Both the position numbers and the translations under genes were made by a program. A stretch of 64,000 nucleotides of DNA, taken from the NCBI RefSeq assembly GCF_016937515.1, contig NZ_JAFHKM010000002.1, positions 2,289,001 through 2,353,000 on the forward strand, given 5' to 3'. Positions within the stretch are counted from its first letter, which is position 1, and the number at the start of each line of letters is the position of its first letter. Of the stretch, positions 1 to 64,000 are shown piece after piece. Origin of the DNA: Cohnella algarum (GTDB taxonomy: Bacteria > Bacillota > Bacilli > Paenibacillales > Paenibacillaceae). The notes beneath the pieces are model-generated. The model was not told the DNA's origin, searched no databases, and saw only the letters and a program-made list of their open reading frames with translations.

Positions 1-185
1 GCGGATGTAGTGCACCCCGTGCGCTACATGGAGGAAATCCGGCGGCAGAGGCGCGGATGTAGTGCACCCCGTGCGCTACATGGAGGAAATCCGGCGGCAG
101 AGGCGCGGATGTAGTGCACCCCGTGCGCTACATGGGGGAAGTCCGGCGACAAAAAAGCAAAAGTAGTGCACCCCGTGCACTACTT
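1..185. repeat. 52-bp palindromic tandem repeat array (GTAGTGCAC family), window-edge end
   Basis: Repeat units start at 1, 53 and 105, and a decayed fourth palindrome starts at 163, so the 52-bp period is exact. Each unit carries an inverted repeat, GTAGTGCAC-CCC-GTGCGCTAC in the first three and the perfect GTAGTGCAC-CCC-GTGCACTAC in the fourth. The rest of the unit is also repeated, so there are no unique spacers. The array probably continues to the left of the window. The same palindrome family and period recur at 26861-27365. Confidence 0.9.
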
Positions 186-213
186 GAGAAGAACCTGACG
201 ATAGCCGGAGAAT

Positions 214-235
214 GTCAAGCCCCCGGGGGCTTGAC
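214..235. repeat. 22-bp perfect palindrome
   Basis: GTCAAGCCCCC is followed directly by its exact reverse complement GGGGGCTTGAC. It lies about 170 bp beyond the 3' end of the minus-strand permease gene. With no loop and no T-run it is a poor terminator; a protein-binding site or cruciform-prone sequence is possible. The rest of 186-404 shows no supported gene. Confidence 0.5.
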
Positions 236-404
236 TTGCGCGCCGCTAAATCGAACGAAGCCGGGCAAGACGGCGCTAATGGAAGGGGTTCGCCGTCCGC
301 CGTCCGCCGTCGGTATCGTTCGCCAAGCCCGCATCCCCCGCACCCAGAGATATTCGGCTGTCTCGCTTTTCGCGCGAACGCATCGGCTTCCTCTCGCCTT
401 TCAA

Positions 405-2345
405 TCACAGCGACTCCTTGATCACCCGTTTCGAATAGAGAACGGACAACAGCCCGAACACGGAGTAGAGCGCCGTATACAAGAGCATGACCAGAACCAT
501 CGGCGCCCACAGCTCGGTACCGAAGAAGAACCAGCCGGATTTGACGGCGAAATAGCTGTGGGCCAAGCCGACCGCGAGCGGAATGCCGAAGTTGAACAGC
601 TGCTTGATCCGGATGCCGCCCAGCAGATCTTGCCTGGTAAAGCCGAGCTTGCGCAAGATCGTATAGCTCGGACGCTCCTCTTCGCTTTCGTCCATTTGCT
701 TGAAGTACAGGATGCAGCCGGACGTTATCAGGAACGTCAATCCGAGGAAGCCGACGATAAACATCATGAGGCCCATGCTGCTTTTCTGGTTCGCGGCCAG
801 ATCCGGCTGCGATTCCCGGTAAGAATCGCCGGAACCGTCCAGACGGTGGAACGCCTCGTTGGCCTTGCCCAGCTCGGCAGAGTCGACGATGTCGATACCG
901 AGATACGTCGAGTATTGCAATTGCAGCTCCGGTTTCGGATCGGCCGCCAGACGCTCGTAAACCGCATGATCGACGACCGCCGTCGGCATGCTGGCCGTAA
1001 AATATATCGACAGGACGGGGTCTTTTCGCAATCCGTCGATGTCCAGCTCGAACGTCTCCGAATTCCCTTGTATGCCAATCGTTCCGGAGCTTTTTAACGA
1101 CAAGAACTGCATCATGGCGTCGTTGTAGCCCGCGAGCAGCACCTTGTCCGGCTTGACGTCGAGTCCCGGCAAGGAATGTTCGCTGACGACCGGGAACACG
1201 GCCGTTTCGTCCTGCTGCCCCGTCAGGAAGCTCGAGCCGATCAGGTCGGCCGCGTTCGTTTCGGCGATGACCGCGTCCCGGCGAACTTCCTCATATTCGA
1301 TGCCGGCTTCCGCCAGAGCCGCGGCAAATTCGGCGAAACCGGCTTCATCCAGGATGGCGAAGTGGTTCGGAACGCTTTGCCGGGCCGATTTTTCCGCCGA
1401 ATAATACGAGATATAGCTGAGCGAGAGCAGCCCGATCGCGAGCGCCGATACCGTCGTAATGACGGTAAGCAGCAGCGCGTTGGATTTCATCCGGAACATG
1501 ATCGACGACAGCGACAGCACGCCTTTGACGGATAGGTACCCGCCTTTGCTTTTGCGGATCAGGTTGAAAACGAAGCTGACCGAGCCTTTATACAGCAAAT
1601 ACGTGCCGACGATGACCGACCCCAGAATGGAGACCATGGCCAAATACAGCTCGGTCAACGTGACGAAATCGCCGCCGAACAGCTTGGTCGATACGTAGTA
1701 TCCCGCCCCGATCGCCCCGATGCCGAGCAGGCCGATCAGAATCTCGAAGAAGGACAGCTTCTTCACCCGGGTCTGGGCGGTCGAAACGACGCGGAAGAGC
1801 GACAGAATGCTTTGCCGCGCGATAAACATGAAATTCATGACCATGATCAAAACATAGATGGCCGTAAACACGGCGACGGTCTGAATGAGCGCGTCGGTCG
1901 AGAAGTTCAGCTCGGCCTCGGCCTCCGCGCCGACGATTTTGAACAGGATCATCAGGATGAGACGCGAAATGGAAAAGCCGAACAAAATGCCGAGCAGCAG
2001 GGAGCCGTAATAGATGATCCCGTTTTCGCTGCTTAAAATCCGGAAAATTTTCCCTTTCGTCAACCCGATCAATTGGAACAAGCCGATTTCCTTGCTGCGC
2101 CGCTTGATGAAAATATTGTTGGCGTAAAGCACGAAGACGGTGACGATCGCCACGAGCAGCACCGAGGCCGCCCGAAGGGCCGCGCCTCCTTTGACCGATC
2201 CCTCGTACGGGTCCAGCGCCGGATCGAACAGAAGGGTAACGAACGAGAAATACAGCATGACGCTGAAGATCAGGGCGAAGACGTACAAATAATAATTTTT
2301 CAGATTTTTTTTCAAATTGCGCCAGATCAATCCGTAGAGGCTCAT
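405..2345 (-). CDS. BceB-type ABC transporter permease (antimicrobial peptide detoxification)
   Basis: A 646-aa membrane protein of the FtsX/MacB-like BceB family. Hydrophobic segments begin near residues 19-40 and 56-79, and an FtsX-type stretch ([16 protein letters not shown], about 85-100) follows. A large extracellular domain spans roughly 310-530, and more membrane segments with a second copy of the FtsX-type motif ([13 protein letters not shown]) lie near the C-terminus. The large loop between two FtsX halves is the hallmark of BceB permeases, which act with BceA to free cell-wall precursors from peptides such as bacitracin and also pass the signal to the BceS kinase. The start overlaps the stop of the ATPase gene by 4 bp. 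The sensor and regulator genes lie just upstream, forming a complete Bce module. The exact substrate cannot be read from the sequence. Confidence 0.9.
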
Positions 2346-3100
2346 TCCTGCACACCGCCCAACACGCCTTGCGTCCTCATAATGCCGTTAAAGAAGTCCT
2401 GCCGGGTTTCCTCTCCTTTGATCAGCTGCGTGTAGATTTGTCCGTCTTTTATGAAAACGACCCTGCTGCAAAAGCTGGCGGCTACGGGATCGTGCGTGAC
2501 CATGACGATGGTCGACTGAATTTTCCGGTTCAGCTCGCTCAATTTGTTCAACAGGTCGGAAGCCGATTTCGAATCGAGCGCCCCCGTCGGCTCGTCCGCG
2601 AAAATGATGCCGGGGTCGTGAATGAAGGCGCGGGCGGCCGACGTGCGCTGCTTCTGGCCGCCGGATATTTCGTTCGGATATTTGTCCTTCAGCTCGAAGA
2701 TGCCGAGATCCGTCGCGATCCGCTTGAATTTGGCGTCGGCTTCTTTTTTCGGGACGTTCTGGATCGACAGCGGCAGCAGCACGTTTTCTTTGACCGTGAG
2801 CGTGTCGAGCAGATTGTAATCCTGAAAAATAAAGCCCAAGTGCCGTTTCCGGAACTCGGCAAGCTCCTTCTCTTTCATTTCCGTAAACGTTTTGCCTTCG
2901 ATCTTGATGCTGCCGAGACTGACCTTGTCGATGGAGGACAGCACGTTCAGCAGCGTCGTCTTGCCCGAGCCGGACGGGCCCATGATGCCGACGAATTCGC
3001 CTTTGTCCACCTGCAGGTCGATGCCCTTCAGCACCTCCTGGCGGTTGAATTTGTTGCCGTAGCTTTTATAAATTTTATTTGCTTCCAATATGGCGTTCAC
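2342..3100 (-). CDS. BceA-type ABC transporter ATP-binding protein
   Basis: A 252-aa ABC ATPase. Walker A is GPSGSGKTT (41-49), the Q-loop lies in IFQDYN (91-96), the signature is ISGGQKQR (145-152), Walker B is IIFADEP (165-171) and the switch histidine is His203. It closely resembles the ATPases that power BceAB and MacB-type transporters. The start appears to be GTG at 3100, preceded by GGGAGTG. It is translationally coupled to the permease gene (4-bp overlap) and lies about 100 bp downstream of the sensor kinase gene, with a palindrome at 3184-3207 between them that looks like the response-regulator binding site. Confidence 0.92.
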
Positions 3101-3183
3101 TAAAAATCACTCCCGTCTATTATGCCTTTATCATAACCGGATCTCCTCCCCGTTTCCTTCGAATCGCCGAACAAATAACGAAA

Positions 3184-3207
3184 GCATGTGACATTATTGT
3201 CACATGC
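3184..3207 (-). promoter_or_regulatory. Putative BceR-type operator upstream of bceAB
   Basis: A perfect inverted repeat, GCATGTGACA-TTAT-TGTCACATGC. The core TGACA-N4-TGTCA fits the TnACA-N4-TGTnA pattern that I recall for BceR-like regulators. It lies about 85 bp upstream of the ATPase start and includes the stop codon of the kinase gene, so it could work as operator and weak terminator together. The binding role is inferred. Confidence 0.5.
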
Positions 3208-4204
3208 CCGTTACCCTTGCGAAATCGTTCTGGCGCGGGAACGTCAGCGTGAACGTCGTTCCCGCGCCGGGCGCCGACTCCGCCTCGATGCGGATTTGCA
3301 GGGCGTCGGCGGCCTTGCGGGCCAGATAGAGCCCCATCCCGGTCGAGGCGGCGTCCTGGTGCAGAGACGTCGACGTAAACCCTTTGTCGAAAATGCGGGG
3401 CATATCCTTCGCGTCGATGCCGCGCCCGAAATCGCGGACGCGAAGGCGGACGCGGCCGTCCTCCCGTTCGCTTTCGACGATAATGTCGGACGCTTTGCTG
3501 TACTTGACGGCGTTCGTCAGAAGCTGCCGGAGGATGAAGCCCAGCCATTTGGCATCCGTGAGCGCTTCGGCAGCCGGCAGAGACACGTCGAAGCCGATTC
3601 CTTTTTGCATGCACCAGGATTTCAGCATCCGGATTTCCTGATGGACGACCGGGGCAAGTTCGGTACGTTCGATAAACAAATCGTTTTCCATGAACGGAAT
3701 CCGCTCCCGGTGAAGCTGCTGGTCCAGCAGCAAATGGATGCGGAGCCATTCGTACATGAGCCGGGACTTCGCCTTTTCGTCGTCGAGACGGTCGATGATC
3801 AGCTGCATCGCGGTTAGCGGCGTTTTCACTTCGTGGATCCAGGACAGCAGGTCGTCCTTTTCCTCTTCATGCTCGATTTGACGCATCGACGAGTCGCGCT
3901 TGTATCGCTCGCTCTGTTCCATCAGCTTGTCCAGCGTCATGCGCTCGAACGGGCCGGCGGGTTCCGCCAGGTCGCCCGGATCGCACGTGTCGTCCCAGGC
4001 GTCCAGACTTTTGTAAAACCGCGTCTCCCTGTGATAACGCGCGAACAGAAATCCCGCGAACAGAAGGGATGACAGCAGGATGACGTAGAGCAGCGACGCG
4101 ATCGGGACCGAGGGGTCGAGAACCGCGACGAACAGAACAAGCAGCTGGAGCGCAACGAACATGACGATCCAACTGCGGCGCTCCCGGATAAATATCCCGA
4201 TCAT
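3200..4204 (-). CDS. BceS-type intramembrane-sensing histidine kinase
   Basis: A 334-aa kinase with two membrane helices close together (about 13-29 and 35-55) and almost no extracellular loop, the layout of intramembrane-sensing BceS kinases that get their signal from the partner permease. A phosphoacceptor motif SWIHEVKTP with His124 follows. The HATPase domain has an N-box (LTNAVKYSK), a G1-like box (DFGRGID) and a G2 box (STGMGLYLARK). I chose ATG 4204 because it overlaps the response-regulator stop by 4 bp (ATGA) and gives the family's usual N-terminus. Reading further upstream in the same frame is possible but runs through the regulator gene. Confidence 0.92.
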   Translation of the reverse strand: MIGIFIRERRSWIVMFVALQLLVLFVAVLDPSVPIASLLYVILLSSLLFAGFLFARYHRETRFYKSLDAWDDTCDPGDLAEPAGPFERMTLDKLMEQSERYKRDSSMRQIEHEEEKDDLLSWIHEVKTPLTAMQLIIDRLDDEKAKSRLMYEWLRIHLLLDQQLHRERIPFMENDLFIERTELAPVVHQEIRMLKSWCMQKGIGFDVSLPAAEALTDAKWLGFILRQLLTNAVKYSKASDIIVESEREDGRVRLRVRDFGRGIDAKDMPRIFDKGFTSTSLHQDAASTGMGLYLARKAADALQIRIEAESAPGAGTTFTLTFPRQNDFARVTGM

Positions 4205-4893
4205 GGAGCGTCCGCCTCTTCCGTGGCCATGTAGCCCTGGCCGACTTTCGTTTCGATGTAAACGGCCAGGCCGATCGCCTCGAGCTTTTTGCGCAGCCGG
4301 TTGACGTTGACGGTCAGCGTATTGTCGCTGACGAATTGCTCGTTGTCCCACAAGCTCCTCATCAGTTCTTCCCGGTCGACGATCTTGTTTTTGCGTTCGA
4401 CGAGCGTTTTTAAAATGAGCATTTCGTTTTTCGTCAGCTCGACCGCGCCCTCGCCGTTCGTTACGGTATTGCGGACGTACTCGACCGCGGCGCCCCGCCA
4501 GGTTCGAAGCTCGACCCGATCGGTGCCGTAATCGTAAACGCGCCGCAGCGTGGCCTGGATTTTGGCGATCAGCACGTCGAAATGGAACGGCTTCTGCACG
4601 AAGTCGTCCGCGCCGAGCTGCATGGACATCACCATGTCGGTCGGGTGATCCCGCGAGGACAGGAAGATGATCGGCACGTTGGAATGGGAGCGGATCATCC
4701 GGCACCAATGGAAGCCGTCGAATTTCGGCAGCCGGATATCGATAATGACCAGATGGGGCTGGATGGCGGTAAACTCCTGCAGCACCTTGCCGAAATCCTC
4801 GACGCCGAAAACGTCGTAGGACCATTGCGTAAGCCGCTCCTTCACTTCCCGGAACAGCGTCAGGTCGTCTTCGATCAGCATGATTTTGAACAA
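4201..4893 (-). CDS. BceR-type OmpR-family response regulator
   Basis: A 230-aa regulator. The receiver domain carries acidic residues Glu8-Asp10, phosphoacceptor Asp52 (IIDIRLPKFDG) and Lys101 (QKPF), followed by an OmpR/PhoB winged helix. The start is uncertain: TTG 4893 has a GGGGTGA-like ribosome site and keeps the full first strand; ATG 4881 is an alternative. It is the first gene of the regulator-kinase-ATPase-permease run on the minus strand and is divergent from the sigma-factor gene. It likely activates the bceAB genes through the palindrome at 3184-3207. Confidence 0.92.
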   Translation of the reverse strand: MFKIMLIEDDLTLFREVKERLTQWSYDVFGVEDFGKVLQEFTAIQPHLVIIDIRLPKFDGFHWCRMIRSHSNVPIIFLSSRDHPTDMVMSMQLGADDFVQKPFHFDVLIAKIQATLRRVYDYGTDRVELRTWRGAAVEYVRNTVTNGEGAVELTKNEMLILKTLVERKNKIVDREELMRSLWDNEQFVSDNTLTVNVNRLRKKLEAIGLAVYIETKVGQGYMATEEADAP

Positions 4894-5032
4894 AGGGGGT
4901 CACCCCGCATGATGGTTTTTGGCATGTTCAGTGTATCGGAAAAGTCCGGCCCGCGCCAGAAGCCGAAAAAGCAAGAAGGCTGAGGAACATTGCCCGGGGG
5001 ATCGGACGAGGCGCGGAAATTCCGGGACGGCG

Positions 5033-5061
5033 TGAACCCGGGGCGCTTTACGATTGTCTAT
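5033..5061 (+). promoter_or_regulatory. Candidate ECF-type autoregulated promoter
   Basis: TGAACC (5033-5038), a 17-bp spacer, then GTCTAT (5056-5061) resembles ECF sigma promoters, which usually have an AAC motif in the -35 box. It sits immediately before the sigma gene, where autoregulation is common. A TATAAT overlapping the -10 has no good sigma-A -35 partner. The call rests on motif likeness only. Confidence 0.35.
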
Positions 5062-5097
5062 AATGGTAAGGGGGTGGGCGACATAGGCGACGATTAC

Positions 5098-5628
5098 GTG
5101 AAATACCTGAAGCAAGCTAACGCGGAGTGGCTGGAGGAAACGATGGCCGCCTACGGACAAGACGTATGGAATTTCGCATTCCTGATTACGAAAAACAGGG
5201 CGATGGCGGACGATGTCGCGCAGGAAACGTTTCTTCGCGCATACCGTCAAGTGCACGAGTTCCGGGGAGAATCGTCCGTGAAAACCTGGCTGCTGAAAAT
5301 TACGCGAAACATCAGCCTGAATCACCGCAATGCCGCCTTTATCCGCAAAGTGCTGCTGGTGGACTTGATCGCCCGGAAAGGGAGCGAGCGTTCGGCGGAG
5401 CAGACGTTTATGGAGCGCGAAGTCGTGAATGCCGTTTGGGCATGTTTGTTCAAACTGCCCGACAAGCATCGCGAAGCGCTTCTGCTGCACGTCAAGCACC
5501 AGATGCCGCTGCACGAAATCGCCCATGTCCTCGGCATTCCGGAAGGGACGGTCAAATCCCGGCTTTTCTCGGCAAGAAAAAAACTATCCAAGATGCTCAA
5601 GGAGGAATCGGTTTATGAACCGGTCTGA
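5098..5628 (+). CDS. ECF-subfamily RNA polymerase sigma factor
   Basis: About 176 aa from GTG 5098. Sigma region 2 is clear (FLITKNRAMADDVAQETFL, then FRGESSVKTWLLKITRN), and region 4 follows with a helix-turn-helix (LHEIAHVLGIPEGTVKSRLF). The start is ambiguous. The frame is open back to a TTG at 4990, GTG 5074 touches a purine run, and ATG 5143 has the best ribosome site (GGAGG) but would clip the first helix. GTG 5098 keeps the natural N-terminal helix and leaves room for the upstream ECF-like promoter. The next gene starts inside the 3' end (14-bp overlap), as expected for a sigma/anti-sigma pair. The target regulon is unknown. Confidence 0.85.
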   Translation: MKYLKQANAEWLEETMAAYGQDVWNFAFLITKNRAMADDVAQETFLRAYRQVHEFRGESSVKTWLLKITRNISLNHRNAAFIRKVLLVDLIARKGSERSAEQTFMEREVVNAVWACLFKLPDKHREALLLHVKHQMPLHEIAHVLGIPEGTVKSRLFSARKKLSKMLKEESVYEPV

Positions 5629-6390
5629 TCCGGAGTGGTACGAAGATCTGAAGAAGGAGCCGTTCAGAACCGGCATGTTCACCGAGCGGATCGCCGGGCG
5701 GATTCGGGAAGATGCGCATCGGATCCGCGCGAAGGGGAGCCTCGAATCGAAACGTAAGTTTGCGTCGGGGGAGCGGTTCTTGCGGCGATGGCGGGAGTCG
5801 TGCTGATCGCGGTCGCCTTGCTGGCGAATGACCGTTGGATAAACGAGCGGGCGGATCGCGAAACGCTGCTGTCCCCGGCGGAGTCTTCGGTCGATCATCC
5901 GAGCGTTCAAACGGGGATGCCGGACGAGCTCGGCCCCCCTGTCGTCGAGGTTCTTCGCACCGTTCGCACGGAGGAAACCGCCATCGTTTTCAAAAGGGAA
6001 ACGTACGCTTACAAGGAGCATCGATCGGTCCGGCTGGTCGCGGACTTCTACGAGGGCGGAGAAAAAGAAACGGATGCCGACAAGCCCCAAGGGAGCGTTG
6101 CCTTCTCCGTCTTGTTCGAGAACGGAGAGGCGCCCGAAGAACGGATTTTTTCGGGGAACTTTGGCAAGGGGGGCCAGCTCGTATCCGTCGGCATGCTGTT
6201 CGATCCCCAAATCTCGAGGGTGCGCGCGGTCGAATGGGAAACGGGCGCCGTACATGACGCGGAGATTGCGGCAGGAGCGGACGGCAACCGATATTGGTCC
6301 GTGTTCGTTCCGTATTCGCGCCAGGGGTACAGGCTCGAGGGGCTGAACGACCGGAGCGAGGTCGTCGCCGACGCGGCGGAGTTCGAGTGA
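5615..6390 (+). pseudogene. Anti-sigma factor-like membrane protein, frameshifted
   Basis: Starts at ATG 5615 behind GGAGG and overlaps the sigma gene. The first frame gives a charged cytoplasmic segment of about 50 residues (MNRSDPEWYEDLKKEPF and on). It then needs a one-base shift at the G5 run 5767-5771 to enter the second frame, which begins with one membrane helix (AVLAAMAGVVLIAVALLAN) and continues as an extracytoplasmic domain to 6390. One extra G restores a single protein of about 259 aa with the usual anti-sigma topology. Without it the first frame stops at 5806, right after the cytoplasmic part. The gene is either truly broken, phase-variable, or affected by a homopolymer sequencing error. 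Confidence 0.7.
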
Positions 6391-6430
6391 AGCGATGAGC
6401 AGGCTTGCGTGCAAAGTTCGCGAAACGCAA

Positions 6431-6476
6431 AAGAGCCGTCAGGTCGGAAATTCATTCCTGAAGGTTCTTTTTTTGG
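6431..6476 (+). terminator. Rho-independent terminator after the sigma/anti-sigma pair
   Basis: A 12-bp imperfect stem (AGAGCCGTCAGG with CCTGAAGGTTCT) is followed by a run of seven T. It lies 40 bp beyond the stop of the anti-sigma gene. Confidence 0.75.
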
Positions 6477-6569
6477 GGGAAGTTCCCGGGCATGCCCGGG
6501 AACCGGCGCGTTGGGAAGCCTATGCTGGATTTTAGCGCCGCGAGCCTCAGGCGCCGGCCGGCTCCGACG

Positions 6570-6855
6570 CTAGGGCACGAGCAGCACGACCTTGCCGGGG
6601 CCGCGGCGGGATTCGACCTCGCGATGGGCGCTGGCCGCCTGCGCGAGCGGAAGCGTCTTCCGGACGTGAAGGCGAAGCTTGCCCTTTGCATAGAGATCGA
6701 CGAGCTCGGCGAGCCGGGCGGCGGAGCGCTGGCTGGTCATCCAGCGGATGCCAAGCTCCCGATAGGATTCGAAAGCGTAAATCGTGCCGATGCGGTTCTT
6801 GTCCTTGACCAGCTCCGCCGCGGCCATAAGCCCGGCGCTGCCCAGAGGAACTCTA
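6570..6855 (-). pseudogene. Quinone-oxidoreductase-type zinc-less alcohol dehydrogenase, C-terminal remnant
   Basis: The readable part is about 90 residues with the typical C-terminal block of the NADPH:quinone reductase branch of the MDR family (LAELVDLYAKGKLRLHV, then KTLPLAQAASAHREVESR and GPGKVVLLVP). Full-length members have about 320 residues, so roughly the first 230 are missing. Homology stops near 6855, where the sequence switches to AT-rich DNA. This marks the left edge of the rearranged island. The short ATG frame (6827) is unlikely to make a working enzyme. Confidence 0.75.
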
Positions 6856-6993
6856 CTAATGTCTAAACGGTTACAAGCATAAGTCGACCTGTGGATGCCG
6901 GACTAAACATATGCCGGGCCGAACATTGACGAAAGCGAACGTTGCTTCGAGTTGGAGTCGATATTGCCTAGATACGAAGGCTGTAGTCACCTA

Positions 6994-7236
6994 TCAAAAG
7001 ATGGCCGATATCTCGATTTTATTGAGGATAGTCACCAACAATTGTTCTTCAATGCGGGCATGACTAAGCAGATCGACATGTGTACTAAAATTTTGGATGC
7101 TCGATTCATCATAGAATTTTGATAGTGACCACCCTTTTTTTATTCGGGTAATAGAGTATTGACAATTATTATATATAAACTCAATTTCTCTCCCTTGTAC
7201 AAGATCTCTTTCAAGATCCTGGATTGTATAGCTCAT
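6994..7236 (-). CDS. Small protein, putative immunity protein for the adjacent toxin-like gene
   Basis: An 80-aa acidic protein starting at ATG 7236, behind AGGTAGGG. No catalytic motif is visible. The N-terminus (DLERDLVQGREIEFIYNN) and the hydrophobic acidic end (ILNKIEISAIF) resemble, from memory, small Bacillus proteins encoded behind polymorphic toxins. It lies just downstream of the toxin-like gene on the same strand, separated by a strong hairpin. The first 105 bp of this gene region are duplicated at 10425-10529. The AT-rich composition differs from the flanking chromosome and fits horizontal transfer. The immunity role is inferred from position and likeness. Confidence 0.55.
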   Translation of the reverse strand: MSYTIQDLERDLVQGREIEFIYNNCQYSITRIKKGWSLSKFYDESSIQNFSTHVDLLSHARIEEQLLVTILNKIEISAIF

Positions 7237-7271
7237 AGTCTGATCCCTACCTTTACTTTTAATTACCAATT

Positions 7272-7305
7272 ATAAGCACCTTTCCATAAAAGGAAAGGTG
7301 CTTAT
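7272..7305 (-). terminator. Strong hairpin between toxin-like and immunity-like genes
   Basis: A perfect 14-bp stem (ATAAGCACCTTTCC with GGAAAGGTGCTTAT) with a 6-base loop lies directly after the stop of the 7311-7703 gene. It has no clear T-run on the minus strand, so it may only partly stop transcription into the downstream gene, or stabilise the upstream mRNA. Confidence 0.6.
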
Positions 7306-7310
7306 GGCTC

Positions 7311-7703
7311 CTAATAAGCCGGTCCCCGATACGGAGAGCCACCTTCTGGCCAGTTCCAATTATGACGATGGGGAACTTTGGGATGTTCTTTAGGATTGCC
7401 ATGATCGGTATAATCAATATCCACTTCGGCTTTGCCTCCTGCACCATAATATCTTCGTTGAATAACTTTCCCGTCTTTCACTAAGTCCTTCGAAGTAAAA
7501 TTACCTTCTCCTTGAATCGGAAGGCTGCTTTCTTCTGTTTCTTCGCTATGCCCGAGAGGTGAAGGATCCCCATCATTTTTGGCTTTTTCGTACAGCATGA
7601 TAACTGGAATAATTGATGCAGTAACCTTCTTTGGAGATACAATAGCAAACGTAGCGGAGGCAAACAGAAGTAATGCAAAGACTCCTAAAACCATTTTTCT
7701 CAT
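7311..7703 (-). CDS. Secreted toxin-like protein with a polymorphic-toxin C-terminal motif
   Basis: 130 aa from ATG 7703 (GGGAGGAG lies about 12 bp upstream; a GTG nine bases earlier is possible). The N-terminus is a clear signal peptide, MRKMVLGVFALLLFASATFA. A low-complexity acidic linker follows, and then a compact C-terminal domain: VIQRRYYGAGGKAEVDIDY, DHGNPKEHPKVPHRHNW and GSPYRGPAY. The His-rich DHGNP..HP.VPHRH.W pattern resembles C-terminal ends of polymorphic and RHS-type toxins. Here it sits on a short Sec-type leader rather than on a long delivery protein. The gene downstream is a candidate immunity protein. The activity is unknown; a non-toxic secreted protein remains possible. 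Confidence 0.5.
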   Translation of the reverse strand: MRKMVLGVFALLLFASATFAIVSPKKVTASIIPVIMLYEKAKNDGDPSPLGHSEETEESSLPIQGEGNFTSKDLVKDGKVIQRRYYGAGGKAEVDIDYTDHGNPKEHPKVPHRHNWNWPEGGSPYRGPAY

Positions 7704-8117
7704 AAGTCTCACAACTCCTCCCATGTGTAATACAAACAATTTTAGTTAAATTATTTCCAAAAAAATAATAAAAAGTATCTAATTTCCATAAGTAAATTTT
7801 ACTTATTTTTCGTTTTTTATGTCTGACATTGTTGTGATATGTCTAATTTTGGTTTTTATCGTAACACTATTAAAATTCAATGATCTTTCGATGGTGTTAT
7901 CTTGTTCCCAATTCGAGTTGAGTCTTTAAAATTTGGGATGTCACATCGTCATAGAATACATCGACAGTTTTCTTTTTTGACGTCGCTCAACTAGAGCTAC
8001 CAAATATTGTAAATTCAGTTAGGGCCCACTAAAACTAAGTAGAATGTTTTCGTTCATTTGTGTGGAGTGCGTTTACAGACAGCGGCATTTCCCGGTTGCC
8101 CGGAAGGCAAGCCTCGT
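7704..8117. other. AT-rich intergenic stretch
   Basis: About 410 bp of strongly AT-rich DNA between the toxin-like gene and the truncated lysR copy. No credible open frame, hairpin with T-run or repeat was found. Composition is unlike the GC-rich flanks and agrees with acquired DNA. It should hold the promoter of the toxin-like gene, but I could not single one out. Confidence 0.5.
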
Positions 8118-8999
8118 TCAAGCGTCCGGCTTGCCGGGCTGCTCCCTGAAATAATCGACGACTTTCCGGATGAACGTGTTGGCCGCCTGGCCGAGAAACC
8201 GGTCCGACCGATGCAACAGCTCCAGGCTGCGAATCGGAGGATCTTCGGCGATCCGGATGCAGCGAAGGCCCTTCCGGTTCATCGACCGGATGAGCGGATA
8301 AGGCTGGATGGTCGCACCGATATTTGACTCCACCAGCCGGATCAGCGGCGTTACGGAGCTGGTCTCCATGATGGTCCGCAGGGCAAAGCCGTGCCGGAGG
8401 CAGCTTTCCTCCACCAGATCCCTCCCGATATAGCCGATCGGGAACATGACCGTATCCACTTCCCGCAGCTCCTCGTAAGCGATCGTCCGGCGTTCCGCCA
8501 GCGGATGGCTATCCGATACGACCAGCACGTATTCTTCGCGGCACAGCGGAATGCGCACCAGCCGGTTGTCGGGAAAGGTCATCAGGCCGATTCCGATATC
8601 GACCTCGTTCCCCAGCACCTTCTGCACGATCTCGACCGTCGAAATGATTTTCAGTTGAATGCGCGGAAATTCGGAATGAAAGTCGACCAGCAGATCGGGA
8701 ATCCGATAGTCCAGGTCGGAGGGAAGAACGCCGACGCTCAGCAAGCCGCGCCGATGATCCCGGAGCTCGGCGATCGCATCCATCGTGTTATCCAGTTGGC
8801 GGACAAGCTGCCGGGCGTGCTCCCGGAGCAGGAGGCCGGCCTGGGTGAGAACGATCTTTTTTCCGACGCGGTCGAAAAGGGGGACCTGCAGCTCGTCTTC
8901 CATCGTCTTGATTTGCAGGCTCAAAGTCGGCTGGGAAATGCCGAGCTTTTCCGCGGCTTTCGTAAAATGCAGTTCCTCGCATACGGCCAATTTGCTCAT
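8118..8999 (-). pseudogene. LysR-family regulator, N-terminally altered duplicate
   Basis: 293 aa, nearly identical to the intact LysR encoded at 10551-11450. Identity starts at about 8111 and stops abruptly at about 8993. The intact N-terminus MELRQLKTFLAVCEEL is replaced by MSKLAVCEEL, so most of the first helix of the DNA-binding domain is lost. The start codon lies in foreign AT-rich DNA next to a terminator hairpin and has no well-placed ribosome site. The effector-binding domain is complete with only a few substitutions, so the duplication is recent. It may be silent, or could act as a DNA-binding-defective partner if expressed. Confidence 0.75.
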
Positions 9000-9001
9000 A
9001 T

Positions 9002-9049
9002 AATTGAGAAAACCTCAACTCCTCCAAGAGAATCGAGGTTTTCTCTAAT
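9002..9049 (-). terminator. Terminator hairpin downstream of the protease gene
   Basis: An 11-bp perfect stem (GAGAAAACCTC with GAGGTTTTCTC), extended by AATT/AATT, lies 26 bp beyond the protease stop codon. On the minus strand it would end transcription before the truncated lysR copy. Confidence 0.55.
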
Positions 9050-9074
9050 TGAGTCATCAAATTTATAAACAAAT

Positions 9075-10283
9075 TTACGAAGCAACGTATAATGAAGTCA
9101 GTCCAAGCGTATTATACACGTTTTTATAAGCAGAATACCATTCATAATTATAGGTTGTGCCATTAATTTGCAAAGAAATTGTTCCATTATTAACACCTTG
9201 GATAATAAATTCCCATCGATTTTTTGCACTCACCCATCTAAGTTTCATGACGGGAGCACCACTATCTCCTTCAGCACTAACTGCATTAGTAAGCCTAATG
9301 TCACTCAGGGTATTAAATCCATATTCACCTCCAGCATTAAATGAAACGCCTGTTTGTTGAACAGTACCTTCCTGTAGATAACCTGTATATGGGGTACTTA
9401 AATATATGTAGTCCCCTTGAACTTCATTCCCAGCATCGTTTGCTCCACCAATTACTGCCGAAGTCCCTGCAGTAACCCTTTCAGTAACTTCAATATGTGA
9501 AGAGCTATTCAGTACAATATACCCCGCGTCTGCTGTAGTGTTGCCACTTGTTTTGAAACCAAATGTCCCAATTGTTGTCGAACCAAATTTCCACGAATTA
9601 CCCGTACCATTATAACCACAGTGACCAGCAGTAACAGTTACATTTTGCGTTCCCTTTTTACCATGGAAAGCTGCTGTACATCCACCACCATTAGACTCTA
9701 CAATTTTATCCCCAGACTTAACATGGAAATCAAAGGAAACCAATTTTGCAATTTGTAATGCATCCTCGTTAACATATTTAGTTAACTCTGACTTGACATC
9801 AAGTTCATCTACGATTGCAACAACTTTGTTCGATTTTACATCGACCCAATGACCACGTAGACCCAAAATTTTCTTTGACTGCATTAGGTCACTAAGATTG
9901 AGATTATAATTTTCAAGCTCCTTTTTTGAATACTTTACCACTTCATAATCAACATCTTCTTGATTCTCGTTAATTCCCATCAATTTTCCCTTTTGATCTT
10001 CATTTAATATTTGCACAATATATTTACTTTTTTGATCATCATAATAAATTCCTTCAACATTAATTCCATTGGACGCGGCTTCATTAACAAGGGAATTTAC
10101 TCGCTCAAATTGCTCTGCTTGGGCTTTAATTTTTTCTTGTTGTTGTTTCGGAATACTTTCAACACTAGTATACTGAGCATTTGATAAATTGTTGTGTTCA
10201 TCAGAAGCACTTACTAACGACATATTTAGGATACATAAGATTAAGATTAAGATTGCACTTAAAGCTACCTTGTTTCTCTTCAC
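9075..10283 (-). CDS. Secreted trypsin-like (chymotrypsin-fold) serine protease with pro-region
   Basis: 402 aa from GTG 10283, chosen because AAGGAGAC sits 7 bp upstream and the N-terminus becomes a clean signal peptide (KRNKVALSAILILILCILN). A pro-region of about 170 residues rich in Lys, Glu and Asn follows, then the S1 catalytic domain: TAGHC with His221, DAGYIVL with Asp252, and EGDSGAP with Ser341. The layout resembles bacterial alpha-lytic/streptogrisin-type proteases, which need the pro-region for folding. Base composition is much more AT-rich than the neighbours, and the gene is bracketed by two copies of lysR sequence, both signs of recent acquisition. The start could lie 21 bases upstream (ATG 10304), but that lacks a ribosome site. 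Confidence 0.88.
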   Translation of the reverse strand: MKRNKVALSAILILILCILNMSLVSASDEHNNLSNAQYTSVESIPKQQQEKIKAQAEQFERVNSLVNEAASNGINVEGIYYDDQKSKYIVQILNEDQKGKLMGINENQEDVDYEVVKYSKKELENYNLNLSDLMQSKKILGLRGHWVDVKSNKVVAIVDELDVKSELTKYVNEDALQIAKLVSFDFHVKSGDKIVESNGGGCTAAFHGKKGTQNVTVTAGHCGYNGTGNSWKFGSTTIGTFGFKTSGNTTADAGYIVLNSSSHIEVTERVTAGTSAVIGGANDAGNEVQGDYIYLSTPYTGYLQEGTVQQTGVSFNAGGEYGFNTLSDIRLTNAVSAEGDSGAPVMKLRWVSAKNRWEFIIQGVNNGTISLQINGTTYNYEWYSAYKNVYNTLGLTSLYVAS

Positions 10284-10424
10284 TATTCTCGTCTCCTTGA
10301 TCATAGTATTTTTAAAAAAACACATAAAATTCTTAATACGGAAGTAGAATCCTCCCTTCTCATCTTTATACATATTGTAACATTCTTTTACAAGAGGTGA
10401 ATAGGACTTAACGATCGATTTTTT

Positions 10425-10529
10425 ATAGAGTATTGACAATTATTATATATAAACTCAATTTCTCTCCCCTGTACAAGATCTCTTTCAAGATCCTGGATTG
10501 TATAGCTCATAGTCTGATCCCTACCTTTA
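10425..10529 (-). pseudogene. Duplicated 5' fragment of the immunity-like gene
   Basis: These 105 bp match 7151-7255 with one visible mismatch. The copy contains the ribosome site, start codon and about 28 codons of the small gene at 6994-7236, then breaks off into protease-promoter DNA. Upstream of the copied start, the short repeat CTTTAC is expanded and runs straight into the 3' end of the intact lysR. The fragment marks a recombination junction and cannot make the full protein. Confidence 0.8.
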
Positions 10530-10550
10530 CCTTTACCTTTACCGCCTCGT

Positions 10551-11450
10551 TCAAGCGTCCGGCTTGCCGGGCTGCTCCCTGAAATAATCGACCACTTTCC
10601 GGATGAACGTGTTGGCCGCCTGGCCGAGAAACCGGTCCGACCGGTGCATCAGCTCCAGGCTGCGAATCGGAGGATCTTCGGCGATCCGGATGCAGCGAAG
10701 GCCCTTCCGGTTCATCGACCGGATGAGCGGATAAGGCTGGATGGTCGCGCCGATATTCGACTCCACCAGCCGGATCAGCGGCGTTACGGAGCTGGTCTCC
10801 ATGATGGTTCGCAGGGCAAAGCCGTGCCGGAGGCAGCTTTCCTCCACCAGATCCCTCCCGATGTAGCCGATCGGGAACATGACCGTATCCACTTCCCGCA
10901 GCTCCTCGTAAGCGATCGTCCGGCGTTCCGCCAGCGGATGGTTCTCCGATACGACCAGCACGTATTCTTCGCGGCACAGCGGAATGCGCACCAGCCGGTT
11001 GTCGGGAAAGGTCATCAGGCCGATTCCGATATCGACCTCGTTTCCCAGCACCTTCTGAACGATCTCGACCGTCGAAATGATTTTCAGTTGAATGCGCGGA
11101 AATTCGGAATGAAAGTCGACCAGCAGATCGGGCATCCGGTAGTCCAGGTCGGAGGGAAGAACGCCGACGTTCAACAAGCCGCGCCGATGATCCCGGAGCT
11201 CGGCGATCGCATCCATCGTGTTATCCAGTTGGCGGACAAGCTGCCGGGCGTGCTCCCGGAGCAGGAGGCCGGCCTGGGTGAGAACGATCTTTTTTCCGAC
11301 GCGGTCGAAAAGGGGGACCTGCAGCTCGTCTTCCATCGTCTTGATTTGCAGGCTCAAGGTCGGCTGGGAAATGCCGAGCTTTTCCGCGGCTTTCGTAAAA
11401 TGAAGTTCCTCGCATACGGCCAAAAACGTTTTGAGCTGGCGAAGTTCCAT
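10551..11450 (-). CDS. LysR-family transcriptional regulator (intact copy)
   Basis: 299 aa from ATG 11450. The N-terminal winged helix-turn-helix is complete (LHFTKAAEKLGISQPTLSLQ). The effector-binding domain has the usual two-lobed pattern and resembles CynR/CbbR-like members. It is divergent from the MFS transporter gene, with two matching palindromes in the 120-bp gap. By analogy with CynR-CynX-type pairs it probably controls the transporter in response to the transported compound. A nearly identical partial copy lies at 8118-8999. Confidence 0.9.
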   Translation of the reverse strand: MELRQLKTFLAVCEELHFTKAAEKLGISQPTLSLQIKTMEDELQVPLFDRVGKKIVLTQAGLLLREHARQLVRQLDNTMDAIAELRDHRRGLLNVGVLPSDLDYRMPDLLVDFHSEFPRIQLKIISTVEIVQKVLGNEVDIGIGLMTFPDNRLVRIPLCREEYVLVVSENHPLAERRTIAYEELREVDTVMFPIGYIGRDLVEESCLRHGFALRTIMETSSVTPLIRLVESNIGATIQPYPLIRSMNRKGLRCIRIAEDPPIRSLELMHRSDRFLGQAANTFIRKVVDYFREQPGKPDA

Positions 11451-11467
11451 TGTTTTGCGCCTCATAT

Positions 11468-11515
11468 CATTGGTTTTTTCAATGATTATAATAGTAACCA
11501 TTGTATTGATCAATG
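11468..11515. promoter_or_regulatory. Twin LysR operators in the lysR/MFS divergent region
   Basis: Two inverted repeats have the same design, CATTG-N7-CAATG, at 11468-11484 and 11499-11515. Their centres are 31 bp apart, about three helical turns, so a tetramer could bind both on one face. Between them lies TATAAT (11487-11492), so binding would affect a promoter. LysR tetramers usually bind two such half-site pairs (T-N11-A type). Confidence 0.6.
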
Positions 11516-11569
11516 GACCGGGGGTGATTACACTTTAAGGACAAATCACACCGTTTGGTTGGAGGCGAC

Positions 11570-12684
11570 TTGTTTTTGAAAACGTTCCTGTTCGTCATCG
11601 CTCTTTTTCTGGCATCGCTCAATTTGCGGCCCTCCATTTCTTCCGTGTCGCCTCTACTGGAAACGATCCGAAGCGATCTGGGCATGAGCGGCTTCGCGGC
11701 AAGCCTGCTGACGACGCTGCCCGTCCTCTGCATGGGGATCTTCGCTCCGAGCGCCGTAAGATGGAGCTCGCGCTGGGGGACGGAACGCTCGCTCGCCGCC
11801 GCCGTCGCTCTGATCGGAGCGGCGACGCTGCTTCGGTACGCCGCTTATTCCCCGGCTTTGCTGTTTGCGACCGCGCTCCTGGCCGGAGTCGGCATCGCGG
11901 TTTCCGGACCGCTGCTGTCCGGCTTCATCAAAAAGCATTTCGCGAAAAGGGAATCCTTCTTCATCGGGATTTACTCGATGACGCTGATGATCGGCGCGGC
12001 CTTGAGCTCCGGCCTGTCCGTGCCGCTCCAAGGGGCGTTCGGCGGATCGTGGCGGGCGTCTCTGGCTTTTTGGGGATGGCTCGCGGTTGCGACTCTGGCG
12101 CTCTTGCTGCGGATCGCCCGGCAATCGGGGAAGCCGATTCCCTCGAAAGCCGGCGCGACGGCAGGGCGGCGGCTTCCGCTGCGGGATTCCCGCGCCTGGC
12201 TGCTGACCCTCTTTTTCGGCCTCGTTTCCTTCGTTTACTATTCCATTTTGGCGCGGCTCGGACCCGTTGCCGAAGCTTTGGGGCATGGGCGGACGGTCGG
12301 CGGCGCCGTGCTGACGCTATTCTCGCTCGTCTCAATGCCGGTCGGACTAGCGGTGCCGGTACTGATGAGTCGTTCCGGCAACCGTCTGCATGTCGGGCTT
12401 GTGCTCGTCGCGTTCGATGGACGGCCGCGATCCTGCTCGGCCTTGAAGCCGGCGGTTTGCTCCCGCTCGTCTTGACGCTGCCGGTCATGAAAGCGCGAAG
12501 TCCGGAGGAGACATGCGCCTGGTTCGCCATGACCCAATCTGGCGGTTATTTAATCGGCGCTTTCGGCCCCCTTCTTGTCGGGCTGTCCCACGATCATTCC
12601 GGTGGCTACGCGCTGTCGTTTTGCGGGTTGGCCGTGCTGGCGTTCGGGATGATTCCGATTTTGGTTCGGACTGTCAAAGGATGA
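11570..12684 (+). pseudogene. MFS transporter of the CynX/NimT type, frameshifted
   Basis: The start is a TTG at 11570 or 11576 behind GGAGG. The first frame encodes the N-terminal half and eight to nine helices of a cyanate/nitroimidazole-type MFS permease (LASLNLRPSISSVSPLL, then ALFLASL-type helices). Near 12400-12420 the reading switches by one base. The downstream frame (WTAAILLGLEAGGLLPLVL, then MTQSGGYLIGAFGPLLVGL) completes the last helices to 12684. Restoring one base gives about 371 residues, below the roughly 400 usual for the family. The break does not lie in a G-run, unlike the other frameshifts here. The first frame alone ends at 12475, losing the last helices. It is divergent from its likely regulator LysR. 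Confidence 0.75.
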
Positions 12685-12860
12685 AGCCTCTGGCCCGCTT
12701 TTAGCGGGTCGGCGGCTGCCTTCACCGTGCTAAAGCGCGTTTGGGATGCTTGCAATGTTCCGGCTTCGAGGCGCGGGCGATTTCGCTTTTCGCGAAGCCT
12801 GGGCAAACCATTCTGTTTTCGGATCGGCGTCATAGAATAGAATGCAAGGGGGCGGATGAC

Positions 12861-13955
12861 ATGGGATTTCAAACGGTCCTGGCAGTTCTGCTTGCGCTTT
12901 CGTGTTCGGCCGGTTTCATCCTGTTTCGCAAAAACGCGGTTCCGATCGTCCGCCGCCCCTTTTCCGCCGCCGGGAAGCTGTCCGTCATCATTCCCGCGAG
13001 AAACGAAGAGAAAAGCCTTCCTTTTCTTCTGGAATCGCTTCGCCGTCAAAGCCTGCCGCCGCACGAGATCATCGTCGTGGACGACGCTTCGGAAGACCGG
13101 ACGAAGGAAATCGCCGAAAGCTGCGGGGTCGAAACGATCGAAAATCCGCCGCTTCCCCCCGGCTGGACGGGCAAAAACTGGGCGGTCTGGAACGGTTACG
13201 CCCGGTCTTCCGGCGATTTGATCGCTTTTCTGGACGCCGACGTCAGATTGGCCCCGCACGCGCTGGAGTCGCTGCTTGCGGCAAGAGAGCGTACGGGCGG
13301 CGTCATCTCCGTCGTGCCGTTTCATCATACGGAGAAATTGTACGAACGGCTGGCGCTTATCCCCAACATTTTGGGCATCTTCGCGTTTACGTCCCCTTTT
13401 GAAAAAAACAACCCGCAGAAAGGCCTGTACGGCTCCTGCATCTTCGCGAAGAGAGCGGACTACGACCGGGCCAAAGGGCATGAGGGAGTCAAGTCCGAGC
13501 TGCTCGACGATCTGAGTCTGGGCGCAAACTTCGCGAAAGCCGGCATTCCGGTCACGAACTTTATCGGACGCGGGCTGGTGTCCTTCCGCATGTACCCCGG
13601 CGGCATCCGCAGCGAAGTGGAAGGCTTCGGCAAAGGTGCGGCGCTGAGCGCCGGCAAGTTGAGCCTGAAAACGGTGCTCCTGACGGCTTTTTGGCTTGTC
13701 GGGCTCCTGGCCGCGGAAGCGGCGCCGTTTTTCCTGCATACGCCGGCAGGGCTTCCCCTGGCTGCGGGTTACCTTCTTTTTACGCTGCAAATGATTTATT
13801 TCGTTAACTATACGGGCCGTTTCGGAAAATGGATGCCGCTCCTGCATCCGCTGAGCACGGCCTTTTTCCTGTTCGTCATGCTTTATTCGCTGTATCGGGT
13901 GCTGTTCGTAGGACGCGTGGCCTGGAAGGGAAGAGATATCGACCTGGGAGGCTGA
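12861..13955 (+). CDS. Membrane-associated family 2 glycosyltransferase
   Basis: 364 aa from ATG 12861, behind AAGGGGG. An N-terminal membrane anchor precedes a GT-A domain: SVIIPARNEE (41-50), IVVDDASEDRT (71-81), the metal-binding DAD at 125-127, and a downstream ELLDDLSLG block. Three or four hydrophobic helices close the C-terminus. The layout resembles CrtQ-type and other lipid-linked glycosyltransferases that use a polar carotenoid or diacylglycerol acceptor. The acceptor cannot be read from sequence. The next gene, a PlsY-like acyltransferase, follows by 8 bp, which suggests a joint role in membrane lipid or glycolipid synthesis. Confidence 0.85.
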   Translation: MGFQTVLAVLLALSCSAGFILFRKNAVPIVRRPFSAAGKLSVIIPARNEEKSLPFLLESLRRQSLPPHEIIVVDDASEDRTKEIAESCGVETIENPPLPPGWTGKNWAVWNGYARSSGDLIAFLDADVRLAPHALESLLAARERTGGVISVVPFHHTEKLYERLALIPNILGIFAFTSPFEKNNPQKGLYGSCIFAKRADYDRAKGHEGVKSELLDDLSLGANFAKAGIPVTNFIGRGLVSFRMYPGGIRSEVEGFGKGAALSAGKLSLKTVLLTAFWLVGLLAAEAAPFFLHTPAGLPLAAGYLLFTLQMIYFVNYTGRFGKWMPLLHPLSTAFFLFVMLYSLYRVLFVGRVAWKGRDIDLGG

Positions 13956-13963
13956 CGTGAACG

Positions 13964-14572
13964 ATGATACTCGTATGGACGGCGGTTTCGTTTTTGACCG
14001 GCTCCCTCATGTTCTCCTACTGGCTGGGCCTGATCGCCCGCCGCAATTTGAGAACGGTCGGCGACGGGAATCCCGGGGGACTGAATTTGTGGAAAGCGGC
14101 CGGGTTTGCGTACGGTTTGTCCGGGATCTCGCTCGATTTTTTAAAAGGGTACGTGCCGGTCCTCGCGCTGGCGGGTTCCGGCTCCATTTCCGGTTACGGC
14201 ATCGTTCCGGTCGCTCTCGCTCCCGTTGCGGGCCATGCCTTTTCCCCGTTTATGAAGGGAAGGGGCGGCAAGGCGATCGCGGTCACGTTCGGCGTGTGGA
14301 GCGGATTGACCGGATTCGGCGCGTCCTTGGCCTATGCCGTCATTCTCGCGATTTTGCTGGCGGCCGGGCGCTTATGGCGGAAAGGCAGGCCGTCGTCCTC
14401 CGCGGCCGACGGCTTTCAGGTGGTGCTCGGCATGCTGCTTCTTGGCGTCTATTTGCTGGAGAGCGGGTATTCGCGGGAGATTTTGGCGTTTTGGCTGGGC
14501 AACTTTTTGCTGCTCTTTTATACGCATCGGCGGGAGCTGCGGCAAATCGCGAAGCGGGAGAAGTCGCCTTGA
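13964..14572 (+). CDS. PlsY-like glycerol-3-phosphate acyltransferase
   Basis: 202-aa integral membrane protein with five or so helices. It shows the three PlsY motifs in altered form: an N-terminal GSLMFSYWLG segment, the phosphate-loop-like DGNPGGLNLWKAAG (canonical GSGNPGATN), and GHAFSPFMKGRGGKAIA (canonical GH.fp...kFkGGKg). PlsY moves an acyl group from acyl phosphate to glycerol-3-phosphate, the first step of phospholipid synthesis. The substitutions suggest a paralogue, possibly working with the glycosyltransferase encoded 8 bp upstream, rather than the housekeeping copy. Confidence 0.82.
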   Translation: MILVWTAVSFLTGSLMFSYWLGLIARRNLRTVGDGNPGGLNLWKAAGFAYGLSGISLDFLKGYVPVLALAGSGSISGYGIVPVALAPVAGHAFSPFMKGRGGKAIAVTFGVWSGLTGFGASLAYAVILAILLAAGRLWRKGRPSSSAADGFQVVLGMLLLGVYLLESGYSREILAFWLGNFLLLFYTHRRELRQIAKREKSP

Positions 14573-14629
14573 CTCCGGATTCCGGCAGGCATAGTATGGA
14601 GGCAAAGGTTCTGTGCGGGAGCGATCGAA

Positions 14630-15001
14630 ATGAATCCGGAAAACGGAAATAAGCCCTACCTGACCCGTTACGGTTTTGAAGTATTCGACGAGCATTACTT
14701 TTACCTGCCTTCCGATTACAAGACCAGAGCGCGAAAAGTGGAACGCGAATATGACAATCTGGCAGTCCGTTACGCCGATCCGCACGATGTTTGGTTTACG
14801 AAGCTGGCGGCGTTCAGGAACAAGGACAGGTTCGATATGATTCGGATGATTCGGGAACGAGTCGTTGACGTTTCGGTACTCGATCGGCTGTTCGATTCAT
14901 GGAACCGACATTGGTTCGACGGCAGCGCCGAGCTGGAGGCCAATTTCGCGGAGGTGAAGCATGAGGCTGCCTGTCAAGATCGTTCCGGAGACGGAGTATA
15001 A
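14630..15001 (+). CDS. Protein of unknown function, first of a coupled pair
   Basis: 123 aa from ATG 14630. No signal peptide or membrane helix. The sequence is rich in Arg, Asp and aromatic residues (TRYGFEVFDEHYFYLPSDY, then RDMIRM-like helices). I do not recognise a family. The 3' end overlaps the next gene by 41 bp, which suggests co-translation with it. The upstream gap to the PlsY-like gene is only 57 bp. Confidence 0.6.
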   Translation: MNPENGNKPYLTRYGFEVFDEHYFYLPSDYKTRARKVEREYDNLAVRYADPHDVWFTKLAAFRNKDRFDMIRMIRERVVDVSVLDRLFDSWNRHWFDGSAELEANFAEVKHEAACQDRSGDGV

Positions 15002-15425
15002 GCAGGCGTTCCGAAAATACGTTTTCGGGCTTGCGGAAAAGTGGCTTGACGAGAAACTGGAAGCGGAGAAGCCGGACGCCGTTCTGACGCGAATCCGGAA
15101 GGCTTCTCATCGAAATCATCGGCTGACATATTTGCCGTACTTGCTTCCGTTCGCCGACGTTCGGTATGAGGGGGCCGTTCCGAAGGAAACGGTTGCCGCC
15201 ATGCGCGCCGCGCTGTTCGGCATGAGGATGAACGGTCTGCCGTATAACGACTTCATGCTCGACCGCTTCTGCGACATCTTGTTGGAAGGGGCGGATCCCG
15301 CGGATTTCCCCGGAACTCCGCTTCCGGAGGACTATAAGGACTTGCAAAAGCTGATTTGGACGTTCGTCCAGTCCTTCCGGCGGGATGTGAATTTGCGATA
15401 CCCGGGCGAGGATGAGGCGATTTAG
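14961..15425 (+). CDS. Protein of unknown function, second of a coupled pair
   Basis: 154 aa from ATG 14961, behind GGAGGTGAAGC. Predicted soluble and mostly helical (YKQAFRKYVFGLAEKWLDE; ETVAAMRAALFGMRMNGLP). No catalytic motif stands out and I do not recognise the family. The long overlap with the upstream gene argues that the two proteins act together. A terminator follows at 15500-15525. Confidence 0.65.
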   Translation: MRLPVKIVPETEYKQAFRKYVFGLAEKWLDEKLEAEKPDAVLTRIRKASHRNHRLTYLPYLLPFADVRYEGAVPKETVAAMRAALFGMRMNGLPYNDFMLDRFCDILLEGADPADFPGTPLPEDYKDLQKLIWTFVQSFRRDVNLRYPGEDEAI

Positions 15426-15499
15426 GGTCAGAATGCAGGAGCGTTAGGGAGGAATTTTCATCTCGGGTTGAACTTGAAAAGTTTTTCGCAAATCGCCAA

Positions 15500-15525
15500 G
15501 CCGCCTTTTGGGCGGTTTTTTTCTT
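15500..15525 (+). terminator. Rho-independent terminator
   Basis: A short GC stem (CCGCC/GGCGG with a TTTTG loop) is followed by a seven-T run. It closes the 12861-15425 gene group. Confidence 0.8.
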
Positions 15526-15697
15526 TTGTCCGAAATTTTCGACTCTAATCCGCCATCGATTGTTTGCCGCCGACAGCGGCGGCGAAAGGGGAAATGGCGG
15601 CACCGAGATCGGCAAGACGAACTCTCGAAAGCTGATTCTAATTCGGCCTCCTGCGGGTAAATAGGTCGTATCAGCCTTTTTTAGGAGAGTGATTGCG

Positions 15698-17068
15698 TTG
15701 AAACTCGTCTTGTTGTCCGGAGGATCGGGCAAACGTCTGTGGCCGCTGTCGAACGATTCCAGATCGAAACAATTCTTGAAAGTTCTAGAGGGGCCGAACG
15801 GCGAAGCCGAATCGATGGTGCAGCGGGTATGGCGGCAGCTGTCGAAAGCCGGTTTCGGGCAGTCCGCCTGCGTGGCCACGAACCGCGCGCAATCGGAAAT
15901 GATCATGAGCCAGCTTGGACCGGACGTGCCGCTGATCGTCGAACCGGAGCGGCGGGACACGTTCCCGGCGATCGCGCTGGCGGCTTCCTACCTGTACTCC
16001 GTCGATAACGATTCGCCCGATACGATCGTGACGGTGCTTCCGGTCGACCCGTACGTGGAGGATGGCTTTTTCGAGCGAATCCGGCAGCTCGAGCGGGCGC
16101 TGCGGGATACGGGAGCGAACCTGGCGCTGATGGGCGTCGTGCCGACCGTGCCGTCCGAGAAGTACGGGTATATCGTGCCGTCGGACGAGGACAGCGGAGC
16201 CGAAGGCGTCCTGCGAGTCGGCAGCTTCCGCGAAAAGCCGGACCGCGCGGCGGCCGAGCGGCTGATCGCGAGCGGAGCGCTCTGGAATTGCGGCGTGTTC
16301 GCGTTCCGCCTCGAGTATATGCTGCGCAAGCTGACGGAGCTCGGACTGCCGATCCGCTTCGAAAAGCTGTCGGAAAGCTACGGCGAGCTGCCGAAGACGA
16401 GCTTCGACTACGCGGTGGCGGAAAAAGAGGAGCGCATCGTCGTGCTGCCGTACGAGGGAGAATGGAAAGATCTCGGTACGTGGAACACGCTCACGGAAGA
16501 GATGAGCGGCAATCAGATCGGCACAGGCATCGTCACGGCCGATTCCGAAAACACGCATCTAATCAACGAGCTGGGCATTCCGGTTGCGGTTATCGGCATC
16601 CGCGGCGCGGTCGTTGCGGCAAGTCCCGACGGCATTCTGGTGACGTCCAAGGAGGAAAGCCCGCGCATCAAGGATGTGATCGACGACGTGCGGCAGCGGC
16701 CGATGTACGAGGAGCGGCGATGGGGGCGTTACCGCGTCGTGGATTACGTGAAATATCCGGAAGGGTACGAGGTGCTGACGAAGCGCATTCTGATTCGGGC
16801 CGGCCGGTGGATCAGCTACCAGTTGCACTACAAACGGAGCGAAATCTGGACGATCGTCAGCGGCGTGGCGGATATCGTCATCAACGACAAGCCGTATCAA
16901 GTAAAGCCGGGGGACGTCGTGCGCATTCCCGAAGGAACGAAGCACAGCATCAAGGGGATAACCGACGTGGAACTTATCGAGGTGCAAACGGGCAGCGAGC
17001 TGATCGAGGAGGATATCGTCCGGATTTGCGCCGACTGGAACGATATCCCCATCCATCAGTTTATTTGA
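15698..17068 (+). CDS. Mannose-1-phosphate guanylyltransferase with cupin (isomerase-type) domain
   Basis: 456 aa. TTG 15698 is preferred since AGGAG ends 10 bp upstream; GTG 15689 lies too close. The N-terminal nucleotidyltransferase has LSGGSGKRLWPLS (pyrophosphorylase signature, usually GGSGTRLWPLSR), SFREKPDR, and the SGALWNCGVFAFR block. A C-terminal cupin (about residues 350-456) contains the QLHYKRSEIWTIVSG motif of type II phosphomannose isomerases. Such proteins make GDP-mannose from mannose-1-phosphate, often with isomerase activity. The gene stands alone between two terminators. The product could feed exopolysaccharide or glycolipid synthesis, but no mannosyltransferase is adjacent. 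Confidence 0.9.
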   Translation: MKLVLLSGGSGKRLWPLSNDSRSKQFLKVLEGPNGEAESMVQRVWRQLSKAGFGQSACVATNRAQSEMIMSQLGPDVPLIVEPERRDTFPAIALAASYLYSVDNDSPDTIVTVLPVDPYVEDGFFERIRQLERALRDTGANLALMGVVPTVPSEKYGYIVPSDEDSGAEGVLRVGSFREKPDRAAAERLIASGALWNCGVFAFRLEYMLRKLTELGLPIRFEKLSESYGELPKTSFDYAVAEKEERIVVLPYEGEWKDLGTWNTLTEEMSGNQIGTGIVTADSENTHLINELGIPVAVIGIRGAVVAASPDGILVTSKEESPRIKDVIDDVRQRPMYEERRWGRYRVVDYVKYPEGYEVLTKRILIRAGRWISYQLHYKRSEIWTIVSGVADIVINDKPYQVKPGDVVRIPEGTKHSIKGITDVELIEVQTGSELIEEDIVRICADWNDIPIHQFI

Positions 17069-17143
17069 CGGGCGAGACCGGTTGTAGGCGCGCGGTCGCC
17101 GGTTCATGGGAAGCGGCGAGAACGTCTTCATTTTAGTGCATTC

Positions 17144-17170
17144 AAGGACGCCGGAAGGCGTCCTTTCGTC
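17144..17170 (+). terminator. Rho-independent terminator after the guanylyltransferase gene
   Basis: AAGGACGCC-GGAA-GGCGTCCTT forms a perfect 9-bp stem followed by TTTCG. It lies 76 bp beyond the stop. Confidence 0.75.
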
Positions 17171-17233
17171 GTCCTGAAAAATGATTAAATGCCTCGCCAC
17201 CATATATTTCTCGAAATCGACTCGGCCTCCGCG

Positions 17234-17545
17234 GATCCAGTTGGGTCGTGATTACTCATCTCAACCCGCCAAACGTACATAGCCGAACGTATTAGAGTAA
17301 AAATGACTCCTTTCGCCGCCTCCGCACGCACGCTGACGATCCAGTTGGGTCGTGATTACTCATCTCAACCCGCCAGACGCACATAGCCGCTCGCAGTTGA
17401 GTAAAAATGACCCATCTCACCGCCTCCGCACGCACGCTGACGATCCAGTTGGGTCGTGATTACTCATCTCAACCCGCCAGACGCACATAGCCGCTCGCAG
17501 TTGAGTAAAAATGACCCATTTCGCCGCCTCCGCACGCACGCTGAC
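17234..17545. repeat. 52-bp palindromic repeat array (TTACYCA family), three 104-bp dimers
   Basis: Three direct repeats begin at 17234, 17338 and 17442, exactly 104 bp apart. Each is a dimer of two diverged 52-bp units, one with TTACTCATCTCAAC...GTTGAGTAA and one with TGACCCATCTCAC...GTTGGGTCGTGA. The second and third dimers are almost identical; the first is more diverged. No coding potential is supported. The rest of 17171-17670 holds nothing I can name. Confidence 0.9.
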
Positions 17546-17673
17546 CTTTTTTCGGACCCGCTCAGGGAACGTGAGAACGGCGCGAGAGATGCTGCGTTCC
17601 GATCCCCGAAGAATGGCCGTCAGCCTTCCTTCCGACACGATCCTCTAGTATTTCCCATAAAATTAGGCGTATA

Positions 17674-17796
17674 TTGACAACGATTGTCGCTTCATAATTA
17701 TGAAAATATTCACTCTTTTTATTTTTATTAACTCCATATAAAATGGGCTACAAAAGGAAAACGGAGCCGTTTCGCCGCCGCCGTTTCGGCTCCGTT
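17674..17796 (+). promoter_or_regulatory. Promoter region and leader hairpin before the sugar-uptake locus
   Basis: TTGACA (17674-17679) is followed by AT-rich DNA with -10-like hexamers at suboptimal spacing. It overlaps the small palindromes GACAA-CGA-TTGTC and CATAATTATG, possible operators for the locus's own AraC-type regulator. Within the leader, AACGGAGCCG (17760-17769) pairs perfectly with CGGCTCCGTT (17787-17796). That hairpin has no T-run and ends about 54 bp before the lipoprotein start, so mRNA protection or translational control is more likely than termination. Confidence 0.4.
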
Positions 17797-17850
17797 CGGG
17801 CGGCGGCCCGGCGACAGCCCGGGCGCGACGGCCGCCGGAAGGAGGAGGCC

Positions 17851-19374
17851 ATGAGGAAGCCCGCGGCATTGTTGAAATCGGTATCCTTGTTCGGAGCGGC
17901 CGCCGTGCTCGGCTGCGGCTGCAGCCTTTTCTCCGCCCCTTCCGTTTCGCACTCGGATGCCAGCGCCCCGTTGCCCGACGTTTCGATCGTCATCAACGGA
18001 CTGGACATGCCTTATCCGGAAGGGATGGACGAGAACGACAATCCGTATCTCGATTATATCGAAAGCCATACCGGCCTCGACGTGGACGTGCTGCTGCCGC
18101 CGCTCGACGTTTACGAAGACAAGCTGAACGCGATCATGGCTTCGGGCGTGCTGCCCGACCTGATCAACGTGAGCAACGGGGTATGGGTGGACAATTATGT
18201 CCGGCAAGGCGCGCTTCTCCCCCTCGACGACCTGCTGGAGAGCTATGGGCGGAACTTGCTGGAAAACATCCCCGAGGCGCTTTGGGATCAAGTCCGCTAC
18301 GAGGGGGAAATTTACGCGATTCCGAGCGAGTACGAGGTCAAGGGGATGGAGCTGATGTACGTCCGCAAGGACTGGCTTGACAGGCTCGGACTTGCGCCCC
18401 CGACGACGCTGGACGAATATGCCGAAGTCATTCGCGCCTTTGCGGAAGACGACCCGGACGGCAACGGCATCGACGATACATACGGCCTTATTTTGACGGA
18501 AGAGCTTGGCCGCTCGAGCCCATTCTTCGGCGCGTTCGGCACCCAGCCGGACCAGTGGCTCGAGCGGGACGGACAGCTTGTCTACGGCGGCATCGTGCCG
18601 GAGACGAAGGAAGCGCTGGCTTTTCTGGCGCGCCTGTACGCCGAAGGCTGGCTGGAGCCGATGTTTCCGCTCAACCAGACGGCGAATCTCGCCGAGCAGG
18701 TCGAGGCGGGCAAAATCGGCCTGTACTCGGCCGCCTGGTACGATACGCGCGGCATTATCCGTAACAGCAAGGCGCACAATCCCGCGGCGGAATGGATTGC
18801 GCTGGAATACCCTGTCGGTCCCCATGGCGATTCCGGCGTGTACGCAACGAAGCCGGTCCGGTCCTACAACGTCATTCCGGCGGGGAGCGACCATCCCGAG
18901 GCGGCGGTGCAGTTTCTCGATTTTACGGCGGGGGAAGGGTACGAAACGCTGAAGCTCGGCTTCGAAAACGAAGTCTGGCGCATGGAAAACGGCCGGATGA
19001 AGACCGATTTCAAGGAGCACAACAAGCACCAGTACAGAGGCATCTATCAGGCGCTGACGGATTACTATAATCCGGAATTGAACGAACAGCGCTTCGACTC
19101 GCTCGGCGAGTTCCATCTGACGGAAAATTTGCGCATCATCGAACGAAATATCGTTCCGGATGCGTTCGTCGGCTTGGCGACGCCGTCGATGAGCCGATAC
19201 ATGCGCGAGCTGAAGGAGCTGCAGACGAGCGTGTTCGACCGGATCGTCCTCGGACTCGAGCCGCTTGACGCCTTCGACGAGTTCGTCGCGGATTGGCATG
19301 CCGCCGGGGGAGCCGAAACGACCCGCGAAGTCAACGAATGGTACCGCGCGCAGAAGAGGGGAACGGGGCGATAG
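17851..19374 (+). CDS. Extracellular solute-binding lipoprotein (LplA/YtcQ-like)
   Basis: 507 aa from ATG 17851, behind GGAAGGAGGAGG. A signal peptide ends in the lipobox VLGC with the lipidated Cys22. The mature protein has the pattern of large family-1 sugar-binding proteins that go with LplB/LplC permeases: MPYPEGMDENDNPYLDYIE, DDPDGNGIDDTYGL (a calcium-like loop), and a Trp- and Tyr-rich C-terminal half. It is the first gene of the locus, 3 bp before the YesM-type kinase. Being fused into the sensor operon, it may be a sensing co-receptor, while the second lipoprotein at 25023 serves the importer. The ligand is unknown; an oligosaccharide is likely. Confidence 0.88.
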   Translation: MRKPAALLKSVSLFGAAAVLGCGCSLFSAPSVSHSDASAPLPDVSIVINGLDMPYPEGMDENDNPYLDYIESHTGLDVDVLLPPLDVYEDKLNAIMASGVLPDLINVSNGVWVDNYVRQGALLPLDDLLESYGRNLLENIPEALWDQVRYEGEIYAIPSEYEVKGMELMYVRKDWLDRLGLAPPTTLDEYAEVIRAFAEDDPDGNGIDDTYGLILTEELGRSSPFFGAFGTQPDQWLERDGQLVYGGIVPETKEALAFLARLYAEGWLEPMFPLNQTANLAEQVEAGKIGLYSAAWYDTRGIIRNSKAHNPAAEWIALEYPVGPHGDSGVYATKPVRSYNVIPAGSDHPEAAVQFLDFTAGEGYETLKLGFENEVWRMENGRMKTDFKEHNKHQYRGIYQALTDYYNPELNEQRFDSLGEFHLTENLRIIERNIVPDAFVGLATPSMSRYMRELKELQTSVFDRIVLGLEPLDAFDEFVADWHAAGGAETTREVNEWYRAQKRGTGR

Positions 19375-19377
19375 GGC

Positions 19378-21207
19378 ATGCGAATCGGGATCGGCGGAAT
19401 CCGGGAGGCGTTTTCCCGCAACATCCAGTTCAGGTTGACCTTTTACTTTCTGATCATTCTGCTGCCGCTGATGACGATCAGCATTTACGCCGTCGAGCAG
19501 TCCAAGCGGAATTTGTACGAGCAGACGATCGAGCGCGCCGAGCTTGCGCTTTCGTCCACGATGGACTATATGAATCTGACGCTGCAAAACGCGGAACAGC
19601 TGTCGACGATCATCGCGACCGATCCGACGCTGCTCGGGCTGCTCGAAGGCATCGAGCCGGAGCTTTCGGCGCAGTCGATCATGGATTTTTCGGAAATTTT
19701 GAAGCAGTTGTCGAATTTGAAGTCGAGCAACCCGTTCGCGCAGAAAATATCCGTCTACCACGCCGCGTCCAATACGCTCGTCTCGACCAGCTACGGCGCG
19801 AGGAAGCTGACGAACGGGGAGCAGCAGTGGATTTCCGCGACGGTGGATCGGATCGGCACCGGCATTTTGTACAAAACCGGGACCGACGTCGTCCTGGATT
19901 TGGCGACGAACAGCCCGGAGCTGCTGTCCGACAGCCTGTCGCTCGTCCGCTCCATGGATTTGTACAATTTGCGAAGGCAGCCGAACGCGCTCATCATCTC
20001 GCTGGACAAGAGCAAGCTGCGGAGCATGATCCGGTCGCTGCTTCCTTCGCCCAACGCTTACGTTTCCTTGTACGGGCAGGACGGTTCGATGATCGTCGGG
20101 GAAGGGCGGGCCGACACGGAAGCGGCGTTCCGGACGGCCCCCTCCTCCATGCTCTCCGCCGCGATCCAGTCGGAGTACTCCGGCTGGCGGATGACGCTGC
20201 TCCAGCCGAAAAACGAAGTGTTCAGCCGGACGAACCAGCTTCAGGGCTACATTTATCTGATCGTCGGGCTCAGCGTTTTGCTCGCGGTCGTCATTTCCTG
20301 GACGGTGTACCGGGGCATCGCCGCGCCGGTCAAGCGCCTGGCCCGCGGCATGAAGCGAATGAGCGCCGGCGTGCTCGACGTAACGGTCGACCACAAGCGC
20401 AAGGACGAGCTCGGCTTTCTGATGAACGCCTTCAACCAGATGGCGCTCTACCAGAAGCACCTGATCGAGGATCATTACGAGCAGCAGCTGCGCATCGCGC
20501 GGACGGAGCTGAAATTTTTGCAGTCCCAGATCAATCCGCATTTTTTGTACAATACGCTCGATTCCATCTACTGGACCTCCAAAAACTACGAGGCCGGCGA
20601 AATCGAGGAGATGGTGCTCAATCTCTCGAAATTTTTCCGGCTGAGCCTTAACAAGGGCAAGGACGTCATCCCGGTCCGGGAAAGCATCGAGCATCTTCAC
20701 TATTACGTCCGCATTCAGCAGCTGAAGTTTTTGGACAGCTTTTCCGTGCGGTACGAAATCGAGCCCGAGGCGGAATCCGTGCCGATTTTGAAGCTGCTGC
20801 TGCAGCCGCTTGTCGAAAACGCGATTTTGCACGGGATGGAAGGTCGCGAGGACGGGGGAGAGCTGGTCGTCTCCGGCCGGATCGACGGGCCCGATCTCGT
20901 GCTGGAGGTGCGGGACAACGGGAAGGGAATGCCTTACGAGCGCCTCGCTCTGCTGCATGCCGAGCTGGACGGGCTGAAGCAGCGCGATTTCCGGCTGCTG
21001 TCCCTCGCCGAGGAGGAGCGCGCGGATTTCTTCGGGCTGCGCAACATTATGACCCGGATGCTGCTCTATTACGGCCCGGAGGCCGATTTGAAAATCGACA
21101 GCGCGGAAAACGGCGGGACGGCGGCGGCGATCCGGATTCCGCTCGCGCGGTGCCGGTACGAGCAAAACCCGGACGAAACGGAAGAGGACGGAAAAAAAGC
21201 GGGTTAA
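19378..21207 (+). CDS. YesM-type sensor histidine kinase
   Basis: 609 aa. A membrane helix near 19-38, an extracellular Cache-like domain of about 240 residues, a second helix near 286-306, a HAMP domain, then the His_kinase family domain with the signature QSQINPHFLYNTLDSIYW (phosphoacceptor His near 388) and a HATPase with VENAILHG and DNGKGMP. This is the LytS/YesM class that controls sugar uptake in Paenibacillaceae. It starts 3 bp after the lipoprotein stop and lies 25 bp before its partner regulator, so the three are co-transcribed. Confidence 0.93.
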   Translation: MRIGIGGIREAFSRNIQFRLTFYFLIILLPLMTISIYAVEQSKRNLYEQTIERAELALSSTMDYMNLTLQNAEQLSTIIATDPTLLGLLEGIEPELSAQSIMDFSEILKQLSNLKSSNPFAQKISVYHAASNTLVSTSYGARKLTNGEQQWISATVDRIGTGILYKTGTDVVLDLATNSPELLSDSLSLVRSMDLYNLRRQPNALIISLDKSKLRSMIRSLLPSPNAYVSLYGQDGSMIVGEGRADTEAAFRTAPSSMLSAAIQSEYSGWRMTLLQPKNEVFSRTNQLQGYIYLIVGLSVLLAVVISWTVYRGIAAPVKRLARGMKRMSAGVLDVTVDHKRKDELGFLMNAFNQMALYQKHLIEDHYEQQLRIARTELKFLQSQINPHFLYNTLDSIYWTSKNYEAGEIEEMVLNLSKFFRLSLNKGKDVIPVRESIEHLHYYVRIQQLKFLDSFSVRYEIEPEAESVPILKLLLQPLVENAILHGMEGREDGGELVVSGRIDGPDLVLEVRDNGKGMPYERLALLHAELDGLKQRDFRLLSLAEEERADFFGLRNIMTRMLLYYGPEADLKIDSAENGGTAAAIRIPLARCRYEQNPDETEEDGKKAG

Positions 21208-21232
21208 CGCCGACAACGAGGAGTGACATCGG

Positions 21233-22909
21233 ATGAACTTGATGATCGTGGAGGACGAGGCGCGGCTGCGGCAGTCGCTCGCGGGCTCCATTCCGTGGGA
21301 GGAAAACGGGATCGAGGTGGTGGCGCTGGCGGCGAACGGCGCGGAAGCGCTTCGGCTGTTCGACCTGAAAAAGCCGGACATCGTGCTGCTCGACGTGCAG
21401 ATGCCGGAGATGGACGGGCTGACGCTCGTCCGCGCGCTGAGGGAAAAGGACGCCCTCATGAAGGCGGTCATCCTGAGCGGGCACGACAACTTCGCGTACG
21501 CGCAGCAGGCGATGGAGGCGGGCGTGTCCAGCTATTTGCTGAAGCCGGCCGGGGAGCGCGACATTCTCGAAGCCGTCGCGGGGGCGGCCGCCCAGCTTCG
21601 GCAGGAGCTCGACCGGCGATACGGCGAGGAGCTGCTGCGCCGCAAATGGGACGACCACCTGCCGCAGCTTCGGGACGCCTTCTGCAACCGGCTGTTCCGG
21701 GGCGAATTCGCGCCCGGCGAAGCGGAGCGGCTGGCGTCCGAATACGGCCTGGAGCAGGGAGAAGGCAGCCGGTATGCGGTGGCCGTGCTCGATGCCGAGC
21801 CGGAAACGGGCGGGAGAACGGGAGCGATGGCGGAAGAAGCCGCCCCCGGCATGACGTCCGGCGAAAGGCTCGGCGAAGCTTCCGGCGGGATTCCCGCGGA
21901 CAGCGCCAAGGCTCGTTTTTCCGTCTATTTGCTGGCGCAATCGCTGCTCGGCTGCGACGGCTGCTGGATCAGCATGGACGGCCAGGGCTATGTCGCTCTT
22001 ATTTTCGCGCTGCCGCCCGGGGAAGAGGCGGGGGCGGCCGACGTGATGCGGGCCGGCGCCGCGCTGGACAAGCTGATGATCCGGGCGCGCGAGGGACTCG
22101 GCATCGTCTGCACGGCCGGCATCAGCGGCGCGGCCGAAGGCCTGCACGAGCTGCGCCGGCTATACCGCCAGGCGTGCCGGGCGCTGCAGGACCGCATCGT
22201 GTACGGTACGGGCATCGCCATCCCGTACCGCGAAGCGGAGGAGACGGCCGCGGCCGCCTCCTCCGCTCCGGCGGCCGGGGCCGAGCTGGAGAACGCGCTC
22301 GAAGCCGCGCTCGAAACCGGGGATGCGGAAGCGGCGCGGCGCGCTTTTTACGCGATCTGGAACGTCAGCCTGTCGGAGGCCGGGACGGTCGACGAGCTGT
22401 ACGACGGCATTTTGGCCGTGAGCAGCCTGCTGCTGCGTTTTATCCAAAGGCAGGGAATGAGCGCGCGCGAGACGCTGCGGGAGCACTACCCGTATTTCCA
22501 AAACGCGAAGCTTCTGACGACGAAGGAGCAGATCCGGGACTGGCTGGACGGCAGCGTGGCGGCGATCGCGGAATCCCAACACCGCCGGCGCAAGGAGAGG
22601 CGGCACCATTTCGTCACGGAGCTTCTTGCGATCGCGCGCGAGGAGATCGACCGGGACGTGACGCTCCATATGGCGGCGGAGAGGCTGTTCGTCAACCCGT
22701 CGTATTTGAGCCGGCTGTTCAAGCAGGAGATGGGACAAACCTTCTCCGCTTACGTGCTCGAGCTGAAAATGGAGAAGGCCAAGCAGGCGCTCGGAGAGGG
22801 AGCCAAAGTGTACGACGCCGCCCGGATGGTCGGCTATCGCGATGTCAGCTATTTTACGAAAGTGTTCCGGAAATTTTGGGGAGTGACCCCCGGAGAGCTG
22901 AGGCAATGA
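21233..22909 (+). CDS. YesN-type AraC-family response regulator
   Basis: 558 aa. The receiver domain has Asp54 in VLLDVQMPEMDG. A long middle region (about 130-440) of the type found in YesN proteins follows, then a C-terminal AraC double helix-turn-helix (LHMAAERLFVNPSYLSRLFK and YDAARMVGYRDVSYFTKVFR). It probably activates the permease and lipoprotein genes directly downstream in response to the paired kinase. The gene is especially GC-rich. Confidence 0.93.
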   Translation: MNLMIVEDEARLRQSLAGSIPWEENGIEVVALAANGAEALRLFDLKKPDIVLLDVQMPEMDGLTLVRALREKDALMKAVILSGHDNFAYAQQAMEAGVSSYLLKPAGERDILEAVAGAAAQLRQELDRRYGEELLRRKWDDHLPQLRDAFCNRLFRGEFAPGEAERLASEYGLEQGEGSRYAVAVLDAEPETGGRTGAMAEEAAPGMTSGERLGEASGGIPADSAKARFSVYLLAQSLLGCDGCWISMDGQGYVALIFALPPGEEAGAADVMRAGAALDKLMIRAREGLGIVCTAGISGAAEGLHELRRLYRQACRALQDRIVYGTGIAIPYREAEETAAAASSAPAAGAELENALEAALETGDAEAARRAFYAIWNVSLSEAGTVDELYDGILAVSSLLLRFIQRQGMSARETLREHYPYFQNAKLLTTKEQIRDWLDGSVAAIAESQHRRRKERRHHFVTELLAIAREEIDRDVTLHMAAERLFVNPSYLSRLFKQEMGQTFSAYVLELKMEKAKQALGEGAKVYDAARMVGYRDVSYFTKVFRKFWGVTPGELRQ

Positions 22910-23015
22910 CATCAAACTACCAAAAACGGTCATGATCCTCTCCTACTAACGCCGCCCGTTTCCCCCTAAACTTGAAGCTGTAAACCAACCAGCCCAAAGG
23001 ATAAGGGGATATGCG

Positions 23016-23963
23016 ATGGCTTCCCGCGAACCGAACCTTCTACGATCCCCTCGAAAGAGGACGTCCGCCTGGACGAGCATTCGCAGCGAGTGGGATCTGT
23101 ATCTTCTTCTAGTGCCCGGCATCTGCTTCCTCCTGCTGTTCAAGTACACCCCCATGTACGGCATTTCGATCGCGTTCCAGGACTTCAACATTTTCGACGG
23201 CATGGCCGCCAGCCCCTGGGTCGGATTCGAGCATTTCGAGCGGCTGTTCACGTCGAGCGACTTTTCGCTCGTGCTGCGGAACACGGTGATCATCAGCCTG
23301 CTCAAGCTGGTCATTCTGTTTCCCCTTCCGATTATCGTCGCGATTTTGCTCAACGAACTGAAAAACATGGCGTTCAAGCGGTCGATCCAGACGGTCATCT
23401 ATCTGCCTCACTTCCTCTCCTGGATTATCGTCAGCGGCCTGTTCATCGACCTGCTGTCGGTCCACGGCGGCATCGTCAACAAATGGCTCGAACAGCTCGG
23501 ATTCGCGCCGATCGCCTTTTTTATGAACAACGATTATTTTCGCAGCGTCCTCGTCGCGACGGCGGGCTGGAAGGAAACGGGCTGGAGCACGATCGTATAT
23601 TTGGCGGCGTTCTCGACGATCGATCCCGGACTTTACGAGGCGGCCCGCATGGACGGCGCCAGCCGCTTCCGTCAAATTTGGCACATTACGCTGCCCGGCA
23701 TCGCGCCGATCATCGTGCTCATGTTCATCCTGCGCCTCGGAAGCCTGTTCGAAGCCGGGACCGAGCAAATTTTGGCGATGTACAACCCGACCGTATACAA
23801 AGTATCCGATGTCATCGGAACCTACGTCTACCGGGTCGGCATGGGCCGGCAGGAGTACAGCTTTACGACGGCGGTCGGCTTGTTCGAATCCGTCATCGGC
23901 TTCATTCTCGTCATCTCCGGCAACTACCTGAGCCGCAAATATTTGAAGCGCGGCATCTGGTGA
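23016..23963 (+). CDS. LplB-type sugar ABC transporter permease
   Basis: 315 aa with six predicted membrane helices. The N-terminal helix (LYLLLVPGICFLLLFKYTP) leads into the LplB signature YTPMYGISIAFQDFN. The ABC-interaction EAA loop is YEAARMDGASRFRQIWHITLPG. It starts 106 bp after the regulator, behind GGATAAGGGG. It pairs with the next gene to form the channel. No ATPase is encoded here; this class usually shares an MsmX-type ATPase encoded elsewhere. Confidence 0.93.
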   Translation: MASREPNLLRSPRKRTSAWTSIRSEWDLYLLLVPGICFLLLFKYTPMYGISIAFQDFNIFDGMAASPWVGFEHFERLFTSSDFSLVLRNTVIISLLKLVILFPLPIIVAILLNELKNMAFKRSIQTVIYLPHFLSWIIVSGLFIDLLSVHGGIVNKWLEQLGFAPIAFFMNNDYFRSVLVATAGWKETGWSTIVYLAAFSTIDPGLYEAARMDGASRFRQIWHITLPGIAPIIVLMFILRLGSLFEAGTEQILAMYNPTVYKVSDVIGTYVYRVGMGRQEYSFTTAVGLFESVIGFILVISGNYLSRKYLKRGIW

Positions 23964-23994
23964 CGGCCGACATCGATGAAGGAGGTACGAACCT

Positions 23995-24870
23995 ATGCGA
24001 CTTTCGTGGCCGGAACGATTGTTCAACGTTTTTAACTATTCGTTTTTCACGCTGATGGGCCTTACGACGCTGCTGCCTTTCGTCAATTTGCTCGCGAAAT
24101 CGCTCAGCAGCGAAAACGCCGTCGTCTCGGGCAGGGTAAGCCTGCTGCCGATCGACCTCCAATTCGGCACCTATCGGTTCGTCCTGCAGGACGATGCGTT
24201 TCTGAACGCTCTCCGCGTGTCCGTGACGCTGACGCTGATCGGCACCGCGCTAAGCCTGTTCGTCACGACGATTACGGCTTACCCGCTGTCCAAGCCCCGG
24301 CTTCGCGGGCGCAAGTGGCTGCTCCTGCTGTTCATTTTCACGATGCTGTTCAGCGGCGGCCTGATTCCGACCTATTTGCTCATGCACAATTTGAACCTCG
24401 TGAACACGCTGCCGGTGCTGTTCCTTCCGGCCATGGTCAACGTGTACAACATGCTGATCATCAAAAACTATTTCGAAGGGCTGCCGGACAGTCTCGAGGA
24501 ATCCGCCAAAATCGACGGCGCGGGCAATTTGCGCATTCTGTTCCTCATCTATTTGCCTTTGTCGATGCCGGTGCTGGCCACGATCGCGCTTTTCTTCGCG
24601 GTGTACTACTGGAACGACTATTTCAACGCGATGATTTACATTACCAATCCGAGCCTCAAGCCGATGCAGCTGTTCCTGAAAGAGCTGCTCGCCGCCTCGA
24701 GCGATTTTATCCGAAATGCGGCCATCAACGCGGATGCGGAAATGAATACCGCTCCCCAGTCCATCCAGGCGGCGTCGATTCTGGTCGCGACCGTCCCCAT
24801 TCTGATCGTTTATCCGTTTCTGCAAAAATATTTTGTCAAAGGCGTGCTGGTCGGCTCGGTCAAAGAGTAG
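23995..24870 (+). CDS. LplC-type sugar ABC transporter permease
   Basis: 291 aa, six helices, with the LplC-family start (FNVFNYSFFTLMGLTTLLPF), the EAA loop EESAKIDGAGNLRILFLIYLPLS, and the ending LQKYFVKGVLVGSVKE typical of the family. It follows LplB by 31 bp and has an AAGGAGGT-type ribosome site. It works with the upstream permease as the inner-membrane half of a carbohydrate importer. Confidence 0.93.
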   Translation: MRLSWPERLFNVFNYSFFTLMGLTTLLPFVNLLAKSLSSENAVVSGRVSLLPIDLQFGTYRFVLQDDAFLNALRVSVTLTLIGTALSLFVTTITAYPLSKPRLRGRKWLLLLFIFTMLFSGGLIPTYLLMHNLNLVNTLPVLFLPAMVNVYNMLIIKNYFEGLPDSLEESAKIDGAGNLRILFLIYLPLSMPVLATIALFFAVYYWNDYFNAMIYITNPSLKPMQLFLKELLAASSDFIRNAAINADAEMNTAPQSIQAASILVATVPILIVYPFLQKYFVKGVLVGSVKE

Positions 24871-25022
24871 GCCGGATGCGTGCCGGCGCAAGCCGCTTTT
24901 GGGAAGCGGGCGATATCCGTTGACGGGGGTGATGGCCAAAAAGGAAAGAGAGCGAACAGGCCAAGCGGCCTTTCGGTATGCCGGTCGATCCGCATGAACA
25001 TTTACTATGGGAGGGTTTGCGC

Positions 25023-26540
25023 ATGATCAGAAAAATGGCTAAGCTCGTCTTCGTCCCGGTACTGGCCGTGGCGGTCGCCGCCTGCGGGGGCAACGAACCG
25101 GAAGGGCAGGGGGCGGGAAGCTCTTCGCCGTCCGCGTCCGGGGGGGCGTCTTCCCCTTCGTCCAAGCCGGAGCTGCGGGTACTCATGCAGTACAGCGCGT
25201 TCGATCCGAACCAGGAGTACACGGCAAAAGTCATTACGGAAAAGACGGGCTATCCCGTCAACTACGAAATGCTTCCCGCGGAAAATGCGGACGAAGCGCT
25301 CAATCTGCTCGTGCTGAACGAGGAGCCCTACGACGTGATGAAGCTGAACGCGGCGCAATTTTACAACCTGGCCAGCTCCGGCGCGCTGGAGCCGCTCGAC
25401 GATCTGGTGCAGCAGCTCGGTCCGAACATTCGGCAGGCGATCGCCCCCGCGTCCTGGGAGAGCGCCAAAATCGACGGGAAAATCTACGGCATCCCGGAGA
25501 CGGGCGCGGGCATCGCGATCAGCGAAGAGCTGGTCGTGCGGCAGGATTGGCTGGATGAGCTCGGACTGTCCATGCCGACGAATGCCGACGAGCTGTACGA
25601 GGTGCTCAAGGCGTTCAAGGAAAAGAAAAACGTCATTCCGCTTACGGGAAGCAAGGACGCGATCAGCTCGCTGCTCGGCGATATCGCGGCGACGTTCGGC
25701 GTGACGACCGACTGGACGGACGTGAACGGCACGCTCGTGCACCAGGTGGAAACCCAGGGGATGCGGGATTTCCTGACCTACATGAACAAGCTGTATTCGG
25801 AAGGCCTGCTCGATATCGAGCTGCCGCTCAACACGAACGCGAAGGCGATCGAGAAGTTTTCCGGCGGCCAGGCGGCCATGTTCAAGATCGCCTGGTACAA
25901 CTCGCCCGCCACGATCAACGCGCTGACCGAGAACTTCCCGGACGCACGGGTGTCGCTCGTGCCGTTTTTGAAGGACAAGGAAGGAAAGGCGACCGTTTAC
26001 GCGCAGAGCGGAACGACCTGGTACGCCGTCGTGCCGAAATTCGCCAAAAACAAGGAAGACGCCATCAAGTTCCTGGATGCCAAGCTGCAAAAAGACGTTT
26101 TCATCGAGCTCGCGATCGGAAAAGAGGGCGTTCATCATGAAGTCAAGGACGGAGCCTACTACCCGATTTTGCCCGCGTTCAACGACGACCTGAACAACGC
26201 CAGCGCCTTCATGACCGGCGTGGACGAGACGAACTACCCGGCTTACTGGCAGGCGCGCGTCCGCAAGGACCCGATTCTGCAATCGTATTTCGAGAAAATC
26301 CAGGCGAACGCCGAAGGGCTGATCGTCACCGACCCGCTCGCCCTCGCGCCGCCGATTCCGGAAGTCGCCAAAAACAAGCTCAACCTGATGCAGCTCCAGC
26401 TCGACTACATGATCAACTTCATCGCCGGCACGGAGCCGATGTCCAATTACGACGCTTTCCTGGAAAGATGGCGAGAGCAGGGCGGCGCCGAAATGACCGA
26501 GGGCGCCAACAACTGGTACAAGAGCTCGAAGTCGCCGTAA
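25023..26540 (+). CDS. Extracellular solute-binding lipoprotein, second of the locus
   Basis: 505 aa from ATG 25023, behind GGGAGGG. The signal peptide ends in VAAC with lipidated Cys21, then a Ser/Gly/Pro-rich linker. The mature domain resembles the large LplA-type sugar binders and shares its C-terminal layout with the lipoprotein at 17851 (ending GGAEMTEGANNWY here and GGAETTREVNEWYRA there), so the two are diverged paralogues. Its position after the two permeases makes it the likely delivery protein of the importer. Confidence 0.92.
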   Translation: MIRKMAKLVFVPVLAVAVAACGGNEPEGQGAGSSSPSASGGASSPSSKPELRVLMQYSAFDPNQEYTAKVITEKTGYPVNYEMLPAENADEALNLLVLNEEPYDVMKLNAAQFYNLASSGALEPLDDLVQQLGPNIRQAIAPASWESAKIDGKIYGIPETGAGIAISEELVVRQDWLDELGLSMPTNADELYEVLKAFKEKKNVIPLTGSKDAISSLLGDIAATFGVTTDWTDVNGTLVHQVETQGMRDFLTYMNKLYSEGLLDIELPLNTNAKAIEKFSGGQAAMFKIAWYNSPATINALTENFPDARVSLVPFLKDKEGKATVYAQSGTTWYAVVPKFAKNKEDAIKFLDAKLQKDVFIELAIGKEGVHHEVKDGAYYPILPAFNDDLNNASAFMTGVDETNYPAYWQARVRKDPILQSYFEKIQANAEGLIVTDPLALAPPIPEVAKNKLNLMQLQLDYMINFIAGTEPMSNYDAFLERWREQGGAEMTEGANNWYKSSKSP

Positions 26541-26773
26541 GTTAAGCGCTCGAAGTTGCCGCGATTCGATGTCGAAGTATTATGACTTGAAGTGCGGCAA
26601 CTCAAATTCAGTGTCGAAAGCGATCAAAGCCGCGGTAACCCGTAGTTGCAGTATCGCAAATGTTGGAAGTCTCGCAACTCAAATCAGTATCGCAAGCGTT
26701 CAAAGTCGCGGTAAACCGCTCGCGCTTCTTCGCTTCGGAAGCTGCAAAACACGGCGGGCATGGCGCGTAATAG
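26541..26773. repeat. Degenerate short direct repeats after the uptake locus
   Basis: Imperfect copies of a motif around CAGTATCGCAAGCGTTCAAAGTCGCGG appear near 26609, 26649 and 26685, and GCAACTCAAAT occurs at 26596 and 26674. Spacing is about 36 to 40 bp and not regular. No coding frame is supported. The function is unknown. Confidence 0.4.
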
Positions 26774-26825
26774 AATCGCCCTCCGTCCGGGATTCCGAAT
26801 TCCGGCGGGGGGCGATTTCTTTTGG
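26774..26825 (+). terminator. Terminator of the sugar-uptake locus
   Basis: AATCGCCC (26774-26781) pairs with GGGCGATT (26810-26817), enclosing a second small palindrome (CCGGGATTCC/GAATTCCGG), and TTTCTTTTG follows. It lies about 230 bp beyond the last lipoprotein stop. Confidence 0.7.
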
Positions 26826-26860
26826 GACGAAGTTTACATATTACGGAGGTTGGCGAATAT

Positions 26861-27365
26861 GTAGCGCACGGGGTGCGCTACATGATGGGGACGCGGCGGG
26901 TTTGGCAGCCATGAAGCGCACGGGATGCGCTACATGATGGGGACGCGGTGGGTTAGACGGCCATGTAGCGCACGGGGTGCGCTACATGATGGGGACGCGG
27001 CGGGTTTGACGGCCATGTAGCGCACAGGGTGCGCTACATGATGGGGACGCGGCGGGTTAGACGGCCATGTAGCGCACGGGGTGCGCTACATGATGGGGAC
27101 GCGGCGGGTTAGACGGCCATGTAGCGCACGGGGTGCGCTACATGATGGGGGCGCGGCGGGTTAGACGGCCATGTAGCGCACGGGGTGCGCTACATGATGG
27201 GGGCGCGGCGGGTTAGACGGCCATGTAGCGCACGGGGTGCGCTACATGATGGGGACGCGGCGGGTTTGGCAGCCATGAAGCGCACGGGATGCACCAAATG
27301 ACGGGGACGCGGCGGGTTAGACGGCCATGAGCGCACGGGGTGCGCTACATGATGGGGGCGGCGAG
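26861..27365. repeat. 52-bp palindromic tandem repeat array (GTAGCGCAC family), ten units
   Basis: Palindromes start at 26861, 26913, 26965, 27017, 27069, 27121, 27173, 27225, 27277 and 27329, every spacing exactly 52 bp. Most units have the perfect 9-bp inverted repeat GTAGCGCAC-N3-GTGCGCTAC followed by ATGATGGGGACGCGG. Units 2 and 9 carry GAAGCGCAC variants, unit 9 has lost its right arm, and unit 10 lacks one base in its left arm. The unit length is not a multiple of three, so this is not a protein repeat. The same family occurs at 1-185. Confidence 0.95.
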
Positions 27366-27871
27366 TTTGATTGGACGAAATCCAGGCCTGTTGATTAACC
27401 ACAAAATGGTAGCAAAAAAGGCTGGAGCGTCGTTCCGAAGCTTTTGATTTACCCGCGATCGCGATGAAACCTGCAATCATGCAGGCTTTTCCTGAAATGG
27501 TGGAGGCTCGGCGGGAGCAGAAATGCGAAAATGCAGTTTTTGGGTGCTCAAACAGGTTCAAATGAAGCATTCGCTCCGGAAAACCTGTACATTTGCATGA
27601 ATTTCGCTCAGTCCGCTCGTTTTGCCTTAAAAGGATGAAGATTTGCAGCTTTCCTATGAATCGAAGGACGGATGACGAAAAGACGATTCGCTAAGTCGCC
27701 GGAGAACTACGAAAAGACGATGCCGCTCACGCAAGATCACCCCCGATTTACGCCCGAATGAGCGGGATGTCCATCCAGGCCGCTTTTTCATATCCCAAAT
27801 TTCGAACAATTAACAGGATTGGACGAAATCCAACGCAGCTTTGCCGCGTCTTCAATGCAGCCCGACAAAGC
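27366..27871. other. Intergenic region without a recognised gene
   Basis: About 500 bp between the repeat array and the oxidoreductase operon terminator. GATTGGACGAAATCCA occurs twice (near 27368 and 27818), a 16-bp direct repeat about 450 bp apart. I see no convincing gene, RNA or promoter. Confidence 0.4.
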
Positions 27872-27897
27872 AAAAGGCGCCCGCATGCGGACGCCCC
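27872..27897 (-). terminator. Terminator of the catabolic operon
   Basis: On the minus strand, GGCGTCCGCATGCGGGCGCC forms a near-perfect stem followed by TTTTGC. It lies 24 bp after the stop of the Gfo/Idh/MocA gene. Confidence 0.75.
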
Positions 27898-27920
27898 CGT
27901 AAACCCGATGGGCCAACGAA

Positions 27921-28982
27921 TCAGTCAAACACGATCTCCTTGCCGAGCCTGGCGGATTCGTAAACGCCGCACAGGATTTTCATCATTTCGACGCCGTCCT
28001 CGACCGGGCTGAGCGTTTCCTTGCTCCCTTGACATACGGCGATGAAATGATCGATTTCCGCCTGGAACCCCGAGGCGAAATCGAAGGTCAAATGGTTGAT
28101 CTGCGGCACCGCGTTCAGGATCGTATTCTCTTTTTCCAGCACGAACGTCAGCTCCGGCTCCAATTCCACGCCGCCTTTCGTCCCGTACAGCTTGACAGTC
28201 AGTTCGTCCTTCTTGGCGTGCAGGGAAAAGCTGACGTCCACGTAAAGCGAAGCGCCGTTCTCGAAACGGATCAAGGCGTTGGCCATATCCTCCACCGTAT
28301 TGAGAGCCGCGTCGTAATCCGCCGCCTTGTAGTAGTTCAAATTGCGCACGTTGGCCCGGTTGCCCAGCTTGTTGTACGCGTTGCCGCTGATCGATTTCAC
28401 TTTCGGCCGACCCATAAGGTACCAGCACAAATCGATAACGTGCACGCCGACGTCGATCAGCGGGCCTCCGCCCGACCGCTGGATATCGCCGAACCAGCCG
28501 CCCGGGTTGCCCAATCTGCGGATGCACGACGTCTTGGCGTAATAGATTTCGCCCAATTCTCCGCTTTCCATGAAGGACCGGACGATTTGGGTGTTGGAGC
28601 CGTAGCGGCGGACGAAGCCGACCTGCAGCTGTTTGCCCGAACGCTTGACGGCGGCCTCGATGTCGAGCGCCTCCTCGACCGTTTTGCAAAGCGGCTTTTC
28701 GACGAGCACGTGCTTGCCGGCGTCGAGCGCCGCGACGGCGAACAGGGCGTGCGTGTTGTTCCAGGTGCAGACGCTGATCGCGTCGATGTCCGGATTTTTC
28801 AGCATTTCGCGGTAATCCGTATAGACGTGCGGAACGCCGTATTTGTCCGCCTTCTCGCGGGCGCGTTCCTCGTTCAGATCGCATACCGCGACGAGGCGGG
28901 CGTCCGGGTTGTTCCGGTACGATTTCAAATGCATTTCGGAAATCGATCCGAGACCGATGACGCCGATTCCGATTTGGCTCAT
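27921..28982 (-). CDS. Gfo/Idh/MocA-family NAD(P)-dependent oxidoreductase
   Basis: 353 aa. The N-terminal Rossmann fold has GVIGLGSISEMHL, and the conserved lysine motif is VEKPLCKTVEEA. A C-terminal alpha/beta domain of the GFO_IDH_MocA_C type follows, with the GGPLIDVGVHVIDLCWYL block. These enzymes oxidise or epimerise sugars and inositols. It is the last gene of a three-gene minus-strand operon (isomerase, FAD oxidoreductase, this gene; 35-bp gap). The natural substrate cannot be told from sequence; an aldose, inositol or sugar acid fits the neighbours. Confidence 0.92.
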   Translation of the reverse strand: MSQIGIGVIGLGSISEMHLKSYRNNPDARLVAVCDLNEERAREKADKYGVPHVYTDYREMLKNPDIDAISVCTWNNTHALFAVAALDAGKHVLVEKPLCKTVEEALDIEAAVKRSGKQLQVGFVRRYGSNTQIVRSFMESGELGEIYYAKTSCIRRLGNPGGWFGDIQRSGGGPLIDVGVHVIDLCWYLMGRPKVKSISGNAYNKLGNRANVRNLNYYKAADYDAALNTVEDMANALIRFENGASLYVDVSFSLHAKKDELTVKLYGTKGGVELEPELTFVLEKENTILNAVPQINHLTFDFASGFQAEIDHFIAVCQGSKETLSPVEDGVEMMKILCGVYESARLGKEIVFD

Positions 28983-29017
28983 GGTTGATCCCTCTTTCCC
29001 CGTTTAGTGAAGTATAT

Positions 29018-30595
29018 TCAGACGGCGCGGACGGCAGGCCACGCCAGTTCGACGCCGTTTCCGGTCAGCATTCGCTGGAACGAGGCCAGCTCCTCCGGCC
29101 GCGCGCGCAGCCCGCGCGGGCTCAGCTCGCGATCCAGGCAGTAGGCCGCGCAGAGAGCCGCCGCTTCCCCGATGTTCCATTCGACGGGGTGGAGCCGGTA
29201 GCAGCCGTTCGTAATATGGGTCGTGCCGATGTTTTTGCCCGCGGCGAGCAGGTTGTCGACGCGTACCGGAAGGAGCGCCCCGAACGGAATCTGGAACGGC
29301 AGCGACGAGATGTCGATGTACGGCTGCCCGCCCGTGCTCGGATGGAGGTCGATGCGGTAGCAGCCGATGCCGACGCTGTCGGCGAACGCCGCCGCCCGCC
29401 CGTCGGGCCGGCAGTCCGCGGCGACGTGCTGCTCGAGCACGGTGAACTCCGCCCGGAGGCGCCGGGATTCGCGGATGTACGGGTACATCGCGAGGCCGTC
29501 CTCGGTGCCGACGACATCCCTTCGAAGCCGCAAGCCGGGATAGCCCTGCTTGCCGTCGGGCCGGGGCGCCTCCGTCTGCAGCCAGTACAGCAGCGACAGG
29601 CTGAGCTGCTTGGCGCTCCGAAGGTGCTTCTCCTTTTCCTCCTCCGGCACGTCGATGACGGACCCGAGCCAATAATCGTTTTGCGGCCAGTTGACGAGCG
29701 AGACGTTCCCGCGGTACAGCCCGCCGACATAGTTGCCGGCGTCCGCGATTTGCCGGTAACGGAACAGCGAAAATCCGCCGGACTCCCCGGGGAACAGGCT
29801 GTACCGGACCGGCTCCATCGTCGCCGGCTTCACGCCCGTCAGGCTGAGCAGCCGATCCGGCCAGAAGTCGGGTTTATAGTCGCGCCAGAAGCCGTACATT
29901 TCCGGCTTGTCGATGACGTGGTTTTCGCCTTCGAGATAGTCCATGGCGAAGCAGTAGGTGAAGCCCTGCATATCGTCAGGCCTCGGAGCTCCCTCGACGG
30001 CGTGCGGCTCGCCCGTCTGCTCCCGGGATTCCGCGCCGGTCACGTATTCCGCTCCCGCCAGGGGCAGCAGATCACCGCATTCCGTCGCGTCGAGAAAGTA
30101 CGCTCCGGTCAGATGCGTTACATCGCCCGAATCGAGGCTGCGAACGTCGACGGACACGATTTTGTCGCCGTGCGTTTCGGCCCGCACCGGCACGTGCCGG
30201 CGGAGAATGGCGAGACGCCCGCTGTTTTCATATGGGGCGAGCATTTGCTCCAGAACGGCGACCGCCGCGCGCGGTTCGTGGCACAGACGGCTGACGGAGC
30301 CGCCTCCGGGGTTCAGCGCCCCGCGCGAACGGGCCTCCGCGGTCAGCGGAAAATGGTCCCGGTAATAGCTCCGCACGCCGTCGCGGAACTTCCGGTAATC
30401 GGCCGTGCAGCCGAACGATTCGATCCACGGATGCTCGTCCGGAGGCACGGCCTGGCTCGTCAATTGTCCGCCGATCCAGGCGGTTTCCTCCGTCATGACG
30501 ACGGTGCGCCCGGCTTTGGCTGCGGCCAGGGCGGCGGCGCAGCCGCCGGTTCCGCCGCCGACGATGACGATATCGGCTGCAATTTCGCGTCCCAT
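29018..30595 (-). CDS. FAD-dependent oxidoreductase (PF12831-type)
   Basis: 525 aa from ATG 30595, behind AGGAGG. The N-terminal dinucleotide fold is ADIVIVGGGTGGCAAALAAA, followed by GRTVVMTEETAWIGGQLTSQ and, further on, YFLDATECGDLLPLAG. A C-terminal VDNLLAAGKNIGTTH block recalls the second flavin-contacting motif. The family occurs next to sugar-catabolic genes but its reaction is mostly uncharacterised. The ribosome site overlaps the stop of the upstream isomerase gene, so the two are co-translated. Upstream in-frame codons lack a ribosome site. Confidence 0.9.
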   Translation of the reverse strand: MGREIAADIVIVGGGTGGCAAALAAAKAGRTVVMTEETAWIGGQLTSQAVPPDEHPWIESFGCTADYRKFRDGVRSYYRDHFPLTAEARSRGALNPGGGSVSRLCHEPRAAVAVLEQMLAPYENSGRLAILRRHVPVRAETHGDKIVSVDVRSLDSGDVTHLTGAYFLDATECGDLLPLAGAEYVTGAESREQTGEPHAVEGAPRPDDMQGFTYCFAMDYLEGENHVIDKPEMYGFWRDYKPDFWPDRLLSLTGVKPATMEPVRYSLFPGESGGFSLFRYRQIADAGNYVGGLYRGNVSLVNWPQNDYWLGSVIDVPEEEKEKHLRSAKQLSLSLLYWLQTEAPRPDGKQGYPGLRLRRDVVGTEDGLAMYPYIRESRRLRAEFTVLEQHVAADCRPDGRAAAFADSVGIGCYRIDLHPSTGGQPYIDISSLPFQIPFGALLPVRVDNLLAAGKNIGTTHITNGCYRLHPVEWNIGEAAALCAAYCLDRELSPRGLRARPEELASFQRMLTGNGVELAWPAVRAV

Positions 30596-30611
30596 CTGCT
30601 GTCGATACCTC

Positions 30612-31436
30612 CTAGTCCCGGGATAGCGTGCCGAAGTACTCGTAGCTCGCCCGAATGCCGGCGGCTTCGTCGCCGGGGCCCTCGTATTCGAGCACGTAAG
30701 CTCCGGCATAGCCGGCGCCGTTCAAGCGGTTGACGATGACGTCCAGGTCGACGAGGCCGCTTCCGGCTTCGATGCCTTGGAACGTTTTGCCCTCAAGAGA
30801 CCGGTAAGGGCCGTCCGGGGCTTCGTAAAAATCCTTGATGTGCACGTGGCCGACATAGGGGAGAAGAACGTCCAGCGCGTCGAGCGGATTTTCGCCGACG
30901 AGCAGGAAATTGCCCGTGTCGAACGTAGAGCGGAGCGCCTCCGATCCGACCCGTTCGATAATGTCCAGCACCTGCTTGCCGGTTCCCGCCAGCATGCCGT
31001 GGTTTTCCAGGCAGAGCGTCAAGCCTTGACGCTCGGCTTCGGCGGCGGCTTCGCCTAATCCGCCCACGATATACGCCAGCGCCGAATCGAACGTGAACCC
31101 GTCCTTCAAATTGCCGGAAAAAACGCGGATCGTGCCCGTGCCGAGCGTCCGCGCGACCGGAAAAGCGTCCGTTATTTGCCGCAAAGCTTCGTTCCGCGCG
31201 CCCGGATCGCTCTGGACGAAGTCGTTGCCGACCGCGTAGCTGACAATGCGGATTCCATGGCGCTTGGCATATTCCGCGACCTCCGGCAGCTCTTCCTTGA
31301 CGTTTTTCCAGAACACATTCAGCAGTTCGACCCGGTCGATGCCTTCCTTCCGGCAGAAGGACAGAAAATCCAGAGCCGACCACGACTGCTGCCTGGCGAT
31401 TCGATGAACGCTCCACATGCTCAAGGCCAGCTTCAT
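30612..31436 (-). CDS. Sugar phosphate isomerase/epimerase (AP-endonuclease-2 TIM barrel)
   Basis: 274 aa from ATG 31436, behind GAGGAGG. It has the xylose-isomerase-like barrel pattern with the metal ligands expected from LCLENHG (Glu), STFDTGNFLL (Asp), HVHIKDF (His, Asp) and VLEYEGPGD (Glu). It is the promoter-proximal gene of the minus-strand operon with the FAD oxidoreductase and the Gfo/Idh/MocA enzyme. These three families together suggest breakdown of an inositol-like or unusual sugar. The specific sugar is unknown. Confidence 0.9.
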   Translation of the reverse strand: MKLALSMWSVHRIARQQSWSALDFLSFCRKEGIDRVELLNVFWKNVKEELPEVAEYAKRHGIRIVSYAVGNDFVQSDPGARNEALRQITDAFPVARTLGTGTIRVFSGNLKDGFTFDSALAYIVGGLGEAAAEAERQGLTLCLENHGMLAGTGKQVLDIIERVGSEALRSTFDTGNFLLVGENPLDALDVLLPYVGHVHIKDFYEAPDGPYRSLEGKTFQGIEAGSGLVDLDVIVNRLNGAGYAGAYVLEYEGPGDEAAGIRASYEYFGTLSRD

Positions 31437-31597
31437 CGGTGATAACCTCCTCGCGTTTTGCTAAAGCTCCTATTCGTTTTTTCATAGGATAGTTCCATTC
31501 TAGAAACCGAGCGGGAGGGAAAATAGGGTACGGCGATGACCATTTGTGGTAGTTTGATGAGGAAGAGGAGGGCGGTGTTCGGGGGATTTAAGGCGAA

Positions 31598-31635
31598 AAG
31601 GGACGAACCGCGAAAAACCGCGGGCATCGTCCCTT
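31598..31635 (-). terminator. Terminator after the coat protein genes
   Basis: GGGACGA and TCGTCCC flank an inner CCGCG/CGCGG stem. On the minus strand the stem is followed by TTTTCGCC. It starts 8 bp beyond the stop of the 31643 gene. Confidence 0.7.
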
Positions 31636-31642
31636 TAGGCGT

Positions 31643-32002
31643 TTATTGAACCGTCGTGGCGGCGGGATACGGGAATTGGCTGGAGTAGTTTTGGAACTGC
31701 CGAAAGCTTTGGTCCAGCTTCGTCTGCTCCTCGGCCTCCAGCTTGTAGTGGCCTTTGCGGAACATCAGCTCGTACATATGGTACTGGCATTGGTGCGTTT
31801 CCGTCAGCACCGTCATGATGTCCTGGTGAAGGGCCGGATGGCTCGCTTCCCGGGCGGAGACGTTGAAGCTGTCGGTCAAGTATTTTTCCAGCGCGAGAAT
31901 GTCGTTAAGCCGGTCGCGGTCGTTCATTTCCGGCCCTTTCACCTGCGGCTCGTTCGCCGGCTTCGGGTTTTGGATCGCGTTCGGATTTTGGCTCTGGTTC
32001 AT
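31643..32002 (-). CDS. CotF-like spore coat protein
   Basis: 119 aa. An Asn/Gln/Pro-rich N-terminus (NQSQNPNAIQNPKPANEPQ) precedes a helical domain typical of the CotF family (LNDILALEKYLTDSFNVSAREASHP, then MYELMFRKGHYKLEAEEQ), which has a ferritin-like fold. Related proteins form part of the endospore coat, so the organism is very likely a spore former. The gene follows its paralogue by 15 bp and shares its direction. Expression in the mother cell is expected; I did not identify the promoter. Confidence 0.85.
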   Translation of the reverse strand: MNQSQNPNAIQNPKPANEPQVKGPEMNDRDRLNDILALEKYLTDSFNVSAREASHPALHQDIMTVLTETHQCQYHMYELMFRKGHYKLEAEEQTKLDQSFRQFQNYSSQFPYPAATTVQ

Positions 32003-32017
32003 GCGAGTTTCCTCCTT

Positions 32018-32305
32018 TTATTGCTGAAGCTGCCGCACTTTTTGCATCTCGGCCGTGTTGTTGTGCTGAAGATGCTTGAGCAGCAGCTCGTAATGCCGCT
32101 TGTGCATTTGACCCGCTTGGTCGATCGCCTGCCGGATTTCCTGGTCGGTGCATTCGCCCGCGAAATGGCTGCATTTTTTCATGGCGAGAAGTTCCCAAGA
32201 CAGCTGATCTTTCAAGTACAGGTGGTCTTTCGTCGTAATGACCTGAGGGGGCTGCTGCATGACGGGCTGTTGCTGCTGTTGGCCCTGGGCTTGCGTTTGT
32301 TGCAT
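32018..32305 (-). CDS. CotF-like spore coat protein, small paralogue
   Basis: 95 aa from ATG 32305, behind AAGGAGAA. A Gln-rich N-terminus (QQTQAQGQQQQQPVMQQPP) is followed by a helical segment (DQLSWELLAMKKCSHFAGE, then QAIDQAGQMHKRHYELLLKH). The His/Cys-containing helices resemble CotF and other ferritin-like coat proteins. It is the first gene of a two-gene coat operon and divergent from the TetR gene. Confidence 0.82.
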   Translation of the reverse strand: MQQTQAQGQQQQQPVMQQPPQVITTKDHLYLKDQLSWELLAMKKCSHFAGECTDQEIRQAIDQAGQMHKRHYELLLKHLQHNNTAEMQKVRQLQQ

Positions 32306-32441
32306 TGGAGTTCTCCTTTCCTGGCTCGGATTCGTCTTTAGCATCTCTGAATAAATGAAAAAATATCCAACGCGCACATGCGGAAAACAAGGAAAACGAA
32401 ATGTTATAATTATTTTCCGGGAAGCGAAGGGAGGTTCGGCT

Positions 32442-33032
32442 TTGAAGGAGAGGATCGCAGAGGCCGCCTTCGAGGAAATCGCGGGGCACGGCCTGAAGTT
32501 CTCGATGCGGGAGATCGCGGGGCGCCTTGGAATCAGCACGAAAACGGTGTATCAGTATTTTGAATCGAAGGAGCAAATGATCGAATATATCGTGACTCAG
32601 GCGATCGAAAGCTTCAAGGAGGAAGAGGCTCGTTTGATGAGCGACGCTTCCTTGTCGTTCGAGCGAAAGCTGCGGCGGTCGCTGACCTGCTTGCCCGAGG
32701 GCTTTGCTTTCCGCGACGTTCGCATATGGAAGGAACTGCAGCAAAAGTATCCGAAGCAGTGGAAAAAGCTCGACGAATACATGAACGACGGCTGGGACAA
32801 CATTCGGGCCATGATCCGGGAAGGAATCGAGGCAGGCGCGTTTCGCCCGGTTGACGACGGGGTGTTCGTCCAGGTTTACGTGGGAGGGCTTTATCATTTC
32901 ATGAGCCGCGGCGCGGCCGATCGCCGGGAGCGATCGCTCGAATCGATGCTGGAGCAAATGGCCGATCTTCTGCTTGCGGGCATTTGCCTGCATCCGGAAG
33001 AAACGGCGTCAACGGGGGAGGATGCACAATGA
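32442..33032 (+). CDS. TetR-family transcriptional regulator
   Basis: About 196 aa from TTG 32442, behind GGGAGG. The helix-turn-helix is MREIAGRLGISTKTVYQYF followed by ESKEQMIEYIV; the rest is the helical ligand-binding domain. The stop overlaps the start of the SMR pump gene by 4 bp (ATGA), so the pair is co-translated and the regulator probably represses its own operon until a pump substrate binds. TATAAT-like sequence occurs near 32404. The frame stays open upstream to 32355, but that region has no ribosome site. Confidence 0.88.
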   Translation: MKERIAEAAFEEIAGHGLKFSMREIAGRLGISTKTVYQYFESKEQMIEYIVTQAIESFKEEEARLMSDASLSFERKLRRSLTCLPEGFAFRDVRIWKELQQKYPKQWKKLDEYMNDGWDNIRAMIREGIEAGAFRPVDDGVFVQVYVGGLYHFMSRGAADRRERSLESMLEQMADLLLAGICLHPEETASTGEDAQ

Positions 33033-33358
33033 AAGCTTATTTGTTTCTGGCGCTGGCCATCGCTGCGGAGCTGTTCGGCACGTCGATGCTGAAGGCTTCC
33101 GCGGGTTTTACGAAGCTGTATCCGAGTTTGGGAACGATCGCCGGGTTCGGCGTCGCTTTTTATTCGTTGTCGTTATCTTTGCAGCACATTCCGCTGGGGG
33201 TCGCCTATGCGATCTGGTCAGGAGTAGGGACGGCGGTTACAGCGATTATCGGCGTCGTCATCTGGAAAGAAACCGCAAGCGTCACGACGGTCGCCGGCAT
33301 CCTGCTCATTATCGCGGGCGTGGTCGTGCTGAACCTGAAAGGGAACGCGCACGGGTAA
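33029..33358 (+). CDS. Small multidrug resistance (SMR) efflux protein
   Basis: 109 aa with four hydrophobic helices. The essential glutamate of the family is at position 14 (ALAIAAELFGTS). Conserved IPLGVAYAIWSGVGTA and GILLIIAGVVVLNL stretches match the EmrE/QacC type. Such dimers exchange protons for cationic drugs or guanidinium. Coupled to the TetR gene by a 4-bp overlap. Confidence 0.93.
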   Translation: MKAYLFLALAIAAELFGTSMLKASAGFTKLYPSLGTIAGFGVAFYSLSLSLQHIPLGVAYAIWSGVGTAVTAIIGVVIWKETASVTTVAGILLIIAGVVVLNLKGNAHG

Positions 33359-33530
33359 GGAACCGCCAAGCAGGATGAAAATCCGATGCGGCCGAAATGG
33401 CCAATTCAGGCAAGTCCGGCGAAAATCGTTCAACCTGCGGCCGGACGACCCGTATATTTTTCAATCAAACCTTGGTTTTGTTCATTTTTTTTCCGCCTGT
33501 ATTCCCTACGATAGAAGTACGCAGCCTAGA

Positions 33531-33576
33531 GCCGTCCGTCATGGAGGAAACGCTCGTTTCTCCGTGCGCGGACGGC
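33531..33576 (+). promoter_or_regulatory. Long imperfect hairpin in the leader of the secreted glycosidase gene
   Basis: GCCGTCCG (33531-33538) pairs with CGGACGGC (33569-33576). The inner arms CATGGAGGAAAC and GTTTCTCCGTG also pair, giving a stem of about 20 bp. It ends 51 bp before the start codon and is followed by T-rich but interrupted sequence. It could be an attenuator, an mRNA stabiliser or an operator. Confidence 0.4.
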
Positions 33577-33627
33577 GCTTGCCTTTCGTTTTGCGTTTTA
33601 CCAATACGATGAGGGAGTGAGCAGGCA

Positions 33628-35952
33628 ATGTCGGGGAAAAGATCGTGGGTCGGGAAATGGGGCTTGTTGTTATTCATGGCGTTAATCGTTCTGCCGCCGG
33701 GGCTCGTCCGGCCGGCCGAAGCGTCGGCGGCTTCCGCCTACACGGTGGAAATCGATCCGAACGTTACGGTATCCGAGGATTTTCTGGGAATCGGCATCAA
33801 CGTGATACCGGGCAGTTTGATGCCGAAATCGGCAGGCTATGGCTTTGACGAGGCTTACTGGGAAATTGATCGAAAGCGCATTCAAACGTTCAAGCCGAAA
33901 GTGGCGAGGGTGTGGTACCAGATCGATTGGATGGAGCCGACGAAGGGCGTCTACACTTGGGACAGCGACAAAATGAAAGCGTTTTATCCGTATCTTGACG
34001 CCTTTAAAGAGGCCGGAACCGAAGTGGAGCTGAATTTTGGCTGGAAAAACGGCTCCGCCGTTCACGACTGGTTCGGCTTGCCCGGCGTCGATCCGTATAC
34101 GAGCGCGCCCGCGGACCTGGACGCTTTCGCGGAATCCGCTTCGGCCGCTCTCTCCGAGCTGATCGACGGGCGCGGATACGACAACATCAAGTATTTGACG
34201 TTCTATAACGAGCCGAACGGCAGCTGGGATTTCGAGACGGGAGGCGATCAGGCCCACCAAATGCAGTATTACGCCGATCTCGTCACGAAGGTCAGCCAGC
34301 GGCTGGCCGCCGACGGCCTGCGCGACCGCGTCGAGATTTGGGCGCCGGAGGAGACGGGCGCGCCGGGCTGGACGGAGTATATGAAGCAGCACGCCGACGC
34401 GCACATCGACGGTTACAGCTTCCACGTGTACGGGGAGCCGTACGCCAACCTGGGCAACGCGATCGCCGTGAGCCAGGCGGCCGTCGGCTCCAAGCCGGTC
34501 CATATGACGGAGTTCGGCTGGTCGGGCGACGACATGAGCGGCTGGGATTCCGGCTTCGCCAATTACGTGATCGAAGCGGCCAACAAGGGCCTGAAGTCCG
34601 CGCTCGTCTGGCAGCTGAACGGCGTCTGGAGCACCGATCCCGACGGCGACACGAACGGCAACTATACGATGTGGGATGCGAGCGTGCAGGGGCTTGCTCC
34701 GAAAAAAACGTACTACGCCGCCGGCATGCTGGCCCGGTACGTTCCCGAGCACAGCGACGTGCTGAGGGTGGAAACGAGCTCGCCGGACATCCGCGCGGCC
34801 GCTTTCCGCACCGATGCGGGCGACTATGCGATCGTGCTGGAAAGCAAGGCGGGAGAGGCGAAGGAGATCGAGTTCGATTTTAACGGAGTCCATATCGGCA
34901 AAACGTTCAAAAAGCACGTGTACAAGGACGACATCGCTCGCGAGGGCAATGCGATTTTGCCGCCGGTATCCGGCACCTTCGCCGCGGGCGATTCGTTCGT
35001 CGACGGGACGATCGACGAAGATTACAGCGTCGTCGTCTACACGACGGAGCCCGCGCAGACGCAGGTGGCCGTATCGCCTCTCGAAGCGAGCGTGGCCGGA
35101 GGAGAGGCGCTGCAGCTGACGGCGGACGTGATCGACAATGACGACGGGGTCGTCTGGAGCGTCATCGGCAGCGGCAACGGGACGATCGACGCGAACGGCC
35201 TGTACACGCCGCCCGACGTGAACGACGAGCGGCGAGTCGCGATCAAGGCGGCGAGCGCGAGCGACCCGGACGGCTACAATATCGCGCTGGTGACGGTCAA
35301 GCCCCGATCGGTGCCGACGCGGGTCGAAGCTCCGGCATTCAGCCTGCCTTACGGCGTCTACGATTCCGCGGAAGCCGTGACGATCACGTCGGCGACCCCG
35401 GGCGCGGAAATTCGCTATACGATCGACGGCAGCGCGCCAAATGCGTCTTCGCCGCTGTATACGAAGCCCGTCATTTTGCAAAACGGGACCGTGCAGGTGC
35501 TCAAAGCGATCGCGCTGAAGGAGGGGCTTGACGCTTCCGGCATCACGCAGTCGTTTTACCGCATCCACGATATCAGCAACGCGCCGGACGGTTACTCGTT
35601 CTGCGCGTACGAGGACGGCTACTGCTTTTTCGACGGGGAGGCGGTCGTCGCCTACGGGGCGGACGGCTTGTTCAACTACAAGGTGCTGACGGGGGAACCG
35701 TCTGCGGCGACGACGTGTTCGGCGATCCGAATCCGGGCGCGGCGAAGCGCTGCTACTATAGTGCCGACATTCCCGAAGAGCTGCCGGAAATCACGTTCTA
35801 CAACGCCGGGTTCGAAAAGCCGGCCGTCGAGAAGTATCGCAACGGGCCGTTCGCGAACGGTTGGACGTTTAACGGCTGGTCCGGCGTCCAGACGAATATC
35901 AGCGCGTTCGAACCGCCGGCCGCTCCGGAGGGGAACCAGACGGCCTATCTGA
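33628..35952 (+). CDS. Secreted modular glycoside hydrolase, N-terminal part (frameshifted at 35691-35695)
   Basis: The frame opens with a signal peptide ([19 protein letters not shown], cut near AEASA). A clan-A-type glycosidase barrel covers about residues 38-370, with a likely acid/base Glu195 in FYNEPNGSW and a nucleophile Glu295 in HMTEFGWSG. After a beta-rich domain come a Big-like segment ([20 protein letters not shown]) and a chitobiase-type C-terminal domain ([18 protein letters not shown]). True homology ends at the G5 run 35691-35695. Beyond it this frame reads an unrelated Arg-rich tail to 35952, while the real continuation lies in the next frame to 38006. One added G joins both parts into about 1,460 aa. 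The exact GH family is unsure (GH39/GH5-like). Confidence 0.8.
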
Positions 35953-38006
35953 AAACGGACAGCGGCATGAACGGGGAATTCAGCCAGGAAATCAACTTCA
36001 AGCCCGGAACGTACGCGGTCGGCTTCATGGCGGCCAACCGAACCAGCTTCGGAGGCCAGCAGACGTTCGACGTCCTGTTCGACGACACGGTCATCGGCAG
36101 CTTCGCGCCGTCGGGGGCGTTTACGGAATTCGCGACCGACAGCTTCGAAACGGACGGCGGCAAGCATACGATTACGTTCCGGGCGACCTCGACGACCGGC
36201 GACAACACCGCCTTTATCGATGCCGTGACGATCGGCGAACCGAAACCGCCCGCACCGCCCGCCTTTCTGAACGCGGGCTTCGAATCCCCGGTCGTCACGT
36301 CCGCCAGCGGCGTCAAAACCGGGCCGATGACGAACGGGTGGGCGTTCAGCGCGACGGCGGGCGTCCAGCGCAACGGCTCGGCGTTCGATGCGGCGACAGC
36401 CCCGGAAGGCGTGCAAACGGCGTATTTGCAAACCGTAAACGGCGCCGTTCCCGAAATCAGCCAAGCGGTCAATTTCCCGGCGGGCAAATACAAGATCGCG
36501 TTCGATGCCGCGGCCAGGGATTTCGGCGGGCAGCAAAGCTTCGACGTTTATTTCGGGACGACGAAAATCGGGTCTTATGCGCCCGAATCGACCGAATTTG
36601 CGTCCTATTCGACCCAAGGCTTCGAAGTGCCCGCAACCGCGAACCATGCGATCCGGTTCGTCGGCACGACGACAACCGGGGACAATACGGCGTTCGTCGA
36701 CAATGTGCAGATCAAGCCGATCGAAGCCGACGTGGACAAAACGGCGCTCGCGGCCAAGGTGCAGGAAATCGAGGCGGAGCCGCTTTCCGAATTCGATTTT
36801 TCCGTTTCGAGCTGGCAGGCGCTGACCGAGGCCGTCGCGCGGGCGGTCGCCGTGCGGGATGATCCGGACGCGACGCAGGCGGAGACGGACGATGCGCTGG
36901 CCGCTTTGATCGCGGCGAGGGCCGGGCTGGTTCCGTTCGCGCCGGAAGTGGCGAACGGCGGCTTCGAGTCGCCGGCAACGACCGGCGTCAAGACGGGGCC
37001 GATGGTGAACGGCTGGACGTTCAGCCTGACGGCCGGCGTGCAACGCAACGGTTCGGCGTTCGGCGCGGCGGACGCGCCGGAAGGCGTGCAGACGGCTCAT
37101 CTGCAAACGAAAAACGGCACCCAGGGCGAAATCCATCAATCGGTGCGCCTGAAGGCCGGCACGTATAAAATCGCGTTCCAGGCGGCGAAGCGCAGCTTCG
37201 GCGGACAGCAGACGTTCGAAGTGCGCGTGGGCGACGCGGTTGTCGGCACGTATTCGCCGCCGTCCGCCTCCGAGTTTACGGCGTTCGAGACGGAGGCCTT
37301 CACGGTGGCGTCGGGTTATCACGACGTGCGCTTTATCGCGACGACGACGGACGGCGACCGCACCGCGTTCGTCGACGCGGTGACGATCGCGGAAGTCGCG
37401 CCGGAGGAGCCGCCGCTTGCGACCGGCAAGCCGGGAACGCCCGTGCTGTCGGACAATAACGGGCACGACACGGGGCTGCGGGACGGCGATTACGAAGTCG
37501 CGATGAACATGTGGTGGGGGAACAACGGGACCACCTACAAGCTGTACGAGAACGGGCAGCTTATCCGCGAGGAGCGGCTGGCCGACCGCTCGAACGAAGC
37601 GCAGCAGGTAGCGACCCCGATTTCCGGCAAGGCGAACGGAACTTACGTTTATACTTGCGAGCTGATCAACAGCTTCGGATCGACCGTTTGCGCGCCCCAC
37701 ACCGTCACGGTCGCGGACGCTTCGCCGGGAACGCCGGTATTGTCTCACGACAATTGGGACGGCAACGGCGACTACACGGTTGCGATGAACATGTGGTGGG
37801 GCACGAACGGCACGACGTACAAATTGTACGAAAACGGGGAACTGATCGACACGCAAAGCCTGACGGCAGCGACTCCCGCTGCGCAATCGGCCGCGACTTC
37901 GATCGGCGGAAAAGCTCCGGGCGAGTATACGTACCGGGCCGAGCTGATCAACGGCAGCGGCGTCACGGCCAGCGCCGAAATAAAGGTAACGGTGACGGCG
38001 GGGTAA
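35696..38006 (+). CDS. Secreted modular glycoside hydrolase, C-terminal carbohydrate-binding part
   Basis: Continuation of the 33628 gene after the frameshift. It has no start codon of its own near the break; the first ATG is at 35715, with no ribosome site. It encodes three copies of a jelly-roll-like module of about 140 residues (each opening NAGFE.P or NGGFESP, with GP...GW.F, FGGQQ.F and [11 protein letters not shown]). A FIVAR-like helical segment lies between copies two and three ([20 protein letters not shown]). Two Trp-rich repeats close the protein ([20 protein letters not shown] and [20 protein letters not shown]), as in chitin-active enzymes. The modules would anchor the enzyme on insoluble polysaccharide. 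Confidence 0.8.
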
Positions 38007-38012
38007 GCCGGC

Positions 38013-38066
38013 GGGCCGGGGCCGATCCGAGGACGGAAGAAATTCCGCCCTGGCTCGGCCCTTTTT
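38013..38066 (+). terminator. Terminator of the modular glycosidase gene
   Basis: GGGCCGGGGCC pairs with GGCTCGGCCC around an inner CGGAA/TTCCG stem, and TTTTT follows. It begins 7 bp after the stop codon. Confidence 0.8.
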
Positions 38067-38117
38067 AGAGCGAAGTATTACATATTTCGCTGCCCTCGCG
38101 CGCCAGTTAACGCTTCA

Positions 38118-38230
38118 GTTGGGTCGTGACGACTCAACTCGCCTCGCCGAACGCATGCAGCCGCACGCACTTGAGTAAATAGTACTCATCTCACCGCCCT
38201 CGCCCGCCCGCTAGCGCTCCAGTTGAGTCG
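38118..38230. repeat. 52-bp palindromic repeat family (TTACYCA type), about two units
   Basis: GTTGGGTCG (38118), CTTGAGTAA (38170) and GTTGAGTCG (38222) are spaced exactly 52 bp, as are ACTCAACTCG (38132) and ACTCATCTCA (38184). The array ends abruptly in the coding remnant at 38231. Confidence 0.85.
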
Positions 38231-38988
38231 TGGTGGGGCTCGAACTATACGGATGCGGAATGGTATTCCGTCGATCTGGGCTCGACCCGGAAAATCGATG
38301 CCGTCAAAATTTATTGGGAAGCCGCATACGGACGCAGCTACCAGATTCAAACGTCAACGGACGGCGCGAATTGGCAGACCGTCTTCGGCACGACGGCCGG
38401 TGACGGGGGACGGACGATATCGCGTTCGCGCCGGTCAACGCCAGGTACGTCAAAATGAACGGCACGCAAAGAGGTACCGGCTGGGGCTATTCGATGTGGG
38501 AGTTCGAGGTGTACGGAGACGCCGATAACCTGGCGGCCGGCGCGACGGTTTCCGCGACCAGCTCGGTGGAAAACGCCAACTGGTCGTATTCGAAGGCGGT
38601 GGACGGCCAGCGGAACTCGGTGTCCGGCTCGATGGGCTGGACGAGCAACAACAGCCTGACGACGAATCATACGGAAGCCGTGACGCTCGATCTCGGGGCC
38701 GCCCGAACCGTCGGCCGGGTCGATCTGTACCCTCGCAACGACGCCGGCAACGTCGGTCAAAACTTTCCGATCGACTTCACGATCCGGACGTCGACGGACA
38801 ACGTCAACTGGACGACGAGGGTGACGCGGACCGGCTATGCGCAGCCGGGCAACGCCGTGCAAAGCTTCGCCTTTCCGGCCGCAACCGCGCGCTATGTGAA
38901 AATCGAAGGCACGAACCTGCGTCCGAATCCGACGGACGCGAACCGTTACCGGATGGCGTTCGCCGAGATCGAAGTGCACGGAGCATAG
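38231..38988 (+). pseudogene. F5/8 type C (CBM32-like) domain remnant of a secreted enzyme
   Basis: Reading begins directly at the repeat boundary without start codon or signal peptide: WWGSNYTDAEWYSVDLGSTR, then IDAVKIYWEAAYGRSYQIQ. One base is missing in the G5 run 38405-38409. After that shift, APVNARYVKMNGTQRGTGWG and SMWEFEVYG complete a discoidin fold. A second module follows (VTLDLGAARTVGRVDLYPRN, ARYVKIEGTNLRPN) up to 38988. These are two tandem carbohydrate-binding modules cut off from their catalytic part. The array next to it may mark the break point. The ATG at 38455 has no good ribosome site. Confidence 0.75.
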
Positions 38989-39033
38989 AAGAAAATAGAG
39001 CCGGGCGGCTTCTGGCAAGCGGCCCCGGAACCC

Positions 39034-39069
39034 GGGAATAACGGTCGGAAACGGCCGTTATTCCCTTTT
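39034..39069. terminator. Terminator between convergent genes
   Basis: A perfect 11-bp stem, GGGAATAACGG with CCGTTATTCCC, is followed by TTTT on the plus strand. It sits between the CBM32 remnant and the minus-strand regulator gene and could serve both. Confidence 0.75.
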
Positions 39070-39106
39070 AGGCATGCATGGGGGAGGTGGAGGTGCGCTT
39101 TCGGTT

Positions 39107-40024
39107 TTATTCCTCGATCTCGTCGAACAGGACGCGGGCGAGCAAATTTTGGCTGTAGTTGCCGAAGTTTTTGCCGTAGATCGTCATTCCCCGCTTGTTG
39201 ACGGATTTGTCCGTAACGGCCAGCCGGAACGTCAACTCGCTCTTGTAATCGAGCTTGATCTGGTCGATCGTGACGTTCGAAATCCGGCAGCCGTCGATAA
39301 AGCTGCCTTCGCGGTTGATGCGGATCAGCTTGAGCATGCCGTACTGATTCAAATGCGGCGGCCACCAGTCCGGGTTGAACGTGCCGCGGGCGTCCCCGAA
39401 GTCGCCGGGACTCGTCCAGTAGCCGATTTCGATGCCGTTGACGTAGAAATAGATGTCCGACGGGTAATTGTCGCAATACCCCGGAGCTTCCGATCCGAGC
39501 TCCATCGAAAACTGGATTTCCCGAAACGTCTGGTTGGGCTTCAAATAATTCGGAATCCGGTATTCCAGGAACCCTTCCGCGAGCCAAATAATCTCCGAGT
39601 CGATCCGCCGCGGGTCGGCAAAGTAGCGCGGGTCGTCGAAGTCGCCGATAATGCTGTCCTTCGTGGCGAGCCCGCAGGTGGGAGACGCCTGGTAGTTGCT
39701 GTAATGCCCGACCTGAAGCTCGACCTCGTACAGGTTGTTGACGTCTTTTTTGCGCAGATCGATCATCAATTTGTCTTTATTCAAATAGCAAAGCTTCTGG
39801 ATGCCATGCTTGCCGACGGATGTGTTGATTTCGATCAAGCCGCTTTCTTCCAGCTTTTTGACGTGCATCGTGATCGCGCCGTTGCTCAAGTTCAGCTTGC
39901 CCGCCAGATCGTTCAAATTCAAGGACGGGTTCTTCGCCAGAAGCTCGAGGATTTGAATCCGGATTTCCGAACTCAGCGCTTTAAAAATATCGATTCCGCT
40001 CATCAAGTCCTTGATATAAATCAT
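39107..40024 (-). CDS. ArsR-type winged-helix regulator with a large C-terminal sensor domain
   Basis: 305 aa. An ArsR/MarR-like winged helix occupies about residues 1-90 (ALSSEIRIQILELLAKN, then LNDLAGKLNLSNGAITMHVK). A beta-rich C-terminal domain of about 200 residues follows (EIQFSMELGSEAPGY, IYFYVNGIEIGYWTSPGDFG, RINREGSFIDGCRISNV). The Trp/Tyr-rich second domain looks like a sugar-binding fold. The gene is divergent from an arabinan uptake operon, so it likely senses arabinose or arabino-oligosaccharides and controls that operon. I do not recognise a named family for the C-terminal part. Confidence 0.8.
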   Translation of the reverse strand: MIYIKDLMSGIDIFKALSSEIRIQILELLAKNPSLNLNDLAGKLNLSNGAITMHVKKLEESGLIEINTSVGKHGIQKLCYLNKDKLMIDLRKKDVNNLYEVELQVGHYSNYQASPTCGLATKDSIIGDFDDPRYFADPRRIDSEIIWLAEGFLEYRIPNYLKPNQTFREIQFSMELGSEAPGYCDNYPSDIYFYVNGIEIGYWTSPGDFGDARGTFNPDWWPPHLNQYGMLKLIRINREGSFIDGCRISNVTIDQIKLDYKSELTFRLAVTDKSVNKRGMTIYGKNFGNYSQNLLARVLFDEIEE

Positions 40025-40108
40025 GCGACAGAACCTGCCTCATCTGTAATGTCGAAAATCATTCGTCCTCATTTTACTATACATTTATTTAAAACAAAAT
40101 CAATAACT

Positions 40109-40213
40109 TACCGGTCCATTCCGTGGTTTAAGTGAATAAATGCAGAGTTTTTTATAAAAACATAAAAAGGTTTAGGTTTCTATGTTTACAAAGTACCGGT
40201 CGTATGATATTTT
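40109..40213 (+). promoter_or_regulatory. Promoter and candidate operators of the arabinan operon
   Basis: TTTACA (40185-40190), a 17-bp spacer and TATTTT (40208-40213) form a plausible sigma-A promoter pointing to the uptake operon. TACCGGTC occurs twice, at 40109-40116 and 40194-40201; the second lies in the promoter spacer and the first lies towards the divergent regulator gene. ACCGGT is itself palindromic. These are good candidates for binding sites of the ArsR-type regulator. Confidence 0.5.
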
Positions 40214-40281
40214 AAACCTGCAAGCGCATTCATTCAATAAAATCGAAATCAATTTAAATTTATTTGAAACAGGAGGTGCCG

Positions 40282-40356
40282 ATGAACCGGGGAGAGTCGG
40301 AAGCGGCAGAGGCAGCGAACGTTCAACGACGAGAAAGCGCTTCCTTCCAAGTATAA
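40282..40356 (+). CDS. Possible 24-aa leader peptide of the arabinan operon
   Basis: ATG 40282 sits behind a perfect AGGAGGTG (40271-40278), stronger than most ribosome sites in this window. The frame codes for MNRGESEAAEAANVQRRESA followed by SFQV and a TAA stop at 40354. It lies between the promoter and the lipoprotein start (86 bp further on). Rich in Glu, Ala, Arg and Ser, with no signal or membrane segment. It may be a regulatory upstream frame or a decayed gene start. Confidence 0.4.
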   Translation: MNRGESEAAEAANVQRRESASFQV

Positions 40357-40441
40357 GCCTGAAGCCTGCAGCATAGAAGCGAAACGCCCTTTGAGTTGAA
40401 AATGCATGTTCCGGCATGGACATTTACGGGGAGGGTCCAAA

Positions 40442-41770
40442 ATGAAAAGATGGTTGATCGGGTTGACGGTGCTTTCGATGGCGGTGTTTCTTTGGGGATG
40501 CGGAGGCTCCTCGTCGTCCGGCGGCGGAGAGCAGACGGTGCTGGACGGGGGAGCGGGCGAGAGCGCGACGGAGCTTTCGTATTGGACGTTCGTCGAGCTG
40601 CATGGCCAACATTTCGAAAAAATGCTGCAAAAGTGGAACGAGCAAAACCCGGACCGGCAAATCAAGCTGAACGTGACGGTCATGCCGTACGACGACATGC
40701 ACAACAAGCTGTCCATCGCCGTGCAGACGGGCAAGGGAGCGCCGGACATCGCGGATATCGAGGTCGGAAAATTCCCGGATTTTCTGGCCGGCACGCCGCA
40801 ATTGGAGCCGCTGAACGACGTCATCGATCCTTATCGGGATACCACCGTCGAGTCGCGGATCGACCTTTACAGCAAGGATGGCCAAAACTACGGCGTTCCG
40901 ACTCACGTCGGCGCCAGCGTCGCCTTTTACAATACGGAAATTCTCGAAGCGGCGGGCATCGACTACGCGACGATCAAAACGTGGGACGATTACAAGCAGG
41001 CCGGCATCCAGCTGTACGAGAAAACCGGCAAATACATGGGAACCGCCGACACGAGCGCGATGTGGCAGGAGTCGATGCTGCTCTCGCAGCAGGGGGCGGA
41101 TTTCACCGACGACAGCGGCAACCCGGCCGTTGACTCGGAAGCGATGGTCAAAGCGCTGACCCTGCTTCGGGATTTGCAGGACAACAACGTGATCGCCACG
41201 ATCGCCGGCGGGCAGCCCGATACGGAAGAGGCGTACGGCGAATTCAACTCGGGCAATTACGCCAGCGCCATGATGCCGCTTTGGTTCATGTCCCGGTTTA
41301 CGAATTACATGGCCGACCTGTCCGGCAAAATCGCGATCGCGCCGATGCCGGTCATGGAAGAAGGCATGCCGAGATCGTATGGCGGCGGGGGCACCGGGAC
41401 GGTCGTAACGAAGACGGCCAAGGACGTTCAACTGGCGAAGGATTTCCTCGCGTTCGCGAAGCTGTCACTGGACGCCAACATCGAAATCTGGAACACGCTC
41501 GGCTTCGACCCGGTCAACATGGACGTGTGGGACATGAAGGACGTCACCCACAATCCGGAGAATCAGTTCGTGCAATATTTCGTCAACAACCCGTTCGACG
41601 TATTGAACGAAATCAAGGACGAAATCCGGCTCATCAAGTCGACCGCGGCTTCCCCGACGATCAACAACGTGCTGGGGACGGTGACGCTGAACGAGATTTT
41701 CGAGGACGGCAGGGACGTAACGGAAGCGCTGAACGACGCGCAGCGGCAAATCGAGCAGCAGCTGCAATAA
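40442..41770 (+). CDS. Extracellular sugar-binding lipoprotein of the arabinan importer
   Basis: 442 aa from ATG 40442, behind GGGGAGGG. The signal peptide ends in the lipobox LWGC with lipidated Cys20, then a Gly/Ser linker. The mature part is a family-1 solute-binding protein of the MalE/AraN type (YWTFVELHGQHFEKMLQKW, KGAPDIADIEVGKFPDFL). First gene of the operon, followed by two permeases. The downstream arabinofuranosidases point to arabino-oligosaccharides as ligand. Confidence 0.92.
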   Translation: MKRWLIGLTVLSMAVFLWGCGGSSSSGGGEQTVLDGGAGESATELSYWTFVELHGQHFEKMLQKWNEQNPDRQIKLNVTVMPYDDMHNKLSIAVQTGKGAPDIADIEVGKFPDFLAGTPQLEPLNDVIDPYRDTTVESRIDLYSKDGQNYGVPTHVGASVAFYNTEILEAAGIDYATIKTWDDYKQAGIQLYEKTGKYMGTADTSAMWQESMLLSQQGADFTDDSGNPAVDSEAMVKALTLLRDLQDNNVIATIAGGQPDTEEAYGEFNSGNYASAMMPLWFMSRFTNYMADLSGKIAIAPMPVMEEGMPRSYGGGGTGTVVTKTAKDVQLAKDFLAFAKLSLDANIEIWNTLGFDPVNMDVWDMKDVTHNPENQFVQYFVNNPFDVLNEIKDEIRLIKSTAASPTINNVLGTVTLNEIFEDGRDVTEALNDAQRQIEQQLQ

Positions 41771-41843
41771 CGGGTATGGCGCGCGGGCTACCTTCGGCTT
41801 GTACCGGCCGGGGTAGCTTTATTTTGGCAAAGGAGGCGTGCAG

Positions 41844-42737
41844 ATGGTCAAGCGTTTTCTGTACTCGCAGAAGGTTGCTCCCTACGTGTTCGTGCTGCCG
41901 TTCGTTCTCGTCTTCCTCGTCTTCTGGCTGTATCCGCTCGGCAGCTCGGTCCAGATGAGCTTTCAGAAAACGATGCTCGGGCAGGAGGCGCAGTGGGTCG
42001 GCTTCGCCAACTACGCGAAGCTGATGGGGGACACGGTGTTCCTGAAAGCCGTGACGAACAGCGTCGTCTACATGGTGCTGACGATCGCCATTCTCGTGCC
42101 GATCCCGATGCTGTTTGCCGTGCTGATCAACAACCGGTTCATGCGGGGCCGGGAGTTTTTCAAATCGGCCCTTTTCCTGCCGGCGCTGACGAGCGTCGTC
42201 GTCGCGGGCACGATTTTCCGGCTGATGTTCGGCGAAATGGAGGGCTCGCTCATCAACAGCTTCCTCGGGCTGTTCGGCGTCGAGCCGGTCAAATTTCTGA
42301 AGGGCCAGACGACCGGTTTCGTAGCGCTTCTGGCACTGGCGACGTGGCGATGGCTCGGCGTCAACATGCTTTACTATTTGTCCGGACTCAAAAATATCCC
42401 GGACGAGTATTACGAAGCCGCCTCGATCGACGGAGCTTCGGCCTGGCAGAAGTTCGCCCGGATCACCGTTCCGCTGTTGAAGCCGACGACGATCTACGTC
42501 GTGACGATCAGCATTTACGCCGGACTCGCGATGTTCATCGAAAGCATGATGCTGTGGAACGGCAACAATTCCCCGAAAAACATCGGGCTGACGATCGTCG
42601 GCTACCTGTACCGGCAAGGGATCGAGAAAAACGATCTCGGCTACGCCGCGGCGGTCGGCATCGTGCTGCTGGTCGTCGCCATGGCGATTAACCTGACGCA
42701 ATTGGCCTTCACCGGCATGTTCAAAAAGGAGGATTAA
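41844..42737 (+). CDS. Sugar ABC transporter permease (AraP/MalF-type)
   Basis: 297 aa from ATG 41844, with AGGAGG 7 bp upstream. Six helices and the EAA loop YYEAASIDGASAWQKFARITVP. Family start APYVFVLPFVLVFLVFWLYP. It overlaps nothing but is followed by 1 bp before the partner permease start, so the two are co-translated. It forms the channel of the arabino-oligosaccharide importer with the next protein. Confidence 0.93.
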   Translation: MVKRFLYSQKVAPYVFVLPFVLVFLVFWLYPLGSSVQMSFQKTMLGQEAQWVGFANYAKLMGDTVFLKAVTNSVVYMVLTIAILVPIPMLFAVLINNRFMRGREFFKSALFLPALTSVVVAGTIFRLMFGEMEGSLINSFLGLFGVEPVKFLKGQTTGFVALLALATWRWLGVNMLYYLSGLKNIPDEYYEAASIDGASAWQKFARITVPLLKPTTIYVVTISIYAGLAMFIESMMLWNGNNSPKNIGLTIVGYLYRQGIEKNDLGYAAAVGIVLLVVAMAINLTQLAFTGMFKKED

Positions 42738-42738
42738 G

Positions 42739-43572
42739 ATGAAAAAAGCGTTCTCGATCCAAATCGTCCTCTTGATCCTTTTTGCCGCCGTTGGCGTCCT
42801 GGTGCTTATCCCGTTTTACGCGATCGCCCTCGGCTCCTTCAAGCCGGGAGCGGAATTGATCCGCAACGGGCTGAACCTGAGCTTCGACCTGTCGGTCATG
42901 AGCTTCGACAACTTCGCCTTTCTGTTCGGCGGGGACCATGCGTACTTCACGTGGTTTTTCAATTCCCTGCTGCTCACGGTCGTTCAGGTGGCGTTGACGC
43001 TGCTCGTCAGCGCGGTCGTTTCGTACGGCTTCGCGGCCTACGAGTTCAAGGGGAAGAACTTCTTGTTCATCTGCGTTTTGCTGATCATGATGGTGCCGTT
43101 CGAGATTCTGCTTTTGCCCTTGTATAAAATGACGTTCGATCTCGGCCTCATGAACACGTATTCCGCCATCGTACTGCCGGGCATCGCGAACGCGTCGACG
43201 ATCTTTTTCTTTCGCCAGTACTTGCGCGGCATCCCGGGCGAGATCATCACGGCGGGCCGCGTCGACGGCGCGAACGAGTACGGTATTTTCGTTCGCCTCG
43301 TCCTGCCGATCATGAAGCCGGCGTTCGCGGCGATGGGCATATTGAACGGCATGAACAGCTGGAACAATTTGCTCTGGCCGTTCATGGTGCTGAGCGACGC
43401 CAACAAGTATACACTGCCGATCGGCCTTAAGACGCTGCTGACGCCGTACGGCAACAATTACGACTTGCTGATCGTCGGTTCGTTTTTTTCGATATTGCCG
43501 ATTTTCCTTTTGTTTTTGGCGTTCCAGAAATATTTTATCGACGGGATGACGGCCGGAGCCGTCAAAGGTTGA
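42739..43572 (+). CDS. Sugar ABC transporter permease (AraQ/MalG-type)
   Basis: 277 aa with six helices, the EAA loop ITAGRVDGANEYGIFVRLVL and the C-terminal ending FQKYFIDGMTAGAVKG, which contacts the shared ATPase in this family. It pairs with the upstream permease. No ATPase gene is present in the operon; an MsmX-type protein encoded elsewhere is expected to energise it. Confidence 0.93.
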   Translation: MKKAFSIQIVLLILFAAVGVLVLIPFYAIALGSFKPGAELIRNGLNLSFDLSVMSFDNFAFLFGGDHAYFTWFFNSLLLTVVQVALTLLVSAVVSYGFAAYEFKGKNFLFICVLLIMMVPFEILLLPLYKMTFDLGLMNTYSAIVLPGIANASTIFFFRQYLRGIPGEIITAGRVDGANEYGIFVRLVLPIMKPAFAAMGILNGMNSWNNLLWPFMVLSDANKYTLPIGLKTLLTPYGNNYDLLIVGSFFSILPIFLLFLAFQKYFIDGMTAGAVKG

Positions 43573-43596
43573 CGAGATCGAGGGAGGATTCGAAAC

Positions 43597-45075
43597 ATGA
43601 CGACGATGCGACTGAATGCGAAAGACCGAAAAGGAACGATCAGCCGGCACATTTACGGGCAGTTCGCCGAACACCTCGGCCGGTGCGTCTACGAAGGGCT
43701 TTGGGTCGGCGAGGAGTCGCCGATTCCGAATACGGACGGCATCCGCAACGACGTGCTGGAGGCGCTGAAGAAGCTGCGGATCCCCGTGCTCCGCTGGCCC
43801 GGGGGCTGCTTTGCCGACGAGTACCACTGGATGGACGGCATCGGCGCCAAAGCCGAACGGGCGCGGATGGTCAACACGCACTGGGGCGGCGTCGAGGAGA
43901 ACAACCATTTCGGCACGCACGAATTCATGCGGCTGTGCGAGCTGCTCGGCACGGATGCTTATATCAGCGGCAACGTCGGCAGCGGCACCGTCCGGGAAAT
44001 GCAGCAATGGGTCGAATACATGACGTTCGACGGGGAGTCGCCGATGGCAAGCATGCGGAAGCGGAACGGGCGGGAGAAGCCGTGGAAGCTGCCGTTTTTC
44101 GGCGTCGGCAACGAGAACTGGGGCTGCGGCGGCAACATGCGGCCGGAATATTACGCGGATCTGTACCGCCATTACCAGACGTATGTCCGCAATTACGGAG
44201 ACAACAACGTGTATAAAATCGCCTGCGGCGCCAATTCCGACGATTACGCCTGGACGGAGACGCTCATGCGGGAGGCCGGACGGCACATGGACGGGCTGAG
44301 CCTGCATTATTATACGGTGCCGACGGGCGAATGGGGCGCCAAAGGCTCCGCGACGGAATTCGGGGCGTCGGAGTGGTTCCGGACGCTGAAGCAAACGCTT
44401 CGCATGGAAGAGCTGATCGTCAAGCACTCCGAAATCATGGACCGGTACGATCCGGAGGGCCGGGTCGGCCTCATCGTCGACGAGTGGGGGACGTGGTACG
44501 ATGTTGAGCCCGGCACGAATCCGGGGTTTCTGTACCAGCAGAACACGCTGCGCGACGCGCTGGTCGCGGGCGTCAACCTGAACCTGTTCCACCGTTACGC
44601 CAGACGCGTGAAAATGGCGAACATCGCCCAGATGGTGAACGTTCTGCAGGCGATGGTGCTGACCGAAGGGGACAAAATGCTGCTGACGCCGACGTACCAT
44701 GTCTTCGACATGTACAAGGTATTCCAGGACGCGGAGCTGCTGGACGTCGAGTTCGAAAGCCCGCCGTACGTCCATGATGGCGATTCGATTCCGCAGCTCA
44801 GCGTATCGGCGGCGGCGGACTCGCGAGGCGTCGTTCATCTCGCCGTTTGCAACCTGCACCACGCGGAGAGCGCGTCCTTCGAATGCCGCGTGGACGGAAT
44901 CGAGGCGTCCGGGGCGAGCGGCCGCTTGCTGACGCATTCGGCTTTGAACGCCTGCAATACGTTCGAGCGGCCGGATGCGGTGGCCCCGGTTCCGTTCGAT
45001 GGAGCGGCGCTCGAGGGCGGCACGCTCCGGTTCGCGCTGCCGCCGGCGTCGGTCGCCGTGCTGTCGCTGGAATAG
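43597..45075 (+). CDS. abfA: Alpha-L-arabinofuranosidase, family GH51, intracellular
   Basis: 492 aa, no signal peptide. Family hallmarks: the start [36 protein letters not shown], the acid/base Glu173 in GVGNENWG and the nucleophile Glu296 in [10 protein letters not shown], both near the usual GH51 positions. The enzyme removes terminal arabinofuranose from oligosaccharides taken up by the transporter encoded just upstream. It starts 24 bp after the permease stop, behind GGGAGG. The symbol follows the common name of the family. Confidence 0.94.
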
Positions 45076-45081
45076 GGCGCG

Positions 45082-45651
45082 ATGGAGGCGATGCGCTTGG
45101 CGCGGCGGCGCGACGGGTGCAAGGGCTGCGCGGACAGCGTCCGGGTGTCGCCCGACAAGCTCGAGCGGCTGATCGCGGTCGCCCTGCAAGGGAGGGAAGC
45201 GGCGGCGGAGGCGGAAGCCGCCCGGCGGCTTGCGGCTTGCCGGGCTTGCCCCGGCCTGCAATACGGCACGACCTGCCGGTACTGCGGCTGTCTGGTCGAC
45301 GTTCGGGCGAGGCTGCGGGGTTCGGCTTGCCCGCATCCGGGCGCTTCCCGCTGGCGGAGCGAAGAAGGCGGACGGACGGATGCAGGTCGCCGGGCAGAGG
45401 CGGGCGATGGGACGGATGAAGGCCGTCGGGCAGAGAAGGGCGATGGGATGGATGAAGGCCGCCGGGCAGAGACGGGCGATGGGATGGAGGAAGGCCGCCG
45501 GGCAGAGAAGGGCGATGGGACGGATGAAGGCCATCGGGCAGAGAAGGGCGATGGGACGGATGAAGGCCATCGGGCAGAGAAGGGCGATGGGACGGATGAA
45601 GGCCGTCGGGCAGAGAAAGGCGATGGGATGGATAGAGGCGGCCGGGCATAA
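45082..45651 (+). CDS. Small Cys-rich protein with a 12-residue tandem repeat tail
   Basis: 189 aa, starting 6 bp after the arabinofuranosidase stop. The N-terminal 90 residues carry conserved Cys pairs (CKGCADS, CRACPGLQYGTTCRYCGC), which suggest a zinc-ribbon or iron-binding fold; I recall similar small proteins as DUF6171. The C-terminal half is seven near-perfect repeats of 12 residues (EGRRAEKGDGMD type), encoded by a 36-bp tandem array. The repeat is open in several frames on both strands, so the tail may be a recent expansion without function. There is no clear ribosome site before ATG 45082. Confidence 0.65.
   Translation: MEAMRLARRRDGCKGCADSVRVSPDKLERLIAVALQGREAAAEAEAARRLAACRACPGLQYGTTCRYCGCLVDVRARLRGSACPHPGASRWRSEEGGRTDAGRRAEAGDGTDEGRRAEKGDGMDEGRRAETGDGMEEGRRAEKGDGTDEGHRAEKGDGTDEGHRAEKGDGTDEGRRAEKGDGMDRGGRA
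45391..45642. repeat. 36-bp tandem repeat, seven units, inside the Cys-rich gene
   Basis: CGGGCAGAG starts at 45391, 45427, 45463, 45499, 45535, 45571 and 45607, always 36 bp apart, with a last CGGGCA at 45643. Units differ by a few substitutions and no indels, which keeps the reading frame. Confidence 0.95.
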
Positions 45652-45755
45652 AGCAGGCGTTTGGTCATGAAAGATTTGCGGCATGAATGGTTTTCGGCAT
45701 TCATCATTTACGGCATGAAGGATGGGAACGGCCGGAACCGAAAGGAGATCAACGG

Positions 45756-46724
45756 ATGAACGAGAGCACCCGGTATGCGAACCCTGTCGTGGAGAGACGG
45801 GCCGATCCCTGGATTTACAGGCATGCGGACGGATATTACTACTTTACCGCTTCGGTGCCCGAATACGACCGGATCGAGGTGCGCCGCTCGCGGACGATTC
45901 AGGGGCTCGGCCGCTCCGAACCGGCGACGGTGTGGAGGAAATACGAGTCGGGGCCGCTTAGCGCGAATATATGGGCGCCCGAAATTCACTATCTGGACGG
46001 CAAGTGGTACATTTATTTTGCCGCCGCGCGCACGTCCGAAACGCGGGACGGCCTGTTCGACCATCGGATGTACGCGCTGGAAAACGAGTCCGCCGACCCG
46101 CTCGAGGGGACATGGACGGAAAAAGGGCAAATCCGCACAAAATGGGAATCGTTCAGCCTGGACGCGACCGTTTTCGAGCACCGAGGCGAACGATACTACG
46201 TATGGGCGCAGAAGGACCCGGACATTCCGGGCAACTCGAACTTGTACATTTCGAAAATGAGCAATCCGTGGACGCTGTCGGGCAAGCAGACGATGCTGAC
46301 GAAGCCCGAATACCCGTGGGAAAAAGTCGGCTTCCGGGTCAACGAAGGCCCCGCCGTCCTGAAGCGGAACGGCCGAATCTTCATCTCGTATTCGGCGAGC
46401 GCGACCGATCGCAACTATTGCATGGGGCTGCTGGCCGCGGACGCGTCCGCCGATCTGCTCGATCCGCGCTCCTGGACGAAGTCGCCGGAGCCGGTTTTCG
46501 CGTCGAGCGAGGAAAACGGTCAGTACGGCCCCGGTCACAACAGCTTCACCGTCTCCGAGGACGGCCGGGACCTGCTCGTCTATCACGCCCGCGGCTACAA
46601 GGAGATCGAAGGCGACCCGCTGTACGACCCGAACCGCCACACCCGCGTGCAGCCGTTCGGCTGGAACGCGGACGGCACGCCGAACTTCGGCGTGCCGGTC
46701 AAGGACGGCGGCGCCGTTGGGTAA
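45756..46724 (+). CDS. Glycoside hydrolase family 43 (arabinofuranosidase/arabinanase-like)
   Basis: 322 aa from ATG 45756, behind AAAGGAGA. A five-bladed propeller pattern: catalytic base Asp in ERRADPWIYRHADGYYYF, the WAPEIHYLDGKWYIYFAA blade, and the acid Glu in NEGPAVLKRNG, followed by GPGHNSFTVSEDGRD. There is no signal peptide, so it works inside the cell with GH51 on imported arabino-oligosaccharides. The distance from the Cys-rich gene is 104 bp; co-transcription is likely. Xylosidase activity cannot be excluded. Confidence 0.9.
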   Translation: MNESTRYANPVVERRADPWIYRHADGYYYFTASVPEYDRIEVRRSRTIQGLGRSEPATVWRKYESGPLSANIWAPEIHYLDGKWYIYFAAARTSETRDGLFDHRMYALENESADPLEGTWTEKGQIRTKWESFSLDATVFEHRGERYYVWAQKDPDIPGNSNLYISKMSNPWTLSGKQTMLTKPEYPWEKVGFRVNEGPAVLKRNGRIFISYSASATDRNYCMGLLAADASADLLDPRSWTKSPEPVFASSEENGQYGPGHNSFTVSEDGRDLLVYHARGYKEIEGDPLYDPNRHTRVQPFGWNADGTPNFGVPVKDGGAVG

Positions 46725-46925
46725 TGCGGGCGTTGGCATGCAGGCTTTGCCGACCGGCATTCTATTGCATCGCCACCGCCGAGCGCCCGGACCTGCGCGC
46801 GGCAGGGCCTGCCTAAGCGATAGGGAGAAGGATCGAGAAGCCTTTCTCGGAAATCGTCTTGGCCCTCCGGAGTTCCGGTGGAGCCTTGGCGACTCGGCTT
46901 CCGCCCGCCATGCGCATCGGCCGAA

Positions 46926-46987
46926 TTGAGTAAATTACCCAACTCGGCCGACCGCGAGCCTGGAACCGCGCCCGGTTGAGTAACCAT
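46926..46987. repeat. 52-bp family repeat, left part of an array split by an IS
   Basis: TTGAGTAA at 46926 and 46976 are separated by a 50-bp unit in which the A-tract linker is 2 bp shorter than elsewhere. The sequence breaks at ACCAT (46983-46987), where the IS3-type element begins, and resumes with ACCAT at 48251. The remainder of 46725-46925 holds no supported gene. Confidence 0.8.
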
Positions 46988-47055
46988 GCAGCTAGAATAA
47001 AAGATGGACACTCGTTAAGATAAACCCAATAATAAGATTAACGGGAGGTGTTCAC

Positions 47056-47352
47056 ATGGGTGGACAACGGGTGCATTACAACGAGGAGTTCAAACAAAGA
47101 ACGGTAAGGTACATCCAGGAACAAACGAAGACGGTCGTACAGATTGCGCAGGAATTGGATATTCCGGAAAAGACGTTATACGGGTGGGTAGCAAAGTATC
47201 GTCAGTTTGAGGTCGAGCCCGTTAACAGCGCAGATCGGATTCGTGAGCTGGAATGGCTTCTCCGCGAGAAAGACAAGCAGGTTGCAGACCTCGAACAGGA
47301 GCTTGAAATCATAAAAAAAGCAGTGCACATCTTCAGCAGCCCAAGAAAGTAA
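47056..47352 (+). CDS. IS3-family transposase OrfA
   Basis: 98 aa. A helix-turn-helix of the Tnp-8 type (VQIAQELDIPEKTLYGWVAK) and a C-terminal leucine-zipper-like helix (IRELEWLLREKDKQVADLEQ). The frame contains a slippery heptamer A AAA AAA at 47313-47319, in register with the orfA codons. A minus-one shift there leads into orfB and would make the active OrfAB fusion. Alone, OrfA acts as a regulator in related elements. Confidence 0.92.
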   Translation: MGGQRVHYNEEFKQRTVRYIQEQTKTVVQIAQELDIPEKTLYGWVAKYRQFEVEPVNSADRIRELEWLLREKDKQVADLEQELEIIKKAVHIFSSPRK

Positions 47353-47390
47353 GATTTCAATTCATTGAAGATCATCGCTCCGACTTTCCT

Positions 47391-48212
47391 GTGGAGAAGA
47401 TGTGCGCGGTACTCGGTGTTTCTCGGAGCGGTTATTACAACTGGAAGGATGCGCAGCCAAGCAACCAAGCCCTTCTGAAGGAGAAGGTGATGGAGCGCAT
47501 CACGTATCATTTCTACGACAACAAAGAACGGTACGGGAGCCCGAAGATCACGCACTTGTTGCATGAAGAGGGCTTTCAAATAACCGAGCGAACGGTAAGC
47601 AACTACATGCGGGAGTTAAACCTGCGTTCCTGCGTATCTCGTAAATTCAAGGTCGTTACCACCGACTCCAATCACAACAATCCCGTCGCCCCGAACACGC
47701 TAAATCAAGCGTTTGCAACGGAGAAGCCGAATCAAGTATGGGTTGCAGATATTACGTACATTCCTTGTAACGAAGGCCGCTTGTACCTCGCGAGCCTGCT
47801 AGACCTATGCACACGTGAGGTCGTTGGATGGCGTCTGGGAGACCGCATGACCGTCGATCTGGTCCTGGGCGCGCTAGATGACGCCTACGAAGCGAAAAAG
47901 CCGCCGGAAGGCCTTCTGCACCACAGCGATCGTGGTTCCCAATACACGTCAGAAGATTACCGTAAGCAACTTGAAACCTACAAAATGGAAGCCAGCATGA
48001 GCCGAAAAGGAAACTGCTATGACAATGCGTGCATCGAGTCCTTCCACAGCATTCTGAAGAAGGAGCTCATTTACTGCACCAAGTTTAAAACGAAAAAGCA
48101 GGCGTACGACGAGATCTACGAGTACATCATGCTGTTCTACAACCGCAAACGAATCCATGGTGCACTTGGCTATCTGTCGCCGGTTCGTTTTGCTGCCAAC
48201 TTTGCTTCTTAA
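47391..48212 (+). CDS. IS3-family transposase OrfB (DDE integrase core)
   Basis: 273 aa from GTG 47391; in practice made as a fusion from the slip site near 47319. An HTH-like start (MCAVLGVSRSGYYNW) is followed by the rve core: WVADITYIP (first Asp), HHSDRGSQYTSEDY (second Asp) and DNACIESFHSILKKEL (Glu), then YNRKRIHGALGYLSPVRF. All three catalytic acids are present, so the element looks intact and possibly active. Confidence 0.92.
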   Translation: MEKMCAVLGVSRSGYYNWKDAQPSNQALLKEKVMERITYHFYDNKERYGSPKITHLLHEEGFQITERTVSNYMRELNLRSCVSRKFKVVTTDSNHNNPVAPNTLNQAFATEKPNQVWVADITYIPCNEGRLYLASLLDLCTREVVGWRLGDRMTVDLVLGALDDAYEAKKPPEGLLHHSDRGSQYTSEDYRKQLETYKMEASMSRKGNCYDNACIESFHSILKKELIYCTKFKTKKQAYDEIYEYIMLFYNRKRIHGALGYLSPVRFAANFAS

Positions 48213-48254
48213 TTACTCAATTTGAGTGTCCACTTTCTTGACAGAGGTTCACCA

Positions 48255-48358
48255 TTACCCAACTCGGCCGACCGTGATCCTGAAACCGCACGCAGTTGGG
48301 TAACCATTACCCATCTCGACCGAGCGTGAGCCTGGATCCGCACTCAGTTGAGTAATCC
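48255..48358. repeat. 52-bp family repeat, middle part of the array
   Basis: TTACCC starts at 48255 and 48307, 52 bp apart. The first unit has a perfect 10-bp inverted repeat, TTACCCAACT...AGTTGGGTAA. The array is cut again at GTTGAGTAATCC (48347-48358), where the IS110-type element appears to begin. Confidence 0.88.
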
Positions 48359-48597
48359 CCTATGACGTTACCGTCACCGCCATAGATGAAAATGTGGTCG
48401 TACGCATCCTTTTATCCTTCTTACATTCTGGACAAACAGATAATGAACAGATCAAAAGACGGAAATTTATTGGTCCCCCGTTGAGTAATCCGTCTTATTG
48501 CAGTTTGCGAGAGCCGCCCATTGTCCCTAAAGACGCGTATAAACTCTCTCCTTTAGGACTGCATGGTCTGTTTAATCTGAAACAAGAGGGTGTTGGT
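48359..48597 (+). ncRNA. Putative bridge RNA region of the IS110 element
   Basis: A 239-bp non-coding left end before the transposase start, where IS110-group elements are known to encode the bridge RNA that pairs with target and donor DNA. GTTGAGTAATCC at 48480-48491 is identical to the 12 bp flanking the element (48347-48358). CGTATAAA at 48536-48543 is identical to the right end of the element (49978-49985). The order, target-like then donor-like, matches known bridge RNAs. RNA ends and folding were not determined. Confidence 0.45.
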
Positions 48598-49834
48598 ATG
48601 GATGCTGTACGTCAAATTTGTGCTGGTCTGGATGTCCATCAGGAAACCGTAGTTGCATGCGTCTTGTCGGGTTCGTTGGAGCACAAACCCAAGTCCGAAA
48701 TCCGCACGTTCGGTACCACTACCCGCGAATTGCTGGAGTTGCAGGATTGGCTCGAGGAGCGCGAGTGCCGAGAGGTAGCGATGGAGAGCACCGGTGTGCT
48801 GTGGAAGCCAATATGGAACGTCCTGGAGTCCACCTGTGAATTGACTCTCGCCAATGCACGGCAGATTCAAAAGATGCCGGGACGTAAAACCGACGTTCAA
48901 GACGCACAGTGGATCGCCCAGTTGCACCGCTGCGGGTTGGTACAACCCAGCATGGTCGCCCCACAAGAAATCCGTGAGCTTCGGGACTTGACGCGGTATC
49001 GTCGCAAACTGGTGCAGCAAACGACCTCCGAGAAGAACCGTGTTCACAAAATCTTGCAGGATGCCAACATCAAGCTCACCACCTTTATGTCCGATTTGTT
49101 TGGCGTCTCCGGCCGGGCTTTATTAGACCGACTTGTCGACGGCGAGGTATTGGAGGAGGCGGAAGTTCGCCAGCTCGTCAAATCCCAGTTGAAGAAGAAA
49201 GTCAAACCACTCATGGACGCACTGAATGGTAAACTGCTGAAACATCATCGCGAAATGATCAAGTACCACCTGGAGCACCTGAAGTTTCTCGAGGATCAAA
49301 TTGGGCGGTTAGAAGAGAAAGTTCAAGCGCTGATCCAACCATACGAAGAAGAGGTGAAATTGCTAGATACGATTCCCGGCATGGATCGCACAGCGGCAAT
49401 CACGCTGCTGGCTGAAATTACGCCTAATGCGGCTAAGCATTTCTCGTCAGATGCCAAGCTGGCCTCTTGGGTCGGTGTAGCCCCTGGGAACAACGAAAGT
49501 GCAGGCGTGAAAAAAAAAGTTAAAGCCCGTAAAGGGAACAAACATGCAAAAGGGATCTTATGCCAAGCGGCATGGGCAAACGCTAGAAGCAGTAACCCGA
49601 ATTGGCGACTATTTCAGGAGGGTAAGAAAGCGCCGAGGTGACCAAAAAGCAGCTGTCGCCACAGCCCATCTGATTTTGCGAATCGCCTATGCGATGCTTC
49701 GAGACCGGGTAAATTACCAGGAAATTGAATCCATCGTATTTCAGGAGTCGACCTCCAAGATGGTGGAACGTTTAACGAAACAGTTGCACCAGCTTGGATA
49801 TAATGTCGATTTGAAACCTACTGGAACAACCTAA
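48598..49834 (+). pseudogene. IS110-family DEDD transposase, frameshifted near the C-terminus
   Basis: ATG 48598 behind AGAGGG. The N-terminal RuvC-like domain has GLDVHQETVVACVL (Asp), MESTGVLWKPIWNVLE (Glu) and RKTDVQDAQWIAQL (two Asp). The C-terminal transposase-20 domain has DTIPGMDRTAAITLLAE and ASWVGVAPGNNESAG with its conserved Ser. At about 49600 the frame runs into GGKKAPR-like codons and stops at 49641. Removing one C from the CCC in AACCCGAATTGG restores NRIGDYFRRVRKRRG and the normal end (HLILRIAYAMLRDRV) to 49834. If the insertion is real, the element cannot move by itself. Confidence 0.8.
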
Positions 49835-49842
49835 ATTTTTAA

Positions 49843-49982
49843 AAAAATTAGGGTTAAGATTTCGGGGTAGTGGGTCTTTTTTTTGCCTTCTTACGGCACT
49901 TCATTTTCGTATAAAAATTAGGGTTAAGATTTCGGGGTAGTGGGTCTTTTTTTTGCCTTCTTACGGCACTTCATTTTCGTAT
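49843..49982. repeat. Two direct copies of a 70-bp block at the IS110 right end
   Basis: AAAAATTAGGGTTAAG begins at 49843 and 49913, and the following 54 bp match throughout, including a T8 run and ACTTCATTTTCGTAT. The second copy meets the repeat array directly. A duplicated right end could come from a failed or repeated transposition event. Confidence 0.85.
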
Positions 49983-49986
49983 AAAA

Positions 49987-50316
49987 AATTACCCATCTCG
50001 ACCGAGCGTGAGCCTGGAGCCGCGCTCAGTTGAGTAAAAGTTACCCATCTCGACCGACCGTGAGCCTGGAGCCGCGCTCAGTTGAGTAAAAATTACCCAT
50101 CTCGACCGACCGTGAGCCTGGAACCGTGCTCAGTTGAGTCACCATTACCCATCTCGACCGACCGTGAGCCTGGAGCCGCGCTCAGTTGAGTAAAAATTAC
50201 CCATCTCGACCGACCGTGAGCCTGGAACCGCGCGTAGTTGAGTCACCATTACTCATCTCAACCGGCCGTTCACCTAGAACCGCGCGCAGTTGAGTAACTA
50301 TTACCCCTCTCGACCG
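49987..50316. repeat. 52-bp palindromic tandem repeat array (TTACYCA family), right part
   Basis: TTACYC starts at 49989, 50041, 50093, 50145, 50197, 50249 and 50301, each spaced exactly 52 bp. Each full unit runs TTACCCATCTCGACCG...GAGCCTGG...CAGTTGAGTAA, with linkers AAAA or CACCA. The region 50317-50414 between the array and the GH130 gene shows nothing further. Confidence 0.95.
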
Positions 50317-50414
50317 GCTATATGGGGATATGGGTATGGGTGCGGAGAAAAATCAGAGGCTCAAGGTGGCGGAGGGCACGGCGGAGGGCTATGTCGATGA
50401 CCGGCTCCTCTACC

Positions 50415-51464
50415 TCAATCCAACGTGTCGAATATATCCTTCAGCGGAATGTCGGCCATCGCCATGGCTTCGTCCGCGGCTCCGTAATACATGCGAACCG
50501 TATCTCCGACGGTCAAGGCTCCGCACGAAAACACGACGCCGCCGAAAAAGCCGTCGACCTCGTAATCGGCTTCCGGCTCAAGGAAGGGACGGTTCGAACG
50601 GGCGAGCACGACGCCCGGGTCTTCCAGGTCGAGCAGGGCGGCGCCCATGCAATAGCGATAATCGGCGCTGGCTCCGTGATATAAAACGAGCCAGCCGCGT
50701 TCCGTGCGGATCGGAACCGCGCCGCCGCCCATACGGGCCGAATCCCAGCCGTTATCGCTAAGTCCCATCAAAAAGCGGTGATTTCCCCAATGCGCCAGAT
50801 CCGGCGATTCGGCGATCCACATTTCGGGCGCTCCGAACGAACGGGGAACGGGACGGTGCAGCGCGACGTATTTTCCGTTTATTTTTTCCGGGAACAACGC
50901 GACGTCCTTGTTTTCGGGCGGCAGCATCAGCCCGCGCCGCTTGAACGCGCGGAAATCCCGCGTTTCCGCCAGACCGACCGCGACGCCGCGCGGCGATACC
51001 GAGCTGTAGGCGATGTAATAGACGTCGCCGATTTGCGTGATGCGCGGGTCCTCGATTCCCCAGGCTTCGGACGGGAAGCGGGGAAACAGCGCGGGTTCGC
51101 GGTCCACGGTAAAATGAACGCCGTCCTTGCTGCGCGCGACGCGAAAATGGGAGAGCGAGGTGAGCGCGGCGACGATGCCGTTTTCGAAGACGACGCGGGA
51201 GTCGGAGAAGTCGTAGCGGGTGTCGCCGGCGTCAAAGCGCTCGATCGCGATATCGTCGCCCCGCTCGTTCAGCAGCGGAACGAGCACTTCGCCGTTTTGG
51301 CCGCCGGAGATCGGGGCTTCCGCTACGCGAAGCAGCAAAATCGTTTCGCCGCCATGCGAGGCGACGCCAGCATTAAACGCGCCCACGACCTGGAAGTCGG
51401 GCCTGGATGGCGGGACGTCGGATGGTTTGACGACGGGGTTGCGGTCGCAGCGTAGGATAGCCAC
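50415..51464 (-). CDS. Glycoside hydrolase family 130 (beta-mannoside phosphorylase-like)
   Basis: 349 aa, no signal peptide. Five-bladed propeller with family hallmarks: NPVVKPSDVPP start, VVGAFNAGVA, WGIEDPRIT (acidic pair), GWLVLYHGAS and the C-terminal YYGAADEAMAMADIPL. GH130 enzymes split beta-mannosides by phosphorolysis, giving mannose-1-phosphate. That product is the substrate of the ManC-type enzyme encoded at 15698, although the genes are far apart. The gene stands alone on the minus strand next to the repeat array. Confidence 0.9.
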   Translation of the reverse strand: MAILRCDRNPVVKPSDVPPSRPDFQVVGAFNAGVASHGGETILLLRVAEAPISGGQNGEVLVPLLNERGDDIAIERFDAGDTRYDFSDSRVVFENGIVAALTSLSHFRVARSKDGVHFTVDREPALFPRFPSEAWGIEDPRITQIGDVYYIAYSSVSPRGVAVGLAETRDFRAFKRRGLMLPPENKDVALFPEKINGKYVALHRPVPRSFGAPEMWIAESPDLAHWGNHRFLMGLSDNGWDSARMGGGAVPIRTERGWLVLYHGASADYRYCMGAALLDLEDPGVVLARSNRPFLEPEADYEVDGFFGGVVFSCGALTVGDTVRMYYGAADEAMAMADIPLKDIFDTLD

Positions 51465-51700
51465 GGAAATCCCTCATTTCAATATGGATTGATTATAAGT
51501 TTATTCCCCGAAAGCCGTCCGAAATGACCGGTCCGATCCGCAAGGCGCGCCATCGGTAACGACCCGAAACCATGTACATAACGCGTGTCCGGCCGACTCC
51601 AATTCAGCGCGCGATTCCGACTATGCCAAAAGGCGGCCGCCGAAACGGGCATTCGGGACCGCCTTGCCTTGTATGCCGTGCTTCTATGCCGTGCGCCGCC

Positions 51701-51886
51701 TTAGCGGATGTCGCACTTGTTTTGAATAAACCGGATCTGGTTTTCAAGCCGGTTCCGCTCCTCCGCCGTTTCGGGCGAGGCGTCGCCGGCGTTCGCCGCA
51801 TCGACCCGTTCCAGCTCCTGCCGGAGGCGGTGCAAATCCTCGCCTGCGCGGGAGCAGTCGTAGTCGCTTTCCAATTGATCGAGCAA
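51701..51886 (-). CDS. Small helical protein of unknown function
   Basis: 61 aa from TTG 51886, behind AAAGGAAG. It looks like one or two long amphipathic helices rich in Glu and Arg (LDQLESDYDCSRAGEDLHRL, then EERNRLENQIRFIQNKCDI), so a coiled coil is likely. Two Cys residues, no signal peptide. I do not recognise a family. It lies between the GH130 gene and the two-component system on the same strand, with more than 100 bp on both sides. Confidence 0.45.
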   Translation of the reverse strand: MLDQLESDYDCSRAGEDLHRLRQELERVDAANAGDASPETAEERNRLENQIRFIQNKCDIR

Positions 51887-52012
51887 GGGGACAACTTCCT
51901 TTCGCTTGGAGTCGCGGTTTATTATTTGTGGAAAAATTTGCGGCTATACAGCGCGCAGCCAAGATCGGTTCGATCGCACAGGGTCGCACGGGCTCGCACG
52001 GATAGAAGCAGA

Positions 52013-53476
52013 TTAACGCGCGAAGTTTGACGCGCCGCCCAAGTCCGCGAAACGCGCGGAGTTTGACTTCCCGCCCTGGTCCGCGCGAAGCGCCGGGAGC
52101 GTAAGCGCGAACACCGAGCCTTCCGGCGAACTGTCCGTCAGCGCCAATTCCCCGCCTTGAGCCCGCGCCAGCAGCTGGCTGTACGTCAGCCCGAGACCGA
52201 GGCCGCGCGTTTGCAGCTTTTTCCGGGTTCCCCGGTAAAACCGTTCGAATATATGCGGCCGATCCTCGGGGGCGATGCCGGTGCCGTTGTCCGCGACCTC
52301 GACGAGGGCGCGGTTTTCCGTTTCGGCCAACCGGATCCGGATTTGCAAAGGACGCTCCGGACTTGCGGCTTGCAGCGCATTATTCAGCAAATTGGTCAAA
52401 ATTTGCTGGATGCGGAGCGCGTCGCCGGCGGCGTAAACGGGAGCGTCGGGCCAATCCGCCGCGATCGCCGCATTTTGCCGCTTATGCGTCAGTTCCCATT
52501 GGTAGATGATTTCCGACAGGAGCGCGCGCAGGTCGAGCCGCTCGCTGGCCACCTCGACGCTTCCGGCGGACAAGGCGTTATAGTCGAGCAGGTCGGCGAC
52601 CATCCGCTCGAGTCGTCCCGATTCCCGCAGGGCGATATCGAGAAACTCCTTTCCCTCCTCCGGCGAGACGACCTCGTCCCGCACCGCCATCAGCAGCCCT
52701 TTGATCGAGGTAACGGGCGTTTTCAGCTCATGCGTCACGCCGGCGAGCGAAAGCGCCCGCCATTCTTCGAGCTGCTTCAAACGGCCGGCCATGTCCTTGA
52801 AGGAATCGACGAGCTCGTGAATTTCCCGTTCTTTCGTCTCCACTTCCAGGCGAACGTCATACTGGCCGCCGCGAATGAGCCGGGCGCCTTCCGCGACGCG
52901 CCGGATCGGCAAGGACAGCTTGCGCGACAGCAGGTAGATCGTAAGCCACCCCGAGAGGATCAGGGTCGCCAGCAGCACGGCGACGAGCGCCAGTTCGTTG
53001 GGGCTGGCGCCGAGGGATTTTTTGTTCATCAGCAGCGTCACCTGGCCGATTTCTTCCTCCCCGCCCCCGGGGATCGGCGTCGTGACCGCCTTCGTCCCGG
53101 GCTCCTTCGAGTCTTTCAAATCGGAGGTCATCCTTTTTTTCATGTCCTGCTCGCTGGTTTCCGGCTTGGAATAAAGCAGGTTGCCGTCTTTATCGGTAAC
53201 GAACAGGCACAGCTCGCCCTTGAAATTGAAATAGCGGAGCCGGCTGTCCAGCAGTTTGTCCATGTGCGGCGGAATGGCGAGCTCCCCGTCCGCGGAGACG
53301 ACCCGGTCGGCGACTTCCTGGCCAAGCAGTCCCGCCGTCTTGAGCCGGCTGTCCGTCGTCGTTTCCCGCATCCAGTACAAGGAGCAGAGCGCGATGACGG
53401 TAAAGCCGGCGAACAAAATGACGATGTACCGGATCGTCCAGTAGGAGAGCATCGACGTCAGCTTTTTCGGTTTCAT
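52013..53476 (-). CDS. OmpR-partner sensor histidine kinase
   Basis: 487 aa from ATG 53476. Two membrane helices (about 15-35 and 161-183) enclose an extracytoplasmic sensor of roughly 125 residues. A HAMP linker follows, then HisKA with His249 in LAGVTHELKTPVTS and a HATPase (NLLNNALQAA, DNGTGIAPED, RGLGLGLTYSQLL). The start overlaps the regulator stop by 4 bp (ATGA), marking a co-translated pair. The signal is not evident; the divergent YceI gene is the obvious candidate target. Confidence 0.92.
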   Translation of the reverse strand: MKPKKLTSMLSYWTIRYIVILFAGFTVIALCSLYWMRETTTDSRLKTAGLLGQEVADRVVSADGELAIPPHMDKLLDSRLRYFNFKGELCLFVTDKDGNLLYSKPETSEQDMKKRMTSDLKDSKEPGTKAVTTPIPGGGEEEIGQVTLLMNKKSLGASPNELALVAVLLATLILSGWLTIYLLSRKLSLPIRRVAEGARLIRGGQYDVRLEVETKEREIHELVDSFKDMAGRLKQLEEWRALSLAGVTHELKTPVTSIKGLLMAVRDEVVSPEEGKEFLDIALRESGRLERMVADLLDYNALSAGSVEVASERLDLRALLSEIIYQWELTHKRQNAAIAADWPDAPVYAAGDALRIQQILTNLLNNALQAASPERPLQIRIRLAETENRALVEVADNGTGIAPEDRPHIFERFYRGTRKKLQTRGLGLGLTYSQLLARAQGGELALTDSSPEGSVFALTLPALRADQGGKSNSARFADLGGASNFAR

Positions 53477-54156
53477 TCTCCGATCCAAAATTGATACCCC
53501 GTTCCTCTCAGCGTGCGGATTTCGCCGGCATCGGCCGACCAGTGCGACAGCGATTGGCGCAGCCGTTTGATCGACAGGTCGACCGCCCGGTCGCTTCCGT
53601 CGTAATCCATTCCCCATACTTGTTCGATGAGCTGCTCTCTCGTTAAAATGCGGTTGGGGGATTCGGCCAAAAACAGCAGCAGCGACAAATCGCGGGGGGT
53701 CAGCGGAACCTCGGCGGCGTTCAAATATACGCTTCTGGACGCGTAGTCGATCAGCAAATTGCCGAAGTAGCGCTTGCTCTCCCCGTCGGTCCAATGCGGC
53801 CGCCTGCGCAGCACGGCGCGGACGCGGGCGACGACCTCCTCCGGCACGAACGGCTTGGTCATGTAGTCGTCGGCGCCTCCGTTCAGCCCGCCGAGCCGAT
53901 CCTGGATGCGGTCGCGGGCGGTCAGCATAATGACCGGGCAGGCGCTTTTTTCCCGAATCAGTTTCAGCAGCTCCCATCCGTCCATTCCGGGGAGCATAAT
54001 GTCCAGCAGCACGAGTGAAAAATCGCCCGCCTCGAACAGCCGGACGGCTTCGTTTCCGTCCGCGGTCCGGGTGACCCGGAACCCCGCCTTTTTCAAGTAG
54101 GCGGCCAGAACGAGCGAGATCGCTTCTTCGTCCTCCACGACCAAAATCGACTTCAT
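53473..54156 (-). CDS. OmpR/PhoB-family response regulator
   Basis: 227 aa. Receiver with Glu8-Asp9-Glu10, phosphoacceptor Asp52 (LVLLDIMLPGMDG) and Lys101 (MTKPF), followed by a winged helix (LTPRDLSLLLFLAESPNRIL, SLSHWSADAGEIRTLRGTGY). It is divergent from the YceI gene. In the shared gap TTGACATTCGCC is directly followed by CGACATATTCGG, a 12-bp-spaced direct repeat of the kind OmpR-type regulators bind. First gene of the pair, upstream of its kinase. Confidence 0.93.
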   Translation of the reverse strand: MKSILVVEDEEAISLVLAAYLKKAGFRVTRTADGNEAVRLFEAGDFSLVLLDIMLPGMDGWELLKLIREKSACPVIMLTARDRIQDRLGGLNGGADDYMTKPFVPEEVVARVRAVLRRRPHWTDGESKRYFGNLLIDYASRSVYLNAAEVPLTPRDLSLLLFLAESPNRILTREQLIEQVWGMDYDGSDRAVDLSIKRLRQSLSHWSADAGEIRTLRGTGYQFWIGE

Positions 54157-54361
54157 GTCGGCCGTTCCACTCCTTGCGAATCTTGAATATCCTTCGTTCT
54201 CGTACTGTTACTGTTACATAGGAAAGGCGTTGCCGCAAGAGCCTTTTAAGAGATTCGGACTTTATTTTCGCTTGACATTCGCCCGACATATTCGGCTGGT
54301 ACGCTAGAATCGAACTCTCGTTTTTACCCTAAAAAAAAGAATAGGACAGGAGGAAACTAAA

Positions 54362-55108
54362 GTGCAAAGAAAAGCGAAAATTTGGATCGTTGCGGGCGTA
54401 GCCGCCGTTGCCGTTCTCGGAACGGGCGCTTACGCGCTGACGAACGACTATTTGGGCAACAACATCGAAATCGAACAGGTCATTCCGGCGGGCGCCGCGC
54501 CCGCGCAGACCGCGGCGGCAAGCGCCGGAAGCCCGGCGGAAGCGTCAGGTTCGCCCTCGGCAGCTGCGGGAACGGTCGCGACCGGAGAGCAGCTGAACGG
54601 GGAATGGAGCTTGACCGACGCGTCCAAAGTTTACTTTTCCGTCACGACGTCCAGGGAAACGGTCAACTTTGTCAATGACGTCGTCGGGGGCAGTTGGACG
54701 CTGAACGTGGACGACCTGTCGCAAACGGCGGGAAGCGGGCAAATCGACATGGCTTCCGTCGATTCCGGCAACGGCCAGCGGGACGGTCACGTGAAGGGGG
54801 CCGACTATTTCAACGTCGAAGAGTTCCCGGAGGCAACGTTTGCCGCGACGTCGTTCGAAGGCTTGCCGGCCGAGTGGACGGAGGGGACGGCGTACGACTT
54901 CAACATGACGGGCACGCTGAGCGTCCGCGGCATCGAGAAGGAAGTCGCATTCGCGAGCAAAACCGTTTACCAGGGAGGGCAGCTGCTTCTGTCGGGCACG
55001 ACGACGGTCACGTTCGCCGATTTCGGCATGGAGAACCCGCACAACGTCGTGTTGGACACCGAGAACGAGATCGCCGTGCAGCTTGAGCTGGTGCTGGATA
55101 AGGCGTAA
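54362..55108 (+). CDS. Secreted YceI-family lipid-binding-like protein
   Basis: 248 aa from GTG 54362, behind GGAGGAAACT. An N-terminal membrane anchor or uncleaved signal (IWIVAGVAAVAVLGTGAYAL) is followed by an Ala/Ser/Pro-rich linker. The YceI beta-barrel domain (about 80-248) has NDVVGGSWTLNVDDLSQTAG, HVKGADYFNVEEFPEATFAA and GTLSVRGIEKEVAF. YceI proteins bind isoprenoid-like lipids in a hydrophobic barrel; the role in Gram-positives is unclear. It may be under control of the divergent two-component system. A bidirectional terminator follows. Confidence 0.9.
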   Translation: MQRKAKIWIVAGVAAVAVLGTGAYALTNDYLGNNIEIEQVIPAGAAPAQTAAASAGSPAEASGSPSAAAGTVATGEQLNGEWSLTDASKVYFSVTTSRETVNFVNDVVGGSWTLNVDDLSQTAGSGQIDMASVDSGNGQRDGHVKGADYFNVEEFPEATFAATSFEGLPAEWTEGTAYDFNMTGTLSVRGIEKEVAFASKTVYQGGQLLLSGTTTVTFADFGMENPHNVVLDTENEIAVQLELVLDKA

Positions 55109-55159
55109 AAGAACTTGCGCGTTCAGCCGGGCGGAATGGCTTGCGTTCCATAGACGAAA

Positions 55160-55203
55160 GAAGCCGCTCGCGGATCCGATCGGAATCCGTGAGCGGCTTC
55201 TTT
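55160..55203. terminator. Bidirectional terminator between YceI and GH114-like genes
   Basis: GAAGCCGCTCGCGGAT pairs with ATCCGTGAGCGGCTTC (one mismatch) with TTT on the plus side and an A-rich start for the minus strand. It lies between two convergent genes. Confidence 0.85.
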
Positions 55204-55217
55204 GTTCGAGCTTCTCT

Positions 55218-56243
55218 TTATTCGTATGCCGTCGACGCCGGAAAGTTGTAATAATGGTCGCCGTCCAACGAATGCAGCCGGAAGCCGCGCGCGGCGAAAT
55301 CCTCGTCGTTATATTTGGCCGTATACGTCGTTTCGGCCGAATAAAAATCCATATAGTTCAAAATGTAGGGCATCGGCCGCACTTCGTTATGCGTCTCGTC
55401 CCCCGTGCTGTATTCCGTCGGCGCGATGCCGTAGCCGTCCAGCGAGAATACGCCGGCCGCCGCCTCGTTCATGCGAAAAAATTTGCGGACGGCCGTCGAG
55501 GAAACCGAAGCGTAATCGATCGTGCTGACGCTCATCAGCTTGACGCCGAGCAATTTGCGGTATTTGAGGGCGGCGTCGATTTTTTTCCGAAATCCCGTTC
55601 CGAAGGCGCTCGGGCTATCGGCTTGCGTAATGTCGGTCGGCTCCAGAAAGCTTTCCAGCAAGTACAAATCGCCGCCGGCGATCTTCGTTTTTTCCCCTTT
55701 CGGGTTCCACTTCTCGTGCACGGCGCTGCTCATGATGTCGTCCGGCTTCCACGCGTTCAGGAACGCCTTCATCGATTGCTTGTGCACGTAGTCGACCGCC
55801 TGATTGAGACGGTCGCGCGACACGCCGTAATCGTAGCCCGCGTCGTCGAAAAAGATGCCGTCCGCGCCGATCGCTTTCCATTTGTCGGTTTTATTGCGGA
55901 TCACGCTCATGCTGTGGTTGTCCGTCGTTACCCCGAGGTCGATATAGCCGTAAACCGCGGCATCCGGTCGGAGCGCGCGCAATTCGGCGATGATTTCGGC
56001 CGTCGACTCGTGATCGCCGTGGCTCTTCTCCTCCAGCCCCGCGCCCAGCACGATATAGTCGTATTCGGCGAACTGTTCGGCCGCTTTCCGGACGTCGTTC
56101 GCTTCGTTTATTTCGATCGGAATACCGTAATAAATGAGCAGCCGATAGCCGTTCTCGTTTTTCGCTTGAACCCCGGCGCTTGTCAGCGTCATCGTCAGGG
56201 CAAGCAGCAAGGCGACAAAAATGAGGGGACGTTTTCGTGTCAT
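55218..56243 (-). CDS. Secreted GH114/TM1410-like glycosidase beside the pel operon
   Basis: 341 aa from ATG 56243, behind AAAGGAGC. A signal peptide (RPLIFVALLLALTMTLTSAG) is followed by a TIM-barrel pattern of the endo alpha-1,4-polygalactosaminidase type: YRLLIYYG, EYDYIVLGAGLEE, AAVYGYIDLGV, GADGIFFDDAGYDYGVSRDR and AFLNAWKPDD. The acidic pair in FFDDAG is the expected active site. In Pseudomonas, the hydrolase domain of PelA cuts the Pel polymer; here the deacetylase protein lacks such a domain. This divergently encoded enzyme could supply it as a trimming or release factor. That link is inferred from location. Confidence 0.75.
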   Translation of the reverse strand: MTRKRPLIFVALLLALTMTLTSAGVQAKNENGYRLLIYYGIPIEINEANDVRKAAEQFAEYDYIVLGAGLEEKSHGDHESTAEIIAELRALRPDAAVYGYIDLGVTTDNHSMSVIRNKTDKWKAIGADGIFFDDAGYDYGVSRDRLNQAVDYVHKQSMKAFLNAWKPDDIMSSAVHEKWNPKGEKTKIAGGDLYLLESFLEPTDITQADSPSAFGTGFRKKIDAALKYRKLLGVKLMSVSTIDYASVSSTAVRKFFRMNEAAAGVFSLDGYGIAPTEYSTGDETHNEVRPMPYILNYMDFYSAETTYTAKYNDEDFAARGFRLHSLDGDHYYNFPASTAYE

Positions 56244-56477
56244 CGTAAGCTCCTTTACGCAAATACGGGCGAAAATTCCTCGCATTTTTACTCGTTTTTA
56301 GGTTGATGAAATGATCATAGGCCAGGACGCGAGGGATTGCAACTCAGCCTTAATTCCCAATTCGGTTTGTCGTACATTGCGGATCATGGTGCAAAAGTCG
56401 GCATGAAAATCTTGGATGTGCCAGACGGAATGTTGAATTTGAACGAAATTTGGAGTAAAATTGCTGGATAGAATTAT

Positions 56478-56507
56478 TTGTAAATAATGTAATAATTATA
56501 GTATAAA
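56478..56507 (+). promoter_or_regulatory. Probable sigma-A promoter of the pel operon
   Basis: TTGTAA (56478-56483), an 18-bp spacer and TATAAA (56502-56507) lie in a locally AT-rich stretch, 69 bp before the first start codon. The leader includes GGGAACCGGTCGTTTCCC, a short inverted repeat (GGGAA/TTCCC). The rest of the gap back to 56244 has no gene. Confidence 0.55.
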
Positions 56508-56575
56508 AGGGCTATGTACATGCTGTTTGGGAACCGGTCGTTTCCCTGCAGATCAGGCTATTGGGGGAGATTCGG

Positions 56576-58753
56576 ATGAACGTATTGATTACCGGAGGCT
56601 GCGGGTTTATCGGCTCGTTTGCCGCGGAAAGGTTTCATAAGGAGGGGCATCGCGTCACGATCATCGACAATTTGTCCACCGGACAAAGGAGCAACGTGAA
56701 CGTTCCGCACAAGTGGTACGGGCTTCACGTCGAGGATCGCAAATGCGACGAAATATTCGAAAGCGTCCGTCCCGACGTCGTCCTGCATCTGGCCGCGCAG
56801 GTCGACGTTGCCCAGTCCATCCATCTCCCTCAGTCCGATACGCAGGCGAACATTATGGGCCTCGTCAACATGCTGGAATGCTCCCGCAGGCACGGCGTAA
56901 AGAAGTTTATTTTCGCCTCCTCCGCCGCCGTCTACGGGAACAACGAAGAGGTGCCGCTGCGGGAGGAGACGCCGGGCGATCCGCAGTCGCCTTACGGCAT
57001 CAACAAACAATTGGGCGAGTATTACTGCGAGAAATGGCGCGAGCTTTACGGGCTTCAGACGCTGGTGTTCCGATTCGCCAACGTATATGGCCCGAGGCAA
57101 GGAATCGCCGGAGAGGGCGGCGTCGTTTCGATCTTTATGCAGCGGCTGCTTCGGGGAGAGGAGCTCGCCATTTACGGCGGCCAAACGCGGGATTTCGTTT
57201 ACGTCGAGGATGTCGTGGACGGGCTGTACCGGGGAGCGGAAAGCGAGCTGACCGGCGTTTACAATTTGTCCGGCTGCCGGGAAACGAGCCTGAACGAGCT
57301 GGTCGAAAGCTTGAAGGGCTTCTCCGACGTTTCCGGCGTTCGCTACGAAGCGTCCCGGGAAGGCGATATTTACCGCTCGTGCCTCGACAACGCGAAGGTG
57401 AAGAGGCAGCTTGATTGGGTGCCGCTGTATTCGCTGGACGAAGGGCTTCGCCGCACGTACGAATGGTTCAAGGCCGAGCGGGCCAGGCAGGCCGAAGCCC
57501 GACCCGCCCGGGCGAAACGCGAGTTCGCCCTGGGCGGCAGGTTCAAGCGCGTGCGCCCCTACGCGGAAAACGCGCTCGCCTTTTGCGCGGTGCTGGCGCT
57601 CTCGCTAAACGATCCGGGCTGGCTCGCGCAGACGCTCGTCGATTTTAAGCTCGTTTACATTATTTTGCTCGGCGTGCTTTACGGAAGCAAGCAGTCGATC
57701 ATTTCGGCCGTTCTGGCTTCGGGCCTTTATTTCTTCGAACATTTGCAAAACGGCCGGGACTGGGTTTCGCTGCTGTACGACCCCGAAGTGCTGTTCATGC
57801 TGGCGATTTATTTGTTTTTCGGCCTGCTTGTCGGATTCGTTTCGGACAGGCACCGGAGAGAAGCGGCGGAAATGCGGAACGATCTTCAGGCGGAACGCGA
57901 AAGATACGATTTTCTGAACGCGGTTTACAAGGATACCCGGCTGGTCAAGGACGAGCTCCAGCGCCAATTGGTCGGCAGCAAGGACAGCATCGGCCGGATT
58001 TACAGCATCGTCAAGAAGCTGGAAACGCTCGAGCCGGAGCAAATCGTCACCTCGTCGGTCGACGTGCTCGAGCATTTGCTCGAGTCCAGGCGCATTTCGA
58101 TTTACTCCGTGAACGGCACGAACTTTTTGCGTCTGATGATCAAATCGGGCGGCAGCTCGTTTTTGCTGCCGAAAACGATTCGGCTTTCCGAGCATCCGTG
58201 GTACGCGGAAGTGATCGGCGGCAAGTCGGTGCGCGTGAACCGCTCCCTGGAAAGCGGCGCTCCCGTCATCGCCGCGCCGATCGTTCACGACGGCACGGTC
58301 GTGGCGATCGTATCCGTTCACGACACGGAGTTCGAGCGGCTGACGCTGGGCTTCGAGAACTTGTTCAAGGTGAGCGTGGAGATGATTTCCGACTCGCTCG
58401 CCCGCGCGTTCCAGTTCGTGGGAGCGACCCGAAGCGAGCGGTACGTGGACGATACGCCGGTGCTTCAGGAAGCGTCGTTCAACCAGGTGCTGGAAAGCAA
58501 GACGGCCGCCAAGCGGCTGCATAACGCCGACTTCGTGCTGCTCGAGGTCAAGGCCGATCTCGGCAATTTGAAACGGGTCGCCGACCGCATCGCCGAGACG
58601 CTCAGGGATTCCGACTATCTCGGCTTGATCCGCGACCGCCTTGTTCTTTTGCTGAGCAACTCGAACTCGGAGGAAGCGGGCTTCGTCATGAACAGGCTTG
58701 CGAACAAAGGCATCGAAACGAAGCTGATGAGCGAGGAAGAAGCGTATGTTTGA
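56576..58753 (+). CDS. pelD: UDP-sugar C4-epimerase fused to a PelD-like c-di-GMP receptor
   Basis: 725 aa from ATG 56576, behind GGGGGAG. Residues 1-310 form a complete extended SDR epimerase: GGCGFIG (7-13), the SSAAVYG block and the catalytic YGINK. After a short Arg-rich linker come three or four membrane helices (about 325-425), a coiled coil, a GAF-like domain (about 480-610) and a degenerate GGDEF domain. An RDSD at 677-680 fits the RxxD inhibitory site through which PelD binds c-di-GMP, while the GGDEF active site itself is gone. The epimerase may make the UDP-GalNAc used by Pel. Joining sugar supply and c-di-GMP control in one chain is unusual; I cannot say whether it has been reported. 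Confidence 0.82.
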   Translation: MNVLITGGCGFIGSFAAERFHKEGHRVTIIDNLSTGQRSNVNVPHKWYGLHVEDRKCDEIFESVRPDVVLHLAAQVDVAQSIHLPQSDTQANIMGLVNMLECSRRHGVKKFIFASSAAVYGNNEEVPLREETPGDPQSPYGINKQLGEYYCEKWRELYGLQTLVFRFANVYGPRQGIAGEGGVVSIFMQRLLRGEELAIYGGQTRDFVYVEDVVDGLYRGAESELTGVYNLSGCRETSLNELVESLKGFSDVSGVRYEASREGDIYRSCLDNAKVKRQLDWVPLYSLDEGLRRTYEWFKAERARQAEARPARAKREFALGGRFKRVRPYAENALAFCAVLALSLNDPGWLAQTLVDFKLVYIILLGVLYGSKQSIISAVLASGLYFFEHLQNGRDWVSLLYDPEVLFMLAIYLFFGLLVGFVSDRHRREAAEMRNDLQAERERYDFLNAVYKDTRLVKDELQRQLVGSKDSIGRIYSIVKKLETLEPEQIVTSSVDVLEHLLESRRISIYSVNGTNFLRLMIKSGGSSFLLPKTIRLSEHPWYAEVIGGKSVRVNRSLESGAPVIAAPIVHDGTVVAIVSVHDTEFERLTLGFENLFKVSVEMISDSLARAFQFVGATRSERYVDDTPVLQEASFNQVLESKTAAKRLHNADFVLLEVKADLGNLKRVADRIAETLRDSDYLGLIRDRLVLLLSNSNSEEAGFVMNRLANKGIETKLMSEEEAYV

Positions 58754-59657
58754 GCGTTGGCTTGTCGTTTATTACGCGCTGGCGGTCATTTACGCCGTCT
58801 ATCGTCTGGTTCGCCGCAAGGGCGACGAAACGGCCGCCGTTCTCCTGGCGCTGCTGCTGCCGTTCGGCGGAGTTCCGCTGGCCGCGCTCGCCCGGTACGT
58901 CCGGAAAAGGAACGTCCCGGCGCCGGACGCGAGCCGTTTCAAGGAACTGACCGACAAGGAGAACGACATTCGCGAGCGCATCTACCGGCAGGTGGATATC
59001 GGCAAAGAGACGAACATCGTTCCGATCGAGGAGGCGCTGGTCGTCAACGATTACCGGACGAGGCGCCGCCTGCTGCTCGATATGCTGAAGGACGACGCGG
59101 ACGGTCATTCGGAACTGCTGGAGCGGGCGATTCAGAACGAAGACACGGAAACTTCGCACTACGCGGTATCGGCCGTCATGGAAAGAAAGCGGAAGCTGCA
59201 AACCAACCTCCAGAGGCTTACCGTCGAATACGAACGGCAGCGCGGGAACCTGGACGTTGCCGCCGAATACGCGCAGGCGCTGCACCGGATGATCGAGGGC
59301 GGATTTGCGGATGCCAGAACGAAGAAAATCTATCTTTCGACCTATTCGCGCGTGCTCGGCGAGCTTATCGCCGGAGGGCTTCATGACGAGTCGGTGTTCA
59401 AAAACAAAATCGAATGCGCCATGCGCCTCGGCGAGGTGCAGGCGGCTCTCGCGGATTGCGAGGCGTTTCGCAAGGCGTACCCCGACAGCGAACAGGCGTA
59501 TTTGTCCTCGCTTGGCGTCTGCTTCGAGCTGAGGCAGAAGGAATCGTTTTTCGAGCTGCTGGAGCAGTTGAAAGCGTCGCGTATCCGCATTTCGAACGCC
59601 ACGCTCGGCATGATCCGCTACTGGTCGAATCAAAGGGATCAAGGAGCGGCAGGATGA
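58746..59657 (+). CDS. pelE: PelE-like membrane-anchored TPR protein
   Basis: 303 aa. Two N-terminal hydrophobic segments (WLVVYYALAVIYAVYRLV and AVLLALLLPFGGVPLAALA) and a cytoplasmic helical domain with TPR-like pairs (YAQALHRMIEGG, then LADCEAFRKAYPDSEQAYLS). This matches the PelE architecture, a scaffold that joins PelD and the glycosyltransferase PelF. It overlaps the end of the fused pelD gene by 8 bp and ends 4 bp into the deacetylase gene, so it is tightly co-translated. Confidence 0.8.
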   Translation: MFERWLVVYYALAVIYAVYRLVRRKGDETAAVLLALLLPFGGVPLAALARYVRKRNVPAPDASRFKELTDKENDIRERIYRQVDIGKETNIVPIEEALVVNDYRTRRRLLLDMLKDDADGHSELLERAIQNEDTETSHYAVSAVMERKRKLQTNLQRLTVEYERQRGNLDVAAEYAQALHRMIEGGFADARTKKIYLSTYSRVLGELIAGGLHDESVFKNKIECAMRLGEVQAALADCEAFRKAYPDSEQAYLSSLGVCFELRQKESFFELLEQLKASRIRISNATLGMIRYWSNQRDQGAAG

Positions 59658-61504
59658 AGAGATCGTTCAAGCTGGGCAAGCAAATTTATATGATTCTCGT
59701 TTTCGTGTTGCTGCTGGGCATAGGTTTGCAGGTGACCCGATCGGAAGCGCTGCTTCGCATAGGCGGAAAAAACGAAGCGTCCGCCATGCTCTCCGGCGCT
59801 TCCGGCGGGTCCGTCTTGTCGCGGGAAGAGATCGAGGGGCTCGGAGAGCCGCGTTACCTGATTATTTTCGACGCGGCCGACAACTACAGCGTACGGGTGA
59901 AAGACAACGTCGAGCGGACGCTTCGATATATGAAGAAATCGTTCGAAACGAAGCCCGTCGAAACGGTCAAGGAGACGGACGCTTCCGGCAGGCAGGCGAT
60001 CGTCACGTTTCCGCAGCTGGATCTCATTCCCGACAACGCCTGGCTCGAAACCTATGTGGAAGAAGGCGGGAGCCTGCTGTTTGCCTCCGTGCTGGAGCCG
60101 GACAACACGTTTTATCGCATCTACCGGAAGCTCGGCGTGCTGGAAGCCGGGTATCAGGCGAACGTCAAGGGGATTACGGTGGGCAGGGGCGTTTTGCTCA
60201 ACGAAGACGCCCAAACGTTCGGCGGATCGATCATTGAAAATACGGCGATGCAGGTGCGGCTGGACAAAGAGTCGATCGTAAGCGCCGAATCGTCGGAAAA
60301 AGTGCCCATTTTGTGGGAGCGGAGCTACGGTCTCGGGAAATTCGTCGTCTTCAACGGCACGATGCTGCAGGAAAAAACGAGCCGCGGCTTCATCGCCGCG
60401 GGCATCGGCCTCATGACGCCCGATTTCGTTTATCCGGTTTTGAACGCGAAGCTCCTGTATATCGACGATTTTCCCGCTCCGTTCAATCCGCCGTCCGACC
60501 CCGCGGTCGTCGCGTCGCTTCGCGACCAGTACGGGCGGACGTATTCCCGGTTCATCAAGGACATCTGGTGGCCGGATATGATCCGCGCGGCCGCCGAGTA
60601 CGACTATAAATACACGGGCGCCGTCATTCAGACGTACGAGGCGACGATGCGGCCGCCGTTCGACGACAATGCCGAAGATTCGTTGTCCAATCTTATCATG
60701 TACGGGCGGGACATCCTCAAGCAGGGCGGGGAAATCGGCATTCACGGTTACAATCACCAATCGCTGACGATGAATGCGGGCGTAAGCCGCGCGTTCGGCT
60801 ACAAAACATGGGCTTCGGAGGCCGACATGGCCGATTCGGTCCGCAGCGTTTATGCGTTTATCCGCGGCGCCTTTCCGGAATACGGCGTGCATGCGTACGT
60901 GCCTCCATCCAACGTGCTCGGACCGGAGGGGCGGAACGCGCTCGTCCAGGCGTGGCCCGAGCTGCGAGCGATCTCGTCGGTCTACGGAGAGGATCTGGAA
61001 GGGAACGCGTACGTCCAGGAATTCGAAATCGCGCCGGACGGCGTGGCGGAGCTGCCGCGCGTCACCTCCGGATTCATCAACGACGAATTCGAGCGCTGGG
61101 CGTTAATGAACGCCGCCGCCGCGCTCGGCGTCATTTCGCACTTCGTGCACCCGGACGACGTCATTTCCGCCGACCGCAATCCGGGAAAGACGTGGGAAGA
61201 GCTGTATGAGGATTTCACGGCGTTTCTCGGGTTTGCCGGCGGGCAGTACGATTGGCTTCGCCCGCTTACCGCGACGGAGGCGGCGAACGAGCTGAGCCGC
61301 CAAACGAACGCCGACCCGCATTTCCGGCATACGGAGAAAGGCATCGAAGGCTATATCAACGGCTTTTCCGGCGGGGAGCTATATTTTGTCGTTCGCACCG
61401 GCAAAAAGGTGACGGAACTGAAACATGCCGAGGTAACGCGTATTGGCGATTTCGCCTATCTCGTGAAAGCGACCGGCGCCCAATTTACCATTGGATTGGA
61501 ATGA
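59654..61504 (+). CDS. PelA-type polysaccharide deacetylase (DUF2194-like)
   Basis: 616 aa from ATG 59654, with AAGGAG 7 bp upstream. One N-terminal membrane anchor (IYMILVFVLLLGIGLQV), an extracytoplasmic domain with a GATase-like fold (about 70-270), then a deacetylase-type barrel (about 275-570): LYIDDFPAPFNPP with the Asp pair, GGEIGIHGYNHQSL with the His ligands, and VISHFVHPDDV. The metal site pattern D-D, H..H fits carbohydrate esterase family 4 relatives. It would remove acetyl groups from Pel GalNAc residues outside the membrane. It corresponds to the PelA deacetylase (PelADA) of Gram-positive pel operons but has no hydrolase domain. Confidence 0.83.
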   Translation: MKRSFKLGKQIYMILVFVLLLGIGLQVTRSEALLRIGGKNEASAMLSGASGGSVLSREEIEGLGEPRYLIIFDAADNYSVRVKDNVERTLRYMKKSFETKPVETVKETDASGRQAIVTFPQLDLIPDNAWLETYVEEGGSLLFASVLEPDNTFYRIYRKLGVLEAGYQANVKGITVGRGVLLNEDAQTFGGSIIENTAMQVRLDKESIVSAESSEKVPILWERSYGLGKFVVFNGTMLQEKTSRGFIAAGIGLMTPDFVYPVLNAKLLYIDDFPAPFNPPSDPAVVASLRDQYGRTYSRFIKDIWWPDMIRAAAEYDYKYTGAVIQTYEATMRPPFDDNAEDSLSNLIMYGRDILKQGGEIGIHGYNHQSLTMNAGVSRAFGYKTWASEADMADSVRSVYAFIRGAFPEYGVHAYVPPSNVLGPEGRNALVQAWPELRAISSVYGEDLEGNAYVQEFEIAPDGVAELPRVTSGFINDEFERWALMNAAAALGVISHFVHPDDVISADRNPGKTWEELYEDFTAFLGFAGGQYDWLRPLTATEAANELSRQTNADPHFRHTEKGIEGYINGFSGGELYFVVRTGKKVTELKHAEVTRIGDFAYLVKATGAQFTIGLE

Positions 61505-61510
61505 TGCGCT

Positions 61511-62953
61511 TTGAGAATCTGTTTGGTTGCGGAAGGCTCATATCCGTACATAACCGGGGGAGTGTCCAGCTGGATCCATTCGCTCGTCCGCAGCATGTCG
61601 GAGCATGAGTTCGTCATCTACGCGATCGCGGCGGAGGCTTCCCAGAAAGGCAAATTCAAATACGCGCTGCCGTCCAATATCGCGGAAGTCAGGGAAGTGT
61701 TTCTCGACTCGTTCTTGAGGGAAGAGGGGCGCTGGGGAGCCCGGTTCAAGCTGACCCGGGAGGAAGCGGCGGCGATGAAATCGCTGATCGGCGGCGACGA
61801 GCATGCGGATTGGCGGCTTATTTTCCGGGCGCTGCTGAGCGACAAGCTGACCGATGCGGCGACGTTTTTGATGAGCCGGGATTTTTACGACATTTTAAGC
61901 GCGCTGTGCGAGGAAAAGTACAGCCAGGTACCGTTCACGGAAATGTTCTGGACGGTTCGCTCCATGATTTTGCCCTTGCTCATGACCGTCCGGAGCCCTT
62001 TGCCGGAGGCGGACCTTTACCACGCGGTATCGACCGGCTATGCGGGCGTGGTCGCCGCGCTCGGCAAGCAGCGCTTCGGCAAGCCGATGGTGCTCACCGA
62101 GCACGGGATCTACTCCCGCGAACGCGAGGAGGAAATTATCAAGGCGGATTGGGTCAAAGGCTATTTTAAAGATTTGTGGATCGAGTACTTCTACACGCTT
62201 TCCGGCTGCGCTTACCAATATGCCGACGAAGTGATAACGCTGTTCAAGCGCAACAAGGAAATCGAAGTCGAGCTCGGCTGCCCCGAAGAGAAAATCCGGA
62301 TCATCCCGAACGGCGTGGCTGCGTCCGATTTCGACGGCTTGCCGCGCAAGGCGGAGGGGGAGCCGATCAACGTCGGCGCGCTTGTGCGCGTCGTGCCGAT
62401 CAAGGATATCAAAACGATGCTGCAAAGCTTCCGGCTCGTCAAGCGGGAACTGCCGCACGTTCGGTTCCATATTATGGGCCCCTACGAGGAAGACCCCGAA
62501 TATTACGAAGAATGCCTTGCCCTCATGGAGGCGATCGGGCTGACGGACGTCGAATTCACCGGGAGCGTCGACATCCGGGAGCATATCGGGAAAATGGACG
62601 TGCTCGTGCTGACGAGCATAAGCGAAGGCCAGCCGCTGGCCGTGCTCGAGGGCATGGCGGCGTCAAAGCCGTTCGTCGCGACCGACGTCGGCAGCTGCAA
62701 GGAGCTGCTGTACGGCACGGACGACGATTACGGACAGGCGGGATTGATCGCGACGGTTATGAACGAGGAGCAAATCAGCCGGCATATCGTGACGCTTTGC
62801 CGGAACGAGCGCCTGCGCAGGGAAATGGGCGCGAGCGGCCGCCGGCGCGTGGAGCGGCTGTATACGAGAGATCGGTTTATCGAGAGCTACAAGCAGCTGT
62901 ATGCCCGTTACGAGGGAAAGGAAGTGGCGCCAAATGGCGGGAATCGGCTTTGA
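61511..62953 (+). CDS. pelF: PelF-type glycosyltransferase (GT4)
   Basis: 480 aa. TTG 61511 gives the family N-terminus RICLVAEGSYPYITGGVSSW; no strong ribosome site, so coupling to the deacetylase gene (stop 6 bp earlier) is likely. A GT-B fold with LTEHGIYSRERE, a KRNKEIEVELGCPEEKIR helix, IIPNGVA, and the nucleotide-binding block LTSISEGQPLAVLEGMA. PelF uses UDP-activated sugar to build the Pel chain at the cytoplasmic side. The end overlaps pelG by 20 bp. Confidence 0.93.
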   Translation: MRICLVAEGSYPYITGGVSSWIHSLVRSMSEHEFVIYAIAAEASQKGKFKYALPSNIAEVREVFLDSFLREEGRWGARFKLTREEAAAMKSLIGGDEHADWRLIFRALLSDKLTDAATFLMSRDFYDILSALCEEKYSQVPFTEMFWTVRSMILPLLMTVRSPLPEADLYHAVSTGYAGVVAALGKQRFGKPMVLTEHGIYSREREEEIIKADWVKGYFKDLWIEYFYTLSGCAYQYADEVITLFKRNKEIEVELGCPEEKIRIIPNGVAASDFDGLPRKAEGEPINVGALVRVVPIKDIKTMLQSFRLVKRELPHVRFHIMGPYEEDPEYYEECLALMEAIGLTDVEFTGSVDIREHIGKMDVLVLTSISEGQPLAVLEGMAASKPFVATDVGSCKELLYGTDDDYGQAGLIATVMNEEQISRHIVTLCRNERLRREMGASGRRRVERLYTRDRFIESYKQLYARYEGKEVAPNGGNRL

Positions 62954-64000
62954 ACTGAAAAAAATGTACGCCAAGGCGGGTCTCGTCAACAAGGTTCAAG
63001 CGCTGGCCTATTCATCGCTGGTAACGATCGGCCCGATGCTGTCGTGCATGCTCCTCGTCGTCGTCGTGCAGTGGCTGCAGCTCCGGTTCGGCGTGTCATT
63101 CGGCGAGCGGGAGCTATTCCTGTCCGCGACGGTGTACGCGTTTATTTTTTCCTATATCATCAGCAACACGCTGACGCTGTATCTGACAAGGAGCGTGTCC
63201 GATTTTCTGTACCAGGGGAAATACGACGCGGTGCTTCCTTCCTTTTACGGCGGCCTGAAAATCGGGATGGCGACGGCAGCGGTTCCGGCGCTCGCCTTCC
63301 TCGCCTTCGCCCGCATCGATTGGCCGATGAAAGCCGCGCTGCTGCTGCTGTTTATGACGCTCATCGTCATCTGGTTCGAAGTGGTCTACCTGTCCGCCAT
63401 GAAAAATTACCGCCTGATCTCTTTTTCGTTCATGGGAGGAGCGCTCGTGACGGTCGCCGCCGTCTGGACGATGTTCGAATTCACTTCGGTCCGCAGCGCT
63501 TCCGCCGCCTTGTTCGCGGTCGACGCCGGCTTTTTGCTCACCGCCTCCGCGCTGCTCGTGCAGATCGAGAAGTTTTTCCGCACGCCGCGCCTTCGTTCCG
63601 ATTATGCCTTTCTGGCGTATTTGACCAAATATCCGTCGCTGATCGCCGTCGGCGGCTTGACGGCGCTCGGCCTGTATTCGCACCAGTTCGTCCAATGGTT
63701 CGGCAGCGAGGGGATCCTGGTCGCCGGGACGTTTCTAATGGCGCCGAAATACGACTTGGCCGTTTACTACGCGTTTTTGTCGGTCATTCCGTCGCTCGTG
63801 CTGTTCGTCGTTTCGCTGGAAACGAATCTGTATCCGAAAACCCGCCAGTATTACGATCTGATATTGCACGGAGGATCGATCGGGGACATTCGCCGCGCCC
63901 GCCAGCAAATGTTCCAGGTGCTCGCGCAGCAGCTCTCGCTGCTTATGGGCATCCAGCTCGTTTTCTCGATCGTTTCGGTCGCGTTCGGCATCCGCTTTTT
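62934..64000 (+). CDS. pelG: PelG-like exopolysaccharide membrane protein, cut by the window end
   Basis: Starts at ATG 62934, inside the pelF gene, and is open to the last base (about 355 codons). The N-terminus (MAGIGFELKKMYAKAGLV) matches PelG, which begins with a GIGFEL-type motif. Many hydrophobic helices follow (SLVTIGPMLSCMLLVVVV, KAALLLLFMTLIVIWFEVVY, and so on), and the YLTKYPSLIAVGGL stretch is typical. PelG is a multi-helix transporter of the MOP type thought to form the inner-membrane export path with PelD, PelE and PelF. The missing end lies beyond the window. Confidence 0.9.
   Translation, partial: MAGIGFELKKMYAKAGLVNKVQALAYSSLVTIGPMLSCMLLVVVVQWLQLRFGVSFGERELFLSATVYAFIFSYIISNTLTLYLTRSVSDFLYQGKYDAVLPSFYGGLKIGMATAAVPALAFLAFARIDWPMKAALLLLFMTLIVIWFEVVYLSAMKNYRLISFSFMGGALVTVAAVWTMFEFTSVRSASAALFAVDAGFLLTASALLVQIEKFFRTPRLRSDYAFLAYLTKYPSLIAVGGLTALGLYSHQFVQWFGSEGILVAGTFLMAPKYDLAVYYAFLSVIPSLVLFVVSLETNLYPKTRQYYDLILHGGSIGDIRRARQQMFQVLAQQLSLLMGIQLVFSIVSVAFGIRF

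Follow-up and report, generated by a model that had tools for sequence, protein, structure and literature searches.

Introduction

In IS621, the 5' side of the target loop of the bridge RNA pairs with the bottom strand of the left target half and the 3' side with the top strand of the right half, as laid out in the text of PMC11208160 and PMC11208158, and handshake bases, which directly follow the 3'-side guide, fit the other DNA once the exchange has taken place (text of PMC11208158). The text of PMC11187229 places the top-strand match first in the tested IS1111 members and second in ISEc21, the sole IS110 member tested there. We read the ends and guides of IS621 by eye from the sequences of three copies, where the left flank ATCAGGCCT matches ATCGGGCCT, located 5' of GCGTAG, and GCGTAG in the left end is the reverse complement of the right flank CTACG(C/T). 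Bridge recombinases are being developed as genome-writing tools on rules from IS621 and a few others.

Here we describe an IS110-family element of Cohnella algarum, located in a 64,000-nt stretch of contig NZ_JAFHKM010000002.1 that we refer to as the window and to which all coordinates below apply unless another locus is named. A preliminary description of this stretch had proposed that the left end of the element gives rise to a bridge RNA and that the surrounding repeat array is its programmed target.

The element and its copies

The element and the array in which it is inserted have the following features.

48254..48355, + strand: 52-bp repeat array, left part; its direct repeats recur every 52 nt
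48347..48353 and 48354..48355, + strand: left half-site GTTGAGT and core AA; GAGTAA is found at 5 of 5 left junctions
48356..49985, + strand: IS110-family element with doubled right end; five genomic copies, ends placed from junctions and rebuilt empty sites
48360..48385, + strand: left-end hairpin CTATGACGTTACCGTCACCGCCATAG; arms vary yet stay complementary, as judged by eye in 18 aligned left ends
48385..48394, + strand: conserved GATGAAAATG, which forms a short subterminal inverted repeat with CATTTTC of the right end
48598..49834, + strand: transposase gene, split in the window copy by a frame break (ORFs 48598-49641 and 49544-49834)
49840..49985, + strand: right end, two tandem 70-nt copies (direct repeat), each closing with CGTATAAA
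49986..50312, + strand: right part of the array, with right half-site AAATTA at 49986-49991

The genome contains five near-identical copies of the element, the four besides the window copy (L001) being 99% identical to it. A DNA search of 40 related genomes gave matches in five, including relatives of the own genome, with 73% identity in the best other genome (G006); PADLOC gave no match. An unbroken transposase frame of 411 amino acids, starting from the ATG that lies at 48598 in the window copy, is present in L003, L004 and L005, which we infer to be active copies, and the frame is broken in L002 as in the window copy. The protein matches the domains DEDD_Tnp_IS110 and Transposase_20 (Pfam, 96.8 and 70 bits) and NF033542 (NCBIfam, 233 bits against a cut-off of 140), matches that place it in the IS110 family in the broad sense. 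IS621 was matched in the PDB (E = 2.1e-7), and in this match its catalytic residues D, E, D, D and S are aligned in the transposase, as read by eye.

The left end comprises 242 nt (48356-48597) located 5' of the transposase gene. In the window copy, as in others, the transposase frame stays open on the 5' side of the ATG, starting from 48394; the left end is called noncoding, by analogy, because most relatives start at the same ATG. The hairpin at 48360-48385 could be the 5' stem-loop of the bridge RNA. The subterminal inverted repeat (TGAAAAT/ATTTTC) is 6-7 bp long and unevenly placed; TGAAAAT occurred in 30 of 39 upstream and ATTTTC in 33 of 39 downstream stretches, as rough string counts in which some matches lie off the end.

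The doubled right end, consisting of a 70-nt direct repeat (49840-49909 and 49910-49979), is specific to the window copy, the other genomic copies carrying one right end. The run AAAAATTA is common to the end of the 70-nt repeat and the target flank, and slippage is a possible origin of the doubling given this shared run. In the reversed copy L005, the right end is 14 nt short at its terminus, and the right half-site next to it is missing as well (1480-1520 of that locus). Just left of the element, in the same repeat array, is an IS3-family element (46928-48250, ORFs 47056-47352 and 47391-48212), with array units also on its far side (about 46928-46990).

A CRISPR array in the same genome contains a 32-nt spacer that matches the element (L008 1496-1527, also L116; G000:C2:2852289-2852320). 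The spacer is identical to the left junction of all five copies (AATCC and the next 27 nt) and is a predicted self-targeting spacer against the element; the ten other listed spacers are 33-36 nt long. A gene for Csd1, a marker of type I-C systems, is located elsewhere (C2:745659-747479). The PAM of type I-C systems is TTC, and here a TTC is located two bases too far from the spacer match, which may allow the cell to tolerate this spacer.

Insertion into a dispersed repeat

All five genomic copies are inserted after GAGTAA at the same point of the repeat unit, and the left junction in each of them reads GAGTAA followed by TCCCCTATGACG. The preliminary description had suggested a comparison of the flanks of other copies, and this comparison largely upholds its claim: the unit position was the same in 5 of 5, with four copies in strict arrays and L004 in a degenerate one, and spread of the element through repeat arrays is to this extent borne out for five copies. 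The strict array pattern accordingly covers the sites of four of the five copies.

The bases TCC at 48356-48358 are present at 5 of 5 left ends in the genome. They were assigned to the element because of this recurrence and because their omission from the target rebuilds a 14-nt empty site with core AA. Such exact empty sites, rebuilt with a donor junction CGTATA-AA-TCCCC, were identified in neighbouring units for L001, L002 and L003. No exact empty neighbour was found for L004 in the neighbouring units searched, and L005 has no right junction. In other genomes, exact 14-nt empty sites were present beside L020, L037, L038 and L039, for a total of 7 of the 26 elements entered. Six copies in Paenibacillus faecis (L052-L056 and L067) are located at CCGTTAA or CCGCTAA and have differing right flanks; a search for exact empty neighbours of these six gave none.

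The junction pattern GAGTAA-N0-6-TTACYCA was found at 84 places in the genome and the pattern read backwards at 0. Grouping by a 5-kb gap yielded 67 distinct junctions in 28 clusters, many of them 52 or 104 bp apart. L001, L002, L003 and L005 are located in or beside such clusters and L004 outside them. A relative in G006 (L018, 73-77% identity) has its insertion site within an array of 51-bp units (GGCAATAGTGCC...) that represents a different repeat family, and its guides AAAGT/TAGCG fit that array. Our literature search retrieved no report of IS110 insertion sites in tandem repeats of Paenibacillus.

Shared positions would also be expected if the five copies were not independent insertions and a single copy had spread with its array by duplication or by recombination between arrays. 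The arrays are repetitive, and copies have both lost (L005) and gained (L001) a right terminus. However, the sequences of the array units next to the five copies are not the same, nor are the right half-sites (AAATTA, AATTTA, ATATTA and AAAATA), three of which equal those of their own neighbours, and no long shared flanks beyond the element are visible between copies in the 160-200 bases compared. We consider such passive spread very improbable and favour repeated guided insertion into the same unit position.

Predicted structure of the bridge RNA

Relatives were collected in a scan of a genome collection with an alignment of seven relatives, and the best 80 of at least 537 confirmed relatives were kept. 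From these and the earlier loci we selected 24 elements with a readable left end, which make up the alignment A4. The following features were assigned in the left end of the window copy.

48444..48583, + strand: predicted bridge RNA core; covariance model R1, E = 3.4e-25, the sequence having been in the training set of the model
48462..48470, + strand: 5' side of the target loop, GAAATTTAT, predicted right-target guide; the reverse complement ATAAATTTC contains the core region and AATTTC
48481..48490, + strand: 3' side of the target loop, TTGAGTAATC, predicted left-target guide TTGAGT, core AA and then TC, the first two bases of the element
48536..48543, + strand: predicted donor guide CGTATA and core AA, in the same sense as the right end; based on tracking of 16 distinct ends

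The consensus fold of A4 contains a target hairpin with a closing stem that shows compensatory changes among the 24 relatives and an internal loop that holds the guides. The 5' side of this loop is 9 nt long in 21 of 24 elements and the 3' side 10 nt in 24 of 24. The donor part of the consensus fold is resolved at its base, the donor loop itself not being resolved. Run over 81 loci, a covariance model built from A4 found 71 matches at E values up to 1, and a search of 48200-50400 against Rfam up to E = 1 gave no match. We infer that an RNA is made from the left end and bound by the transposase.

The preliminary description had named the placement of both matches in internal loops as a check. 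The consensus fold of the 24 relatives agrees with this placement; the minimum-energy fold of the single sequence speaks against it, since it draws much of the 12-nt match described below as base-paired across the target hairpin. The loops were assigned from the A4 columns, not from the single-sequence fold.

Two more distant bridge-RNA matches are located in the same genome (G000:C2:2420938-2421084 and 2450335-2450481), next to IS110 relatives that are about 55% identical. At L065 of Alicyclobacillus tolerans, the first element is immediately followed by a second bridge-RNA match (4435-4580); the right end CCTATCAATCC continues straight into a further left end CCTCATGCC, much as in a circle junction or in an insertion of one element at the terminus of another.

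Target guides track the flanks in mirrored order

Two matches within the left end had been noted in the preliminary description, and both are present as described: the 12-nt GTTGAGTAATCC at the left flank (48347-48358) and in the left end (48480-48491), and the 8-nt CGTATAAA in the left end (48536-48543) and at the right terminus (49978-49985). The 12-nt match had been taken as the target in full. This holds for GTTGAGT and the core AA, but the last three bases, TCC, belong to the element's own left end, so that the boundary falls at 48356 and the left target part proper is 7 nt long. In a set of 100,000 first-order Markov sequences generated with the composition of the left end, the 12-mer occurred in 5, the 8-mer in 530 and the 9-nt target part GTTGAGTAA in 177. 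The order, target loop and then donor loop, also fits as proposed.

To examine the guides across relatives, we took the loop columns from A4 and set the flanks by the end motifs, with the left flanks of L046, L065, L068 and L073 and the outer right junction of the window copy set by hand. The left guide, the first six bases of the 3' side, matched the left flank at 4.95 of 6 positions compared with 1.58 for mismatched pairs (22 of the 24 elements having a left flank, 19 distinct guides counted). The right guide, the reverse complement of the 5' side, matched the right flank at 4.44 of 6 positions compared with 1.99 (19 of 24 elements with a right flank, 16 distinct guides counted). Both values were reached in 0 of 100,000 shuffles, counts that are not to be read as probabilities since the rows are related. 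For 22 guides outside the first set of elements the left test yielded 3.64 versus 1.60, with automatic and partly misplaced flanks kept, and removal of four guides shared with the first set left 18 guides with 3.50 versus 1.73 (0 of 100,000 shuffles).

In the own copies, the left guide matched at 6, 5, 6, 6 and 5 of 6 positions and the right guide more loosely, at 4, 5, 3 and 3 of 6, L005 being without a right junction. Weak right matches were also observed among the relatives L046 (2 of 6), L042 (3 of 6) and L068 (3 of 6), and the left flank of L018 matched at 3 of 6 in fixed register.

The predicted left-target guide thus occupies the 3' side of the target loop, opposite the right-target guide on the 5' side, an order swapped relative to IS621 that the preliminary description had overlooked. 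The Cohnella element taken alone cannot decide the guide order since its own target is nearly palindromic (GAGTAA..TTACTC), and the layout might be the canonical one known from IS621 and, by the report in the text of PMC11187229, ISEc21, with the left guide on the 5' side, the right guide on the 3' side and a 3'-side match helped by the near-palindrome. The relatives argue against this: the canonical left assignment yielded 1.55 compared with 1.62 for mismatched pairs, reached by 63,963 of 100,000 shuffles (22 elements), and the canonical right assignment 1.95 compared with 1.65, reached by 13,277 of 100,000 (19 elements), repeated guides being kept in both tests. We therefore give the canonical layout very little weight and retain the mirrored order for the predicted RNA.

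Relatives of about 38-48% identity, inspected by eye, also show the swapped order or, at the least, the left half of it, namely those from Paenibacillus, Neobacillus and Aneurinibacillus, from acidobacterial and cyanobacterial records and plasmid copies of Streptomyces, Glutamicibacter (annotated ISArsp3) and Caballeronia; L122 and L124 were counted neither way in this survey. In 21 of 22 elements (14 with AC and 7 with TC, the exception being L018), the loop continues after the core with the same two bases as those that begin the element, and these, by analogy, look like the mirrored counterpart of the IS621 handshake guides.

That the protein itself prefers palindromic repeats, and that the matches in the left end are a fossil or due to chance, would agree with a target repeat that is palindromic and dispersed, and palindrome binding is common among transposases. 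Yet relatives with other flanks have other loops that match those flanks, and the 9-mer followed by the 8-mer occurred in 1 of the Markov sequences, which puts the chance of both own matches in order at about 1 in 100,000. This explanation is in our view highly unlikely, and guidance by the RNA is preferred.

The donor side

The sequence CGTATAAA is found at 48536-48543 and 49978-49985 and also at 49908-49915, the third occurrence being present because the window copy carries its right end twice. We compared right ends with the 3' half of the predicted RNA for 32 elements entered, of which L095 has no right end, and repeated ends were dropped. The 16 distinct right ends matched their own RNA at 6.75 of 7 positions compared with 4.99 for others (0 of 100,000 shuffles), with ends picked by motifs chosen after the sequences had been seen. 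For the left end, a comparison of the 5' side of the donor region with the left end in 17 elements gave 3.53 versus 3.53, and no donor guide was found. The donor match noted in the preliminary description is thus confirmed across relatives for the right-end half of the donor, with no guide found for the left-end half in these 17 elements. As a guess, the covarying left-end hairpin and the short inverted repeat may serve end recognition in place of a guide.

A circle joining 49978-49985 to 48356 would read CGTATAAATCC. The TATAAA in this sequence is similar to a -10 box and lies just upstream of the RNA, and promoter function in the circle is a possible second role of the donor guide.

Proposed mechanism

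We interpret the locus as an RNA-guided IS110-family element with a bridge RNA made from its left end and with mirrored target guides, an explanation that we hold with a probability of about 0.88. It builds on the copies, their junctions, the core, the loop position, the tracking of flanks by guides and the swapped order, all of which are read from sequence. The left-end RNA would present a target loop and then a donor loop. CGTATA-AA in the donor region would pair with the right end of an excised circle, and the DEDD/serine recombinase would join circle and target at the AA core, with a circular intermediate and strand chemistry presumed by analogy to be as in IS621. Once strands have been exchanged, the two bases after the core, which are the same as those at the left end of the element, may pair. 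The guides would specify the boundary at which units of a dispersed repeat family meet, and the element would for this reason settle in array after array, a guide matched to a dispersed repeat offering it many landing places. The covarying loops, handshake-like bases and exact empty sites make the mirrored order directly testable.

Comparison with known systems

The element resembles IS621, as described in the text of PMC11208160 and PMC11208158, in its DEDD/serine recombinase, an RNA upstream of the gene, a target loop before the donor loop, guides in an internal loop and a 2-nt core common to target and donor. Insertion into dispersed palindromic repeats, which are REP elements in IS621, is also shared, as are bases that come directly after the 3'-side guide and fit the other DNA, their handshake role in the Cohnella element being putative. 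It differs from IS621 in that the left and right guides are swapped, the core is AA rather than CT, the transposase has 411 amino acids rather than about 326-328, and one donor half is without a visible guide.

Compared with the ISEc21 seekRNA (IS110 type, text of PMC11187229), the upstream noncoding region and the absence of a target duplication are alike, whereas in ISEc21 the bottom-strand match is 5' of the top-strand match, the reverse of the Cohnella element. Of the layout common to IS621 and ISEc21, the Cohnella element thus has the RNA upstream of the gene but not the bottom-strand (left) guide 5' and the top-strand (right) guide 3'. With IS1111 members it shares a top-strand match 5' of the bottom-strand match and an inverted repeat near the ends. 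According to the same text, the noncoding region of IS1111 is mostly downstream, with exceptions mentioned, rather than upstream; the transposases have 330-350 rather than 411 amino acids; and the subterminal inverted repeats are longer, 7-17 bp compared with 6-7 bp.

The text of PMC11187229 also names an IS110 subgroup with transposases of 395-455 amino acids, which the Cohnella element fits in transposase size and upstream RNA; a guide order for this subgroup was not found in that text. The relatives annotated as IS110 and ISArsp3 that share the swapped order by eye are a further likeness to this subgroup. A mirrored group with left-end RNAs is unstated in the text of PMC11208160, PMC11208158, PMC11187229 and PMC12045711. 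Relative to these texts, what is new is that a branch with the RNA upstream of the gene has its guides in mirrored order.

We lean slightly towards a broader reading, in which an IS110 branch with transposases of about 400 amino acids and left-end RNAs has target and donor guides mirrored relative to IS621, handshake bases likewise mirrored and one donor end perhaps recognised without base pairing. Its reach would include Bacillota, Actinomycetota, Acidobacteriota, Cyanobacteriota and others. If there is such a large mirrored branch, with one donor end lacking an obvious guide, loop assignments made by the IS621 scheme would be wrong for it, and guide order and RNA position would be separable traits in the IS110 family. 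Such a branch would combine the gene order of the IS110 type with the guide order of the IS1111 type, in the manner of an RNA-recombinase core that stayed the same while the ends about it were reversed.
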